The translations under genes and the position numbers were made by a program. This document shows positions 1 to 58,646 of a DNA stretch of 58,646 nucleotides, piece after piece. Below the pieces are notes generated by a model, which had not been told where the DNA came from, did no database searches, and was given only the letters and a program-made list of their open reading frames with translations. The DNA comes from Syntrophobacteraceae bacterium. GTDB lineage: Bacteria; Desulfobacterota; Syntrophobacteria; Syntrophobacterales; Syntrophobacteraceae. Positions within the stretch are counted from its first letter, which is position 1; each line of letters starts with the position of its first letter. Location: the NCBI GenBank assembly GCA_031292215.1, contig JARLHO010000007.1, positions 1 to 58,646 on the forward strand, read 5' to 3'.

Positions 1-119
1 GAGTAGCTAGAAGCGAGTAGCTAGAAGCGAGTAGCTAGAAGCGAGTAGCTAGAAGCGAGTAGCTAGAAGCGAGTAGCTAGAAGCGAGTAGCTAGAAGCGA
101 GTAGCTAGAAGCTAGTAGC
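1..119. repeat. 14-bp tandem repeat (minisatellite), eight units
   Basis: Eight perfect head-to-tail copies of the 14-mer gagtagctagaagc occupy 1-112, followed by a partial unit to about 119 and a run of G. The 14-mer is itself two related heptamers (gagtagc, tagaagc), so the array has a 7-bp sub-period. The array begins at the window edge and probably continues upstream. A second heptamer array with the related word gaagcgg lies at 52.6 kb. Confidence 0.9.
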
Positions 120-247
120 GAGGGGGGGGGAAAACATGCAACTATTCAGGGGAAGGGGTTACACGTTCGAGTCATACGTAAGTTACGTTCATGATTAATC
201 CGACGGATTGCGCTTTTGCTCTACCCATCCTACGGCTCAACTAGTAA

Positions 248-1771
248 CTACTCAAACATCTGCCGCAAAATATTTTTCTGCACCTTTCCCATGGTGTTGC
301 GGGGCAGTTCGGTTGCGAAATGGACCTTTTTGGGGACCTTGAAGTTGGCCAGGTTGCCTTTTATAAAGCCGATCACCGCACCTTCGGTCAGAGCCGCCCC
401 AAGCTCGTCTTTGGTCTTCACAATCACGGCCGTGACAGCTTCGCCAAAATCCGGATGGGGCGTTCCGATTACCGCGGACTCGGCGACTCCCGACATTTTG
501 TCGATAGCTTCTTCAACCTCCTTGGGGTAGACGTTTAGCCCTCCGGTTATAACAATGTCCTTTGAGCGGCCAACGATCGCCAGGTGTCCGTCCGCGTCCC
601 ATTTTCCCATGTCGCCGGTTTTAAAAAAACCGTCCGGGGTAAATTCCTCTTTTGTTTTATCGGGCAGTCGCCAATAGCCTCGGAAAATATTGTCTCCTTT
701 GACCTGCACCTCGCCGATTTGCCCGGTCCCCGCGGGCTGGTTATTGTCTCCGGCAACACGCACCGATACACCCTCCAGGGGAAACCCGACCGTTCCACCC
801 CGCCTCTTACCCACCAAGGGATTGGAGCAAAACATGCCGCCCTCTGTCATACCGTAGCGTTCCAAAACCGTATGACCGGTAACGGTTGTAAATTTCTCAA
901 ACGTTTCGATGGAAAGTGGAGCGGAACCGGAGACAAAAAGACGCATATTCGAACACAGCTCCGGCGTGAGTTCGGGGGCGGCGAGAAGTCTTGCGTAGTA
1001 GGTCGGAACCCCCATGAACACGGTAGAGCGAGGAAGTAATCGCAATGCCCGCGCGGTGTCAAACCTTGGCTCAAAAAACATCCGCCCCCCGCTTAGGAGC
1101 ACGCAGTGCGTCGCCACAAAAAGCCCGTGGACGTGGAAAATCGGGAGCATGTGCAAAAGGACATCACCCGGTCCAAAGCCCCAGTGGTTCTTGAGGGCTT
1201 CGCCGTTTACCGCGAGGTTTCGGTGCGAGAGCATCGCGCCCTTGGAGCGGCCCGTAGTGCCCGAAGTATAGAGGATTGCCCCAAGATCGTCTCCGCCGCT
1301 TAAGCTTTTCGAAAAATTGCCCGGTTGCGTATCAGCTTTGCGTGCGAGGCTTCCCTCGCCATCGCCGTCAAGTTCGACCACATGGGAAACGCCGGCCTTG
1401 GAGGCCGCTTTCTCGGCCATGGCGCACGCCTGTGGAGCGCACACGAAAACCCGTGGCTCCGCATCGGCCAGGAAATATTCCACCTCATTGGCAAGATAGG
1501 CGTCATTTATCGGCAGGTACACTGCGCCGGCACGAAGAGAACCAAGATAGAGGCAAAGCGCTCGGGGAGATTTTTTTACCTGGACAGCGACCCGGTCGCC
1601 GGGCCTTACCCCCAGGGCGACCAGAAGATTTGCAAACCTGGCCGATTGCTCATCTATCATACCATAAGTGATAACAGACCCATCCGGGAGCAACATGCAT
1701 GGCGTTCGGGGGGCGGCCGGGAACCCCGCCTTCAAAAAATCATAGAGGTTTTGGTCGGTAAAATTTCCCAT
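248..1771 (-). CDS. Malonyl-CoA synthetase-like acyl-CoA ligase (MatB/ACSF3 type)
   Basis: An ANL-superfamily adenylate-forming enzyme of 507 residues, expected to activate a carboxylate with ATP and CoA in the cytoplasm. The phosphate-binding loop YTSGTTGRSKG is at residues 168-178 and the adenylate motif YGMTE at 306-310. The C-terminal catalytic lysine lies in NTMGKVQK near residue 500. The stretch just after YGMTE, with SNPL, a GKRRGGTVGFPLEG segment and a following arginine, is the signature of malonyl-/methylmalonyl-CoA synthetases rather than long-chain ligases, hence the substrate guess. The start is ATG and the length is normal for the family. It lies downstream of rnhA on the same strand with a 45-bp gap. 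Substrate specificity is an inference; another short or dicarboxylic acid is possible. Confidence 0.85.
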   Translation of the reverse strand: MGNFTDQNLYDFLKAGFPAAPRTPCMLLPDGSVITYGMIDEQSARFANLLVALGVRPGDRVAVQVKKSPRALCLYLGSLRAGAVYLPINDAYLANEVEYFLADAEPRVFVCAPQACAMAEKAASKAGVSHVVELDGDGEGSLARKADTQPGNFSKSLSGGDDLGAILYTSGTTGRSKGAMLSHRNLAVNGEALKNHWGFGPGDVLLHMLPIFHVHGLFVATHCVLLSGGRMFFEPRFDTARALRLLPRSTVFMGVPTYYARLLAAPELTPELCSNMRLFVSGSAPLSIETFEKFTTVTGHTVLERYGMTEGGMFCSNPLVGKRRGGTVGFPLEGVSVRVAGDNNQPAGTGQIGEVQVKGDNIFRGYWRLPDKTKEEFTPDGFFKTGDMGKWDADGHLAIVGRSKDIVITGGLNVYPKEVEEAIDKMSGVAESAVIGTPHPDFGEAVTAVIVKTKDELGAALTEGAVIGFIKGNLANFKVPKKVHFATELPRNTMGKVQKNILRQMFE

Positions 1772-1816
1772 GGGTCTTCGCGCCGCTTTTTTCCCGGTTT
1801 TTCTTAAAAACCAGAC

Positions 1817-2305
1817 CTATTTCATGTTCCTGTCTATCTCCAGCCGTGCCAGTTCGTCGCAACGCTCGTTTTCCGCATGTCCCGAATGTCCACGCACCCA
1901 TATCCATTCGATCCGGTGCTTTTGCGCCAGGAGGTCGAGGACTTCCCAAAGCTCCCTGTTTTTTACCGGTTGCCTGTCCTTAGTCATCCACCCCTTGCGC
2001 TTCCATCCATGAATCCAGACGGTTATGCCGTTTTTGAGATACTGCGAGTCGACGTGGGCCTTTACACAGCAGGGTTCTTTCAATACCCGCAGCCCCTCGA
2101 TCACCGCCAACATCTCCATTCGGTTATTGGTGGTATGCTTTTCGAAGCCCGAAACGATCTTCTCGGTCCCCTTGCAGCGCAAGATTGCGGCCCATCCGCC
2201 GGGACCCGGGTTGCCCCTGCAAGCCCCGTCGCTAAAGATTTCGACAACCTTGGGCGGATTACTGGAATCACTATTTGTTAAATCCGATGTTTGCACTTGA
2301 TTCAC
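1817..2305 (-). CDS. rnhA: Ribonuclease HI
   Basis: Cytoplasmic endonuclease cutting the RNA strand of RNA:DNA hybrids. All four acidic catalytic residues are visible in order: D in [15 protein letters not shown] in NNRMEML, D in HVDSQYL and D in the C-terminal ENERCDELA. The handle region WKRKGWMT is also present. At 162 residues it carries a short extra N-terminus of about 20 residues before the first strand. The start is GTG: the upstream DHH gene ends TAG and its last G is the first base of GTG, so the two genes are translationally coupled. Confidence 0.95.
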
Positions 2306-3333
2306 TAATATTTCGTAAAAGGGGAAAGTCTTCGACGTACAAAACGTTCTATCGAAGTCGATGATGAGTCACCGATAATTTCAAAAAGCCGGTTCATTGA
2401 AATCTCGGCCCGCGCCATGGCTTCATGGCCGCCGGCGCAACCTATGGCCCCGAACGCTTGCCTGACAAGCCGGCCCGCATCCTTTCGATGTCCGTCGTTT
2501 CGGACACATATAATGAGGTTTCCCTGATAGAGGCCGGAAACAATACTCCAGTTAATGTCATGGATTTTCAGCAAAAATTCGGCCACCTCGACCAGTATGT
2601 CCGGCGATGGAACCTCGTCAAGATAAGCGAAAATGCGGTCCTTTACAACGTGCTTTCTGGCGAATGCCTTATGGAAAAATTTGGTGTCGCTAAGAGAGAG
2701 GTCCGAAATCTCGATTTTTCCCAAAATATTGTGGTCGGCAAACTCAAAGAGGTACCGGAAAGCATCGATGTCTTCCACCAGGGTGTGGCGTTCGAAGTTG
2801 CGCGTATCCGTCTTTATTCCATAGAGCAGGGCGGTGGCAATGGTTTGAGAAGGTTGGACGCCCGCAGCCCTCAGATATTGGGTCATTATGGTGGAAGTAG
2901 CCCCGTAATCCGGACGAATATCGCAGAAGGCGGCGTCGATGCGATTGTTTTGCGGATGATGATCGATCACCGCCGTAAAAGCAAATCTACTGAAAAAGTC
3001 GTTATGCGATGGCTGGCCGTCTACGAGCACAAACTTATCGGCCTCGATGGTCGCCCCGCTTTTCAAAAGAACCAGGGGAAGGCGGAGCAGGCGTGCCATC
3101 GTGAGATTGTTCAATCGCTTTATCTGCCTGATGATCCCGATCGAAACCGATGACACCTTATGCCAAAGGAGTCTTTTTACAGCAAGAGCGGCCCCGATGG
3201 CATCGGGGTCGGGGTCAATCATGATCAGAACGCAATCTTTGGAGCCAAAGCAAGAATAGAAGGCTTCGAGCTGGGGTTGCCAGGTCTTTCCCTGGTGGGC
3301 GTAAATTGGGGGTGAAGGTTCAATTTGGCTCAT
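2305..3333 (-). CDS. DHH-family phosphoesterase
   Basis: A DHH/DHHA1 phosphoesterase of about 342 residues, related to the NrnA/RecJ-like enzymes that degrade nano-RNA or cyclic-dinucleotide products. Visible motifs are [11 protein letters not shown] (first metal-binding loop), DGQPS, the defining DHH in VIDHHPQN, and [11 protein letters not shown] of the DHHA1 domain near the C-terminus. The reading frame is open further upstream, through a terminator and into tRNA-Gly. The first start after the terminator is ATG at 3333 (MSQIEPSP), which is chosen here. It overlaps the start of rnhA. The precise substrate cannot be read from the sequence. Confidence 0.85.
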
Positions 3334-3361
3334 GGCATGAGAAATATATCCGGAAATGGTC

Positions 3362-3392
3362 AACGAAAAAAGGGTGGTCATTGGACCACCCT
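3362..3392 (-). terminator. Rho-independent terminator after tRNA-Gly
   Basis: On the minus strand AGGGTGGTC, a 4-nt loop (CAAT) and GACCACCCT form a perfect 9-bp stem immediately followed by a run of T. It begins 14 nt past the tRNA 3' end. Its presence argues against the longer DHH start at 3381, which lies inside the hairpin. Confidence 0.85.
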
Positions 3393-3405
3393 CAATTTCC
3401 GTCAG

Positions 3406-3477
<72 letters not shown>

Positions 3478-3555
3478 GATCGAATTCAGTGAAATTAGTA
3501 GAAAACTGCGTGGAGGTCAAGAGAAAAGTGTGCCTCTCATTTACGTCCGATAATA

Positions 3556-3933
3556 TATATTATGTAAACCTGCCGAAACCCCGCAGGTTTACATAATATA
3601 TACGGATCTTTGCGAGTCTGATAAGGCCGTAAGAAAGTCCCGATCTATTTGTTGCGGGGACCCCTCGCCAGGATCAAGCTCCGGCGAAGCGCCTCCGTAC
3701 ATAATATGTTTTATCGTCCGCTGGCCGAACGGCGTGCCCGTAGGGGTTTGGAGATCAAATATAAAAAAAAACTATAGATGTGCTTATTAAGCTTTCAAGT
3801 GAAGGGGGGGCGGCTTCGCCGCAAGTGGAAACGTCGAGTTTGAATGCCAGACCCCCCCCGCGGGTTCTTTCCCTATCCACACGTCCCGCCCCCCGAAAAT
3901 CCATTTTAAACCCCTTCTAGCCCCCTAAGAAAG
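3556..3933. repeat. Dispersed non-coding element, copy A
   Basis: This element opens with a perfect 18-bp inverted repeat (arms 3556-3573 and 3583-3600, 9-nt loop). After it comes about 330 bp shared almost base for base with copy B at 4292-4685. Shared landmarks in order are gcgagtctgataaggccgt, tttgttg, acccctcgccagg, the tacataatatg word, a GGCGGC-TTCG-CCGC hairpin and the end ctagccccctaagaaag. No open reading frame is conserved between the copies. It may be a non-autonomous mobile element or a structured RNA; no flanking target duplication is visible. Confidence 0.75.
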
Positions 3934-4291
3934 GCAGTCTCTTCGGTAGTCACATCCCCTACGACGACAGTTAGCGATGACAGGCCGTCCCCAAAACTTT
4001 GCTCCCGCACGCGGCCGGCCTTGCTCATCGCAAACTGTCTGCAACACGCTTGTTCCGTCCAGACGTCCAGGCTACGGGGGCATCCACACGGCGCCTAGAC
4101 CGCCGCACCCGGACGCGGGGAAAGACCCGGCCGAAGAAGTCGGGTCCGAGTCCGAGTACGCGGGCGCTTGCCAGCCGGGGGGGCGGCTGGCCGCGCCTCC
4201 TCAGAAAATCGAAGGTGAATATGGAGGGAGGGAGGGGGGGGGTTAAGGGAAATACGGGTTCCCTGCCGGCCCAGCAGCCGATAAAAGCACC
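3934..4291. other. Unassigned spacer between the two repeat copies
   Basis: This is a G+C-rich stretch of about 360 bp without a recognisable gene. The plus-strand open frames here (3977-4246, 3999-4400) are low-complexity in composition, lack a ribosome binding site and run into copy B, so they are not called. I see no tRNA, terminator or known element. Confidence 0.5.
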
Positions 4292-4685
4292 ATTATGTAA
4301 ACCTGCCGAAACCCCGCAGGTTTACATAATATATCCGGATCATTGCGAGTCTGATAAGGCCGTAAGAAAGTCCGGATCTACCGGATCATTGCGAGTCTGA
4401 TAAGGCCGTAAGAAAGTCCGAATCTATTTGTTGGGGGACCCCTCGCCAGGTTCAAGCTCCGGCGAAGCGCCTCCGTACATAATATGTTTTATCGTCCGCT
4501 GGCCGAACGGCATGCCCGTAGGGGTTTGGAGATCAAATATAAAGAAAAAAGTTTGAGATGTGCTTAATAAGTATTCAAGTGAAGGGGGGCGGCTTCGCCG
4601 CCAAGAGGAACCGCCGAGAATTGTTTTCCAACACGTCCCTTCCCCCGAAAATCCATTTTAGACCCCTTCTAGCCCCCTAAGAAAG
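4292..4685. repeat. Dispersed non-coding element, copy B
   Basis: Second copy of the element at 3556-3933 in the same orientation. The head hairpin has 15-bp arms (4292-4306, 4316-4330) with the same loop. Copy B differs by a 46-bp tandem duplication at about 4335-4426 (unit starting ccggatcattgcgag and ending gatcta), absent from copy A. It also has scattered substitutions and small indels in the A/G-rich tracts. The right end abuts the 3' end of the radical SAM gene, whose stop codon lies at 4709. Confidence 0.75.
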
Positions 4686-4708
4686 AAGGATTCTATTCGA
4701 CCATTCGG

Positions 4709-6367
4709 CTATGCAAAAACCCTGAGCAGCCCGTTTCTAAATGCCTGGCAAAGCGAATCCGATACACTATGGCAAAACACCCGCCCCTGCGGGCTAACCC
4801 CGCAGACGGCCCCGTCTCGCAGGAAAATCCCAAGCAGTATTTTGCCCATTTCCCGCCGTCTTTCTCCATGGCTTTTACCATCGCCCGCCCCGTCCCCTAC
4901 GGGAATCCTCTTCGGTACGCCCTGCGTCGCAACTTTTGCCTGCCCCAGGACCTCTTGCCTTTCAGCGGCGCCAAGAGATTTACAAAAGTTTAGTATCCTT
5001 CCAAGCCTTAGCAGTGTCACCGAGTCCTGTCGTGTCGTAGTGTCGGATATCGGGAGCGCTGTCGAGCGAAACAGCGAAAGGGGCTCGGGAATAATCCCCA
5101 GGGCCTCGCATCTTGTAAAGTCGAGGCTGCCCGGCGCCGGATAGAATACTGAGACGCCTGCTATCGCGTTTTTGTCCGCAAGATATATCAGATCTGCAAC
5201 CGAGGCCATCGGATCCTGGCCCGGGGCGCCGACGATAATGTAGGCGACAGCGTCCAGCCCGAATGTAGCACCAAAAAAAAGAGCTCTCTCAAAACCTTCG
5301 CGCACATCCGGCCTTCCAAATTTTTTCAACTGTTTGCGATCGGTCGTGCAAAGCGAAAGATTTAGCGCCGTAAAACCCGCCTTTTTCATGGCGTAAATCA
5401 CTTCCTCATCAAGGCTTGGGGGGTAAAGGCCGTTCATGGCGCGAAGCTCCAGCCCGCAGCCCCCAAACTCCGCTTCGATTTGTGCGAGCACCCCGAGAAA
5501 CCACTCTTTTCGAAAAGAAATATTTTCATCCTCAAAATCTATAAAGCGCGCGCCGCCTCCCAGAACCGCCGCCCGAATTTCCTCCATGAGCCTTGGCGCG
5601 CTCTTCATGCGGAAACCGCACCAGGACGAACAACCTATCGAGCAGTAGCTGCACCCGAGCGGGCAACCCCTGCCTGCGGCTACAACCGCCGAGGCGCCCC
5701 TGCCCCGCCCGTAGAAGCCATTATCGATGAGTTCTACTGCCGGAAGGGGGACTTCATCCAGATCGGCCAAAACGGCGGGGGGGGTTACGAAAAATCTGCC
5801 CCCGGAGGTTTTAAACCCGATGCCCGGGACCGCCTCGATTGCGCCCTTTCCCCGGATCGCTTGAGCAAGAAGAACCATGGCGGCTTCTCCTTCCCCCCGT
5901 ATAATGAAATCCACACACTCATGCCCCAAGACCTCTTCCGGCATCTCGGTCGGATGATGGCCGCCAAAAACGATAACCGCCTCCGGGCGCCTGGCCCGGA
6001 TTGCTTTCGCGGTCTCGATCGCCTCCGCGGAGTACGCGCTAAATAGAGACGACACTCCCACCAAAAACGGGCCCGATTCCCCCACGCTTTGCCCAATGCT
6101 CTCGAAAGCTCGTCCAAACCGCCGGAAATCATGGAAGAGGCAAAAAGGTGACATGTCTGGCCCGGCGTACAAATCTCTTAGATAGTCCAACTCGGGGGGA
6201 AGCTCAGCCCTTTTGGATTTTTTCGAGGCAAGCGCGTCGACTATTTCAACCGAGAAGCCCTCCTGCAAAAGCGGTGAGGCTATACAGGCAAGCCCGTAGG
6301 GGACGGTTCTTTTCGCCGTAAGGTAGAAGTCTTTGATCGGGGGTTGTACGAGTACGATATCTGCCAT
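4709..6367 (-). CDS. B12-binding-domain radical SAM protein
   Basis: A 552-residue protein with the usual two-part layout. An N-terminal cobalamin-binding Rossmann domain covers about residues 1-160 (VQPP at 7-10, FGGHHPTEMP near 134). The radical SAM core follows, with the cluster motif C235-x3-C239-x2-C242 in GCPLGCSYC and further cysteines at 246 and 250. It probably catalyses a methylation or carbon-skeleton step on an unknown substrate using a 4Fe-4S cluster and SAM. The gene lies 15 bp after priA on the same strand, so it may be cotranscribed. The last 80 residues are arginine/glycine-rich and show no known domain. The family is certain, the reaction is not. Confidence 0.8.
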   Translation of the reverse strand: MADIVLVQPPIKDFYLTAKRTVPYGLACIASPLLQEGFSVEIVDALASKKSKRAELPPELDYLRDLYAGPDMSPFCLFHDFRRFGRAFESIGQSVGESGPFLVGVSSLFSAYSAEAIETAKAIRARRPEAVIVFGGHHPTEMPEEVLGHECVDFIIRGEGEAAMVLLAQAIRGKGAIEAVPGIGFKTSGGRFFVTPPAVLADLDEVPLPAVELIDNGFYGRGRGASAVVAAGRGCPLGCSYCSIGCSSWCGFRMKSAPRLMEEIRAAVLGGGARFIDFEDENISFRKEWFLGVLAQIEAEFGGCGLELRAMNGLYPPSLDEEVIYAMKKAGFTALNLSLCTTDRKQLKKFGRPDVREGFERALFFGATFGLDAVAYIIVGAPGQDPMASVADLIYLADKNAIAGVSVFYPAPGSLDFTRCEALGIIPEPLSLFRSTALPISDTTTRQDSVTLLRLGRILNFCKSLGAAERQEVLGQAKVATQGVPKRIPVGDGAGDGKSHGERRREMGKILLGIFLRDGAVCGVSPQGRVFCHSVSDSLCQAFRNGLLRVFA

Positions 6368-6382
6368 ATCGGGATTACGAAA

Positions 6383-8443
6383 TCACGCCTCGCTCGATGG
6401 ATCGCGGTCCACGGTAATTTGCACGGCCCGAAAAGAGGGCTCTTTTCGAACATCTTCGAGAACAGCCTGAACGAAATCCTGCATATCCGGGCTGGTCCAG
6501 GTTTTGACAAACAATTGCCATCGGAACCGATTTTTAAGCTTAACGAACGATGCGGGCGAAGGGCCAAGGACTGCCACACTTCCGCCCCCTTTCCGGAACC
6601 CTTCGGCCCTCTCACGGCAAAGGGCGGCAAGAAGGCGCGCCCCGGAAACCGCTGCCCCCTCGTCTCCCGAGGTCACCAGAAGTTTTAAAAGGCGGCTAAA
6701 CGGCGGATACTGAAGGCCTTCCCGAGACTTTAGCTCTTCTTGGCAAAATCCATCGTAGTCAAGCCTTAGAGCCGATTCTATCGTAAAGTGATCCGGGTTG
6801 AAGGTCTGAACGATGACTCTGCCCGGTTCCTCCCCGCGCCCGGCTCGTCCTGCGACCTGTATGAGAAGCTGCACCAATGTTTCGCCGGCCCGAAAGTCGG
6901 CCGCCTGAAGGCCTGCGTCCGCGTTTATGACTCCTACGAGCGTCATGTTCGGGAAATCGTGGCCCTTTGACACCATCTGGGTGCCAAGCAAAATATCGGC
7001 CTTTCCGGACCTCACCTCATCCAGCGCGTTTACCAGCCGCCGGCGACTGCTCATGGTGTCCCGGTCCACTCGTACCAGCCGGGCTTGGGGGAAAAGCTTT
7101 CGTAGCTCCTTTTCGACTTTTTCCGTCCCAAACCCCCGGGGGAAAAGCGCTGCGTGACCGCAAACCGGACACCGATCCGGCAATTGCCTCTCCCAGCCGC
7201 AGAAGTGACAGCGAAGCCGGTCGTCCTCCTTATGGTAGGTAAGCGTGACACTGCACGACTCGCACTGCAGAGCGTGGCCGCAGGTGTTGCAAAGGTAATA
7301 TTTCGAATAGCCGCGGCGATTTAGAAACAAAAGCGCCTGCTGCCCGCATGCAATTGTCTCCCCGATCGCCTCCCGCAACCGGAACGAAAACATTTTCCGT
7401 CTTCCCCCCTCCCGCCTCATGTCGACGACTTCCACCGAAGGCATGGGCCGATTAAGGATACGCGCGGGGAGGCTCACCAAACGGTACAAATTTTTGGCGG
7501 CCCGGTGCACGGTCTGGATCGACGGGGTGGCCGAACCCATTATCACCGGCCCCCCGACTATCTTTGCCCGCATAAGGGCCACATCCCGGGCGTTGTAGCG
7601 CAGGTGATCGTCTTGCTTGTAGGAGGTGTCGTGCTCCTCGTCTACAATTATCAGCCGCAGATCCTGCACGGGGGTAAGAACGGCGGACCGTGCGCCCAGC
7701 ACAATTTTTTTTGCCCCCGAGCGGATGTCGGCCCACGATCTTTTGCGCTCCCCTTCTGAGATCGCGCTGTGCCACACGCCCAGTCGGTCACCGAACCTTT
7801 TGCGGAAAATCGTTTCCATCTGCGCGCTGATCCCGATCTCGGGGACCAAGAGGATGGAGCCGTACCCGGACTGCGCCGCCTTTTCCATAAGACGCATGTA
7901 GACTTCCGTCTTACCGCTTCCCGTTACGCCATACAGTACGAAGGGCGCAAAAGCCGGGGTCTTCGTAAACGGCAGGATCTCTTCGAGTGCTGCCGCCTGG
8001 TCTGCGGTTAGCTCCAGCTCCTCGGGTTTTTGGTCCTCTTTTTCTCCAGGATCGTGCCCGACTGCCGCCTTTGCCCGTCTGCGTTTTGGCGCAGCTCCTA
8101 TTGGCTCCGAGGCTCTAAGCGGGATAACCAGATCGAATACCTCGCCAAGCGGATAAAAATAGTAGTTTGAGAGCCAGAAGCACAACTGGAGCAAATCGGA
8201 AGGAATGGCTGGAACTTTGTCGATCGAATCAAGAATTGGTCGTATATTCACGCCCCGGGGCAACTCGGGAATTGCGCTCCCGATCGATAGTACTATCCCG
8301 GCCGCAAGTCTTTTGCCCAGCTCGACACGGACTCGGCTCCCCGGCAAAAGCCCCGCTCCCAGCCCCTCCGGGACCGAGTAATGAAGACTCTTGTTAAGGG
8401 CCGCTCCCATGACGGCCACCTCGGCAAAAAGGTCCTCCCTCAT
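6383..8443 (-). CDS. priA: Primosomal protein N' (replication restart helicase PriA)
   Basis: A 3'-5' superfamily 2 helicase that reloads the replisome at stalled forks. The Walker A GVTGSGKT is at residues 172-179 and the DEEH box at 268-271. The eight zinc-binding cysteines are at 385, 388, 394, 397, 412, 415, 425 and 428, inserted between helicase lobes as expected. The N-terminal 110 residues form the DNA-binding region. At 686 residues it is close to the usual length. The ATG overlaps the stop codon of the upstream M23-like gene (ATGA), so the two are translationally coupled. Confidence 0.95.
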   Translation of the reverse strand: MREDLFAEVAVMGAALNKSLHYSVPEGLGAGLLPGSRVRVELGKRLAAGIVLSIGSAIPELPRGVNIRPILDSIDKVPAIPSDLLQLCFWLSNYYFYPLGEVFDLVIPLRASEPIGAAPKRRRAKAAVGHDPGEKEDQKPEELELTADQAAALEEILPFTKTPAFAPFVLYGVTGSGKTEVYMRLMEKAAQSGYGSILLVPEIGISAQMETIFRKRFGDRLGVWHSAISEGERKRSWADIRSGAKKIVLGARSAVLTPVQDLRLIIVDEEHDTSYKQDDHLRYNARDVALMRAKIVGGPVIMGSATPSIQTVHRAAKNLYRLVSLPARILNRPMPSVEVVDMRREGGRRKMFSFRLREAIGETIACGQQALLFLNRRGYSKYYLCNTCGHALQCESCSVTLTYHKEDDRLRCHFCGWERQLPDRCPVCGHAALFPRGFGTEKVEKELRKLFPQARLVRVDRDTMSSRRRLVNALDEVRSGKADILLGTQMVSKGHDFPNMTLVGVINADAGLQAADFRAGETLVQLLIQVAGRAGRGEEPGRVIVQTFNPDHFTIESALRLDYDGFCQEELKSREGLQYPPFSRLLKLLVTSGDEGAAVSGARLLAALCRERAEGFRKGGGSVAVLGPSPASFVKLKNRFRWQLFVKTWTSPDMQDFVQAVLEDVRKEPSFRAVQITVDRDPSSEA

Positions 8444-9798
8444 CAGTTCTTGCCCGAGGGGGCCGGAAGCTCTTTTTCCTTCATGGTTTCACGGCGAAGA
8501 GCGTCCAGGCAGACCTCCCTGGTTGTAACAAATTCGGACCGCGCCTCCTCGGGAATCGATCTGGCAGGGGCAAACTCCGCGGTTTCAAAATTAATCGGCC
8601 TCCCGTTTTTTAAGAATTGAAAGTCGAAATAAGCTTTTCCGCTTCCGTAGGACCCGGGTGAGCCGATCACCGTCGCCCGGTGCACAACCGTTCCGCGCTT
8701 AAGTCCCGGGCTGCAGGCCGCAAGGTTTCCATACCAGCTCGAATATCCCCCCCCATGCCGGATTTCGATCGAACACCTTCCCCCGGTGCGCCTGTTAACC
8801 GCCCGGACGACCCCGTCTCCTATCGCGCACACCGGAACGGTTACCGGTACGATATACATTATATCGAAGCGGGGGCGAAAAACCTTCAAAACGGCCCCCC
8901 CGTTTTCCTTTAGCAAAGCCCGAAAATTTAAGGGGATCTTCGAAAACGGCCGTTCAAGCGATGCCCCTCTCGCGTCGAAATAATCCCACGAACCGTCCTC
9001 ATCAAATCCGATGGCCTGGTAGACTTTTCCGCCTACGCTCATTTGGGCGCCAAGAACTAGGAATCGCTTCCCCGGGCTCGAGGCGATCGGGTATTTCTGG
9101 AAAAAAACCGAAATGGAATCTCCCGCCTTTAAATCGGAGACGACATCGACTTCAGAGGAGAAGATATCGGCAAGGCGCCCAATTAGAGGCGCAGGGATGC
9201 CGCAGGCAGCAAAGGAGTGATAAAAACTCTTCGACCATTGTCCGCCGGCGGTCGTACCCGCGCCTCCCGCATCCTTTTCCCTGGCCCCGCACCGCCACCC
9301 GGTCGGACTTTTCCAAAGACTGTAGGCGCCGCCCCCGCCCGAGCGAAGATAAACAAGCCTTGCCGGCTCTGCGCCACCCCGGTTGCCAAGCAGCAGCAGT
9401 TCGTCATTTTTCCGGATGCTCTCAAAAGGCGAAGGCTTACATGATCTTTGCAAATCGTCGGGATTTAGGCCGGAAATGTTTAGCCCCCTGGCGATTTCAC
9501 CCGGAGTCTCGCCGGGGTGAAGGACCAAAAGGCGGATTGGATCCGGGTCCCCCCCCCTCGCCTCTCCTGCCGGGGGGCTCTTCTCGGCCCTTGAAACGAT
9601 GTTTCTAAAAAAGCCCTTCCACCCGGGCAGGTTCGCTTCCGACCCTCGAAGCCCCCGATACATCCCGAATCCCGCCGCAACCACCAGCAGGACAAGCAAA
9701 AAGTGGCGGCCGCGAAGACGCCTCCTGCGCTCCATCGCGTAGAGCTGACCTGTGGTCGAGCTTTCCACGTTGAGCTTTTTCATCCGGTCGGACACCAT
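8443..9798 (-). CDS. Membrane-anchored degenerate M23/LytM-domain protein
   Basis: About 451 residues: a basic N-terminus, one membrane segment (near residues 33-48, HFLLVLLVVAAGF), a linker, a LysM/OapA-like region and a C-terminal LytM (peptidase M23) fold. The fold is recognisable by GDGVVRAVN, IEIRHGGGY and the terminal FQFLKNGRPINF. The zinc ligands of active M23 enzymes are absent: no HxxxD after the PRF segment, and the HxH position reads YFDF. It is probably a non-catalytic periplasmic activator or scaffold, like EnvC/NlpD proteins. An upstream TTG (9816) is possible. ATG at 9798 is preferred because GGAG lies 9 nt before it. It is coupled to priA by an ATGA overlap. Confidence 0.7.
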   Translation of the reverse strand: MVSDRMKKLNVESSTTGQLYAMERRRRLRGRHFLLVLLVVAAGFGMYRGLRGSEANLPGWKGFFRNIVSRAEKSPPAGEARGGDPDPIRLLVLHPGETPGEIARGLNISGLNPDDLQRSCKPSPFESIRKNDELLLLGNRGGAEPARLVYLRSGGGGAYSLWKSPTGWRCGAREKDAGGAGTTAGGQWSKSFYHSFAACGIPAPLIGRLADIFSSEVDVVSDLKAGDSISVFFQKYPIASSPGKRFLVLGAQMSVGGKVYQAIGFDEDGSWDYFDARGASLERPFSKIPLNFRALLKENGGAVLKVFRPRFDIMYIVPVTVPVCAIGDGVVRAVNRRTGGRCSIEIRHGGGYSSWYGNLAACSPGLKRGTVVHRATVIGSPGSYGSGKAYFDFQFLKNGRPINFETAEFAPARSIPEEARSEFVTTREVCLDALRRETMKEKELPAPSGKN

Positions 9799-10005
9799 CT
9801 CAAGACACTCCGGCAATACTGGTTAGGGGGATAGTTCCCGCGATACTATTATCACTTGCCCGCTATTTCAATGTGTTTCGATACCGGGGATGATCGCGGG
9901 ACTATTTGCGTTTTAGAATCGGGCTGGAAATCACCCGAAAACCACTGTAAGATAGAGTCTACAAACAATTTTCGAAGACCTTTTCCGGAAAGCGCGCTCT
10001 CCCCT

Positions 10006-12776
<2,771 letters not shown>

Positions 12777-12796
12777 TCACCAAATTGAGGGTCCGG

Positions 12797-13075
12797 ATGG
12801 AAAAACGAAGAGTACGCGTGTGGATCACCGGAAGAGTCCAGGGCGTTTACTTCCGGGCGTACACCCGCGACGCGGGCCGCTCCATAGGGGTCGCGGGCTG
12901 GGTGCGAAATCTGCCTGACGGAAGAGTTGAAGCCGTTTTTGAAGGCGATCAGGACAAGGTGGAAGAAATGGTTGAGTGGTGCTACACCGGAAGCCCGCAC
13001 AGCCGCGTTGAAAATGTCGATATCCGGGACGAACCCTATTCGGGCGAATTTGACAAGTTCAAAATAGCATATTGA
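12797..13075 (+). CDS. acyP: Acylphosphatase
   Basis: A 92-residue enzyme hydrolysing carboxyl-phosphate bonds. The active-site arginine lies in GRVQGVYFR, the phosphate-binding loop, and the catalytic asparagine in GWVRNLPDGRVEA; both are intact. The ATG at 12797 is preferred over the TTG at 12785 because GAGG sits 8 nt upstream of it. It lies 20 bp after ligA in the same operon. Confidence 0.93.
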   Translation: MEKRRVRVWITGRVQGVYFRAYTRDAGRSIGVAGWVRNLPDGRVEAVFEGDQDKVEEMVEWCYTGSPHSRVENVDIRDEPYSGEFDKFKIAY

Positions 13076-13089
13076 GAGGAGAAAGCCCG

Positions 13090-13419
13090 GTGAAAGAAGT
13101 TCTTACCCACATCCACAATTTCATGGCGTCCCAGAGTTTGCCAACCGTTCTCCGGGAACTGCGCAGCGGCAAACTGGATTTCCTTATGAAAAGCGCCTAT
13201 ACCTGGCTCGTCGTGGCAGCGATTTCAATGTACCTGCTCTGGACAAGAAAATTCAAGGCAATCATCGCCTTGGCCTCCGTTTTCCTCTTTGTCCTTCTTG
13301 CCCAAAAAACACTGGCCCAATCGGGGGCCCCGATGGATTTGCGCAATGTGCTCACGTTTGTCGCCGGAACCGCCGCCCTTGTCGGATTGAACCTGTATCT
13401 TCTCTTTGTAAGAGAGTGA
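13090..13419 (+). CDS. Small inner-membrane protein of unknown function
   Basis: A 109-residue protein with a soluble N-terminus of about 35 residues and three predicted membrane segments (YTWLVVAAISMYLLW, AIIALASVFLFVLLA, VLTFVAGTAALVGLNLYLLF). It starts at GTG 13090, preceded by GAGAGGAG at 13074-13081, which rules out the earlier in-frame TTG. It is the last gene of the phosphorylase-ligA-acyP operon, 14 bp after acyP. I do not recognise a characterised family. Confidence 0.75.
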   Translation: MKEVLTHIHNFMASQSLPTVLRELRSGKLDFLMKSAYTWLVVAAISMYLLWTRKFKAIIALASVFLFVLLAQKTLAQSGAPMDLRNVLTFVAGTAALVGLNLYLLFVRE

Positions 13420-13518
13420 ATCCAGGCGCTGCCCGGATAAAGGTGCAAACCCCACCATAACATATGCCGCCGGAGTCCCGGCGCAGGCTTTTTCTAGTCG
13501 GGCAATAATAGCCAAGTA

Positions 13519-13781
13519 GGGGTAACCCCAACGAACGCACGACCAGCCGCAATTCCATGAAACGTAGCTGAATTTATGATACAATCATGCATCGTACAGT
13601 AAGGCCGAGGGGACCGGATGGGGTGGATTGCCAAAAACAACTGTTTTTGATCACGGTTCAAGCGCCTTGTGAAACCCGCACCGGCTCTCAGTTTTTCAAG
13701 GTCATCCTCTCAAGGGTTTTTCACCATCTTACGAAGTGCGCACCAATTTGCGGCTGGTCGCACGAACGTTGGGGTTACCCC
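13519..13781. repeat. 36-bp imperfect inverted repeat bracketing about 190 bp
   Basis: The left arm (13519-13554, starting ggggtaaccccaacg) and right arm (13745-13781, ending cgttggggttacccc) are reverse complements with about four mismatches and one indel. Each arm also contains a short palindrome. The right arm lies at the boundary where relaxase homology starts, so the pair may mark an insertion or inversion edge. No target duplication was found. Confidence 0.6.
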
Positions 13782-14384
13782 AAAAAGGCGGTAGAGCTCG
13801 ACCCCATACACTGCAAACGTCACGGGTTAAAGAACCTGGCCGACAGGGAGAGGACCAGGTGGGCCGAGCTTTGCAACAAGAGCCTTGAGCGCGCCGGCGT
13901 TTCGACCCGGGTGGACCACCGGAGCCTGGAGGCCCAGGGGACCCCGCGCGTGGCGGGCGTACATCTTGGTCCCAACGTGGTCCGGATGGAGAGCCGAGGC
14001 CTCAGGACCGATCGGGGGGACGCCGGCTGCGAGATAGAAAAGCAAAATGAAGAAGTCCGGAGGATTTCCGCTCAAATTATCGACCTGGGCGAGGTCCGAG
14101 GTCGGATGGAGTCGGAACGGGATCGCGCTCGCACGGGAGCTCCCGGCGATTTTGTACGGGCCCCTCTCACAGGGAAGGAAAAAGAAGCCGTTCGGGAAGG
14201 ACGGGCGGTCCCTTCGAAGGAAGAGGCCCACCCTGTCGGGGATGACCATGCCGAAAGGCTCCATATCAAAGTACCCTACGAGGAAAAAGATACAGCGAAG
14301 GCGAAAGGAGCGCGGTGGGATGTTCAAAAACGGTCGTGGTACGTTCCTGCAGGCGAAGACCTCGCGGGCTTTGAAAAATGGTAA
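13587..14384 (+). pseudogene. MobA/MobL-type relaxase remnant (C-terminal part with DUF5710)
   Basis: This frame begins within unrelated sequence. From about 13794 it resembles the C-terminal half of plasmid MobA/MobL relaxases: VELDPIHCKRHGLKNLADRE, RWAELCNKSLERAGV, a VDHRSLEAQG motif and HLGPNVVRMESRG. It ends with a DUF5710-like tail (HIKVPYEEKDTAKAKGARWD, RSWYVP). The histidine-bearing catalytic N-terminal domain is missing. The 3' end is cut by a dispersed repeat: the stop codon TAA belongs to the repeat starting at 14381. It therefore cannot be a working relaxase and is a relic of a mobilisable plasmid or integrative element. Confidence 0.75.
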
Positions 14385-14520
14385 CCGTTCACCGCCGAGT
14401 TAAGCTTTGCCTCCGCTCTGAAAAAGAACCTGCCCCCGCGTGGACGGAGAAGGAAGCAATAAAAGGCTTCGCCAATCGGGCGTCCGAAGGCGCAGCCCTT
14501 TCGACCGGCCGTCGTCTCCC
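14381..14520. repeat. Dispersed 140-bp repeat, copy 1
   Basis: The 140 bp starting gtaaccgttcaccgccg are identical at 139 positions to 58507-58646, the last bases of the window, in the same orientation. The repeat may be longer than can be seen. Its last 22 bp start a perfect 12-bp hairpin (arms 14499-14510 and 14521-14532). Downstream (about 14534-14580) is a ttcctctgtg/cctccgtgtctctgtgg stretch typical of a dispersed repeat family; a related word is at 35.9 kb. Confidence 0.9.
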
Positions 14521-14788
14521 GGCCGGTCGAAAAAGAGTTTCCTCTGTGTTCCTCTGTGCCTCCGTGTCTCTGTGGTTTGCTTTGGTTTTGTCGCGGCCAA
14601 CCAGCGCTGCGTTGGAAAAGAACCTGCCCCCGGAACATCTTTTCATTGCTTTGGGTGTTCCGAAGCAACATGAGAGACTGTGGTGAACGCTTACCGTCTG
14701 CGAAACGGATGGTTGCCCCCGAATATTTATGTGACTACAATAGGTCCCGGCAAATGGTGTCTACTATGACCCTATCGAGGAAATCACC

Positions 14789-14956
14789 ATGGCGGATTTA
14801 AGTGTCGGAATTCGGGAAGCAAAGGCGAACCTTGGCCGACTCCTGAGGATTGTGGAGAAGGTGCGCAGCACCGGTCGCGGCAAAGCCTTCATATCTTTTC
14901 GGCTCGAGGCGATCCACTCAAGCTCTTTGATGATTTCATCTCCGCCCATTATATAA
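14789..14956 (+). pseudogene. Truncated Phd/YefM-type antitoxin stub
   Basis: A 55-codon frame starts MADLSVGIREAKANLGRLLR, the typical opening of Phd/YefM-family antitoxins (DNA-binding N-terminus). GAGGA lies 7 nt upstream of the ATG. Homology ends at about residue 25 (RIVEKV); the rest is read antisense through a toxin fragment. It lacks the toxin-neutralising C-terminus. Confidence 0.6.
14857..14949 (-). pseudogene. HigB/Gp49-like (RelE-superfamily) toxin N-terminal stub
   Basis: On the minus strand, about 31 codons from ATG 14949 read MGGDEIIKELEWIASSRKDM then KALPRPVLRTF. This matches the start of phage-derived Gp49-like/HigB toxins, whose N-termini carry a W-SSRKDL-FP pattern. It then collides head-on with the antitoxin stub near 14860-14875 and the catalytic part is absent. 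The call rests on this short motif only. Confidence 0.45.
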
Positions 14957-15033
14957 TTCTATAAATTTTCATATAACAGTCAAGAATAACGCCCTTGTGG
15001 CGCCGCCCCAACCTCTTTTCTTTCGTGCTCGCT

Positions 15034-15183
15034 TTAGTTTTGGCTCTGTTCGCACTAGCTGTTGATATTCGCAGCAACCCTTTCTGGCTGGGTATTTACC
15101 GGAACTGCCGATTTCAGCCAAGCCTCGAGGACGGGCCATCCCCGGTCATCTTCAACACTTAATGCGAACAGAGCCTTAGTTTT
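15034..15183. mobile_element. 134-bp MITE with terminal inverted repeats and 8-bp target duplication
   Basis: The element spans 15042-15175. Its ends are perfect 13-bp inverted repeats GGCTCTGTTCGCA / TGCGAACAGAGCC, with imperfect pairing continuing to about 24 bp. It is flanked on both sides by the 8-bp direct repeat TTAGTTTT (15034-15041 and 15176-15183). No transposase is encoded. An 8-bp duplication and GGCTCT ends are compatible with the ISL3 or IS1595 families. The minus strand holds an open frame across the interior of about 38 codons that stops at the far repeat. Confidence 0.85.
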
Positions 15184-15309
15184 TGCTCTTTTTTGCCATT
15201 TTGGCGCGGTCTGTCGCCATCTTTAGGTTTACCGCAAAAGACAGAATGGGCAGGCCTCGGATTGCGGAGGGCCGGCGCGCCTCGGCTCGGCCGCGGCCGC
15301 TGCCCTGAA

Positions 15310-15906
15310 CTAGCCGTTAGTTTTCCGGTAGAGCCCCATGACTTCCTCACAAGTGACCAGGGCTTTTAGGAACGGGACTTCCTTTTCGATATTTTCCCTG
15401 CCGTTCATTTCCTGGCGGTCGACCAGGGCGATCGCCCCAAGGATTTCAAAGCCCGCCTCCCGGCAGGCGGAAACGGCCTGGAGGGTCGAAGCACCTGTTG
15501 TGACCACATCGTCTAGGACGACCACACGGTCTTTGGCCTTCATCTTGCCTTCTATGGAGGCGACTATGCCATGGTCTTTTCGGGCCTTTCGAACGATAAA
15601 CGACTGGAAGGGGCTACCCTGGAGCCATGAGGTATAGGCGGCGGCGTTTGCGAGCGCGTCGGCCCCAAGGGTCAGGCCGCCAACCCCATCCACGTTTAGG
15701 CCGCGCAGTGCTTCGAACAGGAGGTGTCCGATCAGGTACTGGCCCTCCGGGTCAAGAGTTACCTTTTTGCAGTTGAAGTAAAACGGGCTCGTTCCACCGT
15801 GAGCGAGTTTAAACCCCGGGGTTTCCGAGTATTGGAAAGCATATTCGAAGACAAGCTGAACGAGGCGTTTACGCATTTTATCGCTATCTTGAACGTTTAG
15901 ATTCAT
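15310..15906 (-). CDS. pyrE: Orotate phosphoribosyltransferase
   Basis: Transfers orotate to PRPP to make OMP in pyrimidine synthesis. The 198-residue protein has the PRPP-binding signature RVVVLDDVVTTGAST, and the upstream catalytic-loop lysines in VRKARKDHG. The frame stays open into the preceding gene. ATG at 15906 is preferred because AGGAG lies about 10 nt before it. This gives a 23-bp overlap with the upstream radical SAM gene. Confidence 0.94.
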   Translation of the reverse strand: MNLNVQDSDKMRKRLVQLVFEYAFQYSETPGFKLAHGGTSPFYFNCKKVTLDPEGQYLIGHLLFEALRGLNVDGVGGLTLGADALANAAAYTSWLQGSPFQSFIVRKARKDHGIVASIEGKMKAKDRVVVLDDVVTTGASTLQAVSACREAGFEILGAIALVDRQEMNGRENIEKEVPFLKALVTCEEVMGLYRKTNG

Positions 15907-16834
15907 CGGGATTTTCTCCTGTGACGGGCCGGTTTTTGCCCTGGTAGAGTCCGTTTTGCTGCATGTAGGTCCGAACGGCGTTAAGATTTCGCTGTTTATC
16001 GAGCGCCCACAAAGGGGCCACAAGCTCTTGGGGGTGCGGGTCCCCGGTTAGTCTTTGAATGATGAAACGGGGTGGCAGGAGCGCCAGGAAATCTCCGGCC
16101 GCCGCCGCGTAGTTTTCTCGGGAAAGGCACGAGTACGCGCCGCTCTTATACATTTCATGAAGGGCGGTCCCCGTTATGACATAAAGCAGGTGTATCTTTA
16201 CAGCCTGAATGTCGTGTAGCGCAAGAAACCTGGCCGTATCGAGCATATCTTCATGGCTTTCCCCGGGAAGGCCAAGAATTACGTGGGCGCAAACGGGGAT
16301 ATTCCTTTCGCGGCACCTCTTGACGGCGTCGGAGAAGGCCGCGGCCGTGTGGCCTCGGCGGATACGCTCCAAGGTATCGACTTTTGCCGACTGAAGGCCG
16401 AATTCGAGCCATACCAGGCGGGTTTTGCCAAGCCTTGCCAGAAGATCGAGGGTTTCATCTGTGACACAATCCGGGCGCGTGCCGATGCTAAGACCCACGA
16501 CATCAGGGTCTTCGAGCGCCTCGCCGTAAAGCGCGGCAAGCTTTGGAAGGGGTGCGTAGGTGTTTGAAAAGGATTGAAAATAGGCGATGAATTTTTTGGC
16601 CTTGTACCTTCTGATGAGCCCTTCTTTTGCGGCCCGCACCTGTTCGGAAATGGAGGCAAAGCGCGCCGCCCCCGTCCCGGAGCCCTTGTCGTTACAGTAT
16701 ATGCAGCCGGAGCTTCCCAGGGTCCCGTCGCGGTTCGGGCAGCCAAGACCCGCATCGAGCGAAATCTTTTGGACCCGGCAGCCGAAGGTCTCGCGCAGAT
16801 AGGAATTGTAGTCGCGGTATAGTAGCATTGCCAT
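15884..16834 (-). CDS. YhcC-type (TIGR01212 family) radical SAM protein
   Basis: A 316-residue radical SAM protein. The cluster cysteines are C32, C44 and C47 in GCPNRDGTLG...GCIYCN, the unusual wide-spaced motif (C-x11-C-x2-C) characteristic of the YhcC family. Other family segments are YFQSFSNTYAPL, SIGTRPDC, WLEFGLQSA and HVILGLPGE. Proteins of this family occur widely in anaerobes; the reaction is not established to my knowledge. It overlaps pyrE at its 3' end, which suggests cotranscription. Confidence 0.85.
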   Translation of the reverse strand: MAMLLYRDYNSYLRETFGCRVQKISLDAGLGCPNRDGTLGSSGCIYCNDKGSGTGAARFASISEQVRAAKEGLIRRYKAKKFIAYFQSFSNTYAPLPKLAALYGEALEDPDVVGLSIGTRPDCVTDETLDLLARLGKTRLVWLEFGLQSAKVDTLERIRRGHTAAAFSDAVKRCRERNIPVCAHVILGLPGESHEDMLDTARFLALHDIQAVKIHLLYVITGTALHEMYKSGAYSCLSRENYAAAAGDFLALLPPRFIIQRLTGDPHPQELVAPLWALDKQRNLNAVRTYMQQNGLYQGKNRPVTGENPDESKRSR

Positions 16835-17003
16835 TTTCGTCCGATCCGAATTTCTATGATAAAAGATGAAATAGTATATCGCACCTGCCGGCGCAATTCA
16901 AAAAGGCGAAGGGCTGATCGGGGCTTGCGTTGGCCCGCGGAGTTTGCTATTGGAGTGACGTTGCGAGGGAAGGAACGTAAAAATTTTTAATAAGAGGGAC
17001 GGC

Positions 17004-17540
17004 ATGAGAAGGGGATGGCTCCTTTGGGCTCTTTTCTGCGCTCTGATCCTTAGTGGGTGCGGCGGTGTGACCGGGGGGCTCGTAACCAACCCGATGGCCT
17101 GCAGGCCCAAACCGGCTCGACCCGAAGCCACTCTACCCACGTACCTGCTGCGCCTAGGCGCAACGCATGTCGAAAAACAAAAGGGCGACGTCAGCATCAC
17201 CCTTTCGTCTGATTCCTTATTCCAGCCCGGCGTCAAAAGTGTCGAACTTTCCAATAAGACATACATTGACGTTTTGGCCGGCGCCGGGAAAAAATACCCC
17301 CATACGACCATCGCCGTGGACGTCTACACCGACTGTATACACACGGAGGAACAAAACCTCGCGCTATCGCAACTGGAAGCCTGGATGATAAAGCAAGCCC
17401 TTGTCGACTGCGGAATACCGTCCAAAAGGATAACCGCGCAGGGCTGGGGGGAGTCCCGGCCGGTCGCAACCAACGCAACCCGGGATGGCCGGAAAGCCAA
17501 CCGCCGTGTTACGATAACGTTTGAGCGGACGAACTCCTGA
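17004..17540 (+). CDS. OmpA-family lipoprotein
   Basis: A 178-residue protein with a lipoprotein signal: MRRGW, a hydrophobic core and lipobox LILSGC, so Cys19 should be lipidated. The C-terminal OmpA/Pal peptidoglycan-binding domain includes VDVYTDC, RITAQGWGESRPVATN and the terminal GRKANRRVTITFE. It probably tethers the outer membrane to the wall. GAGGG precedes the ATG. It stands alone, convergent with the fused methyltransferase gene, with 8 bp between stop codons. Confidence 0.88.
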   Translation: MRRGWLLWALFCALILSGCGGVTGGLVTNPMACRPKPARPEATLPTYLLRLGATHVEKQKGDVSITLSSDSLFQPGVKSVELSNKTYIDVLAGAGKKYPHTTIAVDVYTDCIHTEEQNLALSQLEAWMIKQALVDCGIPSKRITAQGWGESRPVATNATRDGRKANRRVTITFERTNS

Positions 17541-17548
17541 GGACTCGT

Positions 17549-19009
17549 TTACGTTGCGGAAAACTCCACCCATTTAAACAGCGCGATCGCTACCGCCACC
17601 ACCCCGTTTAGCGATTCCACCTCAAACGATATGGGGATCGAAATCGCGTCTTTTCGAAATTTTTCCGGCAGTCCCGGTCCTTCGATGCCGGGGAGCAGTC
17701 CGAAGCTTGCCGGAAATTTAAAATCCGAAATCCTTGCGCCTTCTCTTGAAAGGGGCACAAGCGGCAGTTCTTCGGGAAGGTCTGCGATCGCCGGGCCTTC
17801 CAGCAAGCGCGCCTTGAAAACCGCACCTCCCGAGGCCCTGACGGATCGCGGGTGAAAGGGATTGGCGGCTTCGGCGAGCAAGATGATATCCAAGACGCCG
17901 AAAGCTACGGCAGACCTTATGGCCGCCCCGACATTTTCCGGGTCCTGGAAGGGTATAAACAGGGTGCAGCCCTGCGAAAGACCCTCGGAGGGCGCCCACT
18001 TCCGCATGTTTTCAACTTTTACGAGCAATATCGGGTTGGCGGTCCCGAAAATATCGAGGGCTTCAAAAAGCGGCGGGGCCAGCCGGTACCACAGCAAATG
18101 GGGGGGCGCGTCTTCGGGCGGCGGGTTTTTATCCCCCTTTCCCAGCCACGCGATGCAATCGCCGGGAATTGCGGCAAGCGTTTCAGACACCTGCTTTTGT
18201 CCGAAAACGAGCGCCTGCATCTGTTTTTTTATGCCCCGGGAGGTGAGGAGCTTTTTTAACTCCCGGAAAGTTTCATTGTTTTCGCTTTCGATGGTTTTCA
18301 CGAGGTTTGCCTCTTCGAGTTGAGTCTTTCTTCTCCGTGGCGCAAAATCGAGCCTTTCGAAAACGACCAGCCTCCGTTCGTCCTGAGAACCCGGCAAGCG
18401 ATAGTGATGGTCGCCGGTAAGGCGGTAGCGATTTGCGAAACGGTCCAGGGCCTCTTTAATTTCCACCTCGCACCCGGGCCCTTTCATGAAGATGGCAAGT
18501 CCCCCCCTGTCAAGCAATCCGCAGATCCTGTCCAGGGTGGCCGGAATCGCTTCCAGCGCCCGGGTTATTATGCCGTTTACGGGCAAATCGGTGGAGGCGT
18601 TTACGCCGCGACCAAGGACGCCGATTTTTTCGAGCCCCAGTTCCGCGAGGGCGGTTTTCAGGAATTCGTTGCGGTTTGCCCGGCTTTCGGCCAAAATGAT
18701 CTCGAGCTCCGGATAGGCGATCTTTAGAGGAATGCCCGGCATGCCGGCGCCGCTGCCAATGTCCATAAGAGGCGAGGGCAGCTCGATGATCCTGCCGGGC
18801 AGGATGGAGTCCACATAAAGCTTTCGGACCATGTTTTCGAAGTTGTGAATACGCGTGAGGTTGAGTTCCCCGTTAAATTGCCGTAGCAGCAGGTGATATT
18901 TCCACAGGCGGTCCGTTTCGCCGGGGGGCAGGGAAATACCCGATGCGAGCAGCAGTTTTGAAAGATGTGCGGCATCGGGTCCCGTGCCGTGTCTTTTGGG
19001 CGGTGTCAA
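17549..19009 (-). CDS. Fusion of RsmG (16S rRNA m7G527) and SPOUT (TrmH/SpoU) RNA methyltransferases
   Basis: A 486-residue two-domain protein. Residues 1 to about 230 match RsmG/GidB: NGELNLTRI, the SAM loop DIGSGAGMPGIPL at 83-95, and ITRALE. Residues about 250-486 form a SpoU-type knotted methyltransferase: NVGAAIRSA motif 1 near 360, GIEGPGLP motif 2 near 442, and the motif 3 stretch with ESLN near 468. Motif 3 reads ESLNGVVAVAI instead of the usual ESLNVxVAxxI, a one-residue insertion or substitution in the SAM-binding knot. The start is TTG, supported by AGGAG 6 nt upstream. RsmG alone is about 210-240 residues, so the fusion is real in this frame. Confidence 0.85.
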   Translation of the reverse strand: MTPPKRHGTGPDAAHLSKLLLASGISLPPGETDRLWKYHLLLRQFNGELNLTRIHNFENMVRKLYVDSILPGRIIELPSPLMDIGSGAGMPGIPLKIAYPELEIILAESRANRNEFLKTALAELGLEKIGVLGRGVNASTDLPVNGIITRALEAIPATLDRICGLLDRGGLAIFMKGPGCEVEIKEALDRFANRYRLTGDHHYRLPGSQDERRLVVFERLDFAPRRRKTQLEEANLVKTIESENNETFRELKKLLTSRGIKKQMQALVFGQKQVSETLAAIPGDCIAWLGKGDKNPPPEDAPPHLLWYRLAPPLFEALDIFGTANPILLVKVENMRKWAPSEGLSQGCTLFIPFQDPENVGAAIRSAVAFGVLDIILLAEAANPFHPRSVRASGGAVFKARLLEGPAIADLPEELPLVPLSREGARISDFKFPASFGLLPGIEGPGLPEKFRKDAISIPISFEVESLNGVVAVAIALFKWVEFSAT

Positions 19010-19041
19010 ATCAGCTCCTTATACCCGTGAGAGAAAAGTAC

Positions 19042-19791
19042 ATGAACGGCGACTATTTTTTCGATAAATCCTGGCCGGTTTTCTACCGAGACAACCACCT
19101 GCTGGTTCTCTACAAGCCTGCGGGTCTACTGGCTCAGTCAGACGAAACCGCAGAACCCTCCCTGCTCGATCTCGGCAAGCTCTGGGTAAAAAATGTTTAT
19201 AACAAACCCGGCCGGGTTTTTCTCGGCCTTGTTCATCGCCTGGACAGGCCGGTTGCCGGGGTCATGCTTTTTTGCCGAACGTCTAAGGCCGCCTCCAGGA
19301 TAAGCGAGCAGTTTCGCGCAGGGAAAGCCGAAAAATATTATTTTGCGGTTTTGGAGGGAGAACTCAAGGAAAAATCCGGCAGTCTCGTCAATTACCTCGA
19401 AAGGGGCGAGAGGCGGTCGAGCCAGGTAGTCCTGGAAAAGACCCCGTCGGCCCGCGAGGCCAGGCTATCTTTTGCCGTGCTGGATTGCAAGGGGGGGCGC
19501 ACCCTGGTAAGGGTTAAACTCGAGACCGGCAGAAAGCACCAGATACGCGTCCAATTCGCCCACATCGGCCACCCGGTTGCCGGGGATCTTCGGTACGGAG
19601 CTCCAGCCGCGCTTGCCCAAAAGCAAATTGCTCTTTTTGCCAAAGAGCTTCTCGTAGATCATCCCGTCGGGGGCGAAAGGCTCAGGTTCGAATCCCCGCT
19701 TCCCAGCGGCTGGCCCTGGCAGGGACGGGAGGAGGAAACAAGCGCCCTTCCCTGGGACTGGAGGGAGCTGGAGGGGAAGCTGGGGATTTAA
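19042..19791 (+). CDS. RluA-family pseudouridine synthase
   Basis: A 249-residue isomerase that converts uridines in rRNA or tRNA to pseudouridine. The catalytic aspartate is in VHRLDRPVAG, and the RluA motifs GRKHQIRVQFAHIGHPVAGD and LRFESPLP follow. There is no N-terminal S4 domain. ATG 19042 is chosen over earlier starts, which would overlap the divergent methyltransferase gene. The two RNA-modification genes are divergent with only 32 bp between start codons, so they must share a promoter region. Confidence 0.85.
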   Translation: MNGDYFFDKSWPVFYRDNHLLVLYKPAGLLAQSDETAEPSLLDLGKLWVKNVYNKPGRVFLGLVHRLDRPVAGVMLFCRTSKAASRISEQFRAGKAEKYYFAVLEGELKEKSGSLVNYLERGERRSSQVVLEKTPSAREARLSFAVLDCKGGRTLVRVKLETGRKHQIRVQFAHIGHPVAGDLRYGAPAALAQKQIALFAKELLVDHPVGGERLRFESPLPSGWPWQGREEETSALPWDWRELEGKLGI

Positions 19792-20315
19792 CTGCGTTGC
19801 GTTTCAGTTAATTTGTTGGGGTTCGCTTCACTCACCCCAACCTCTTATGAAACTTCAGCGGCGTGTCGCCGCAGACGGGTTGCCAAGCCCCGACCTGCCC
19901 GACTGGCTGCGCCGGCGGCAGCTCGGAGGGCAGTCCGCACCGCCTGCCGGGTGAGGTATTCGCCGAAGTTTCATCTCGTTCAAACCGCATCCCGGGAGGC
20001 GGCGGCCCCGCTTGTATCTTAAAAGAGCATGGGATTAAGAATAGGGAGGGAATTTACTCCGTGCTGTAGGAACAGAGTCGAAATCCCCCCAACCCCCCTT
20101 TGAAAAAAAGGGGGGCGATTGCGCCAAGCCCCTTCTTGCGCGTCTGCGTTAACGTGTGGGAAATTGTAAGGATAACGGGTGCGCCCACTCACAAGTTTGG
20201 CCCGACCGGCGTTCCTGTTTGTTGGGCTGCGCTGCGCTTAGCCCAACCTTGCCGGCGCGATGGGTTGCACTGCGTTTCACCCATCCTACTCGTGGAGGGG
20301 CAATTTCCCATTCAC
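19792..20315. repeat. Intergenic region with dispersed hairpin repeats
   Basis: No gene is seen in these 524 bp. They hold three 27-nt hairpins of similar design: 19815-19841 (stem GTTGGGGT), 20221-20247 (stem GTTGGGCT) and 20259-20285 (stem GATGGGT), each with an 11-13-nt loop containing gcgct or tgcgt words. A fourth inverted structure of C6-T3/A3-G6 type is at about 20092-20115. They look like REP-type repeats; a related cccatcc...ggatggg pair lies near 29.3 kb. Confidence 0.65.
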
Positions 20316-20867
20316 CTATTCACCGGCGCTTATTTTATCTACAATTATGGGAGTCTCGACAATATTTGTCTCCTTGAGTTTCCCGTTGTAAATATACTCG
20401 ACTTGGGCCTGGAGCATTTTGTAGTCGGAATGGAGGTGTTGGGGGCGAATTCTTACAATCAATTTCCCCGGGGTTTTAACCCTGATATTTGAAGTTTTGG
20501 CAAAAAAGAGGCCGGAACCAGGAGTTATTGTTCCCGTTTTGCTCTCGGGGCGCAAAGTGTCTCCCGCGCTGCCGGCTTCAACGTTTCCCATCAAAGAATC
20601 CGAAGATGACGTCGAAAACGAAGGACGTCCGGAGAGCCACTTGAAGCAAACTCTTTGGACCTTGAGAGGTCCCTTGGAGCTAAAGGACAAGATGACGTCA
20701 TAGGGCAGGTTTTCATGTACATACTCGGGCATCTCGATCGCCGTCAGCTTGGCTTCGCCGTTTGAAATCGGCTTGAGCCTGCCAAGCGGCGACCGGTGGC
20801 TGACCGAAGAGCACGAAGCAAGTAAAAGGATAGCGGAAAGGATCACCATGGGCTTAGCGCTCTTCAT
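20316..20867 (-). CDS. Putative lipoprotein of unknown function
   Basis: From ATG 20867 the protein is 183 residues, starting MKSAKPMVILSAILLLASC with a clear lipobox (LASC, lipidated Cys at about 19). The remainder is beta-rich, with an Ig-like flavour (YDVILSFSSKGPLKVQRVCF, TPGKLIVRIRP). I do not recognise a family. The 21 extra codons upstream carry no signal features and are left out. It is a single gene divergent from surE. Confidence 0.7.
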   Translation of the reverse strand: MKSAKPMVILSAILLLASCSSVSHRSPLGRLKPISNGEAKLTAIEMPEYVHENLPYDVILSFSSKGPLKVQRVCFKWLSGRPSFSTSSSDSLMGNVEAGSAGDTLRPESKTGTITPGSGLFFAKTSNIRVKTPGKLIVRIRPQHLHSDYKMLQAQVEYIYNGKLKETNIVETPIIVDKISAGE

Positions 20868-21068
20868 CTCAAGGCCTTTCTTGTAGAGGGGAAACGGGCG
20901 CGGTAACGGGGGGCAGAATAGAGAGTCCAAAAAGGAAAGTCAAATAGTGATCCGAGCGCCACTCTATCCAAGGCGCCCTTTTTTATATATAAAGGCCGAG
21001 ACTACGGGGGATTGCAGACAGCCCCCTTGTAGCACCTAAAAATACACAAGAGGTGGAAGTAAAAAATT

Positions 21069-21821
21069 ATGAGGCTCCTTTTGACCAACGACGACGGGAT
21101 TTTTTCCAAGGGAATAGAGACTCTTTTCCATGCTTTGTCCCTTGAACACGATGTGCGCGTTGTTGCTCCCGAAACCGAGCAGAGCGCGATCGGCCATGCG
21201 ATCACCATGCTCGAACCCTTGCGTGTTAACGTGGTGAACCGGAACGGCCGGTTTTTTGGCCACGCTCTCAAGGGCACCCCGGCCGATTGCGTGAAAATCG
21301 CGGTAAGCGAGCTGATGGACACCGCGCCCGAGATGGTGGTGTCGGGCATCAACATCGGGGCCAACGTCGGAGTGGATGTGATTTATTCCGGCACGGTTTC
21401 GGCGGCCACCGAAGCCGCAGTTCTCGGCATCCCCTCGATAGCGGTTTCAATCGATTCCTTTGCTCCGGACAATTTGGGCGTCGCCGCCGAATTCATCCCG
21501 AAACTGGTAGCTCTTGCGGCAAAAGAGGGGCTTCCGCCCGGGGTGTGCCTAAATGTCAATGTCCCCGACCTGCCGGCCGAAAAAATTCGCGGCGTGCGGA
21601 TAACCAGGCAGGGCGCCCAGAGGTATGTCGAAAAATACGATCGCCGCATCGATCCGCGAAACCACGTCTACTATTGGCTGACAAACGAGTGCGTTTTCCG
21701 GGACAAAGACCCGGACTCGGACTCGTGCGCCCTCGCCTCGGGCTTCATTTCCGTTACGCCGATCCATCACGATCTGACCAGCCATCCCGCGCTCGAAAGG
21801 CTAAAAGGTTGGGGACTCTAG
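21069..21821 (+). CDS. surE: 5'/3'-nucleotidase SurE
   Basis: A metal-dependent survival nucleotidase, 250 residues. The metal site is at the start (LLTNDDGIFSKGI), with SAIGHAITM, the conserved VVSGINIGANVG loop and YSGTVSAATEA, all in family order. The length is typical. It ends 26 bp before the convergent pseudo-receiver gene; I see no strong terminator between them. Confidence 0.95.
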   Translation: MRLLLTNDDGIFSKGIETLFHALSLEHDVRVVAPETEQSAIGHAITMLEPLRVNVVNRNGRFFGHALKGTPADCVKIAVSELMDTAPEMVVSGINIGANVGVDVIYSGTVSAATEAAVLGIPSIAVSIDSFAPDNLGVAAEFIPKLVALAAKEGLPPGVCLNVNVPDLPAEKIRGVRITRQGAQRYVEKYDRRIDPRNHVYYWLTNECVFRDKDPDSDSCALASGFISVTPIHHDLTSHPALERLKGWGL

Positions 21822-21847
21822 GCTGAGCGCTGCTCACGTGATGGGCG

Positions 21848-23611
21848 CTACTTACCGTATTTTGAACCCATTACCCGTTTGAGCTTGTCTTGCAATTCCA
21901 GGTCGTTTGGCGCGAGCTTGATTGCTTTTTCGAAATAGAGGATGGAGTCGGAATATTCTTTGAGTTCGGCGTAGAGTTCGGCCAGGGCAACGATCGACTC
22001 GATGTGCGACGGATTTATGGACAGGCCCTGTTTGAGGCACCCGATGGCATCGTAGGGACGGCTTTGTTCTCTTTTGCAACGCGAGAGCAAAGAATACAAC
22101 TCGATTTCCTTTGGAAACCGGGTGAGTGCATTTTTGATCCAGATGTTAGCCTGGTCGTAGGCTTTTTCTTCAAGAAGCATCGTGATGATGTTCTGCAAGT
22201 CGGCTATATCTTCAGCGTAGCTGCCTTTGATCTTGTCCATTACCTTGCTAAGTACATCCGTATTGCCCCTTCGAATGTAGCAGCGAGCAAGATTTATAAG
22301 AAAACGCAAGCTCTCCGGTTCGAGAAGCAGCCCCTGTTGAAACATGCGTTCCGCCATGGTAAGGGCCTTATCCTGGTCCAAGTCGCCTAGAAACGACTTC
22401 TCTCCGCCCTCCGGGCTTTTGGCCCCCGTCTTTGTTGACAGGTGATTTTTCTCGATGTCGAGAAGAATATCTCCCGTCTTGTAGAGCATGTCGGCATCCT
22501 TTAGTTTTTGCAAAAGGTCTACGAAACGCTCCACGACCTGGTTTACCATGCCTTCTTCAATAAAAAAATCGGCGACCTTGAGGTGCACATCCACATTGCT
22601 GTGGGGCATTTGGAGCAAATTTTCATAAATCTTTTTGGCCTGGTCAGCCATATTCGACTGCTGGAACTTTTCGGCCATATTGCCAAGGCTTTGGGCCACG
22701 TCTTCAATAGCACGGCTAAAAGGCAGGAAATTGTCGCGCACTTCGTCTATTAGCTTAAATATTTCGGTTTCTTCATTGCATTTTTGCAAAAGCTCAAGCT
22801 GCGCTCTGATGCTGTCCGTGTGGAACGGATTCATGGAAGTCGAGGTTTTGTAGCATTTAAGCGCCTGTTCCATTGAGTCGTGTCTTTCGTACATTTTGCC
22901 GTAACCGTAGAAAATTTCCGCGAGTTGAAGATGGGATTCGAGTTCGGTTTCCGCGGCTTTTGCAAGCGCCATCGCTTTTTTTAGATGAAATCCCGCATTT
23001 TTCCAATCTTTGGTCAAAGAGAAGAGATCTCCTAGCCCCAAGTGGGCGCTTAGCATGGACTCAGGCTTGGCGAGCAGTTCGCGGTAAATCGCTTTGGCCT
23101 CATCGACGCGGTCGGTTTTTGTCATTTCCGCAGCCAATTCGAGCTTTTCTGCTATGGGGTCGTCGCCCTTGTGTTTGCGCAAAATTTTGCGGGCGACATT
23201 TTCCACGCTCTCCTTGCTAAGGGGGGTCACGATAACTTCATCGATTCCCTTGGCAAGAATGCGCATTACATTTTTTAGCTCCCCATTATTGGTGACGGCG
23301 ACAAGCGGAATGTCCGAGGTTGCGTCGAGGCTTTTGAGTTCGTCGACCAATTGCGAGGTTTCCTTCGCATCCCCGACGTGGGTGACGAAAATGAAGTCGA
23401 ATCTTTTTGCGACGATATTTTCGATGGCCAGCTTAATCTGATCGACTTCGGTCACGTCGTGTAGACCGCACCAGCGAAGGATCGATAAGAAAGATCCGAT
23501 CTTCTCCGTCTTCTGGTGAAATATTAGCGCCGTAAACGGCGACAGATCCACCGATGAGCCGGCTTCCGAAGACATCGAGGTCGCAGAAATTTCGGCAGTA
23601 CTTGCTCCCAT
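21848..23611 (-). CDS. Pseudo-receiver domain protein with TPR repeats
   Basis: 587 residues. Residues about 20-140 have the fold pattern of a CheY-like receiver, but the phosphorylation site reads IFVTHVGD instead of LxLLDxxMP, and the usual lysine before the last helix reads VTPLSKE. It is therefore probably not phosphorylated. The rest (about 150-587) consists of tetratricopeptide repeats, for example AKAIYRELLAKPESMLSAHL, ALKCYKTSTSMNPFHTDSIR and SILYFEKAIKLAPNDLELQD. It is 25 bp downstream of motB in the stator operon, so it may organise or regulate the stator or chemosensory machinery. That role is an inference. Confidence 0.75.
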   Translation of the reverse strand: MGASTAEISATSMSSEAGSSVDLSPFTALIFHQKTEKIGSFLSILRWCGLHDVTEVDQIKLAIENIVAKRFDFIFVTHVGDAKETSQLVDELKSLDATSDIPLVAVTNNGELKNVMRILAKGIDEVIVTPLSKESVENVARKILRKHKGDDPIAEKLELAAEMTKTDRVDEAKAIYRELLAKPESMLSAHLGLGDLFSLTKDWKNAGFHLKKAMALAKAAETELESHLQLAEIFYGYGKMYERHDSMEQALKCYKTSTSMNPFHTDSIRAQLELLQKCNEETEIFKLIDEVRDNFLPFSRAIEDVAQSLGNMAEKFQQSNMADQAKKIYENLLQMPHSNVDVHLKVADFFIEEGMVNQVVERFVDLLQKLKDADMLYKTGDILLDIEKNHLSTKTGAKSPEGGEKSFLGDLDQDKALTMAERMFQQGLLLEPESLRFLINLARCYIRRGNTDVLSKVMDKIKGSYAEDIADLQNIITMLLEEKAYDQANIWIKNALTRFPKEIELYSLLSRCKREQSRPYDAIGCLKQGLSINPSHIESIVALAELYAELKEYSDSILYFEKAIKLAPNDLELQDKLKRVMGSKYGK

Positions 23612-23636
23612 CGTTCCAACCCCGCTTGGGTAAGTG

Positions 23637-24701
23637 TTAATGTTTTTTTGGCGCCAGCAATTGATCGACCAATTTTTCCGAATATTTCTTCTTTATGAGT
23701 ATTTCAATTCTTCGGTTCTTCTCGCGTTCTTTATACCGGGGCCTGTAGGAGGCAAAGCCTGCGGCTGAGAGGCGCGAGGGATCAAGACCGCATTGCGCTA
23801 CGAGAAAATGGACCACGTTGGTCGCCCGGGTTACCGAGAGTTCCCAGTTGGAAGCAAACCGTCCGGAGGTGACCGGTAAATCGTCCGTATGGCCTTCCAC
23901 CTCGATATCGCTTTTCACCGTGGCAAGAATGGAACCCAGTTCTTTTAGATAAGGCAGCGCATCCGGTTTTATGTCCGCCCGGCCCAGGTCGAACACGCCA
24001 ATGTCTCTGGTTATCAGCACCAACCCTTCATCTTCATCGAGCACACTTACCACATTCTGTAAATGACGGTCTTCGATGATACTGTCAAGTCGTTTATGCA
24101 GAACCGAAAAGACGTTCTTTTCCGATTGCACATTATTTTTTAGAGTTTCAAGCGGGGTGGGAAGTTTTGCGGCTGCTTCGGCGCGCTTTCGAAGCTCTTC
24201 GAGCGACTTTGGCGGAGGGGCGGCGGGAAGCGAGGTGGGTTTATAGACGATTTTGCCCCCAAGCGCTTGACTAATCGAGGCGATCGCCATTTCGAACTTT
24301 GTCTTGTCGATAGTGGATATGGCGAACATCAGGACGAAGAAGATCATAAGAATCGACATCATATCGCCATAAGTGGTAAGCCACATCATGTCTTCGGCCT
24401 CTTCCTCCGAACCCCCCCCGGCAATGGGGGGCGGACCGAAAGAGTCCAAGGGACTTTCCGTTACCGCCGGCTTTTTTTCCTGCTCGGGCTCCACGGCCAG
24501 CGGCGCTTCGGCGGCCCCGCCACGCCTGGATTTCACGACCCTTGCCAGAATCGGAACCTTGCTCTTGCAGTTCAAGCACTTAATGGAGAGCACATTGGGG
24601 GGGATCCTGGACAAATCCACAGACAAGCCGACCCCGCATTCATAGCAGGTCACAACGGTTTTGGCGCCCGTCCTCGCCTTGGTTTTTTGTGTAATCGCCA
24701 T
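23637..24701 (-). CDS. motB: MotB-type stator protein with N-terminal zinc ribbon
   Basis: 354 residues. The proton-binding aspartate of MotB is D113 in TTYGDMMSILMIFF, at the start of the single membrane helix. The C-terminal OmpA/MotB peptidoglycan-binding domain shows EVEGHTDDLPV, NWELSVTRA and a final KNRRIEI. Unusually, residues 1-60 carry a CxxC...CxxC zinc-ribbon (cysteines 19, 22, 42, 45), MJ0042-like, followed by a proline/glutamate-rich linker before the membrane helix. It sits 18 bp after motA. No other flagellar genes are in the window. Confidence 0.85.
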   Translation of the reverse strand: MAITQKTKARTGAKTVVTCYECGVGLSVDLSRIPPNVLSIKCLNCKSKVPILARVVKSRRGGAAEAPLAVEPEQEKKPAVTESPLDSFGPPPIAGGGSEEEAEDMMWLTTYGDMMSILMIFFVLMFAISTIDKTKFEMAIASISQALGGKIVYKPTSLPAAPPPKSLEELRKRAEAAAKLPTPLETLKNNVQSEKNVFSVLHKRLDSIIEDRHLQNVVSVLDEDEGLVLITRDIGVFDLGRADIKPDALPYLKELGSILATVKSDIEVEGHTDDLPVTSGRFASNWELSVTRATNVVHFLVAQCGLDPSRLSAAGFASYRPRYKEREKNRRIEILIKKKYSEKLVDQLLAPKKH

Positions 24702-24719
24702 ATTCGTTCTAACCTGGCT

Positions 24720-25520
24720 TTATGCCTTGGGCTTGGCCAAAGTAAGCTTATCGACCGTGGATAGACGCTTGCCGGGTGGCAGATAAGCGTTTAGAGTCTC
24801 TTCCATTTCGCGGCCCGTGCAGCCCTCGCGGATCAAAAGGAGCCCATCCTGGATCATCTGAATCAGGGCCTGTTCGCTCGCCGCGTATGTTTTGAGCTTC
24901 TCCGAGGCGGGCAGAAACAGGAAGAAGGCAAAAATACAGCCATAAAGAGTACAAACGAGTGCGACCGCCATATTGGGGCCCAATGTCGCCGGGCTGACCT
25001 CGGCGCCGCCCATTCCCCTCAGCATGTTGATCATGCCTATGAGTGTTCCGACCAGGCCGAGCGAGGGAGCGATTCGGGACATGAAGCCGAAAAGCTGTAT
25101 GCCCTCATGATGCCTGCTTTTAACCCCCTGGGCCTCAAGAGATAGGCGCCTCGCGATCCTTGCGGCGGACGCATCCTGGACAAGAAGCTGGAGACCCGCT
25201 TTCAAATAGCGGTTCTTCTCCGTTTTGGCGTCTTTTTCCAGGCTGAAGATCGAGTCCTGGGAAGCCTTTTGCCCCAAGCCGACCAACCGGGATATGGTAT
25301 CTTCGAAAACGCTCCGGCGCTCTTCTCGAAAGAGTTGCACGACCAGGACGAAAAACTTGAGAAGACGCTGCAGCGGGTAGCTGATGAGCGTTGCGGCTAA
25401 TGTGCCCCCCAAGGTGATCATCACGGCTTCCAGATTCAGGAAGACCCGTAGTCCTCCGCCCATAAAAATCGCCGTAAGGAACAAGGCAAAGCCCCCAATA
25501 ATTCCAATGGCGCTCGACAT
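24720..25520 (-). CDS. motA: MotA-type stator protein
   Basis: A 266-residue inner-membrane protein of the MotA/TolQ/ExbB group, with four membrane segments and the MotA layout. The first pair of helices is near the N-terminus, followed by a large cytoplasmic loop with charged residues. The conserved helix-3 segment APSLGLVGTLIGMINML precedes helix 4 (AVALVCTLYGCIFAFFLFLP). Together with MotB it forms an ion-driven stator for flagella or for gliding/pilus-like motors. It is the first gene of the motA-motB-TPR operon. Confidence 0.9.
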   Translation of the reverse strand: MSSAIGIIGGFALFLTAIFMGGGLRVFLNLEAVMITLGGTLAATLISYPLQRLLKFFVLVVQLFREERRSVFEDTISRLVGLGQKASQDSIFSLEKDAKTEKNRYLKAGLQLLVQDASAARIARRLSLEAQGVKSRHHEGIQLFGFMSRIAPSLGLVGTLIGMINMLRGMGGAEVSPATLGPNMAVALVCTLYGCIFAFFLFLPASEKLKTYAASEQALIQMIQDGLLLIREGCTGREMEETLNAYLPPGKRLSTVDKLTLAKPKA

Positions 25521-26255
25521 ACCTTCCTTCCTTCTTGCAAGAAGACAATAAGTTCTATTCTTTTAGACACGGAGGTTCATAACTCTACCTATTGAACGGA
25601 CGATCGCCCTAAATACTTGAGCATTTTTCCAAATACGAGAAAAGGAAAGAATGGCTGGGGGAAAGACTTTTATCGGGACAGGGGGGCGCTCGCAAAGCCG
25701 ACGGGGGCTTGCGGGACAAAAACTCTTGAGAAGAAATATTTCACAAGGTGTGGCCTGCTCTATGTCTAACAGGATTAGGCAAATCGAGGCGGCGCGGCAT
25801 GACCCGCAAACAAAGAGGGCTAAAACTCGGGAGGGATCGAGCGGACGGGAAGGATTTAAAATCCTGTTAATCCTGTAATCCTGTCTAAGGCTTTTGCTTT
25901 TTTGGTTCCCGGAGCGGGCAGAAAAGACAGAAAAACTTTTTTGACAGGATTACAGGATTTACAGGATTAGGAAAATCGAGGCGGCGCGGCATGACCTGCA
26001 AACAAAGAGGGCTAAAACTCGGGAGGGATCGAGCGGACGGGAAGGATTTAAAATCCTGTTAATCCTGTAATCCTGTCTAAGGCTTTTGCTTTTTTGGCTC
26101 CCGGAGCGGACAGAAAAGACAGGATTGCAGGATTTGGAAAAACGAGGCGGCGCGGCATGCCACAAAGAGGGCTAAAACTCGGGCGGGAGTGAGCGGACGG
26201 GAAGAATCTAAAATCCTGTAAATCCTGTATGAATCTAGGGCCTTATTTTAGATTA
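25521..26255. repeat. Three tandem-like copies of a 100-170-bp repeat with inverted ATCCTGT words
   Basis: Copies lie at about 25770-25930, 25962-26122 and 26128-26230. Each begins with caggatt and passes through the near-identical gaggcggcgcggcatg, aaagagggctaaaactcggg and gagcggacgggaag blocks. Each ends with aatcctgt words, the reverse complement of the start. Copies 1 and 2 are nearly identical; copy 3 is shorter and more diverged. No gene is seen from 25521 to 26255, and the few open frames consist of repeat. Confidence 0.85.
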
Positions 26256-27401
26256 TCAGTACCTGAATATCGCGGCCGCGTTTTTGCCCTCCATTTCAGG
26301 CGAATGGAGTTCATAGACGTTTGCGCCGTTAAGGTAGGCGTGCGTAAAGGCCAAATCGAGCAGCTCCTGGTCTCCGGTTTGGTGTTCGGAATGAACTTTT
26401 ACGGCGCCCGATGCCGGGTCGTATGTTCCCCATTGTTGCGCCACGCTGTCGATGAGAAGCGTTGCGACTCTCCCATTGACTGCGCCCGGCAAAATGTCGC
26501 CAATATTATCCGAGGCAAGAGATCCGCCCAGAAGATCGATGCAGCGGCGGACCGCCAACTCTTTTTCCCTTGTAAAATAGGGGAATACCAGCGGCAATCC
26601 TTTCTTTTTGAGCTCCAGCGAATCGACTTCGTCGGGGTTTCCCTCGATGAACTCGTCAACGGTATTTTTATACACTTCGACTTGTCTAAACACCGGGAAA
26701 AGATAATCGACACCGGCAAATACCAGCGGAATTTTCTCCTGTCCAAAGATGGGGTGAAGGCTGTCTTTTAGAATTTGAAACCACCGCCAGAGGCGTCCCT
26801 TATCCGATTCGACCGCACCGCCATGTCCGTGGACCATGGGAGCTGCCCCGGGGTTGGAACCTTGAGAGCTCATTCTAAAAAGCGGGATCGATTCTTCGCT
26901 GGAACCAAAGGCTTCGCGCATATTCAAGGGAACGGAGTCGAGGTTGATTTCATTTGCGCCAAATTCCGTGCACTCGATTAGCCGCAGCGATTTTCTGCTA
27001 ACGGCCAGGATGTAGAACCTGTTGGAGCAATGGAGCAAGGGCACGAGCGGCTTCAAATAGAATTGGCGCCCAAAGTGAAGACTTTCGCTAAAATGGACCG
27101 GAAGCTTTAAGTATTTGAAGAAGTCCCGGGAGATGAAAATGCTCAACCCTTCGTCCAGGCGGTGAGTAAAAAAAGTGTCCTGTAAAAGTTCCCGAGCGGG
27201 CTGGAGAAGCTCTCTTACTTCGGAGGAACGCATTCCTGCGGCCGCGAGTTTTTTTTCGGCCTCCCGTAGAAGGTTATCGAGTCTTATGGGGTCCTGAAGC
27301 GTCTCACGCCCCGTTTTGTGTGTCGGAAGATAGAGAGACACGCAGCAATCGCCCCTCTTTTGCATGAGTTCTCTTATTTCATCCTGTAAGAGCAAATCCA
27401 T
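26256..27401 (-). CDS. baeRF-family protein (bacterial archaeo-eukaryotic release-factor-like)
   Basis: 381 residues from ATG 27401, supported by GGAGG 8 nt upstream. The longer frame to 27617 has no site and a basic, unconserved leader. The N-terminus CVSLYLPTHKTGRETLQDPI and the LDNLLREAEKKL helix are typical of baeRF proteins, described as bacterial relatives of eRF1/aRF1 domains. The centre has a GGAVESDKGRL segment and a C-terminal strand VFAGVDYLFPVFRQ. In the literature the family is linked by domain analysis to ribosome-associated roles, without firm biochemistry that I can cite. It is divergent from nfeD across 364 bp with no recognisable feature. Confidence 0.7.
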   Translation of the reverse strand: MDLLLQDEIRELMQKRGDCCVSLYLPTHKTGRETLQDPIRLDNLLREAEKKLAAAGMRSSEVRELLQPARELLQDTFFTHRLDEGLSIFISRDFFKYLKLPVHFSESLHFGRQFYLKPLVPLLHCSNRFYILAVSRKSLRLIECTEFGANEINLDSVPLNMREAFGSSEESIPLFRMSSQGSNPGAAPMVHGHGGAVESDKGRLWRWFQILKDSLHPIFGQEKIPLVFAGVDYLFPVFRQVEVYKNTVDEFIEGNPDEVDSLELKKKGLPLVFPYFTREKELAVRRCIDLLGGSLASDNIGDILPGAVNGRVATLLIDSVAQQWGTYDPASGAVKVHSEHQTGDQELLDLAFTHAYLNGANVYELHSPEMEGKNAAAIFRY

Positions 27402-27765
27402 ACATGGCCTCCTTCCTGCCGATATCGCGGTGGAAAGCGATTTGCCGGTCTCTACCTGCCGGCTTTGCGCCTTTACCAATAAGATAAGCATCCGCGGGAC
27501 CCGATCCAGTAAACAGCGCAAGGCGTACCTAACCGCAAACCGGCAGCCGGCCGGTGGGGGCAATTGGCGTTGAGTTAAGCGACTAGAGCGACGATCGTCA
27601 TCCCGGATCGAAGCCATTCCGTTCCGTAGCCGGTGGTTGAGGCCGAAAGGCCGATTCCACCCGGGGTGGTTGCAATTGTGGAATGATCTGGATTTGTGGT
27701 ATTGTTTTTTCCTCTTAGTCCATACGGTCCCGAAGCTATTGGCTTACTTTCGAGGGAGTGGGTAG

Positions 27766-28203
27766 ATGGTGATCACCTGGCATATATGGGTAATCGTCGC
27801 GATCATTCTTTTACTATTGGAGATGTTCGCGCCCGCGTTCGTCCTGGCTTCCTTCGGGGTCGGTTGCCTGGCTGCATCGATTGCTGCGGGGGTAAGTCTT
27901 GGGATAAAGATCCAGATCGTAGCGTTTATCGCGGGGACCCTCGGGGCTTTTTTCGGAGTCCGTCCGATTTTTTCCCGGTACTGCTACAAAGCCTCATCCG
28001 GAGTCAAAACGAATGTCGATGCTTTGATCGGAAAAACGGGCAGGGTAACTGAGACTATAGATTACGAACTCAATGCGGGCCGAGTAGTTGTGGGGGGAGA
28101 CGACTGGAAGGCGGTGACTCAAGACGGGACCGTTATAGAAAAGAATTCGAAGGTCGAGGTGGTAAGGGTAGAGGGCAGTAAACTTTACGTAAGACAAATC
28201 TAG
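27766..28203 (+). CDS. NfeD-like membrane protein
   Basis: 145 residues: two or three N-terminal membrane segments (WHIWVIVAIILLLLEMF, FVLASFGVGCLAASIAAGV, IVAFIAGTLGAFFGV) and a C-terminal OB-fold NfeD domain (DALIGKTGRVTETI, NAGRVVVGGDDWKAV). This is the short NfeD1b form without a ClpP-like protease domain. It pairs with the stomatin/SPFH gene 19 bp downstream, the common nfeD-slipin arrangement thought to organise membrane microdomains. Confidence 0.88.
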   Translation: MVITWHIWVIVAIILLLLEMFAPAFVLASFGVGCLAASIAAGVSLGIKIQIVAFIAGTLGAFFGVRPIFSRYCYKASSGVKTNVDALIGKTGRVTETIDYELNAGRVVVGGDDWKAVTQDGTVIEKNSKVEVVRVEGSKLYVRQI

Positions 28204-28222
28204 CGCCGCAAAGGAGCCTTTG

Positions 28223-29209
28223 ATGAGTGTTATTATTGTTCTTGGGGTATTAGCTCTATTTGTGATCGTTTTCGCAGTAAGAGGTTTTCTTATCGTTCCC
28301 CAAAGCGAGACCATGGTGATTGAAAGGCTTGGCAGATATCACCGGACCCTTGGCTCGGGCATTAATATCCTGTGGCCCCTTTTTGACAAACCAAGGCAGA
28401 TTGAATGGCGCTATATTTTGACTGATCAGTCCGGAAAGACAATAGTAAAAAAGCTATCGGTCAAACGAATCGATTTGCGTGAAACCGTCTATGACTTCCC
28501 CAGGCAAAATGTGATTACCAAAGACAATGTCGTAATCGAGTTAAATGCGCTCCTCTATTTTCAGATCACCGACCCGATTAAGACCGTGTACGAAATAGCA
28601 AATCTTCCGGATGCCATCGAAAAGCTTACCCAGACCACCTTGAGAAATGTCATAGGGGAGTTGGATTTGGATGAGACGCTTTCTTCCAGGGACACGATAA
28701 ACAGCAAATTGAGGGTTATCCTGGACGATGCTTCCGAAAAATGGGGAGTAAAGGTCAATCGTGTCGAACTCCAAGACATCAATCCGCCCCCCGATATCCG
28801 GGACGCCATGGAAAAACAAATGCGCGCCGAACGGAGCCGAAGGGCTGCAATTCTTGAAGCGGAGGGGTTGAAGCAGGCCAATATCCTTGAAGCCGAAGGA
28901 ATACGGGCCGCGGAGATCAGCAAGGCAGAGGGAAGCAGACAGGCAAAAATTCTTATGGCCGAAGGGGAGGCTCAAGCGCGGATAAAGGTCGCGGAAGCTG
29001 AGGCCGAGGCGATACGAGCCATTACGCAAACGGTATCCGTTAGCAATGTGGACCCTGGAAACTATCTCATTGCCCTCCGGTATATCGAAGCCCTAAAAGA
29101 GATGGTCTCGGGGCAAAATACCAAAGTAGTCTACCTGCCCTTTGAGGCGTCGGCCATACTGGGGTCTTTAGGCGGAATACGGGAAATGTTTGAGAAATCA
29201 AAGCCATAA
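28223..29209 (+). CDS. SPFH/stomatin-family protein (slipin/QmcA-like)
   Basis: 328 residues from ATG 28223, with AAAGGAG upstream (an adjacent TTG at 28220 is unlikely). One N-terminal membrane anchor (VIIVLGVLALFVIVFAVRGF) precedes the SPFH domain, with PQSETMVIERLGRYHRTLGS, VDxRE-like VKRIDLRETVYD and IGELDLDE. A long alanine/glutamate-rich coiled coil with AEGxxQAxILxAEG repeats follows. It probably oligomerises at the inner membrane with the NfeD partner as a scaffold for proteases. Confidence 0.9.
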   Translation: MSVIIVLGVLALFVIVFAVRGFLIVPQSETMVIERLGRYHRTLGSGINILWPLFDKPRQIEWRYILTDQSGKTIVKKLSVKRIDLRETVYDFPRQNVITKDNVVIELNALLYFQITDPIKTVYEIANLPDAIEKLTQTTLRNVIGELDLDETLSSRDTINSKLRVILDDASEKWGVKVNRVELQDINPPPDIRDAMEKQMRAERSRRAAILEAEGLKQANILEAEGIRAAEISKAEGSRQAKILMAEGEAQARIKVAEAEAEAIRAITQTVSVSNVDPGNYLIALRYIEALKEMVSGQNTKVVYLPFEASAILGSLGGIREMFEKSKP

Positions 29210-29253
29210 CCGGAGGAGATATCCTAGGACCCGTGGGGGGGGCGGAACGAACA

Positions 29254-29312
29254 GCTCCCCGCGCTTCTGTCCTTTGCCTCTACCCCGGGCGGCCAGATAC
29301 GACACAGTCTCT
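29254..29312 (+). repeat. Dispersed repeat, copy related by inversion to 50410-50465
   Basis: About 59 bp starting gctccccgcgcttctgtcc and ending acgacacagtctc match the reverse complement of 50410-50465 with about five differences. Downstream at 29321-29367 is an acccatt...atgggt imperfect hairpin of the type listed at 20.2 kb. The gap between the stomatin gene and gpsA contains nothing else I recognise. Confidence 0.75.
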
Positions 29313-29405
29313 TGGCTTCACCCATTCTGCGGCTCACCTGACCTGGAGGGTTTGCAGGATGGGTGGAACAGGCTTTTTTCACCCATTCACCCATTCACCA
29401 CGCAC

Positions 29406-30458
29406 TTATTCACAGATCGAACCCGCAAATATCTGCGGGTCATATTCGATTTCATGTTTCAGATCGCGGCCGAGGAATTCCGAGACGACGACCCGAGGGT
29501 CTTTATCTTCATAGAGAACGCGGTAGACCTGCTCGCATATGGGCATTTCGACTTCCATCCTGCGAGCGAGCATGTGGATGGATTTGGCTGTGACTACCCC
29601 TTCGGCCACCTGGCGCATATCGCCTAGGATTTGGCTGAGCTTTTTGCCCTTTCCAAGCTGCATTCCGACCGTTCGGTTTCGGCTAAGATCCCCGGTGCAG
29701 GTGAGCAGCAGGTCTCCTATCCCGGCAAGACCGGAGAAGGTGAGGGGGTGGGCGCCCATTTTTACCCCGAGTCTCGATATTTCGGCCAGCCCGCGGGTAA
29801 TGAGAGCCGCCCGGGCATTGTAGCCGAAGGCAAGGCCGTCGCAGGCGCCGGCGGCAAGGGCTATGACGTTTTTAGAAGCGCCGGCGACTTCGACTCCGAT
29901 GACATCGAGGCTTGTGTATACGCGGAAACCGGGAGCGGCGAGCACTCTCTGGAGCTTGCGGGTGATTTCCATGTCGGGTCCGGCGAGGGTCACGGCGGTG
30001 GGAATCCCCTGCATCACTTCGCGGGCAAAAGATGGCCCGGAGAGGCAAAGGAGGCTCAGATCTTTCCCCTTGGGCGCGAGATCCTTCCAAATGCCCGACA
30101 TCGTAAGGAGGGTATCGTTTTCGATCCCCTTGGTCGCATTTACAATGATTGCATCATCTCGCAGGTGCGAAAGCATGCTCATGGCAACCCCCCGATATAC
30201 GTGGGAGGGAACGACCATGACGAGCAGGCGGCACGCAGCGGCGACTTCCCGGATGGAGCAGGTTGGGCGCACGCCTTCATGAAGGGTAAATCCGGGAAGG
30301 TAGATGTTGTTTTCCCGTGTCCTTCGTATCGTCTCGCACAGCTCTTCTTCAAAGACCCATAAATGTACTGTAAGACCCTTTGCGGCAAGCAGGTGGGCGA
30401 TGGCTGTGCCCCAGGCCCCGGCCCCGATTACACCGACCGGTCCGATATTGTCAATCAA
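29406..30458 (-). CDS. gpsA: NAD(P)-dependent glycerol-3-phosphate dehydrogenase
   Basis: Reduces dihydroxyacetone phosphate to sn-glycerol-3-phosphate for phospholipids. The 350-residue protein has the nucleotide-binding GVIGAGAWGTAIA, followed by VNATKGIE, CLSGPSFAREV, the catalytic lysine in VAGASKNVIALAAG, and TFSGLAGIGDLLLTC. Start TTG at 30458 lies two bases after the gyrA stop, with GAGGAA inside the gyrA end. It is translated as the third gene of a gyrB-gyrA-gpsA run. Confidence 0.94.
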   Translation of the reverse strand: MIDNIGPVGVIGAGAWGTAIAHLLAAKGLTVHLWVFEEELCETIRRTRENNIYLPGFTLHEGVRPTCSIREVAAACRLLVMVVPSHVYRGVAMSMLSHLRDDAIIVNATKGIENDTLLTMSGIWKDLAPKGKDLSLLCLSGPSFAREVMQGIPTAVTLAGPDMEITRKLQRVLAAPGFRVYTSLDVIGVEVAGASKNVIALAAGACDGLAFGYNARAALITRGLAEISRLGVKMGAHPLTFSGLAGIGDLLLTCTGDLSRNRTVGMQLGKGKKLSQILGDMRQVAEGVVTAKSIHMLARRMEVEMPICEQVYRVLYEDKDPRVVVSEFLGRDLKHEIEYDPQIFAGSICE

Positions 30459-30460
30459 TT

Positions 30461-32902
30461 CTATTCTTCCTCTCTTGTATCGTCTTTAGCGATTTCGGGT
30501 TCGTCTAGAACGGTCAGGTCCACGACTTTTTCGCCTTCGTTAAGGCCGATGAGCTTGACCCCCTGAGTCACCCTGCCGATTTTGCTGATTTGCGAAACAG
30601 ACATTCTGATAAGGCGGCCCTTGTCGGTTATCAGCATTATTCCGTTTTCTTCGGCAACCTGCCGGAAGCCAACAACGGACCCGTTACGCTCGGTTACCCG
30701 GATATTTAGAACGCCCTGTCCACTACGGCCCTGGCAGCGGTAGTCTTCCTCGGGGGTGCGCTTGCCAAACCCTTTTTGCGTAACCACCAGGATGCATTTG
30801 TTCGGATCGATGACATCCATTCCGACCAAGCCGCCGTCTTTTACGTTCATCCCCCGGATGCCCCGGCTGACGCGCCCGAGCGGCCGGAATTCATCTTCGT
30901 TTATCCGTATGCACTTGCCCTCGCGGCTCATGAGAAAAATATCGCGCTGTCCGTCGGTTATGACAACTGAGATGAGCTCGTCATTTTCGTCGAGATTAAT
31001 CGCCCTTATGCCTGACGATCTGGGATGGGCGTAGGCGGACAGATCGGTTTTCTTGATGATTCCGTTTCTGGTGGCCATCACCGCGAAATGGCCGGGAGAG
31101 AACTCGCGAACCGGCAAAATGGTCTGTATCTTTTCTCCCGGCTGCAGGGGAAGAAGATTTACGGCGGCCTTCCCAAGGGCTGTAGGACCCACTTCGGGTA
31201 TTTCGTAGACCTTTAGCCGGAACACCTGCCCCCGGTTGGTGAATATGAGGAGGTGGTCGAGGGTGAGGGCCGTAAAAAGACTCGTAACCACATCCTCTTC
31301 GCGCGTGCTCATCCCGGTGCGGCCTTTTCCGCCCCGGTTCTGGTTGCGATAGACCGCGAGCGGGGTTCTTTTGAGGTAGCCGGCCCGAGACATGGTCACC
31401 ACCATCTCTTCACTGGCTATGAGATCTTCGAGGCAAATATCTCCGGCATCCGGAATGATTATCGTTCTTCGCGGCTCGGCGAATTCGTTTATCAGTTCAC
31501 CGATTTCATCCCGAACGACCTGGTCGACCAGGGCGGCCGAGGAAAGAATGGACCGTAGCCGTTCGATCTCCTTCATGATTTCGAGGTAGTCACGGATAAT
31601 TTTTTCGCGCTCCAGGCCGGTTAGCCGCTGGAGTCGCATGTTTAAGATCTCCTGGGCCTGGATCTCGGTAAAGTCGAACCGTTCGATTAAGCCCCGCTTT
31701 GCTTCGGGCGGATTGGTCGCCGAGCGTATGAGGGCGATCACCGCATCGAGATTATCGAGCGCTATCTTTAATCCCTCCAAGATATGAGCCCGTTTTTCAG
31801 CCTGTTTTAGTTCGAATTGGGTGCGCTTTACCACGACCTCGCGGCGAAAGTCGAGGAAGTGCTGGAGGATGTCGCGAAGGTTCATTACCTCGGGTCTATT
31901 GTCCACCACCGCGAGCATAATGATTCCAAAGGTGGTTTCGATCGCCGTGTTTTTGTAGAGCTGGTTTTCGACGACCTTGGGGTCTTCGCCCTGGCGAAGG
32001 GTGAGAACTATGCGCATGCCGTGGCGGTCGGACTCGTCGCGAATGTCCTGGATCCCCTCGATTCTTTTCGCCTTCACGAGCTCGGCGATACGTTCGAGCA
32101 GCTTTGACTTATTAACCTGGTAGGGAAGCTCGGTGACGATCAGGTGCTGTTTTTTCCCCGATTCTTCGACTTCGACCCGTCCGCGTATCTTTACTACGCC
32201 CTTGCCGGTTTCATAGGCCTCAGACATTCCCTGGCAGCCGTAGAGAAATCCCGCAGTCGGAAAGTCGGGGCCCTGGATGAGGCGCATGAGGCCCTTTACG
32301 GTGGTGTCGGGATCGTCTAGAAGAGCGAGTAACCCGTTACAGAGTTCGCGCAGGTTGTGCGGGGGGATGTTTGTAGCCATTCCGACCGCTATACCCGAGG
32401 AACCGTTTAAGAGCAGGTTGGGCGCCCGCGTTGGAAGAACGGTCGGCTCCAGGAGCGTATTGTCATAGTTGGGCTGAAAAAGGACGGTTTCCTTTTCGAT
32501 GTCCCGCATGAACTCCATGCCGAGCTTTGACATGCGGATTTCGGTGTAACGCATTGCCGCCGGGGGATCGCCGTCCACGGAGCCGAAGTTGCCCTGGCCG
32601 TCTACGAGCGGGTGGCGCATGGAAAAGTCCTGGGCCATGCGGGCGGTGGCATCGTAGATGGCAGCGTCGCCGTGCGGGTGATACTTACCCATGACGTCGC
32701 CGACGATGCGCGCCGATTTTTTGTAAGGCTTGTTGAAATCGTTATTGACCTCGTGCATCGAAAACAGGATGCGCCGGTGCACGGGTTTTAAGCCGTCGCG
32801 CACATCGGGGATGGCCCTCCCGATTATGACGCTCATCGCGTAATCGAGATAGGAAAGCTTTATTTCGTCGGCAATATTTATAGTTTTAATAGGGTCCATC
32901 AT
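30461..32902 (-). CDS. gyrA: DNA gyrase subunit A
   Basis: 813 residues. The catalytic tyrosine is Y119 in AAMRYTEIR, and the DNA-cleavage domain starts [20 protein letters not shown]. The C-terminal beta-pinwheel includes a GyrA-box NQNRGGKG, which supports gyrase over topoisomerase IV. In the quinolone-resistance region [11 protein letters not shown], the position of E. coli Ser83 is alanine (A80) while Asp87 is kept (D84). It follows gyrB after a 130-bp gap that holds no recognised element. Confidence 0.96.
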
Positions 32903-33032
32903 TCCAATTCATTCTAAAAAGGCGCGCGGATTATGCGGCGGATTTGCCTCTGCCATCGATTAGCCCGTTCAAAGTAATCTCTTTGGATATAGCTGAAATT
33001 GCGCGAACACGCGCACTCTTTACACTTGCGCC

Positions 33033-36084
<3,052 letters not shown>

Positions 36085-38583
36085 ATGAAAAAAAAGCTTT
36101 CCTTGAAACCAAAACTGATTCTGACCTGCCTTTGTCTTACCATCTTGCCTGCAATAGTCGTGGGCGCTTTTGGACTCAACCAACTGCGTTCCTACTCCAA
36201 CGAAGCGGTCTCCGAGTCTTATAAGACATTGGGCGAGGAGTGCGGGCAAACGCTCATTAGCGGCGTGGGATCGGATCGGGAAGTTATCAAAGACTTCATT
36301 AATCGTGCGCAAAGCGATGCGAAGATACTTGCCGGCTCGACCGATATGGTGGGCTACGTTTCGGCTCTTGCGGGCAAAAACGAATTATTCAACGGTTTGG
36401 CGCAAAGGGAAGTTGTCCGCACTGTCAGTGGGATTCTTTCGAACTGCGAACTTGAACAGAAAATGATTCAAAGAACCCCTGCGTTAAAAGATCAGGCCAT
36501 GGCGGATCTGGTCGGAAATATCCTGAGCATCAAAATCGGTCGGACAGGGTACCCCTTCGTGATGGATTCCAAGGGTAATCTTTTGGTTCACCCCGAAGGA
36601 AAGCTCATTGGCAAAAATACCATAACAGACCTCCATTTAACCGCTTTTAAAGATATTTTGGCCGCCAGGAAAGCGGGCGTAACGAAAATGCTGTCGTATT
36701 CCTTCGAAGGCCGCGATAAGTTTCTCTTTTACAGTTATTTTCCCGATTGGGACTGGATTGTTTGCGGCAGCGGCTACTGGGATGAGCTCTCTACAGAGGC
36801 CACAAAGGCTTCTTTTGCCCTTCTAAAAGATGAATTCAAAACGCTTTACCTGGGTTCTTTCCTGCCAATAGAGGGAAAGTCCGAACCCGTTTATAACCAA
36901 ATCCGCTACATCGACGATAAGGGCTCCGAGATCGTAAACCTCAAAGACGGGCAGTTCAGCAAGATCCTTGTTTCCAAGGCCAACCAGCCATGGTTTAAGA
37001 AGTGTTTACAACTCAAGCCCGGAGAGCTGAGTAACTCCGGTGCGGTCATCGCCGAAAATACCGGTATGGCTGAAATGCGCCTTTGCTCGCCTGTCTATTT
37101 TCATGGTTCCTTAAAAGGCGTGGTCGTCTTCAACCTGGATTGGAAACTGGCCTGGAAGTTACTAAAAGGCCATGTTTACGGCAAAACGGGCTATGCGTAT
37201 ATCCTAAACCGGAAAGGTATTTTGATCTCTCACCCCAAATACGATCTCACCAGGCCGGTAAACCTGGGGGATCCTAAATTCGGAGAAATATCAGCCATTG
37301 TAAGAGATAAGATGCTCAAAGGTGAACGGGGTATCTCTCGTTATACTTTTGAAGGAATCGATAAATTTGTCGCCTTTATGCCTTTAAAAATCAACGGCCT
37401 GCTATACAGTATAGCCGCAACCGGCCCGACAAACGAATTTCTGGCAGCCGCCAACACCCTGAAGGCCGATGCCGGAAAACGGGCATCGAGGGCCGCTCTG
37501 GGGATCGTTTTGGCAAGCCTTGCCATGATGATCATAGGCTGCACCATCGGGATAATTGTAAGCAGGGGCATCTGTCGCCCCGTCACCCGGGTCATTAACG
37601 GTCTTCTGGATGCGTCCGGGGAAATTTATTCGGCCTCGAGTCAAATTTCGTCATCTAGCCAGCAACTTGCCGATGGCGCCTCCGAACAGGCCGCAGCTAT
37701 CGAGCAAACCTCCTCCTCGCTGGAAGAGATGGCTTCGATGACCACGCAGAACGCCGAGAATGCGCAGAGTGTGGATTCACTAAGGGGAAAGGTCGGCGAT
37801 ATGTTGGCAGAGGCGGATAGCTCCATGGCCAACCTCGCGCAAGCCATAAACGAAATCTCGGCAGCCGGCGCCGAGACGCAAAAAATCATCAAAACAATTG
37901 ATGAGATCGCTTTTCAGACCAACCTTCTCGCTCTTAACGCCGCAGTTGAGGCTGCCCGGGCAGGTGAGGCCGGGGCGGGATTCGCCGTGGTGGCCGATGA
38001 GGTGCGAAACCTCGCCATGCGCGCCGCCGAAGCGGCAAAGACCACGACCGCGCTAATCGAAGGAACGTCCCGGCAAATACAGCGAGGCGCCGGACTGGCC
38101 GACAAAACCTCCCGGGCCTTTGGCACAGCCATCGCCTCATCAAAGAAGATGGGCGAACTCATTGCCGAGATCACCTCAGCAACCCGGGAACAGGCCAGGG
38201 GAATCGAACAGGTAAATAAGGCCATGTCGGATTTGGATAAGGTTGTCCAACAAAACGCGGCGACCGCCGAGCAATCGGCCGGCGCCTCCGAAGAAATGAA
38301 TGGTCAGTCTTCACGGATGGAAACGATCGTTCGCGGTCTTGTCACGATGATTGGCGGGAGCGCCGCGGAGCGCGTAGGTGGCCAGGGCGAGCACTCGCTT
38401 CCGGAACGCAAAAGTAATGGCTCAGCACTTGCCGGAGCTCGAAATCCCGCAACGAGCGCCGTATACACCGGCAATGGGAACAGCCACGTGAGGGCTGCGA
38501 AGTTCTCCGATGTCGGGAGGAATTCGCAGGAGGTGCGTCCCGACAAAGTCATTCCGTTTCAAGATAATCCCGGGGATTTTTGA
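36085..38583 (+). CDS. Methyl-accepting chemotaxis protein with large dCache-like sensor
   Basis: 832 residues from ATG 36085 (AGGAGG 10 nt upstream). Layout: membrane segment near 12-32, a periplasmic double-PAS (Cache) sensor of about 430 residues with two similar halves ([20 protein letters not shown] and [20 protein letters not shown]), and a second membrane segment near 470-495. Then come a short HAMP-like linker, methylation helices and the signalling hairpin tip at about 605-645 ([20 protein letters not shown] then [19 protein letters not shown]). The C-terminal tail ends [10 protein letters not shown]. It probably senses a small organic ligand and signals to CheA/CheW. Confidence 0.92.
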
Positions 38584-38738
38584 GGCTTATTTTTGAGGCT
38601 GTTAAAAACCGTTGGCCTAACAAAACCTGATTAATCGATGCCGCCCCAAAACCGATGGAGAACCTGTTCGGGATAGAGACTTTGAACGTATGAGTCTCTA
38701 TCCCGGGCGGCGGATGTGCGGTGTTTTAGAAAATGAAT

Positions 38739-39352
38739 TCAAGGTATTACGGCGCCCCCTGATACGGAAAGGATTGTATTTGAAAACGCCTTCAACTGGG
38801 CGCATTGATTGATTGCGACCCAGAGGTCGTTTTCACGAAGAATGCCGCCCGGCATCCCGTGGTTTGATATAGCTGTCCCGACATCCGCCGATCGCAGACT
38901 TCCCTGATACGGTACGATGGGGGATTATTGTGATTAACCTTCTCGGGTTGGCCGGCGGGAGCGGTTTTGTTATGTCCCGAAAGCCTTTGGATCGTGGTCC
39001 AATAGGGCAGGAGCCACGCCTCGAAATCGTGCTGGGCCGCATGGGGATGAAATCTCGGTTCATCGCCGACCCGGGTTCGCATTTTGGCCTTCGCCTCGTC
39101 GGCATCTTTGAAATCCGGGGGATTGGTCCCTGAATAAACGTCGGTTAGAGCCAGGACGTGGTCCGCAGCATTCCTGCCCATAAGCGGATTTTCCACGGCT
39201 CGCTTTAATTTATCTTCCTTGGGGACGCGGCCATCATAGGGGAAGGTGTCCAGCTTGGGCATGCGTCCTGCCAGACGTGTTTTAAGGTATTCCCTCAGAT
39301 ACGGCATGAATGCTTTTTCCGTTTTCCCTTCGACTATTATGGAGATTTTCAT
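38739..39352 (-). pseudogene. DUF4276-family (TOPRIM-like) protein, broken by two frameshifts
   Basis: The N-terminus MKISIIVEGKTEKAFMPYLR and HAAQHDFEAWLLPY are typical of DUF4276 proteins. The open frame runs on to 38792, but family-like sequence moves frame twice. After about 38900 the expected DSYIKPRDAGR lies one frame over (ending 38833), and after about 38844 LRENDLWVAINQCAQLKAFS lies in the third frame, ending at 38739. Taking out two extra bases gives a coherent 203-residue protein. The ATG overlaps the stop of the ATPase gene (ATGA), so the two were coupled. DUF4276 proteins usually partner AAA ATPases in putative anti-phage modules. Sequencing errors cannot be excluded. Confidence 0.75.
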
Positions 39353-40498
39353 GATCGCCCGCCCAGTCGCCCCAGTCGCCACGCTTCGTCCAAAGTATAC
39401 TCGGAAAGCCACTCGTCCAGGTCCATTGAGTCCGCCCGGGTCGCCGTTGCACAGCCTGCATCGTCTATGTCCATTACGACCACCTCTTCGGGCTTCAGGA
39501 ACCGGACAAGCCGGTCAGAATGCGTTGCTACGATCAACTGGGTCCTAAGGGATGCTTCCCGCATAATATCGCTGAGAATGCTCAGCAGTTCCGGATGCAG
39601 GCTCACCTCCGGTTCGTCGATCATGGTGACGGTAGGTAAGTTGGGGCTTTGCAAAAGAGACGCGAGCCAGAGAAAACGAAGGGCGCCCTCCGACAACTCA
39701 TTCATGTAAAACGGCTTATCGAATTTTTTGTCTTTCCATGTCATGGCAAGCATACCGGCCGCTACCGGTGGAAAGCTCAACCCCTCGAAATCAGGGAAGG
39801 CCGCTTTCAATGAATCAATAATTATTTCAAACCGGCAGAGGTCTGTTTCCCGCAAATAGTAAAGGTACGGCGCCAGATCTTCTCCATCGGCGCCCGGCAA
39901 CGCGGCAGGCTTCATCTGTTGCGGCAGCTTCACCGGCGATCGAGGGCCAACGTCAAGAACGTGGTATTGCGTAGCAGTGGCCAGAATGCGCCTCACCTCT
40001 TCCGGTTGGCGTAACATCTTCGGCGCCTGTGACAGGGATGTCTCCAGGGGATTGTGTTCCCGATCGGGTCGAACGAGGTGTGCCTCGTCCATGTCGAAGT
40101 AGCGGATATCACCGTCGGAGGAATTGATGTGGTTAATAAGGATTGGGATGACCCTTGCGCGGTTGCGACAGGATTTCCCTGGAAATGGAATAGCCTGTGC
40201 CTTTGGTTGCAAGGCGAAGATCATATCCTGGCGGTTCATGTCCGGGAACCTCCATATCAACCAGAAAAGAAAGCTCATCTGTTTTGCCGCTGGTAAGAAG
40301 ACTCACGATACCGCCAAGTTGTGAGAGTGTCGCATTCAGATTTCCGGAAGCCGAAGCGGAGAGCATGGTGAAAGCATCCAAAAAGGATGTCTTACCGACA
40401 CCGTTGGCGCCGATAAACACCATGAAAGGCCTTACAGGCAGGTCAACCGCCAGCAACCTGCGAAACCCGCTAATTTTGATCCGTTTGATTCTATTCAT
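39349..40498 (-). pseudogene. OLD/AAA_21-type ATPase, broken by one frameshift
   Basis: Two abutting frames encode one protein. The first part, from ATG 40498 (GGAAGG upstream), has IKISGFRRLLAVDLP and Walker A GANGVGKTS at residues 30-38, and runs to a stop at 40133. The second part, in another frame and joining near 40165, carries the continuation RVIPILINHINSSDGDI, the signature-region MNELSEGALRFLWLA, Walker B VTMIDEPEVSLHPELL and the ATHSD switch histidine. Both halves match SMC/OLD-like AAA_21 ATPases. The last codon overlaps the DUF4276 gene start. Confidence 0.8.
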
Positions 40499-40588
40499 AT
40501 CGCCTTCCTTCATCAGGAATTGCTTTTCCGAGCCTTGGCGTTGACGGTTCATCCAGACCTTTGCGCCCGGGGGCGATAAAAGGCCTTC

Positions 40589-42439
40589 CTAGGAGTTATG
40601 CGCTAAAAACCCCTCGATCCCAAGCTCGCGAGCACGCCCTTCGACCCTGCGCACAACTTCGGGGTCCATGTGGATGTCGCCCGGCCAGGGGCGGGTGTGG
40701 CCGTCTTCGATGCCCTTTGCTGTGGCGTCGATTACGATTCGCCCGTTTAGTTTTACGATGTCTCTTGCCGGATCGACGTTATTGAAGACCTTCCAGAGAA
40801 CGAGCGAGTAATCCCGCAAATCTATCGACGAGTCAAACAGGACAAGGATCGAAAAAGGCTCGAGCGCCGGGTCCCGGAGAAGCCCCGGGGAGAGAGATCG
40901 GCCCGGGGTTTTGCCGTCTTTTTTAAAATTTATGAGCAGCAGCCGGTTTCGGGTCTCCAGGAGCGGGCAATGGAAGGTGGAGAGGCCGGATACCTCACCC
41001 AGACTTTTTTCTATAACATCGTCGGGCGGGACTGGAAGGTTTTGCCGAAGGGGTCTTTTTCTTTCGTCCGGATGCCTTTTCGTTGCGTCCAGTCCGATTT
41101 TGCTTCCGAAAAGCGGGTCGGGGGCGCTGTGGTCAAGGACATCGAGAATGCCCTCGGAGATAAAGACATCGCTTTCGAGATCTATTTCGTTGAGAATTGT
41201 CTCCAACACCTTTCGGGGACTTTTAAGAGAGATATCGGCGTCAACGAGCGCCACGGCCTTGGTAAAGCTCATTTGCCCCTGGCTCCAGACAGCGCTCATG
41301 AGCCTTCTGGCATGGCCGGGATATTCCTTCTTAAGAGCCAGTACCACGATATTATGGAAGACGCCTTCCCAGGGCATCCAGAAATCGCGCACCTCGGGGT
41401 GAATCGTTTGGACGAGCGGCAGAAATACGCGCTCGGTAGCCTTTGCGAGCCAGCAGTCCTCCATCGGCGGCCGTCCCACCAGGGTCGCCGAGTAGATCGG
41501 GTTCAGGCGATGGGTGATGGCCGTAAGGTGAAAGACGGGATAATCGCCTACAAGCGAGTAATAGCCGGTGTGGTCGCCAAAGGGTCCCTCCATGCGCAGT
41601 TCATCGGGGTCCACATAACCTTCCAGCACGAATTCGGCCTCGGCTGGAACCTCCATGTCTATTGTGACACAGCGGGTCATCCTGACCGGTTTTTTGCGGA
41701 TAAAACCCGCGAGGAGCATCTCGTCGATTCCCTGCGGAAGAGGGGCGGTGGCGGCCCAGGTAACGGCCGGGTCGGTCCCGATGGCAACTGCTACCGCCAT
41801 GCGCCTGCCCGCCTTCCTGTACTCCTGGAAGTAATGGGAGCCGTCCTTGTGGATGTGCCAGTGCATTCCGGTCGTATTGCGGTCAAAGACCTGAAGCCGA
41901 TACATCCCTGCGTTGCGCCTGCCGGTCTCCAGGCTGCGGGTGAATACGACGGGAAGAGTGACGAAAGGTCCGCCGTCGCCTGGCCAGCACTTGAGGACGG
42001 GGAGCTTCGAAAGATCGATTTGTTCGCCCCTTAGCACCACTTCCTGGCAAGGGGCATTGGAGGTCTTGCGGGGAAGGGCCTTGAGGATGTCCAACCCCAT
42101 GGGAAGAAGTCCAGCGAAGTCTCGGAGAGACTTTGGCGGACTAAGGCGTGCGAACCGTTCGATCCTTTGGGCGAGGGCATCTAGGGAGTCGGTCCCAAGG
42201 GCCATGCAGATACGGCGTTCGCTTCCAAAGGCGTTGGTCAAAACGGGGAAGGGTGAGTCGCCAACACGCTCGAAAAGGAGCGCTTTGCCCCCTCCCGGCG
42301 CCTTGGACGCCAAATCGGTTATGTGGGAGATCTCTAGTTCGCAGGAAACCGGAGCGCTTATTCGGAGAAGTTCTCCGGCCCTTTCGAGCTCCGATACGAA
42401 TTCACCAAGATTTGTAAACGCCGTTTGTAAATGTGTCAA
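40589..42439 (-). CDS. mqnL: UbiD-family decarboxylase, probably menaquinone (futalosine-type) pathway
   Basis: A prenylated-FMN decarboxylase of 616 residues. UbiD motifs are visible: MYRLQVFDRNTTGMHWHIHK and GRRMAVAVAIGTDPAVTWAA. The acid triad region EFVLEGYVDPDELRMEGPFG, with GDHTGYYS, follows. The size and the neighbouring polyprenyltransferase suggest the late menaquinone decarboxylase of the futalosine pathway (MqnL/TIGR03701-like) rather than an aromatic-acid carboxylase; that assignment is inference. Start TTG 42439 follows the upstream stop by 4 nt, with GGAAGG at the right distance. Confidence 0.8.
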   Translation of the reverse strand: MTHLQTAFTNLGEFVSELERAGELLRISAPVSCELEISHITDLASKAPGGGKALLFERVGDSPFPVLTNAFGSERRICMALGTDSLDALAQRIERFARLSPPKSLRDFAGLLPMGLDILKALPRKTSNAPCQEVVLRGEQIDLSKLPVLKCWPGDGGPFVTLPVVFTRSLETGRRNAGMYRLQVFDRNTTGMHWHIHKDGSHYFQEYRKAGRRMAVAVAIGTDPAVTWAATAPLPQGIDEMLLAGFIRKKPVRMTRCVTIDMEVPAEAEFVLEGYVDPDELRMEGPFGDHTGYYSLVGDYPVFHLTAITHRLNPIYSATLVGRPPMEDCWLAKATERVFLPLVQTIHPEVRDFWMPWEGVFHNIVVLALKKEYPGHARRLMSAVWSQGQMSFTKAVALVDADISLKSPRKVLETILNEIDLESDVFISEGILDVLDHSAPDPLFGSKIGLDATKRHPDERKRPLRQNLPVPPDDVIEKSLGEVSGLSTFHCPLLETRNRLLLINFKKDGKTPGRSLSPGLLRDPALEPFSILVLFDSSIDLRDYSLVLWKVFNNVDPARDIVKLNGRIVIDATAKGIEDGHTRPWPGDIHMDPEVVRRVEGRARELGIEGFLAHNS

Positions 42440-42443
42440 ACAA

Positions 42444-43298
42444 TCACCTTCCCGCCAGGACCCCCAGGAAGAGCAGGATCGATATCGCGCTGTTTACGTG
42501 GAAAAAGGCAATATTTACGTTGTCGAGGCAATCCGGCCGGACGAGCTTGTGCTCGGTAAAGATAAGGATAGCTATCACCAGGAGAAAAAGAAGATAAATC
42601 CAGTCGAGACCGAATGCGAAATACACCAGAAATAGAAAGGCAAGGGTTAGAACGTGGAGCGCGGTGGAAAAAAGAAGCGCCCTGGACGCCCCCCAGCAGG
42701 CGGGCACGGAAAACAGGTTGTGTTCCCTGTCGAACTCGATGTCCTGGCACGCATACAGGATATCAAAGCCCGCGATATAGGTCATGAGTGCAAACGAGAG
42801 CAGAAGAATTCTCCAGTCCAGGCTGCCGCTTACCGCCACCCATACGGCTGCCGGCGCAAGTCCGATGGCAAAGCCAAGGGCCAGATGGCACAGGGTTGTA
42901 AACCTTTTTGTAAACGAATACAAAAGAAGAATCACAAGGACCGGTGCGGACAACAGGAGGCAGAGGCGGCCGAGCAAAGCGGCGGTCCCGACGAAAACAA
43001 GGCCGGAAAACAAAATGAACACCAGAACGGAGAAGAGGTCCACCTCGCCGGTGACATGCGGACGATTCGCCGTGCGGGGGTTTAAGCTGTCGTAGCGATA
43101 ATCGGCGAGGCGGTTAAAACCCATGGCGGCAGACCTTGCCGAAGCCATGCCCACAATGATCAGGGCCAGGGTCCCAAGATGTGCCGGGTGATTCCTGTTT
43201 GCAAGCAGCAAGGCCGCCAGGGCGAACGGAAGGGCAAAAACCGTATGGCTGAACTTTATCAGCCTGCCGTACGTGCGGATCTTGGATATCAGCGTCAT
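42444..43298 (-). CDS. mqnP: UbiA-family polyprenyltransferase, MqnP type
   Basis: A 284-residue integral membrane protein with about eight membrane segments. The first aspartate motif reads AMGFNRLADYRYDSLNPRTA, with N-R-D and the NPRT that separates MqnP-like enzymes from UbiA. The second, IAGFDILYACQDIEFDRE, binds prenyl diphosphate through magnesium. It is expected to attach the isoprenoid tail in menaquinone synthesis. It directly precedes the UbiD gene, supporting a two-gene operon. Confidence 0.82.
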   Translation of the reverse strand: MTLISKIRTYGRLIKFSHTVFALPFALAALLLANRNHPAHLGTLALIIVGMASARSAAMGFNRLADYRYDSLNPRTANRPHVTGEVDLFSVLVFILFSGLVFVGTAALLGRLCLLLSAPVLVILLLYSFTKRFTTLCHLALGFAIGLAPAAVWVAVSGSLDWRILLLSFALMTYIAGFDILYACQDIEFDREHNLFSVPACWGASRALLFSTALHVLTLAFLFLVYFAFGLDWIYLLFLLVIAILIFTEHKLVRPDCLDNVNIAFFHVNSAISILLFLGVLAGR

Positions 43299-43817
43299 TT
43301 ACCGGTCCGGGTTTAAGTTGATCGATGGCATCGCTTAAAAAAAATAAATCATACTATTTTTGAAAGGCTTTTACGAAAAGTTTTCTCACGCGAAGCCGCG
43401 AAGGGAGTAATGCTTTTCATGGTTTCCGGGTGAACTGCTTCGAAAAGAAGCGGGAAGAACCGCTGCCTAAACCTTGAAAGACTGCGGTGGATTCAGGTGT
43501 ACGCAGAGGCGATGACTGGCTCTTGACTCGTAAAACGCCATGTGGCAAGGTGTTCAGGGGTATCTGTTCCGTTTCGGAGTTTGTACCATCCCAGGCAAAA
43601 TCCTTTTTATAAGGCAGCGCATCCAGGTCCGGAGGGGATGTTTCTCATGGTCTATCGGTTGCCGGTGTCACACCCCTTGCCTTTGATTTGTCCACCAAAT
43701 TGACTTAGCGGCGCAAGCCTTGTAGACCGGGCACAGTTTGAGCTTCTTCCGGGCGCCGTTCTGTCTCCATGGAAACGTTGTTTGGTCGTTTAAGCCGGCC
43801 GGCGAAAGGAGAGTGAT
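43299..43817. other. Intergenic region without recognised features
   Basis: About 520 bp between the divergent mqnP and the next gene. I see no RNA gene, clear promoter or repeat in it. A minus-strand open frame at 43705-44190 is mostly antisense to the 43818 gene and is not credible. Confidence 0.5.
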
Positions 43818-44606
43818 ATGCTCTACAGCAGCCCCAAAGGCAAGACAGGACACATCGACCACAGGGTTCTGGTAAGTGCTGTTCCAATCGTGGATGACGA
43901 GAAAAACGCGACTCTTGAACTGATGAAGCAACTCCCCGACATGACAGCCTACGGCATGCTGCTCCTAGACGACCCCAATCATCCCATGGCGCAATTGGTT
44001 CGCGAGCGCTGGTCGGAGATCGGCAATATGACCGGCGACAAGTTCCTGCTGTTTTCCTTCGAGCGACCCGAAAAATGGACGAAAACCTATCTGAAATATT
44101 GGCGGAACAAACTGGGCGACCAGTTCGATGCCATGTGGAAAGAATGGCAGGAGGTTCCCGATCCGGGAGCGGCCTATGGCTTTGTTTCACTTTTTAAGCC
44201 GCCACTTACTCCCAAGCAGTTGCCTTGTCTCGTTTTGTTTACAGATGCCGAAAAACGCAAGGCTGTCGTTCGCCCTATTCCGAACTGGGAAAAAAACGAC
44301 CTGTACGAACTGCTAAAGGCAATCGCCACGGTGGTGCAGGATGCGGCTACAAAGCCTAAAGAGGAGCGACTCGACTACCTCCGGGATGAACTGAGCTCGC
44401 CCGGGGCGCGATTTGGAGCAGCCGCCGGACACATCGGGGCGCAGGCTCTTGACTATTTCCGGCAGCATCCCGCCTTGGTTGTCTCAACGGCTATAAGCGT
44501 CGTTTTGGGGCTAAGCGGCGCCGGATTACTTATGCTCCCGGCAGCAGCCATCGCAGTGCTAAACATCCTAAAGGAGACGATATCCGGCGCCGGGTCGAAG
44601 GCGTAG
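43818..44606 (+). CDS. Hypothetical protein with C-terminal membrane helices
   Basis: 262 residues, unrecognised. The AAAGGAG ribosome site 7 nt before ATG and the even coding character argue that it is real. Residues 1-190 are soluble, with segments such as LLLDDPNHPMAQLVRERWSE and LPCLVLFTDAEKRKAVVRPI that could be alpha/beta folds. Near the C-terminus HPALVVSTAISVVLGLSGAG and LLMLPAAAIAVLNIL form one or two membrane helices. It may be a membrane-anchored effector, given the defence-like genes within 4 kb, but nothing shows this directly. Confidence 0.55.
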   Translation: MLYSSPKGKTGHIDHRVLVSAVPIVDDEKNATLELMKQLPDMTAYGMLLLDDPNHPMAQLVRERWSEIGNMTGDKFLLFSFERPEKWTKTYLKYWRNKLGDQFDAMWKEWQEVPDPGAAYGFVSLFKPPLTPKQLPCLVLFTDAEKRKAVVRPIPNWEKNDLYELLKAIATVVQDAATKPKEERLDYLRDELSSPGARFGAAAGHIGAQALDYFRQHPALVVSTAISVVLGLSGAGLLMLPAAAIAVLNILKETISGAGSKA

Positions 44607-44640
44607 CGGTTAACGGACCTTGGGGACACGAGAGACAAGA

Positions 44641-45600
44641 ATGAAGAAGCGGATATCTTTTTCAGGTTTAATTTTATTTATAACTTTTTTTGCCGCATTT
44701 TTTCTGTCTTCCTGCGCGACCGGGCCGACTGCCGATGAGCTTCGAACTAAGGAGCTGTTTAACCGGGCCGAGAAAAAGTGGTGGCGTTTAGCCGGCCTCG
44801 CAAAAATGGCGATATCGGTCGATGGCGATTCGATTGTCTACCTGGAAGGCGGTAAGGGCGAGACGGTGGTGCTCCTGCACGGCTTTGCCGACAGCAAAGA
44901 CGCCTGGGTGGATTTCGCAAAACCCCTTACCCGGAGTTACCACGTCGTCATCCCCGATCTGCCGGGTTTTGGCGAGAGCACCAAACGGCTCTATGAAAAT
45001 TACAACATTGACCGCCAGGTGGGGCGACTCGATAGATTTGTCGAGGCTTTGGGGCAAAAAAGGTTTCATCTGGCCGGCAACTCCATGGGGGGCGCGATTG
45101 CCGCGGTCTATGCCGCTAGATTTCCACGGAAAGTAATTACTCTAGCCCTTCTGGACCCGATGGGCGTCGTGGCGCTAAAGATCCCCCCGAGGGTGATCGA
45201 GACCACCGGTGACTACGAAAAGATGCTTCCTCATCTTTTCTTTCGTACCCCCCATTTGCCCGAACCCTTCAGAAAGACGATGACTAAGGAATCTTTCGAG
45301 GAGGCGATGGTGGCAAGGTTTAAGGCCGCAAGGCGCTACAACGAAATAATCTGGCTCGATTTGGCCAGGGAGGATTTAAGCCTTGGGTCATTCCTTCCCG
45401 CTATTAAGGCGCCGGTATTAATTGTCTGGGGGGATCACGACGGGATTTTCGACGTGTCCGGCGCCTCAATTCTCGCGAAGGGCTTAAAAGACCACAGGAC
45501 GGTCATTCTAGAGGATACCGGCCATCTGCCCATGACTGAAAAACCGGCGCAAACGGCGGCGGCCTACGGCAATTTCCTGCAGAGTCGCCAGGGGATGTAG
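44641..45600 (+). CDS. Alpha/beta-hydrolase lipoprotein
   Basis: 319 residues from ATG 44641. The signal sequence ends in lipobox LSSC, so it should be lipid-anchored facing the periplasm. The hydrolase core shows the oxyanion region VVLLHGFADSKDAW, nucleophile elbow GNSMGG (Ser), catalytic acid in VIVWGDHDGIFD and histidine in EDTGHLPMTEKP. This is the usual order for esterase or haloalkane/epoxide-type hydrolases. Its stop codon lies 48 bp before the truncated oxidoreductase copy. Confidence 0.85.
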   Translation: MKKRISFSGLILFITFFAAFFLSSCATGPTADELRTKELFNRAEKKWWRLAGLAKMAISVDGDSIVYLEGGKGETVVLLHGFADSKDAWVDFAKPLTRSYHVVIPDLPGFGESTKRLYENYNIDRQVGRLDRFVEALGQKRFHLAGNSMGGAIAAVYAARFPRKVITLALLDPMGVVALKIPPRVIETTGDYEKMLPHLFFRTPHLPEPFRKTMTKESFEEAMVARFKAARRYNEIIWLDLAREDLSLGSFLPAIKAPVLIVWGDHDGIFDVSGASILAKGLKDHRTVILEDTGHLPMTEKPAQTAAAYGNFLQSRQGM

Positions 45601-45648
45601 CTTGGCCGGGACAGATTGGTTTTACTGAAAATGGCGGAGAACGAAAAG

Positions 45649-46275
45649 ATGAAGGAAATACGCAAAACCGCACGTGAGCTGATGACCGGTTTCTGCCGGG
45701 TCTGTCCGGTGTGCAACGGCAAGGCGCGCGCCGGGGAGGTGCCCGGCATGGGGGGCCTTGGGACCGGAGCGTCTTTTAGGGCTAACGTAGAGGCCCTGAG
45801 CCGCGACACCTTTAATATGCGTTTGGTGCGCGACATCACAGAGCCCGACACAGAAGTCGAGTTGCTCGGCATGAAAATGTCTATGCCCGTATTGGCCGCG
45901 CCCATCGGAGGGGTATCGTTTAACATGGGCGGAAAGCGCACGGAGCAGGAATACATCGCGGCGATCATCGACGGCTGTTGGAACGGCCCAACTCTGCGAT
46001 AGCTGGATAGCGCCAGAGCGCTAAAGAATTGATCATCGGCATGGGCATCGACTCCGCCGCGCTTAACACCCTGCGTAAGATGGGCGGCCGCGTTTCGTCA
46101 TAGCCGTCAGGAAAGCTTCGCGAGATCATCACAAGCACGGGCGTCAAATCTTCCACTATAAATTTTGGGCCAAAGATTTGGTTGGGGGCTCGCGTCTCAT
46201 TGGCAGCCACGCTTGCCGCGTAGGACGTCTACGGGAAGGGGTGCCTGGCTCTGTGATGATGGCGCGAGATTTCAT
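45649..46275 (+). pseudogene. Truncated, decayed copy of the alpha-hydroxy-acid oxidoreductase gene
   Basis: The first 108 codons match the intact gene at 49374 almost line for line (MKEIRKTARELM, CRVCPVCNG, GVPGMGG-type, GGVSFNMGG), ending in-frame at 46002 after IAAIIDGCW. Beyond that, only fragments are readable: a block at about 46027-46130 matches GMDIDAAGLITLRKMGRPVS and KLREIIT, after a deletion of about 130 bp, then divergence to about 46275. The upstream 30 bp (tggttttac-gaaaat-gcggagaac) also match. The fourth N-terminal cysteine is arginine here. Confidence 0.85.
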
Positions 46276-46346
46276 AATTGGCCTGGGCCTTCTATTCTGT
46301 TAGTCTTTACTTGTGACGTTCAAAAAAAACGAGAATTGACAAAAGA

Positions 46347-46751
46347 ATGGACAACCTGTCGCCCGAACAGCGTAGCATGCAAATGAGCTTGGTTCGATCC
46401 AAGGATACGAAGCCCGAACTTCGAGTACGGAGCCTTGTACACGGGCTTGGATATCGCTACCGTCTTCATAGAGTCGAGCTGCCCGGCAAACCGGACCTCG
46501 TATTCCCATCCAAGAGGAAGATCATATTCGTGCATGGATGCTTTTGGCACGGGCACGATTGCCGTTTAGGCAGAATGCCGAAATCAAGGATTGAGTATTG
46601 GCAATTCAAAATTGCCAATAACCGGGTGCGCGACAGAAATGTTGTAAAATGCTTGCATGAAATGGGATGGCAATGTCTTGCCATATGGGAGTGCGAATTA
46701 CGCGACCATATGAAATTGGCGGAGCGGATTAGGAAGTTTTTGGAGTCGTAG
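46347..46751 (+). CDS. vsr: Very short patch repair (Vsr) endonuclease
   Basis: A 134-residue protein that nicks next to T:G mismatches arising from deamination of 5-methylcytosine. The family residues are present: D50 in PGKPDLVF, histidines 63, 68 and 70 in VHGCFWHGHDC, and the opening SPEQRSMQMSLVRSKDTKPE that binds DNA. It accompanies the cytosine-C5 methyltransferase of the same island, as expected for a system that protects its modified sites from mutation. Confidence 0.92.
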   Translation: MDNLSPEQRSMQMSLVRSKDTKPELRVRSLVHGLGYRYRLHRVELPGKPDLVFPSKRKIIFVHGCFWHGHDCRLGRMPKSRIEYWQFKIANNRVRDRNVVKCLHEMGWQCLAIWECELRDHMKLAERIRKFLES

Positions 46752-46775
46752 CGACATAGAGGCAAATGATTGACG

Positions 46776-47702
46776 ATGAGGCCGGAAGAGTTTGAAAAGA
46801 TTCTGGATGCGCTAGCTTCTAAATTGACGAATGAAGTTCGGGTTGACTCATCGCTCCGCGCCCCCAGCCATTTTGAGACAAGGGTGCGCACTGACCTGCA
46901 GGCGTTGCTAGTGGCTGAAGGTGTAACCGCTGAACTTAACTCACGCCCGCAAGTATTTCCTGACATCGTTTTTGAGCAGTTCGGCATTGAGGTTAAGTTT
47001 ACCGATTCTGATTCCTGGCGAAGTATAGCGAACAGCGTCTTCGAGGGAACCCGCGATGCCAAGGTCGAGCATATCTACCTCTTATTCGGAAAAATCGGTG
47101 GTACGCCGGCAGTGCGTTGGAATAAGTACGAAGACTGCGTGATGCACGTCAGGACATCTCACGTGCCCCGATTTGAGGTTGAAATCGGAGCCAAGGAGCC
47201 GCTTTTCGCCAAATTTGGCATTACGTATGAAGAATTTAGAAATCTTTCAATTACAGGGAAAATGGTTCACATCCGAAGCTACGCAAGAGCCCGGCTTAAG
47301 CCGGGTGACCGGCTCTGGTGGTTGGAGGATAAGCCTGAATCCGCACAGCAGCACTCTCTTTCGCTGGAGGTTCGCCTTTACATGGGACTAAGTCAAGACG
47401 AGAAGCGCAGGCTTCGAGCTGAGGCGGCTCTTCTGTGTCCACAAGTGGTTAAGTCGCCAAGGTCGAAAAGGAAATATGACGATGCCGCAATGTACCTTCT
47501 CACCTACCGTGGCGTTTTATGTTCCCAGGCGAGAGACCTGTTTACAGCCGGGAGTGTTGCGATGCGGGCTGACAAAACACGGGGTGGCAACTATATGGCT
47601 CGTTCCCTTCAGGATATCGAGGCCGAAATGAGAATGGCTGTCGAGGAGCTTGAGGACGCCCTCTTTGTCGAATATTGGGGCTTTACGGCGCCAGCCGGCT
47701 AG
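46776..47702 (+). CDS. Putative type II restriction endonuclease (PD-(D/E)XK)
   Basis: 308 residues from ATG 46776 (a TTG 6 bp upstream is weaker). The catalytic core reads PDIVFEQFGIEVK, with D63, E72 and K74 in D-x8-E-x-K spacing. No other family is obvious. The gene sits 24 bp after vsr and points towards the cytosine methyltransferase gene, which is the usual R-M-vsr cluster. Some type II enzymes of the NgoBV/NlaIV kind share such arrangements; the recognition sequence cannot be read here. Confidence 0.75.
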   Translation: MRPEEFEKILDALASKLTNEVRVDSSLRAPSHFETRVRTDLQALLVAEGVTAELNSRPQVFPDIVFEQFGIEVKFTDSDSWRSIANSVFEGTRDAKVEHIYLLFGKIGGTPAVRWNKYEDCVMHVRTSHVPRFEVEIGAKEPLFAKFGITYEEFRNLSITGKMVHIRSYARARLKPGDRLWWLEDKPESAQQHSLSLEVRLYMGLSQDEKRRLRAEAALLCPQVVKSPRSKRKYDDAAMYLLTYRGVLCSQARDLFTAGSVAMRADKTRGGNYMARSLQDIEAEMRMAVEELEDALFVEYWGFTAPAG

Positions 47703-47769
47703 CGGATAAATAAGTGGTTAGAGCTAGCCGACCAATACGCTACCGGCTGGAGGCCTTCGGAGGTACTCT

Positions 47770-48798
47770 TCAGGCAGTAGCTTGATTCGGTGTTATCGCG
47801 CAATCATCCGCCCTATTATGTAAAAATTTGCTTATTTGTAGAGCGACGTGCCAAGCGAGGACAGGCGGCACAGCATTACCGACTTGCCTCTCTGTTTCCC
47901 GCAGCATGGAATCAAAGATGAAACTATCTGGAAAAGACTGTACTCGCGCCGCTTCGCGCATTGACATGCGCCGTTTAAGGCGATAATGCCACTGAATGTT
48001 TCCATGACATTCAGCTCTGATGGTATAACCAGGGCGGTCGGCCCTTAGAATTCGGTCTCCCTGCTCCGGACTCTTGTTCGCGCGGCTCCAGATGTGATTG
48101 AATCCTGGATTTTCATCCATACTTTCCAAATCCTCTATAGCCTCTTTAACGGTCATCCAGTCCTCCGTGGCGCGTTCTGTCGGCGGCGGAACGAACGGCT
48201 TAACTTTGTATGAAGTGCCCACAATGAAAACACGGTGCCGAGTTTGAGGTACGCTATAGTCAGCGGCTTGGTACGGCTCACATGAGAGTCTGTACCCTAA
48301 TTCTCCAAAGTCGGCCATGACCTGTTGCAGCGAGGCGGCGTTGCATGACATTAAGAGGCTGCCCACGTTTTCGGCTACAAACACTGAAGGCTTTGTCCGC
48401 TCAATCGCCTGTACCATTGCTCGGTAGAGTCCGCTCCGCTTTCCATTCACACCGGCGCGCTTGCCGTTCAGCGAAATATCTTGGCATGGAAAGCCGCCGA
48501 TCAAGACGTCAGCCGTTCCAGGGAGCGTATCGAGGGCATCCCATACGTCACGGCAAAGGATGTCTTCTCCTATGTTTCTTCGATAGGTTGCGCACGCCTT
48601 GGGATTATGTTCATTGGCCCAAATAATCCGAAAAGGCAGTTTGCCGTAGTAGCGTCCGAAGACCTCAAATCCACCGATGAAGCCTAGATCCATGCCTCCG
48701 CAACCCGAGAACATTGAGACAACAGAAAACTCCTGCGATGAATGCGGTAGGCACCCCATTGTGCTGATGTGTTCTATTTTTGCATAGTCTCTATCCAT
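47770..48798 (-). CDS. DNA (cytosine-5-)-methyltransferase, type II
   Basis: 342 residues with the ordered C5-MTase motifs: I SMFSGCGGMDLGF; IV IGGFPCQDIS, whose catalytic cysteine is C105; VI VAENVGS at about 142-148; VIII QTRHRVFIVG; and X RQVGNAVPP near the end. It should methylate the island's cognate site and protect it from the endonuclease. ATG 48798 has a strong GGAGGAG upstream. It is transcribed convergently with the endonuclease gene. Confidence 0.93.
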   Translation of the reverse strand: MDRDYAKIEHISTMGCLPHSSQEFSVVSMFSGCGGMDLGFIGGFEVFGRYYGKLPFRIIWANEHNPKACATYRRNIGEDILCRDVWDALDTLPGTADVLIGGFPCQDISLNGKRAGVNGKRSGLYRAMVQAIERTKPSVFVAENVGSLLMSCNAASLQQVMADFGELGYRLSCEPYQAADYSVPQTRHRVFIVGTSYKVKPFVPPPTERATEDWMTVKEAIEDLESMDENPGFNHIWSRANKSPEQGDRILRADRPGYTIRAECHGNIQWHYRLKRRMSMREAARVQSFPDSFIFDSMLRETERQVGNAVPPVLAWHVALQISKFLHNRADDCAITPNQATA

Positions 48799-49373
48799 CC
48801 GACTCCTCCCCGCGTTGCGTAGTGTACACTGAACCCCTACCTCATGGCAAGCCGGCGCGGCGAGGACTCTTCAACTAAAATGAGCTAAGCCGACCTTCGC
48901 GAGACTATAGGGAAAATAGGCGCGAGCGACGCTCCACTGCCAGATGGCTTTTCTCTTGGGACACCTCAATTAGTGGAGCTATATTACTACTGTGAGAAGG
49001 TTTAGCGGCGCTTGCACGCCTCCCTCGCGCCCGTTGAATTCCTCATCCTTGTAGCCGATGTCCCTTTAAAGAGACTCTTTGGATTCTTGCCCGACGGCAA
49101 GCGCAGGGGATAATATCATCCCGGGTGTAAACATAGCATAATGGCATAGCTTGATCCTCCGGGGCAGGTATTTTTCCTTGCCCAGCGATCTGGTTCTCCC
49201 CTTTGTGAAAGCCTGCCTCAGCGGCCAACATTCCAGACTTGAATTCTTCCGTCTCAAGTTCCATTCTGATCTAGGATGCGCATGACTCGAAATGATCGCT
49301 GGAAGCCGCTAAAGGGCATCCAGGACATGGCCTGGACATAGTGGTTTTACCGAAAATAGCGGAGAACGAACAG
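48799..49373. other. Intergenic region between methyltransferase and oxidoreductase genes
   Basis: 575 bp upstream of both genes (divergent). No gene is supported: a minus-strand frame of 73 codons at 49043-49264 lacks a ribosome site and matches nothing I know. The last 40 bp resemble the sequence upstream of the truncated copy at 45.6 kb, so the duplicated segment includes some 5' flank. Confidence 0.5.
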
Positions 49374-50390
49374 ATGAAGGAAATACGTAAAACCGCTCGT
49401 GAGCTGATGGCCGGTTTTTGCCGGGTCTGTCCGGTGTGCAACGGCAGGGCGTGCGCCGGGGAAGTGCCCGGCATGGGGGGCCTTGGGACCGGAGCGTCTT
49501 TTAGGGCTAACGTAGACGCCCTTGCCCGCTACACCTTCAACATGCGTTTGGTGCACGACATCACCGAACCCGAGACCGCAGTCGAGTTGCTGGGCATGAA
49601 AATGTCTCTGCCCGTTTTGGCCGCGCCCATCGGAGGGGTATCGTTTAACATGGGCGGAAGGCGCACGGAGCAGGAATACATCGCGGCGATCGTCGACGGC
49701 TGCAAAAGTAGCGGCATCATAGGATGTACCGGAGACGGGGTCCCGCCGATTATCTGCGAGGCGGCTTTTGCGGCCATAGCCGCGGCGGGCGGCCACGGCA
49801 TCCCGTTTATCAAGCCCTGGGAGGACGCCGAACTCTACGATAAGCTGGATAAGGCCGGAGCTACCGGAGCAAAGGTTATCGGAATGGATATCGATGCGGC
49901 CGGGCTCATCACTTTGCGCAAGATGGGGCGCCCGGTTTCACCCAAGCCGCTCGAAAAGCTTCGTGAGATCATCACCCGGACGGGCAAAAAATTTATCCTG
50001 AAGGGAATCATGACCGCAGAAGACGCAAGACTCGCCCACCGGGCGGGCGCCCACGCCATCGTAGTCTCAAACCATGGCGGGCGGGTTTTGGATCACACCC
50101 CGGGAACTGCGGAGGTACTCCCAAAAATCGCCGAGGAAATGAAGGGTAAAGTTGACATCATCGTCGATGGGGGAATCCGCTCAGGGGGCGACGTGCTAAA
50201 GATGCTCGCCCTCGGAGCAGATGCGGTCATGATCGGACGCCCCTTTAGCCTCGCCGCGGTGGGCGGATTGACAGAAGGGGTCGTTACGTACATCGACTCC
50301 ATCCGAACGGAGCTAATGCAGGCCATGGTCATGACCGGGACCCGGTCGGTTACGCTTTTGCCCGCCGATCTTCTGTACAGGAACCGATAG
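49374..50390 (+). CDS. FMN-dependent alpha-hydroxy-acid oxidoreductase
   Basis: 338 residues of the lactate/glycolate oxidase superfamily, oxidising a 2-hydroxy acid through FMN. Flavin-barrel features are VLAAPIGGVSFNMG, ILKGIMTAEDA (conserved lysine), the SNHGGRVLD loop with the catalytic histidine and arginine, and VDGGIRSGGDVLKMLALGAD with IGRP. An N-terminal cysteine motif C16-x2-C19-x2-C22-x4-C27 is unusual for the superfamily and could bind metal or be redox-active. ATG 49374 (GGAG 10 nt upstream) is chosen over GTG 49341. Its truncated copy is at 45.6 kb. Confidence 0.82.
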   Translation: MKEIRKTARELMAGFCRVCPVCNGRACAGEVPGMGGLGTGASFRANVDALARYTFNMRLVHDITEPETAVELLGMKMSLPVLAAPIGGVSFNMGGRRTEQEYIAAIVDGCKSSGIIGCTGDGVPPIICEAAFAAIAAAGGHGIPFIKPWEDAELYDKLDKAGATGAKVIGMDIDAAGLITLRKMGRPVSPKPLEKLREIITRTGKKFILKGIMTAEDARLAHRAGAHAIVVSNHGGRVLDHTPGTAEVLPKIAEEMKGKVDIIVDGGIRSGGDVLKMLALGADAVMIGRPFSLAAVGGLTEGVVTYIDSIRTELMQAMVMTGTRSVTLLPADLLYRNR

Positions 50391-50409
50391 GAAATGAGGG
50401 GCGAGCCGG

Positions 50410-50465
50410 GAGACTGTGTCGTAACTGGCCGCCCGGGTAGAGACAAAGGACCGAAGCGCGGGGAG
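50410..50465 (-). repeat. Dispersed repeat, inverted relative to 29254-29312
   Basis: This stretch (agactgtgtcgtaactggcc to gcgcggggagc) is the inverse of the 29.25-kb copy, with both ends recognisable. It falls between the oxidoreductase and IclR genes. It is followed by G-rich sequence of low complexity up to 50590. Confidence 0.7.
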
Positions 50466-50651
50466 CATCGCCCTCCCCCCCCTGTGGAACAAGGCGCCGC
50501 CTGCGCCTGATTTGCGCCTTGCCTCTGTGGGGCGGGAAACAGGGGGGGCGAAAGGGGCGGAAAAAGGCGCGGTGGGGCGGGGGCGGTTTGGGTATCTTTC
50601 CCGTTGACATCGGGCAACGGGCGGGGCAGAATTATCGAAAGTGATAACAGG

Positions 50652-50668
50652 TTCTCACTTAGTGAGAA
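50652..50668. promoter_or_regulatory. Palindromic operator candidate upstream of the IclR gene
   Basis: TTCTCAC-TTA-GTGAGAA is a perfect 7-3-7 palindrome ending 21 bp before the GTG start at 50690 and just ahead of the GGGAGG ribosome site. The position suits autorepression by the IclR protein encoded next. Binding is inferred. Confidence 0.6.
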
Positions 50669-50689
50669 TGGAGCGCGGGAGGCTTTGCG

Positions 50690-51478
50690 GTGAACAAATC
50701 CTTTAATACCTTGGAAAAGGTCATGGATGTCCTCTCCATGTTCGACCTCGAACACCAGGAGATGTCTGCGCAGGAAATCGCCCAAGGGGTCGCCATGCCC
50801 CTTAGCACCACGTACAGGTACCTCCAGGCTTTTCTCAAAAGGGGAATACTCTCACGCGACGAGGCGACCGGCAGGTTTTCCCTGGGCCTTGCAGTCGCAA
50901 GGCTGGGTCTGCTGGCCTGCGAGAAAATTTCGGTCATAGGCGTTTGCCATCCGTATTTGAAACCTTTGGCCGAGAGCTCTTGCGAAACCGCGGCGCTGAC
51001 TGTTCTAGACGGCCTGGGGCTTGTCTATGTCGATGTCGTCGAAGGCCCCCGGTCGGTAAAGTTTTCGGTGGGCAGGGGGAGCGCTTTGCCGTTGTATGCG
51101 GGGTCTCCCGGAAAAGCGGTCCTCGCGTTCAAGGACCAGGCTTTCATCGACAAAGTGATACAGACCACGCGCCTTGCAAAGCTTGGCAAAAATACTATCA
51201 CCGAACCCGAAAGGCTCCGTGCGGAACTGGCCGGCATCAGGCGCCTGGGATTTAGCGAGTCCGATTCCGAATTCGATCTGGGGGTCGCATCGATCGCCGC
51301 CCCTATTTTCGACCACCGGGGAGAGGTTATCGCCTCCTTATCGGTTGCGGGTCCAACGGATAGAGTCATACAAAGCAAACCGAAACTGATCGACCTGGTG
51401 TTGGACGCGGCCCGGTCGATTTCAACGCAACTCGGATACGGCAAGAACTGGAAATCGCGCTCGATGGGGACCTCTTAG
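50690..51478 (+). CDS. IclR-family transcriptional regulator
   Basis: 262 residues. The N-terminal winged helix-turn-helix (about 8-62) contains MSAQEIAQGVAMPLSTTYRYLQAFLKRG. The C-terminal effector-binding GAF-like domain contains the family landmarks RGSALPLYAGSPGKAVLAF, ELAGIRRLGFSESDSEFD and VASIAAPIFDHRGEVIASLS. Start GTG has GGGAGG 9 nt upstream. It probably controls the adjacent acyl-CoA-ligase/reductase block through the palindrome upstream; the effector is unknown. Confidence 0.9.
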   Translation: MNKSFNTLEKVMDVLSMFDLEHQEMSAQEIAQGVAMPLSTTYRYLQAFLKRGILSRDEATGRFSLGLAVARLGLLACEKISVIGVCHPYLKPLAESSCETAALTVLDGLGLVYVDVVEGPRSVKFSVGRGSALPLYAGSPGKAVLAFKDQAFIDKVIQTTRLAKLGKNTITEPERLRAELAGIRRLGFSESDSEFDLGVASIAAPIFDHRGEVIASLSVAGPTDRVIQSKPKLIDLVLDAARSISTQLGYGKNWKSRSMGTS

Positions 51479-51628
51479 ATTTTCCACGCAGATTCTCCAC
51501 CTCCTATGTCTTTTTTTCGTGTGCTGCCGGTGTTTCGAGCAGGTAGTCAGTCTGTTTACAATGGATAAAAAGCTTTTTGCCCCCAAGCGTGCAAGGGGGG
51601 CAAACCAAAACGAGAGGCGGTGTGCGTT

Positions 51629-52564
51629 ATGGCTAATCCTTTAGTTGCAATTATCGGGGTCGGCGCCACGGGGACCGTTTTAGCCGCGTCCCTTCTGGGG
51701 CAGAACCCGGAGACGATGCTCGTTGTGCGAAGAGCGGAGCAACGGGAGGAAATTAAAAAAAACGGGATCGGGATCACCGGGGAGATCAACTGCCACGCGC
51801 GGGTCAAAAATCTATTGGATAACGTTTCGCAGGTAAAGGAGCAAAAGCCCGATATCATTTTCATTTGCACAAAGACTTTTCACCTTGCGTCGGTTCTCGA
51901 TTCACTTACGGGTGTTGTGGGGCCGAAGACACGGATCGTTAGCGCCCACAACGGCCTGGGGACAGAAGATGTGGTCGGAGAAGTCTTCGGGGCGGAAAAA
52001 GCGTTGCGGATGTCTCTAAACTTCGGCGCTACCCTCACGGGGCTTTGCGCTGCGAAGGTTAATTTCTTCAATCGCCCCAACCACCTGGGGGCGCTGGTAT
52101 CGGAAAACCGCGAAATCGGCCTTCGGGTTGCGCGGCTTTTCTCCGAAGGGGGGCTGGATACCGAATATGTCGAGGACATAAAGCTAAACGTCTGGAAAAA
52201 GATGATCATGAAATGCACCATGGCCTCGATTTGCGCGGTAACCGACAAAACGATAAAAGAGGCCCTGGAGCTTCCGGCGACAAGGGAAATAGCGGACGGC
52301 TGCTTTGCCGAGGCCTTGGCGGTCGCCAAGGCCAAGGGATACGACCTCGGGGCGGATTACATGAAGCAGGCGCTTGCCTACCTGGAAAAAGTGGGCGTGC
52401 ACAAGGATTCGATGTGTGTCGATATCGCCAACAAAACGCAGACGGAAATCGATTTTCTGGGTGGTAAAGTCGTGGAATACGGAAGGGAAAAGGGAATACC
52501 CACGCCCCACTATATGACCATGGCAAATCTCGTAAGGGCCATGGAACACGACTACCTGCGCTGA
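51629..52564 (+). CDS. Ketopantoate reductase (ApbA/PanE)-family protein
   Basis: 311 residues from ATG 51629 (GTG 51620 possible). The Rossmann motif IIGVGATGTVLAASLL opens the protein. FICTKTFHLASVL, AHNGLG and the C-terminal KMIMKCTMASICAVTD helix pattern follow, with the conserved lysine. The family includes 2-dehydropantoate 2-reductase and related 2-hydroxy-acid dehydrogenases. Given the acyl-CoA context and the IclR regulator it may act on another keto acid, so I give no panE symbol. Confidence 0.8.
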   Translation: MANPLVAIIGVGATGTVLAASLLGQNPETMLVVRRAEQREEIKKNGIGITGEINCHARVKNLLDNVSQVKEQKPDIIFICTKTFHLASVLDSLTGVVGPKTRIVSAHNGLGTEDVVGEVFGAEKALRMSLNFGATLTGLCAAKVNFFNRPNHLGALVSENREIGLRVARLFSEGGLDTEYVEDIKLNVWKKMIMKCTMASICAVTDKTIKEALELPATREIADGCFAEALAVAKAKGYDLGADYMKQALAYLEKVGVHKDSMCVDIANKTQTEIDFLGGKVVEYGREKGIPTPHYMTMANLVRAMEHDYLR

Positions 52565-52570
52565 AAAAAA

Positions 52571-52794
52571 GCGAGAAGCGGGAAGCGGGAAGCGGGAAGC
52601 GGGAAGCAAGAAGCGGGAAGCGGGAATCAAGAAGCGGGAAGCAAGAAGCGGGAAGCGGGAATCAAGAAGCGAGAAGCGAGAAGCGAGAAGCGAGAAGCGG
52701 GAAGCGGGAAGCGGGAATCAAGAAGCGAGAAGCGGGAAGCGGGAAGCGGGAATCAAGAAGCGAGAAGCGGGAAGCGGGAAGCGGGAAGCGGGAA
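52571..52794. repeat. Heptamer minisatellite, 32 units
   Basis: 224 bp made of exactly 32 heptamers of the types gcgggaa, gcgagaa, gcaagaa and tcaagaa in higher-order order. No insertion breaks the 7-bp register. It lies between the reductase and the acyl-CoA synthetase genes and encodes no credible protein. It resembles in period the array at 1-119. Confidence 0.9.
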
Positions 52795-52870
52795 GGACGG
52801 CGTCTCTTATCTTTTCATGGTTTCCGTGTGCGGTTGAGGGTCTTTCCTTTCGCAAAGAGGAGGTATCGAG

Positions 52871-54433
52871 GTGAATCGGAGTAAATGGCTGCATGTGGGT
52901 GAGGTGCTCGGGGTGAACGCCGCCAACTATCCGGATAAACTTGGATGGCAGGACAGGAAAAAAGAGTTCACCTTTTCGCAATGGAACGACAGGGCCCGCC
53001 GTTTTGCAAACGGTTTGCAATCGTTGGGCGTGGGGTTCCAGGAACGGTTTGGAGTCATCTCGTATAACCGCGGGGAGTGGATGGATTTTTACGCGGGGTG
53101 CGCCAAGGGCGGACAGGTGATCGTGCCGATCATGTTTCGCCTGGCGGGGCCCGAAATCGAATACATCGTAAACCACTCCGAGTGTAAATGCATGATTGTC
53201 GAGTCGCCGTTCGTGGAACTCATCGACTCGATCAAAAAGAGGCTGCCGGCAAAGACCTATATCTACCTCGGAGACGGCCCGACCCCCGAGGGGTACATCG
53301 CTTATGAGGACATGCTACAGGAGAGTTCTCCTTTGGAGCCGGCCGGCAAAACGAGCGGGGAAGACGTCTGGCACATCATGTACACCTCCGGCACCACGGG
53401 ACGGCCAAAGGGGGTGGTGCGAACCCACGAGGCCACCATGGCGCACTACATGCTCAGTAGCATCAACATGGCCGTTAGGCCAACGGACAAGGTCATGCTG
53501 GTCATGCCCATGTGCCATGTCAATTCGATCTTTTATTCCTTCCCCTATTCGCTGCTTACGGCCCCGGTCTTTATTTACGACAAGCCAAGCTTTGACCCCG
53601 CAGATCTTTTGGGCTGCATCGACACGTACCGGATAACCTTTACTTCTCTTGTGCCCACCCATTACAGCATGCTCCTCGACCTGCCGGACGAGATCAAAGG
53701 CAAGGCGGACGTCTCCTCGGTTCGGCAGTTATTGATCTCGTCGGCCCCCGCCTCCCGGCAGTTAAAGCTCGCCATCATGGAGTATTTCTCAAACGCTGAG
53801 CTTTGGGAGGCCTACGGGTGCACCGAGGGGGGACTGGCGACCATGCTCCGGCCAGAGGACCAGTTCAAAAAACTTGGCTCCATCGGGAGGGAAGCCTTCG
53901 GGGTGGATCGTATAAAACTTCTTGACGCAGACCGGCGGGAGGTTGGAGACGAAGAGGTGGGAGAGCTTTTCTACCGGGGCCCCTGCATTTTCAAGGAGTA
54001 CTTAAAAGATCGGCAAAAGACCGAGGAAGCCTTCGAGGGCGAGTGGTTTTCGGCCGGCGACATGGCGGTGCGGGACTCTGAGGGCTATTACACGCTGGTG
54101 GACAGAAAGGCCAATATGATCATTACGGGGGGGGAAAACGTCTATCCTTCCGAGGTCGAAAACGTCCTTAGGTCACACCCGGCGGTAAGAGAGGCCGCGG
54201 TTATCGGGGTCCCGGACAGCAAATGGGGGGAAGCGATAAAGGCCGTGATCGTTGTAAATGACGGGTTTGAGGCAGGCGAGGCCCTGGGGCGCGAGATTAT
54301 CGAGTCCTGCCGGGGGAGCATAGCCGGGTATAAACTGCCCAAAAGCGTGGAGTTCATAAAGGAGCAGGATATGCCCAGAACGGCCACGGGAAAAATTCTC
54401 CACCGTGTGATCAAGGGGCGCTTTAGCGGCTAG
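52871..54433 (+). CDS. Acyl-CoA synthetase (AMP-forming)
   Basis: 520 residues of the ANL superfamily. P-loop YTSGTTGRPKG lies at about 172-182, the adenylate motif YGCTEGG at about 317, the hinge/aspartate GEWFSAGDMAV at about 398, and the C-terminal RTATGKILH with the catalytic lysine near 508. GTG start with AGGAGG upstream is strong. It probably activates an aliphatic or aromatic acid. It forms a block with the PaaK-type ligase 98 bp downstream and the IclR regulator upstream. Confidence 0.88.
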   Translation: MNRSKWLHVGEVLGVNAANYPDKLGWQDRKKEFTFSQWNDRARRFANGLQSLGVGFQERFGVISYNRGEWMDFYAGCAKGGQVIVPIMFRLAGPEIEYIVNHSECKCMIVESPFVELIDSIKKRLPAKTYIYLGDGPTPEGYIAYEDMLQESSPLEPAGKTSGEDVWHIMYTSGTTGRPKGVVRTHEATMAHYMLSSINMAVRPTDKVMLVMPMCHVNSIFYSFPYSLLTAPVFIYDKPSFDPADLLGCIDTYRITFTSLVPTHYSMLLDLPDEIKGKADVSSVRQLLISSAPASRQLKLAIMEYFSNAELWEAYGCTEGGLATMLRPEDQFKKLGSIGREAFGVDRIKLLDADRREVGDEEVGELFYRGPCIFKEYLKDRQKTEEAFEGEWFSAGDMAVRDSEGYYTLVDRKANMIITGGENVYPSEVENVLRSHPAVREAAVIGVPDSKWGEAIKAVIVVNDGFEAGEALGREIIESCRGSIAGYKLPKSVEFIKEQDMPRTATGKILHRVIKGRFSG

Positions 54434-54531
54434 GGTTCAGGAAAGCTCCCGGTGGGTCGGATAGAGCGGCTGGCCGCCCTCGGGCCGCCATCCCTGTTTT
54501 TTACTTCAACGGAAAAAGAGGAGACGCGCAA

Positions 54532-55833
54532 ATGGTCTGGAATAAAGAGTTCGAGTGTATGTCCCCTGAAGATTTGCAAAGATTCCAGTTGAAGAAATTA
54601 AACGAAACGATTCTTTGGTTGTATGAATTGGTCCCGCCATACCGAAAAAAACTAGAGGAGGCGAGCATACGCTCTGAGGGCATAAAGAGGCTGGAGCAAC
54701 TGCAGGAACTCCCGTTTACCGTAAAGGGCGATCTCATGGAAAATTATCCTTTCGGTCTGTGCGCGTTGCCGTTAAAGGATGTGGTGAGAGTGCACGCATC
54801 GTCTGGGACCACGGGAAAACCGATAACCGGCCCCTATACCGCCAGGGACATGGATCATTGGACCGAATGCATGGCACGGGTCATTTGGGCGGCGGGGGTA
54901 AGGGAAGACGACATATTTCAAAACGCCTTCGGCCACGGCCTGTTTACGGGCGGCATGGGGTTCCACCAGGGGGCGACCCGTATCGGCTGCACGGTCGTTC
55001 CGACAAGTTCGGGGATGACCGAGAGGCAGATACTTCTCATGAAAGACTTCGGGGCCGATGCCCTGGGGTGCACGCCTTCGTATGCTCTCACAATCGCTGA
55101 GAGGGCCGAAGAAATAGGGATGCCGATAAAAGATCTAAAGCTTCGGGTGGGCCTTTTCGGAGCGGAGCCGTGGACGAACGCCATGCGCTCGGAAATAGAG
55201 GAGCGGATGGGAATAAAGGCCACCAATAATTACGGGCTGACCGAACTGGGCGGGCCGGGGACGGGCTTTGAGTGCATCGAGGCAAGGGACGGCATGCATA
55301 TAAACGAGGACCATTTCATCGCCGAGATAATCGATCCTCTCACCCACAAAGTCCTTGCGCTGGGCGAGACGGGGGAACTGGTGCTTACCGCCGTACAAAG
55401 GCGGGCGATGCCGCTTCTTCGCTTTCGCACCAAAGACATAACCAGCCTTACGCGAGAAAAATGCGCCTGCGGCAGGACCCTGGTCAAGATGGGACGAATC
55501 GTCGGCAGGACCGACGACATGCTGATCATAAACGGGGTAAACGTATTTCCTTCTCAGATCGAATCGCTTCTAAAAGACATCCCGGAAGTGGAAATGCAGT
55601 ATCTGCTGGTTGTTCGCAAGAAAAAACACCTCGATGAATTAAGCCTCAGGGTGGAAGCCCGGAAGGAAGTCTACGAGGCCGGCCGGGAGAAAATCGCTTG
55701 GGTCGAACGAAAGATCGATAACCACATCAAGGGAATTATGGGCATCCACGTGGTTGTGGAACTGGCCGCTCCCAAGGCCCTTAAGCGAAGCGAAGGCAAA
55801 GCGGTGCGCGTAATAGACGAACGGCCGAAGTGA
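54532..55833 (+). CDS. Phenylacetate-CoA ligase-type enzyme (PaaK family)
   Basis: 433 residues. It shows the short PaaK-type ANL fold: ASSGTTGKPITGPYT (P-loop), FGHGLFTGGMGFHQGA, a YGLTELGGPG adenylate motif and GRTDDMLIINGVNVFPSQIE in the hinge. A cysteine pair CACG lies before it. PaaK homologues activate phenylacetate, or other aryl or indole acids, in anaerobes; the substrate is not defined. The previous acyl-CoA synthetase is on the same strand. Confidence 0.85.
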   Translation: MVWNKEFECMSPEDLQRFQLKKLNETILWLYELVPPYRKKLEEASIRSEGIKRLEQLQELPFTVKGDLMENYPFGLCALPLKDVVRVHASSGTTGKPITGPYTARDMDHWTECMARVIWAAGVREDDIFQNAFGHGLFTGGMGFHQGATRIGCTVVPTSSGMTERQILLMKDFGADALGCTPSYALTIAERAEEIGMPIKDLKLRVGLFGAEPWTNAMRSEIEERMGIKATNNYGLTELGGPGTGFECIEARDGMHINEDHFIAEIIDPLTHKVLALGETGELVLTAVQRRAMPLLRFRTKDITSLTREKCACGRTLVKMGRIVGRTDDMLIINGVNVFPSQIESLLKDIPEVEMQYLLVVRKKKHLDELSLRVEARKEVYEAGREKIAWVERKIDNHIKGIMGIHVVVELAAPKALKRSEGKAVRVIDERPK

Positions 55834-55957
55834 GCGGGGATTGATTGCGCCTCTTTGGGACTTGAGTTCTGCAATCTCTGTATTATCATAGCCAGACTCA
55901 GTGGCTGAAAAAATATTCGTACATCCGGATTGCAGGCAAAATCCCAAGGAGGCTCGG

Positions 55958-56713
55958 ATGCTCTTGATTGAAGACTTGCAGGTGGAACTCGGCGGGAAAG
56001 TCCTGCTAAAAGACATACATCTCGAGATTAAGCCCGGAGAAACGCACATCCTCTTCGGACCCAACGGTTCAGGCAAGACGTCTCTTCTTATGACCATGAT
56101 GGGATATCCTCAGTATGTGGTGAAGAGGGGCAAAATCACTTTCAAGGGCGTGGATATTACCCATGCCCCCATAGACGAGCGCGCCCGCCTGGGTATAGGC
56201 ATGTCCTATCAGCGGCCGCCCACGATAAACGGGCTAAAGACACGGCAGATGATCGATATCTGCGCAAAAAACAAGGTGGACGCAGAGCAGATGGCCAGAT
56301 CCCTAAATTTTGCCGAATTTCTCGATAGAGATCTCAACTCCGGTTTTTCGGGGGGCGAGATTAAGCGCTCGGAGCTTCTGCAGTTGAAAGCGCAGGACCC
56401 GGACCTCATTATGTTCGACGAACCGGAATCGGGCGTGGATATCGAAAATATGGCGCTCATCGGGAAAACGATCGCCAAGCTGCTCGAAAAGGATTTCGCC
56501 CGGGAGCCGATTGCATCCGTTGTGCAGGCGCGCAAAAACAGGACCAAGATGGGGCTTATCATCACCCACACGGGCTATATCCTCGACTATGTGCCCGCGG
56601 ACAAGGGGCAGGTGCTCTACGAAGGGGTTCTGGCCTGCGCGGGGAACCCCCGGGAAATCTTCCAGTGCATCGGGTCGGCGGGATATGAGGAGTGCGTAAA
56701 ATGCAACATCTAG
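55958..56713 (+). CDS. sufC: SufC-type iron-sulfur assembly ATPase
   Basis: 251 residues from ATG 55958, which has AGGAGG 7 nt upstream (an earlier GTG at 55901 lacks it). Walker A GPNGSGKTS lies at 34-42, the ABC signature FSGGEIKRSEL at 130-140, and Walker B IMFDEPESGVD with the switch histidine in LIITHTGY. It drives the SufB scaffold. The C-terminus ends in a CVKC pair, not usual for classical SufC. The gene overlaps sufB by 13 bp, fitting the two-gene SMS-type SUF system described in anaerobes and archaea. Confidence 0.88.
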   Translation: MLLIEDLQVELGGKVLLKDIHLEIKPGETHILFGPNGSGKTSLLMTMMGYPQYVVKRGKITFKGVDITHAPIDERARLGIGMSYQRPPTINGLKTRQMIDICAKNKVDAEQMARSLNFAEFLDRDLNSGFSGGEIKRSELLQLKAQDPDLIMFDEPESGVDIENMALIGKTIAKLLEKDFAREPIASVVQARKNRTKMGLIITHTGYILDYVPADKGQVLYEGVLACAGNPREIFQCIGSAGYEECVKCNI

Positions 56714-57927
56714 ATGATATTGAAAAAAAAGCCCGGACCGCTTTGGACAAAAAAGCTTTGTTCGGAGCCGACCTGGATCTGGCGGGCTACGACAGGTCCC
56801 TTGTGCCCCACAAGTACCTGGCAGATGACGAGATGTGCGCGCTGCCCGAAGAGGATCGGAAGCGGCTGCTGATGTCGGGCCTTGACGTGACCGGCAAAGG
56901 CAGGGGGGGCACCTACGTCCAGAAGGACACAACGGTCATCCACTGTCACAGCATGCAGGACGGCGTGGAAGTGATGCCCGTAAAAACGGCGCTCGAAAAG
57001 CACGACTGGGTAAAGGATTATTTCTGGAAGCTCGCTTCGGCGGACCAGGACAAGTATACGGCTTCAGCTGCCCTGGAGCTCCACGACGGGTATGTGATCC
57101 GGGCTCTTCCCGGCAGCAAGAGCATCTATCCGATACAGGCCTGCCTCTACATCGAAAAGGAAAACCTGCAGCAAAACGTCCATAACCTCATTGTCGTCGA
57201 AGAGGGGGCCGAGCTCCATATCATCACGGGCTGCGCCACGGCGCCCAATATGAAAAGGGGCGTCCACGTCGGCATATCCGAGTTTTTCGTAAAGAAGAAC
57301 GCAAAACTTAGCTTTACGATGATACACAACTGGGCCGAAGAAATGGACGTTCGCCCCCGTTCGGTTGCAAGGGTCGAGGAAGGGGGCGTCTTCATAAACA
57401 ATTACATCTGCATGAAACCGGTGCGCTCCATTCAGATGTACCCGGTCACCTATCTTGCGGGAGAAGGCGCGACCGCAATGTTCTACAGCATAATCGTAGG
57501 CGCCCCGGGCTCAAACTTCGATGTGGGCGGCCGCATGATTTTGCAAAAACCGGGCTGCCGGGCCGAAATCGTACAAAGGGCCATCAGCAACGGGGCAGAT
57601 GTTATGAACCGGGGACACCTGATCGGGGAAGCAACAGGGATCAAGGCGCACCTGGAATGCAAGGGGCTTCTTCTAAACGGGGGCTCCATAGACTCGATCC
57701 CGCAGCTTTCGGCCTACGCCGAAGGAGTCGATATGTCCCATGAGGCGGCCGTTGGCAAGGTGGCCCAGGAAGAAATCCACTATCTCATGTCCAGGGGGCT
57801 TAGCGAGCAGGAAGCCGTGTCGACGATTGTGCGGGGGTTTTTGAACATCGATATCAAGGGCCTTCCTCCGATGCTAAAGGCCGAGATCGATAAGGCGATC
57901 GACACCAGCAACAAAGACGCGCTGTAA
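56701..57927 (+). CDS. sufB: SufB/SufD-family scaffold protein
   Basis: 408 residues from ATG 56701 (GAGGAG 9 nt upstream). The right-handed beta-helix core and C-terminal segments are SufB/D-like: CKGLLLNGGSIDSIPQLSAY, VDMSHEAAVGKVAQEEIHYL and MSRGLSEQEAVSTIVRGF. It partners the preceding SufC and should assemble 4Fe-4S clusters. There is no SufD or SufS next to it, so one protein probably serves as both B and D. The supply of sulfur may come from elsewhere. Confidence 0.86.
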   Translation: MQHLDDIEKKARTALDKKALFGADLDLAGYDRSLVPHKYLADDEMCALPEEDRKRLLMSGLDVTGKGRGGTYVQKDTTVIHCHSMQDGVEVMPVKTALEKHDWVKDYFWKLASADQDKYTASAALELHDGYVIRALPGSKSIYPIQACLYIEKENLQQNVHNLIVVEEGAELHIITGCATAPNMKRGVHVGISEFFVKKNAKLSFTMIHNWAEEMDVRPRSVARVEEGGVFINNYICMKPVRSIQMYPVTYLAGEGATAMFYSIIVGAPGSNFDVGGRMILQKPGCRAEIVQRAISNGADVMNRGHLIGEATGIKAHLECKGLLLNGGSIDSIPQLSAYAEGVDMSHEAAVGKVAQEEIHYLMSRGLSEQEAVSTIVRGFLNIDIKGLPPMLKAEIDKAIDTSNKDAL

Positions 57928-57959
57928 GGCAGAGGCAAAAACACGCAGGGTCTTTTGAA

Positions 57960-57981
57960 GCGGACCCCCTTTTCAGTCCGC
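57960..57981. terminator. Hairpin after sufB
   Basis: GCGGAC, a 10-nt loop and GTCCGC form a 6-bp stem 33 bp after the sufB stop. No clear T-run follows on the plus strand, so a terminator role is weakly supported. Confidence 0.3.
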
Positions 57982-58069
57982 CGATAGGTTTCTATCTTAT
58001 CCGGTAGTACCGGTGAGAGTTTTTGGACGGGGGGGCGGTGCATAAAGGCTTAAACTTTGGAGGATGGAC

Positions 58070-58453
58070 ATGGATTTAAAGGATTACTTTGAAAATAACC
58101 AGGGGCTCGGGGTCTTGTCCACTGCGGACGCCGAGGGCAATGTGAACGCGGCCGTCTACTCGCGGCCCCATTTTATGGAGGACGGCGCCCTGGCATTCAT
58201 TATGCCGGACCGGCTCACTCATCGCAATCTCACAACCAACCCCCATGCGGCTTACCTTTTTCGGGAAAACGGCCCCGGCTATAAGGGCAAAAGGCTCTAT
58301 CTGGCCAAGATCCGGGAAGAAGCTGACGGCGAACTCGTCGATGCGCTACGAAGAAAAGTCTACCCTCCGGAGGTCGAGGAAAAGTTTGGACCCAGGTCGG
58401 TTGTCATATTTACAATCGAAAAGGTGCTTCCTCTCGTTGGAACGGGAGAATAG
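58070..58453 (+). CDS. Pyridoxamine 5'-phosphate oxidase-like flavin-binding protein
   Basis: 127 residues, the split-barrel fold used for FMN or heme binding. The family opening is FENNQGLGVLSTADAEGNVN, with AAVYSRPHFMEDGALAFIMP and a TNPHAAYLF segment. ATG 58070 is preferred over 58064 because GGAGG lies 7 nt upstream of it. It is not a true PdxH by size. It may act as a general flavin reductase or detoxifying oxidase. Confidence 0.75.
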   Translation: MDLKDYFENNQGLGVLSTADAEGNVNAAVYSRPHFMEDGALAFIMPDRLTHRNLTTNPHAAYLFRENGPGYKGKRLYLAKIREEADGELVDALRRKVYPPEVEEKFGPRSVVIFTIEKVLPLVGTGE

Positions 58454-58506
58454 GGACAAACTCCAACCGGTGCTCCTCGGGGTAAGCTATCGCGGGTAGT
58501 GTGAAC

Positions 58507-58646
58507 GTAACCGTTCACCGCCGAGTTAAGCTTTGCCTCCGCTCTGAAAAAGAACCTGCCCCCGCGTGGACGGAGAAGGAAGCAATAAGAGGCTTCGCCA
58601 ATCGGGCGTCCGAAGGCGCAGCCCTTTCGACCGGCCGTCGTCTCCC
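58507..58646. repeat. Dispersed 140-bp repeat, copy 2 (runs off the window)
   Basis: Identical at 139 of 140 positions to 14381-14520, same orientation. The window ends inside the repeat, so the true length is unknown. Nothing else is recognised in the 193 bp after the oxidase-like gene. Confidence 0.9.

Follow-up and report, generated by a model that had tools for sequence, protein, structure and literature searches.

The window, a stretch of 58,646 nucleotides from the draft genome of a Syntrophobacteraceae bacterium (contig JARLHO010000007.1), reads on its minus strand, from 40498 to 38739, as an ABC/OLD-type ATPase gene followed by a DUF4276 gene. The first-pass annotation had placed two minus-strand genes within these limits, correctly: the ATPase begins with the ATG at 40498, the final DUF4276 stop ends at 38739, and the ATGA at 39349-39352 is the ATPase stop overlapping the DUF4276 start. 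The ATPase frame is broken once, at about 40131-40163, and the DUF4276 frame twice, at 38892-38897 and about 38843-38851 (Table 1).

Table 1. Pieces of the ATPase-DUF4276 pair in the window
Feature	Position	Strand	Matches
ATPase pseudogene, N-terminal piece with Walker A (GANGVGKT), first frame (-2)	40136..40498	(-)	HEC-01A 6.7e-17 and AAA_15 2.2e-9 on the longer ORF 40133-40552; tblastn, 42 of 42 relatives
ATPase pseudogene, C-terminal piece with Walker B (IDEPEVSLHP), second frame (-3)	39349..40131	(-)	HEC-01A 3.7e-53 and AAA_21 2.9e-21 on ORF 39349-40278; tblastn, 42 of 42 relatives
DUF4276 (Toprim-like) pseudogene, first piece, frame -2	38897..39352	(-)	PF14103 1.8e-20 and HEC-01B 3.8e-10 on ORF 38792-39352; tblastn, 42 of 42 relatives
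DUF4276 pseudogene, middle piece, second frame (-3)	38845..38892	(-)	tblastn, at most 87.5% over 16 residues; 29 of 42 relatives at the E limit of 10, several weak
DUF4276 pseudogene, last piece with the family C-terminal end and stop, third frame (-1)	38739..38843	(-)	tblastn, 42 of 42 relatives, 40-72%

The breaks were located by tblastn searches (E up to 10) of the whole window with the proteins of 42 relatives in which both genes are open, one of them (L016) with the 5' end of its ATPase cut by a contig end. Every query recovered both ATPase frames, -2 and then -3, and the two outer DUF4276 frames, arranged as expected; the -2 matches to the DUF4276 gene end near 38897 and the -1 matches run from about 38849/38843 to 38742. 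Chance does not give such ordered multi-frame matches, and the single split of the ATPase and double split of the DUF4276 gene proposed at first pass are borne out. The accompanying suggestion to compare the frames with DUF4276 and AAA_21 succeeded in part. Pfam matches the ATPase N-terminal piece (AAA_15/AAA_21), the C-terminal piece (AAA_21) and the first DUF4276 piece (PF14103, profile positions 1-155 of 192), but the shifted DUF4276 piece submitted to it is missed by Pfam alone.

No single-base run longer than three lies within 10 bases of any break, so the homopolymers considered at 38844 and about 40165 are not there, and none of the three breaks has a tandem repeat; tandem repeats do occur at 38576-38600 and 39362-39380, both away from the breaks. 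The two genes also differ in residue conservation. Six of 75 near-invariant columns are changed in the DUF4276 protein versus one of 110 in the ATPase (Fisher p = 0.018), the share of deviating DUF4276 columns having a median of 2.6% among the relatives and being as high as in the window in 3 of 41. One change replaces with Arg a Trp that is invariant in the 41 relatives. The view that all expected motifs are retained is nearly right, most of the deviations being in the DUF4276 protein.

Directly downstream of the pair lies a perfect 12-base inverted repeat (38670-38704). Mobility of this palindrome was considered and rejected, as it is present in a single copy in the genome.

Family and predicted fold

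Profile matches assign the pair, as a decayed copy, to the PADLOC candidate defence family HEC-01 (Hma-embedded candidate 01, models HEC-01A and HEC-01B) and not to PARIS. HEC-01A is the top PADLOC model for both ATPase pieces, and a DUF4276 gene stands adjacent to and downstream of the ATPase, as for a HEC-01B-type partner. Best HMM matches for both genes, order and adjacency are therefore held in common with HEC-01, the difference being that both genes are broken in the window copy. Functional HEC-01 has both genes open; with its three frame breaks, the window pair is filed as a decayed family copy and not as a functional system. In the relevant passage of PMC12988326 several HECs, HEC-06 included, are shown to be active, and HEC-01 is not named in that passage.

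The first-pass annotation had drawn a comparison with PARIS, of which the layout stands and membership does not. PARIS (AriA/AriB) likewise combines a separate ABC ATPase with a Toprim-like protein, and in an intact relative whose DUF4276 protein was modelled, a predicted Toprim-like fold lies next to an ABC ATPase. Nevertheless, the first DUF4276 piece has no DUF4435 match (Pfam, E up to 1) and no AriB among its five PADLOC matches, and the ATPase scores better with HEC-01A than with AriA models. The OLD nucleases (class 2) resemble the pair in that the DUF4276 model is nearest to their C-terminal Toprim region, and the ATPase profile matches OLD and GajA chains; in OLD and Gabija, however, ATPase and Toprim are parts of one chain, whereas the 41 complete relatives encode them separately, in two genes that both end in a stop of their own. 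PMC12409363 names AbiL and MADS (mad3) as further Toprim-ATPase associations. The ATPase C-terminal piece matches AbiLi (1.8e-13) and mad3 (2.2e-11) far more weakly than HEC-01A, and no AbiLii-type partner was found, AbiLii reaching only E = 0.041 on the DUF4276 protein. In the literature searched, five papers were listed for HEC-01, one of which deals with phages; the term DUF4276 did not occur in this literature, and the matches listed for MADS names, and for defence systems with pseudogenization, were on other subjects.

The DUF4276 fold was modelled on an intact Chlorobiaceae relative (L006; pLDDT 91.9, pTM 0.89). This model aligns with the OLD Toprim 6nk8_A at Z = 10.4 (rmsd 3.9, 168 aligned) and with AriB of PARIS, 8ux9_A, at Z = 7.9 (rmsd 4.1, 165 aligned), and Foldseek returned 6nk8_B at E = 5.6e-5. 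The hypothetical archaeal protein 2p62 ties with the OLD Toprim (Z = 10.2), and lumazine synthases and other alpha/beta folds start at Z = 6.1. The predicted DUF4276 fold is Toprim-like, nearest to the OLD nucleases and then to AriB; at the level of sequence, a profile of 41 DUF4276 relatives gave no convincing relative of solved structure (best E = 0.055). For the ATPase, a model of pLDDT 90.9 gave alignments at Z of about 20 to Rad50/SMC heads and PtuA, and the ATPase profile also matches PtuA and AriA chains. The coupling of an ATPase with a Toprim-like partner, suggested from the letters alone, is in this way corroborated by Pfam, PADLOC and predicted fold.

Gene context and origin

A full copy of the pair is present in none of 10 other same-genus genomes; one of the genus (G003) holds a fragment and one of the family (G018) a distant pair. 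Four of the six same-genus species examined have gyrB after ubiD, about 0.4 to 3.7 kb apart. The content of this interval differs, and in one species of the genus it is nearly empty. The corresponding interval of the window (35570-40589, 5 kb) holds the ATPase-DUF4276 module and a chemotaxis receptor gene. The closest relatives by ATPase identity (75-76%) are from Chlorobiaceae, and the closest by path on the DUF4276 tree, where strong support is lacking, are Desulfatibacillum and Desulfococcaceae. Owing to the absence of full copies in the genus, the variable interval and the relatives found elsewhere, sequence comparison points to a horizontally acquired, mobile accessory module. The ubiD-gyrB interval is possibly an insertion hotspot.

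The context scan covered 121 of 182 flanking ORFs at 40 of the 41 intact loci (L007, an identical copy, was omitted). The flanks consist mostly of housekeeping genes, a setting that lends little weight to a role in defence, and a defence-island context was rejected because no defence model matched more than two of the 121 ORFs. Viral carriage was likewise rejected, with no relatives among IMG/VR contigs; the ATPase C-terminal piece had four distant matches in a phage collection and 240 among plasmids, all below 60% identity.

Elsewhere in the same genome, contig 160 carries a second, divergent and open DUF4276 gene (PF14103, 6.6e-47), which with an ATPase-like neighbour recognised by eye makes up a second ATPase-DUF4276 pair (L079, 241-2105). 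An open Type II restriction-modification set comprising Vsr (7.2e-33), a restriction enzyme (1.3e-109) and a C-5 cytosine methyltransferase lies at 46347-48798 of the window, about 6 kb from the broken pair.

Decay of the pair

Intact relatives, which the first-pass annotation had advised looking for, were found in number. Among 53 named relatives gathered in one scan (sample 1), 41 have the two genes complete and similarly ordered, and 32 of these show the ATGA overlap; three loci are cut by contig ends and nine are broken (L018, L022, L031, L035, L051, L055, L056, L057 and L058). Sample 2 came from whole-genome searches with the DUF4276 profile, which covered the phylum of the window (3 of 297 genomes), a cyanobacterial phylum (17 of 386), one cyanobacterial order (50 of 368) and two other phyla (4 of 396 and 3 of 392). 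Once 10 loci already present identically in sample 1, the doubles L086-L090 and L105-L107 (covered by longer stretches) and the distant matches L110, L111 and L113 had been set aside, its 47 loci comprise 30 with both genes open (L097 and L140, with divergent DUF4276 ends, included), three cut by contig ends and 14 broken. In both samples together 23 of 100 distinct relatives are broken, the classes having been assigned by reading the tblastn output. On the DUF4276 tree the nine broken relatives of sample 1 and the window need 10 separate changes, of which the well-supported branches alone force five. Decay is scattered over the tree and recurs in distant relatives.

Mostly preserved motifs support a recent inactivation of the window copy. 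The alternative named beside it at first pass, an artefact, would mean that the species has an intact pair and that the draft miscalls three positions. We regard this as unlikely: a draft of 4.89 Mb in 177 contigs could contain such errors and the ATPase residues are almost perfectly conserved, but three breaks without homopolymers fall within 1.76 kb, none was noticed in other housekeeping genes of the 58.6 kb window, and indel errors would not cause the residue changes at near-invariant DUF4276 sites, which favour true decay. When 40 ORFs of the window were scanned with Pfam (E limit 1e-12), 32 matched and only one of these, at 13587-14384, looked like a remnant; it covers positions 163-224 of 224 of the MobA/MobL profile, has a DUF5710 tail and is likely left over from a mobile element. 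A codon-usage scan of the window, its flags inspected by eye, gave no further split housekeeping gene. Flags at 12.6-13.4 kb and 15.3-16.9 kb were rejected as frameshifts, separate genes being seen at both; we take them to be an acylphosphatase-like and another small gene in the former, and a radical SAM and a PyrE-like gene in the latter.

Two further explanations would leave the pair with a use. A phase-variable immune module, toggled off and on by slippage as had been proposed at first pass, would be expected to keep its residues largely conserved, like a silent but recoverable gene, and this is the case; yet the breaks have neither runs above three bases nor tandem repeats, three separate breaks would have to revert jointly, and the lesions of relatives, which are stops, frameshifts, deletions and one insertion, lie at other sites, so that this explanation is hardly credible. 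It is also very doubtful that the pieces work as separate short proteins (domain fission) or through programmed frameshifting. The ATPase C-terminal piece does have its own upstream start codon, giving an ORF of 309 residues, but Walker A stands alone in the other piece, the middle DUF4276 piece of 16 residues is too short for a protein, each gene is in one frame in the 42 query relatives, and no slippery sequence was noticed by eye at the breaks. The switched-off module that had been offered beside the phase-variable one agrees with the three frameshifts.

The joint explanation that we prefer, with a probability of roughly 0.7, starts from a HEC-01-type module that was acquired horizontally and has recently been silenced by three small mutations, each changing the frame, so that the window copy can yield no full-length ATPase or DUF4276 protein. 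For intact relatives it holds that the ABC/OLD-type ATPase most likely detects infection and keeps a separate Toprim-type nuclease in check, on the pattern of AriA and AriB in PARIS. Activation of the nuclease would halt phage growth to the detriment of the cell, and such a costly effector could drive the loss of the module. According to PMC12409363, AriA keeps AriB inactive and frees it on sensing a phage protein, whereupon AriB cuts tRNA. We infer a similar logic here from the split layout, the Toprim-like predicted fold and the decay of the nuclease-like gene first, all of which fit it.

This order of decay is suggested by loci with one gene broken and the other whole, the lesion falling in the DUF4276 gene at 10 of 12 (binomial p = 0.0007) against a 35% expectation from its share of the pair length (0.345), in a test that is post hoc, conceived after sample 1 had been seen, and counts mixed-quality genomes without a control gene pair. 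The ATPase is whole and DUF4276 broken in L022, L031, L058, L094, L142, L144, L145, L146, L147 and L148, and the converse holds in L102 and L136. A strict count omits L058 and L147, in which the deletion reaches into the final residues of the ATPase, and gives 8 of 10 (p = 0.004); for sample 2 taken separately the figure is 7 of 9 (p = 0.01). Since the loci were found through DUF4276, copies wholly without it are missed, a bias that works against the skew. The skew agrees with DUF4276 being a costly effector that the ATPase keeps in check, although L102 and L136 are not predicted by a strict toxin-restraint model. Tentatively, and as a somewhat less than even proposition, the pair may decay repeatedly across bacteria with the nuclease-like gene first, DUF4276 being a costly, toxin-like effector that is held by the ATPase and shed early, and the restraint being lost seldom. 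The window copy would then represent a later stage, given two breaks and missense changes in DUF4276 versus one break in a nearly unchanged ATPase.

Taken by itself the window locus is ordinary, a pseudogene pair from a candidate family already known; what is worth following, and moderately interesting, is the recurring, nuclease-biased decay. With 23% of relatives broken and the lesions skewed to the Toprim-like gene, an uncharacterised candidate family acquires a testable prediction, namely that the nuclease alone would be harmful and that the ATPase would be its restraint. In other paired systems, too, seeing which gene decays first could help to recognise the effector and the sensor ahead of any experiment.

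Several lesions in relatives deserve separate mention. L018 and L022, from different phyla, both have TAG at DUF4276 codon 39 (4115-4117 in each), probably by coincidence. This column holds Tyr in 24, Cys in 7 and Gln in 5 of 41 relatives, and read-through was rejected because single-base changes from these residues suffice; selenocysteine is inapplicable to TAG. In L057 (about 3894-4396) and L058 (about 1450) deletions join ATPase and DUF4276 remnants. In L145 a 1.5 kb insertion (2513-4052) splits the DUF4276 gene beside a whole ATPase gene and carries a transposase-like ORF of 490 residues, which is presumably IS66-like.

Follow-up and report, generated by a model that had tools for sequence, protein, structure and literature searches.

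Restriction-modification genes between an intact FMN-dependent dehydrogenase gene and a mosaic, decayed copy of it in a Syntrophobacteraceae bacterium

Genes at the locus and in relatives

The window, meaning the whole stretch of 58,646 nucleotides analyzed here (contig JARLHO010000007.1, Syntrophobacteraceae bacterium), carries the gene order UbiD-UbiA-orf-hydrolase-A-cassette-B-IclR-PanE, in which A (45603-46149) and B are copies, in direct orientation, of a gene for an FMN-dependent alpha-hydroxy-acid dehydrogenase (FMN_dh, PF01070). The first-pass annotation had placed restriction-modification (R-M) genes between two directly oriented copies of this gene, and a vsr gene, a type II endonuclease gene, and a C5 cytosine methylase gene are indeed located between A and B (Table 1).

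Table 1. Positions of the features of the locus in the window
Feature	Position	Strand	Basis
Alpha/beta hydrolase, left flank	44620..45600	+	PF00561
Copy A, B-like block: ~46 bp upstream and first 110 FMN_dh codons	45603..45977	+	PF01070, match to B
Copy A, internal block, degenerate (frame breaks, TAG)	45978..46149	+	Identity to B and G001
Left flank of cassette	46150..46346		
vsr, very short patch repair (T:G mismatch) endonuclease	46347-46751	+	TIGR00632 6e-45, PF03852
Type II restriction endonuclease, PD-(D/E)XK core	46770-47702	+	PADLOC REase_II 1e-109, alignments
C5 cytosine methyltransferase, HaeIII-like	47770-48798	-	PF00145, TIGR00675, M.HaeIII 4e-31
Right flank of cassette	48799..49214		
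Ancestral upstream region of copy B	49215..49373	+	Alignment to G001 FMN_dh upstream
Copy B, intact FMN-dependent alpha-hydroxy-acid dehydrogenase	49374-50390	+	PF01070 4.5e-64
IclR regulator and PanE-like reductase, right-hand neighbors	50690..52564	+	

For copy B, the ATG at 49374, as in the relatives, was taken as the start in place of the GTG at 49341 given in the list of open reading frames. The protein is 78-84% identical to its orthologues in four relatives of the same genus (G001, G005, G009, and G010), each of which has a single close FMN_dh and no adjacent R-M genes. In G001, the nearest relative of B, the gene sits at another location, yet the approximately 150 bp upstream of it match those upstream of B, with an alignment score of 38.5 as compared with a maximum of 1.5 for shuffled sequences; most of this region is absent from copy A. 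Copy B is best read as the working native gene, with its old upstream region retained. An open reading frame that by eye resembles a DUF5615/PIN-like toxin lies immediately 5' of the FMN_dh gene of G001 (L055 13278-13637).

In G009 and G010, which have a single FMN_dh and lack R-M genes there, the order is UbiD-UbiA-ThiE-ThiM-chemotaxis genes-FMN_dh-PanE; the association of PanE with FMN_dh is conserved in relatives, with two extra genes separating them in G010. The interval between UbiA and PanE is the native position of FMN_dh. The order in G007 is the same, with FMN_dh reduced to an N-terminal remnant that lies between PanE and a chemotaxis gene (L102 8417-8566; G007:C152:25416-25565), which indicates that FMN_dh decays independently elsewhere in the genus. 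The hydrolase of the window is complete to its C terminus when aligned to the G005 homologue, and the homology of copy A begins 3 bp past its stop codon. An exact empty site was not found among the genus relatives because the hydrolase junction is absent from every one of them, and the single FMN_dh of G009 and G010 has different immediate flanks. An intact second FMN_dh copy is likewise present in no relative, so an additional copy would be either an old paralogue that was lost elsewhere or one that was gained only here, which counts against the reading favored below.

The restriction-modification cassette

The vsr frame is open and its product scores 152 bits against the Vsr profile, for which the curated cut-off is 98; the methylase frame is also open and encodes all of the main motifs, the catalytic motifs among them. 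At a single short C5 target methylated by such an enzyme, deamination would give T:G mismatches, which Vsr would correct. Avoidance of palindromic tetramers, examined for hints of the target site, gave no clear signal relative to the relatives (GGCC at 0.89 of expected).

The endonuclease gene is not intact. The catalytic residues are retained (PD at 64-65 and EVK at 74-76), but an in-frame TAG at 47700-47702 removes the C terminus, and the approximately 25 in-frame codons beyond it (stop and tail together spanning 47700-47777) still match a C-terminal sequence that is conserved in all six relatives compared. This copy is therefore truncated, apparently as a recent event, and restriction may be weakened or lost. 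A reading of TAG as a sense codon was considered and rejected; TAG terminates copy B, the IclR gene, the hydrolase gene, and other genes. The endonuclease sequence had no match among solved structures, and a structure model, reliable for about residues 1-180 only, gave a weak match to an EcoRV-like fold.

Searches around the cassette were negative. The left flank had no match in the same genome or in the corresponding loci of relatives, the right flank had no convincing match in the same genome or the genus, and the lost 3' part of copy A had no match beyond the cassette, in 48800-49345. No terminal inverted or short direct repeats were found at the cassette ends, past one 9-mer attributable to chance.

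Relatives of the endonuclease were found in 4 of the 395 genomes sampled from the phylum, this genome included, and on plasmids and in other phyla at 54-63% identity. The closer relatives, which occur alongside the methylase and in some cases vsr, come from uncultured proteobacteria, Candidatus Viridilinea, and Loktanella and from Klebsiella and Pelobacter plasmids. The patchy presence in other phyla and on plasmids indicates that the cassette was acquired horizontally, and in this respect the earlier view of the island as foreign is upheld. The third-position G+C content (GC3) of the cassette genes (0.53-0.59) is below that of most flanking genes (about 0.62-0.73) and of nearly all other window genes checked (0.62-0.75), the exception being 35947-38583 (0.58). 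About five further genes resembling C5 methylases occur elsewhere in the genome from which the window derives (contigs C92, C95, C114, C121, and C164). Another genome of the phylum, G416, has three loci (L064, L067, and L068) with decayed relatives of the endonuclease and methylase that contain several in-frame stops.

Structure and history of copy A

Copy A consists of two blocks. The 5' block matches 49328-49703 of copy B over 375 bp with 92% identity (E 6e-156), which is far above chance; the longest exact match is 53 bp, and the differences are scattered along the block. Residues that are invariant in all relatives are altered in it, C to R and H to R, as is expected of a pseudogene. After 45977, approximately 124 bp are missing, and homology to the gene interior then resumes in a block of 164 bp (about 45986-46149), at the right edge of which FMN_dh homology ends. 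The internal block is about 71-72% identical to B and 78-80% identical to G001. The first-pass annotation described a truncated 5' copy that shares its upstream flank with the intact gene. Copy A is indeed ruined, but it is a two-part ruin rather than a clean 5' truncation, given the deletion and the internal block with 72% identity beyond it; a common upstream flank is also present, but it extends over only about 46 bp (45603-45648), whereas B shares approximately 150 bp with G001.

The relationship of A to B differs between the two blocks. The tree of the 5' block places A and B as sisters (support 100/99) on a common stem of 0.094 changes per site, after which each diverged by 0.045-0.049; no comparable A+B stem is found in the tree of the internal block. 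At positions that distinguish B from G001, A agrees with B at 39 and with G001 at 13 in the 5' block, as opposed to 1 and 12, respectively, in the internal block (Fisher p=1.3e-5). Unlinking the branch lengths between the blocks changed lnL from -2153.0 to -2134.1, a gain of 18.9 for 10 extra parameters (likelihood ratio test, p about 4e-5). It should be noted that the short internal block provides 118 columns and that an A+B clade was not rejected for it by the AU test (p 0.17). Together, the site patterns and branch lengths indicate that copy A is a mosaic whose 5' and internal blocks have separate histories; the odd internal part may be that of A or that of B. On its right side the B-like block ends at the deletion point, and one event may therefore account for both.

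Origin of the arrangement and comparison with known systems

The reading favored here, with a moderate degree of confidence and as the simplest one that fits, is that a mobile R-M cassette came to lie between two copies of FMN_dh which its insertion did not create and of which A was partly homogenized and decayed. We infer the following order of events, with conversion as the mechanism. Copy A would have been a second FMN_dh copy, either a paralogue of older date or an acquisition from a related species, and its 5' end would have been overwritten with B sequence by gene conversion or by break repair that copied from B, at some time after divergence from the nearest known relative. Copy A would afterwards have lost its 3' end as well as approximately 124 bp and would have accumulated stops, and the cassette would have entered separately, perhaps replacing the 3' end of A. 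A related scenario, in which entry of the cassette broke FMN_dh and the break was repaired from the 5' end of the other copy, making insertion and one-sided conversion parts of a single event, is considered decidedly improbable.

The known alternative to a decayed second copy is a one-step insertion in which a target of approximately 375 bp (45603-45977 and 49328-49703) was duplicated on entry of the cassette. Direct repeats of that length do bracket the cassette, and there is precedent for long, variable duplications at R-M insertions, but this explanation is less well supported and is judged improbable. The repeats are 8% diverged, and both ends of the supposed insert contain sequence derived from FMN_dh, namely the internal block of A at one end and approximately 113 bp of the ancestral upstream region of B at the other; the latter argues against a one-step target duplication, which would not leave such sequence there. 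The patchwork of two histories in copy A likewise suggests that a one-step duplication caused by insertion of the island is probably not the origin. The proposal that the insertion itself made the duplication is not supported, since the blocks of A differ in history, the upstream region of B is kept inside the insert, and the 3' part of A is not found beyond the cassette. The first-pass annotation also suggested that the island might have arrived with its own copy of the 5' part of the target gene. In the form considered here, the cassette would have come on the DNA of a genus relative together with its own FMN_dh segment, recombination within FMN_dh leaving chimeric copies on both sides. Such an arrival, which we regard as somewhat unlikely, would fit a chimeric copy A with a switch point within the gene, an internal block with higher identity to G001 (80%) than to B (71%), and the difference between the upstream regions of A and B. 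However, a single crossover predicts the same donor-recipient relationship in both blocks, which in fact differ, and the donor itself would need to have been mosaic; furthermore, the cassette is known from no member of the genus (the endonuclease having been sampled phylum-wide), where only distant methyltransferases were found. The joining of the FMN_dh loci of two strains in a draft metagenome-type assembly has also to be weighed, as the window is one contig of an assembly of 177 contigs with an estimated contamination of 3.2%. Because the longest exact match between A and B is so short, with differences spread along the block, misassembly is unlikely, and the presence of UbiA and PanE, the anchors of the locus in relatives, on the two sides also speaks against it; overall, an artefact of this kind is considered very improbable.

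The arrangement is in itself fairly ordinary, consisting of imported R-M genes of a common kind at a rearranged spot beside a pseudogene, and it is another example of an R-M cassette at a host gene that has been rearranged. What the analysis adds is the evidence for two histories in the bracketing copies and for truncation of the endonuclease. The locus cautions against assuming that the repeats around an R-M island are target duplications; site patterns along the copies can reveal separate histories.

Insertions of R-M genes with long, variable target duplications, on the order of 100 bp, are described in PMC3031569 and PMC3874152, which cite Nobusato et al. 2000 and Furuta et al. 2010 for such cases. 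As in those cases, the R-M genes here lie between direct repeats of a host gene segment. In a target duplication, however, the repeats should abut the insert, whereas here FMN_dh-derived sequence is inside both ends, the repeats have diverged, and the left copy is mosaic. Among solved structures, the best match to the window methylase is to the M.HaeIII-type C5 methylases, which have the same motifs, at a similarity too low for transfer of the recognition site. The cassette most resembles those of the plasmids pINF177.2 of Klebsiella pneumoniae and pPRO2 of Pelobacter propionicus, in which a C5 methylase likewise adjoins an endonuclease of the same family (54-66% identity), and vsr is common to pINF177.2 and the window. 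It differs from both in lying on a chromosome-like contig, in having a truncated endonuclease, and in its arrangement, with vsr and the endonuclease gene followed by the methylase gene in reverse orientation.
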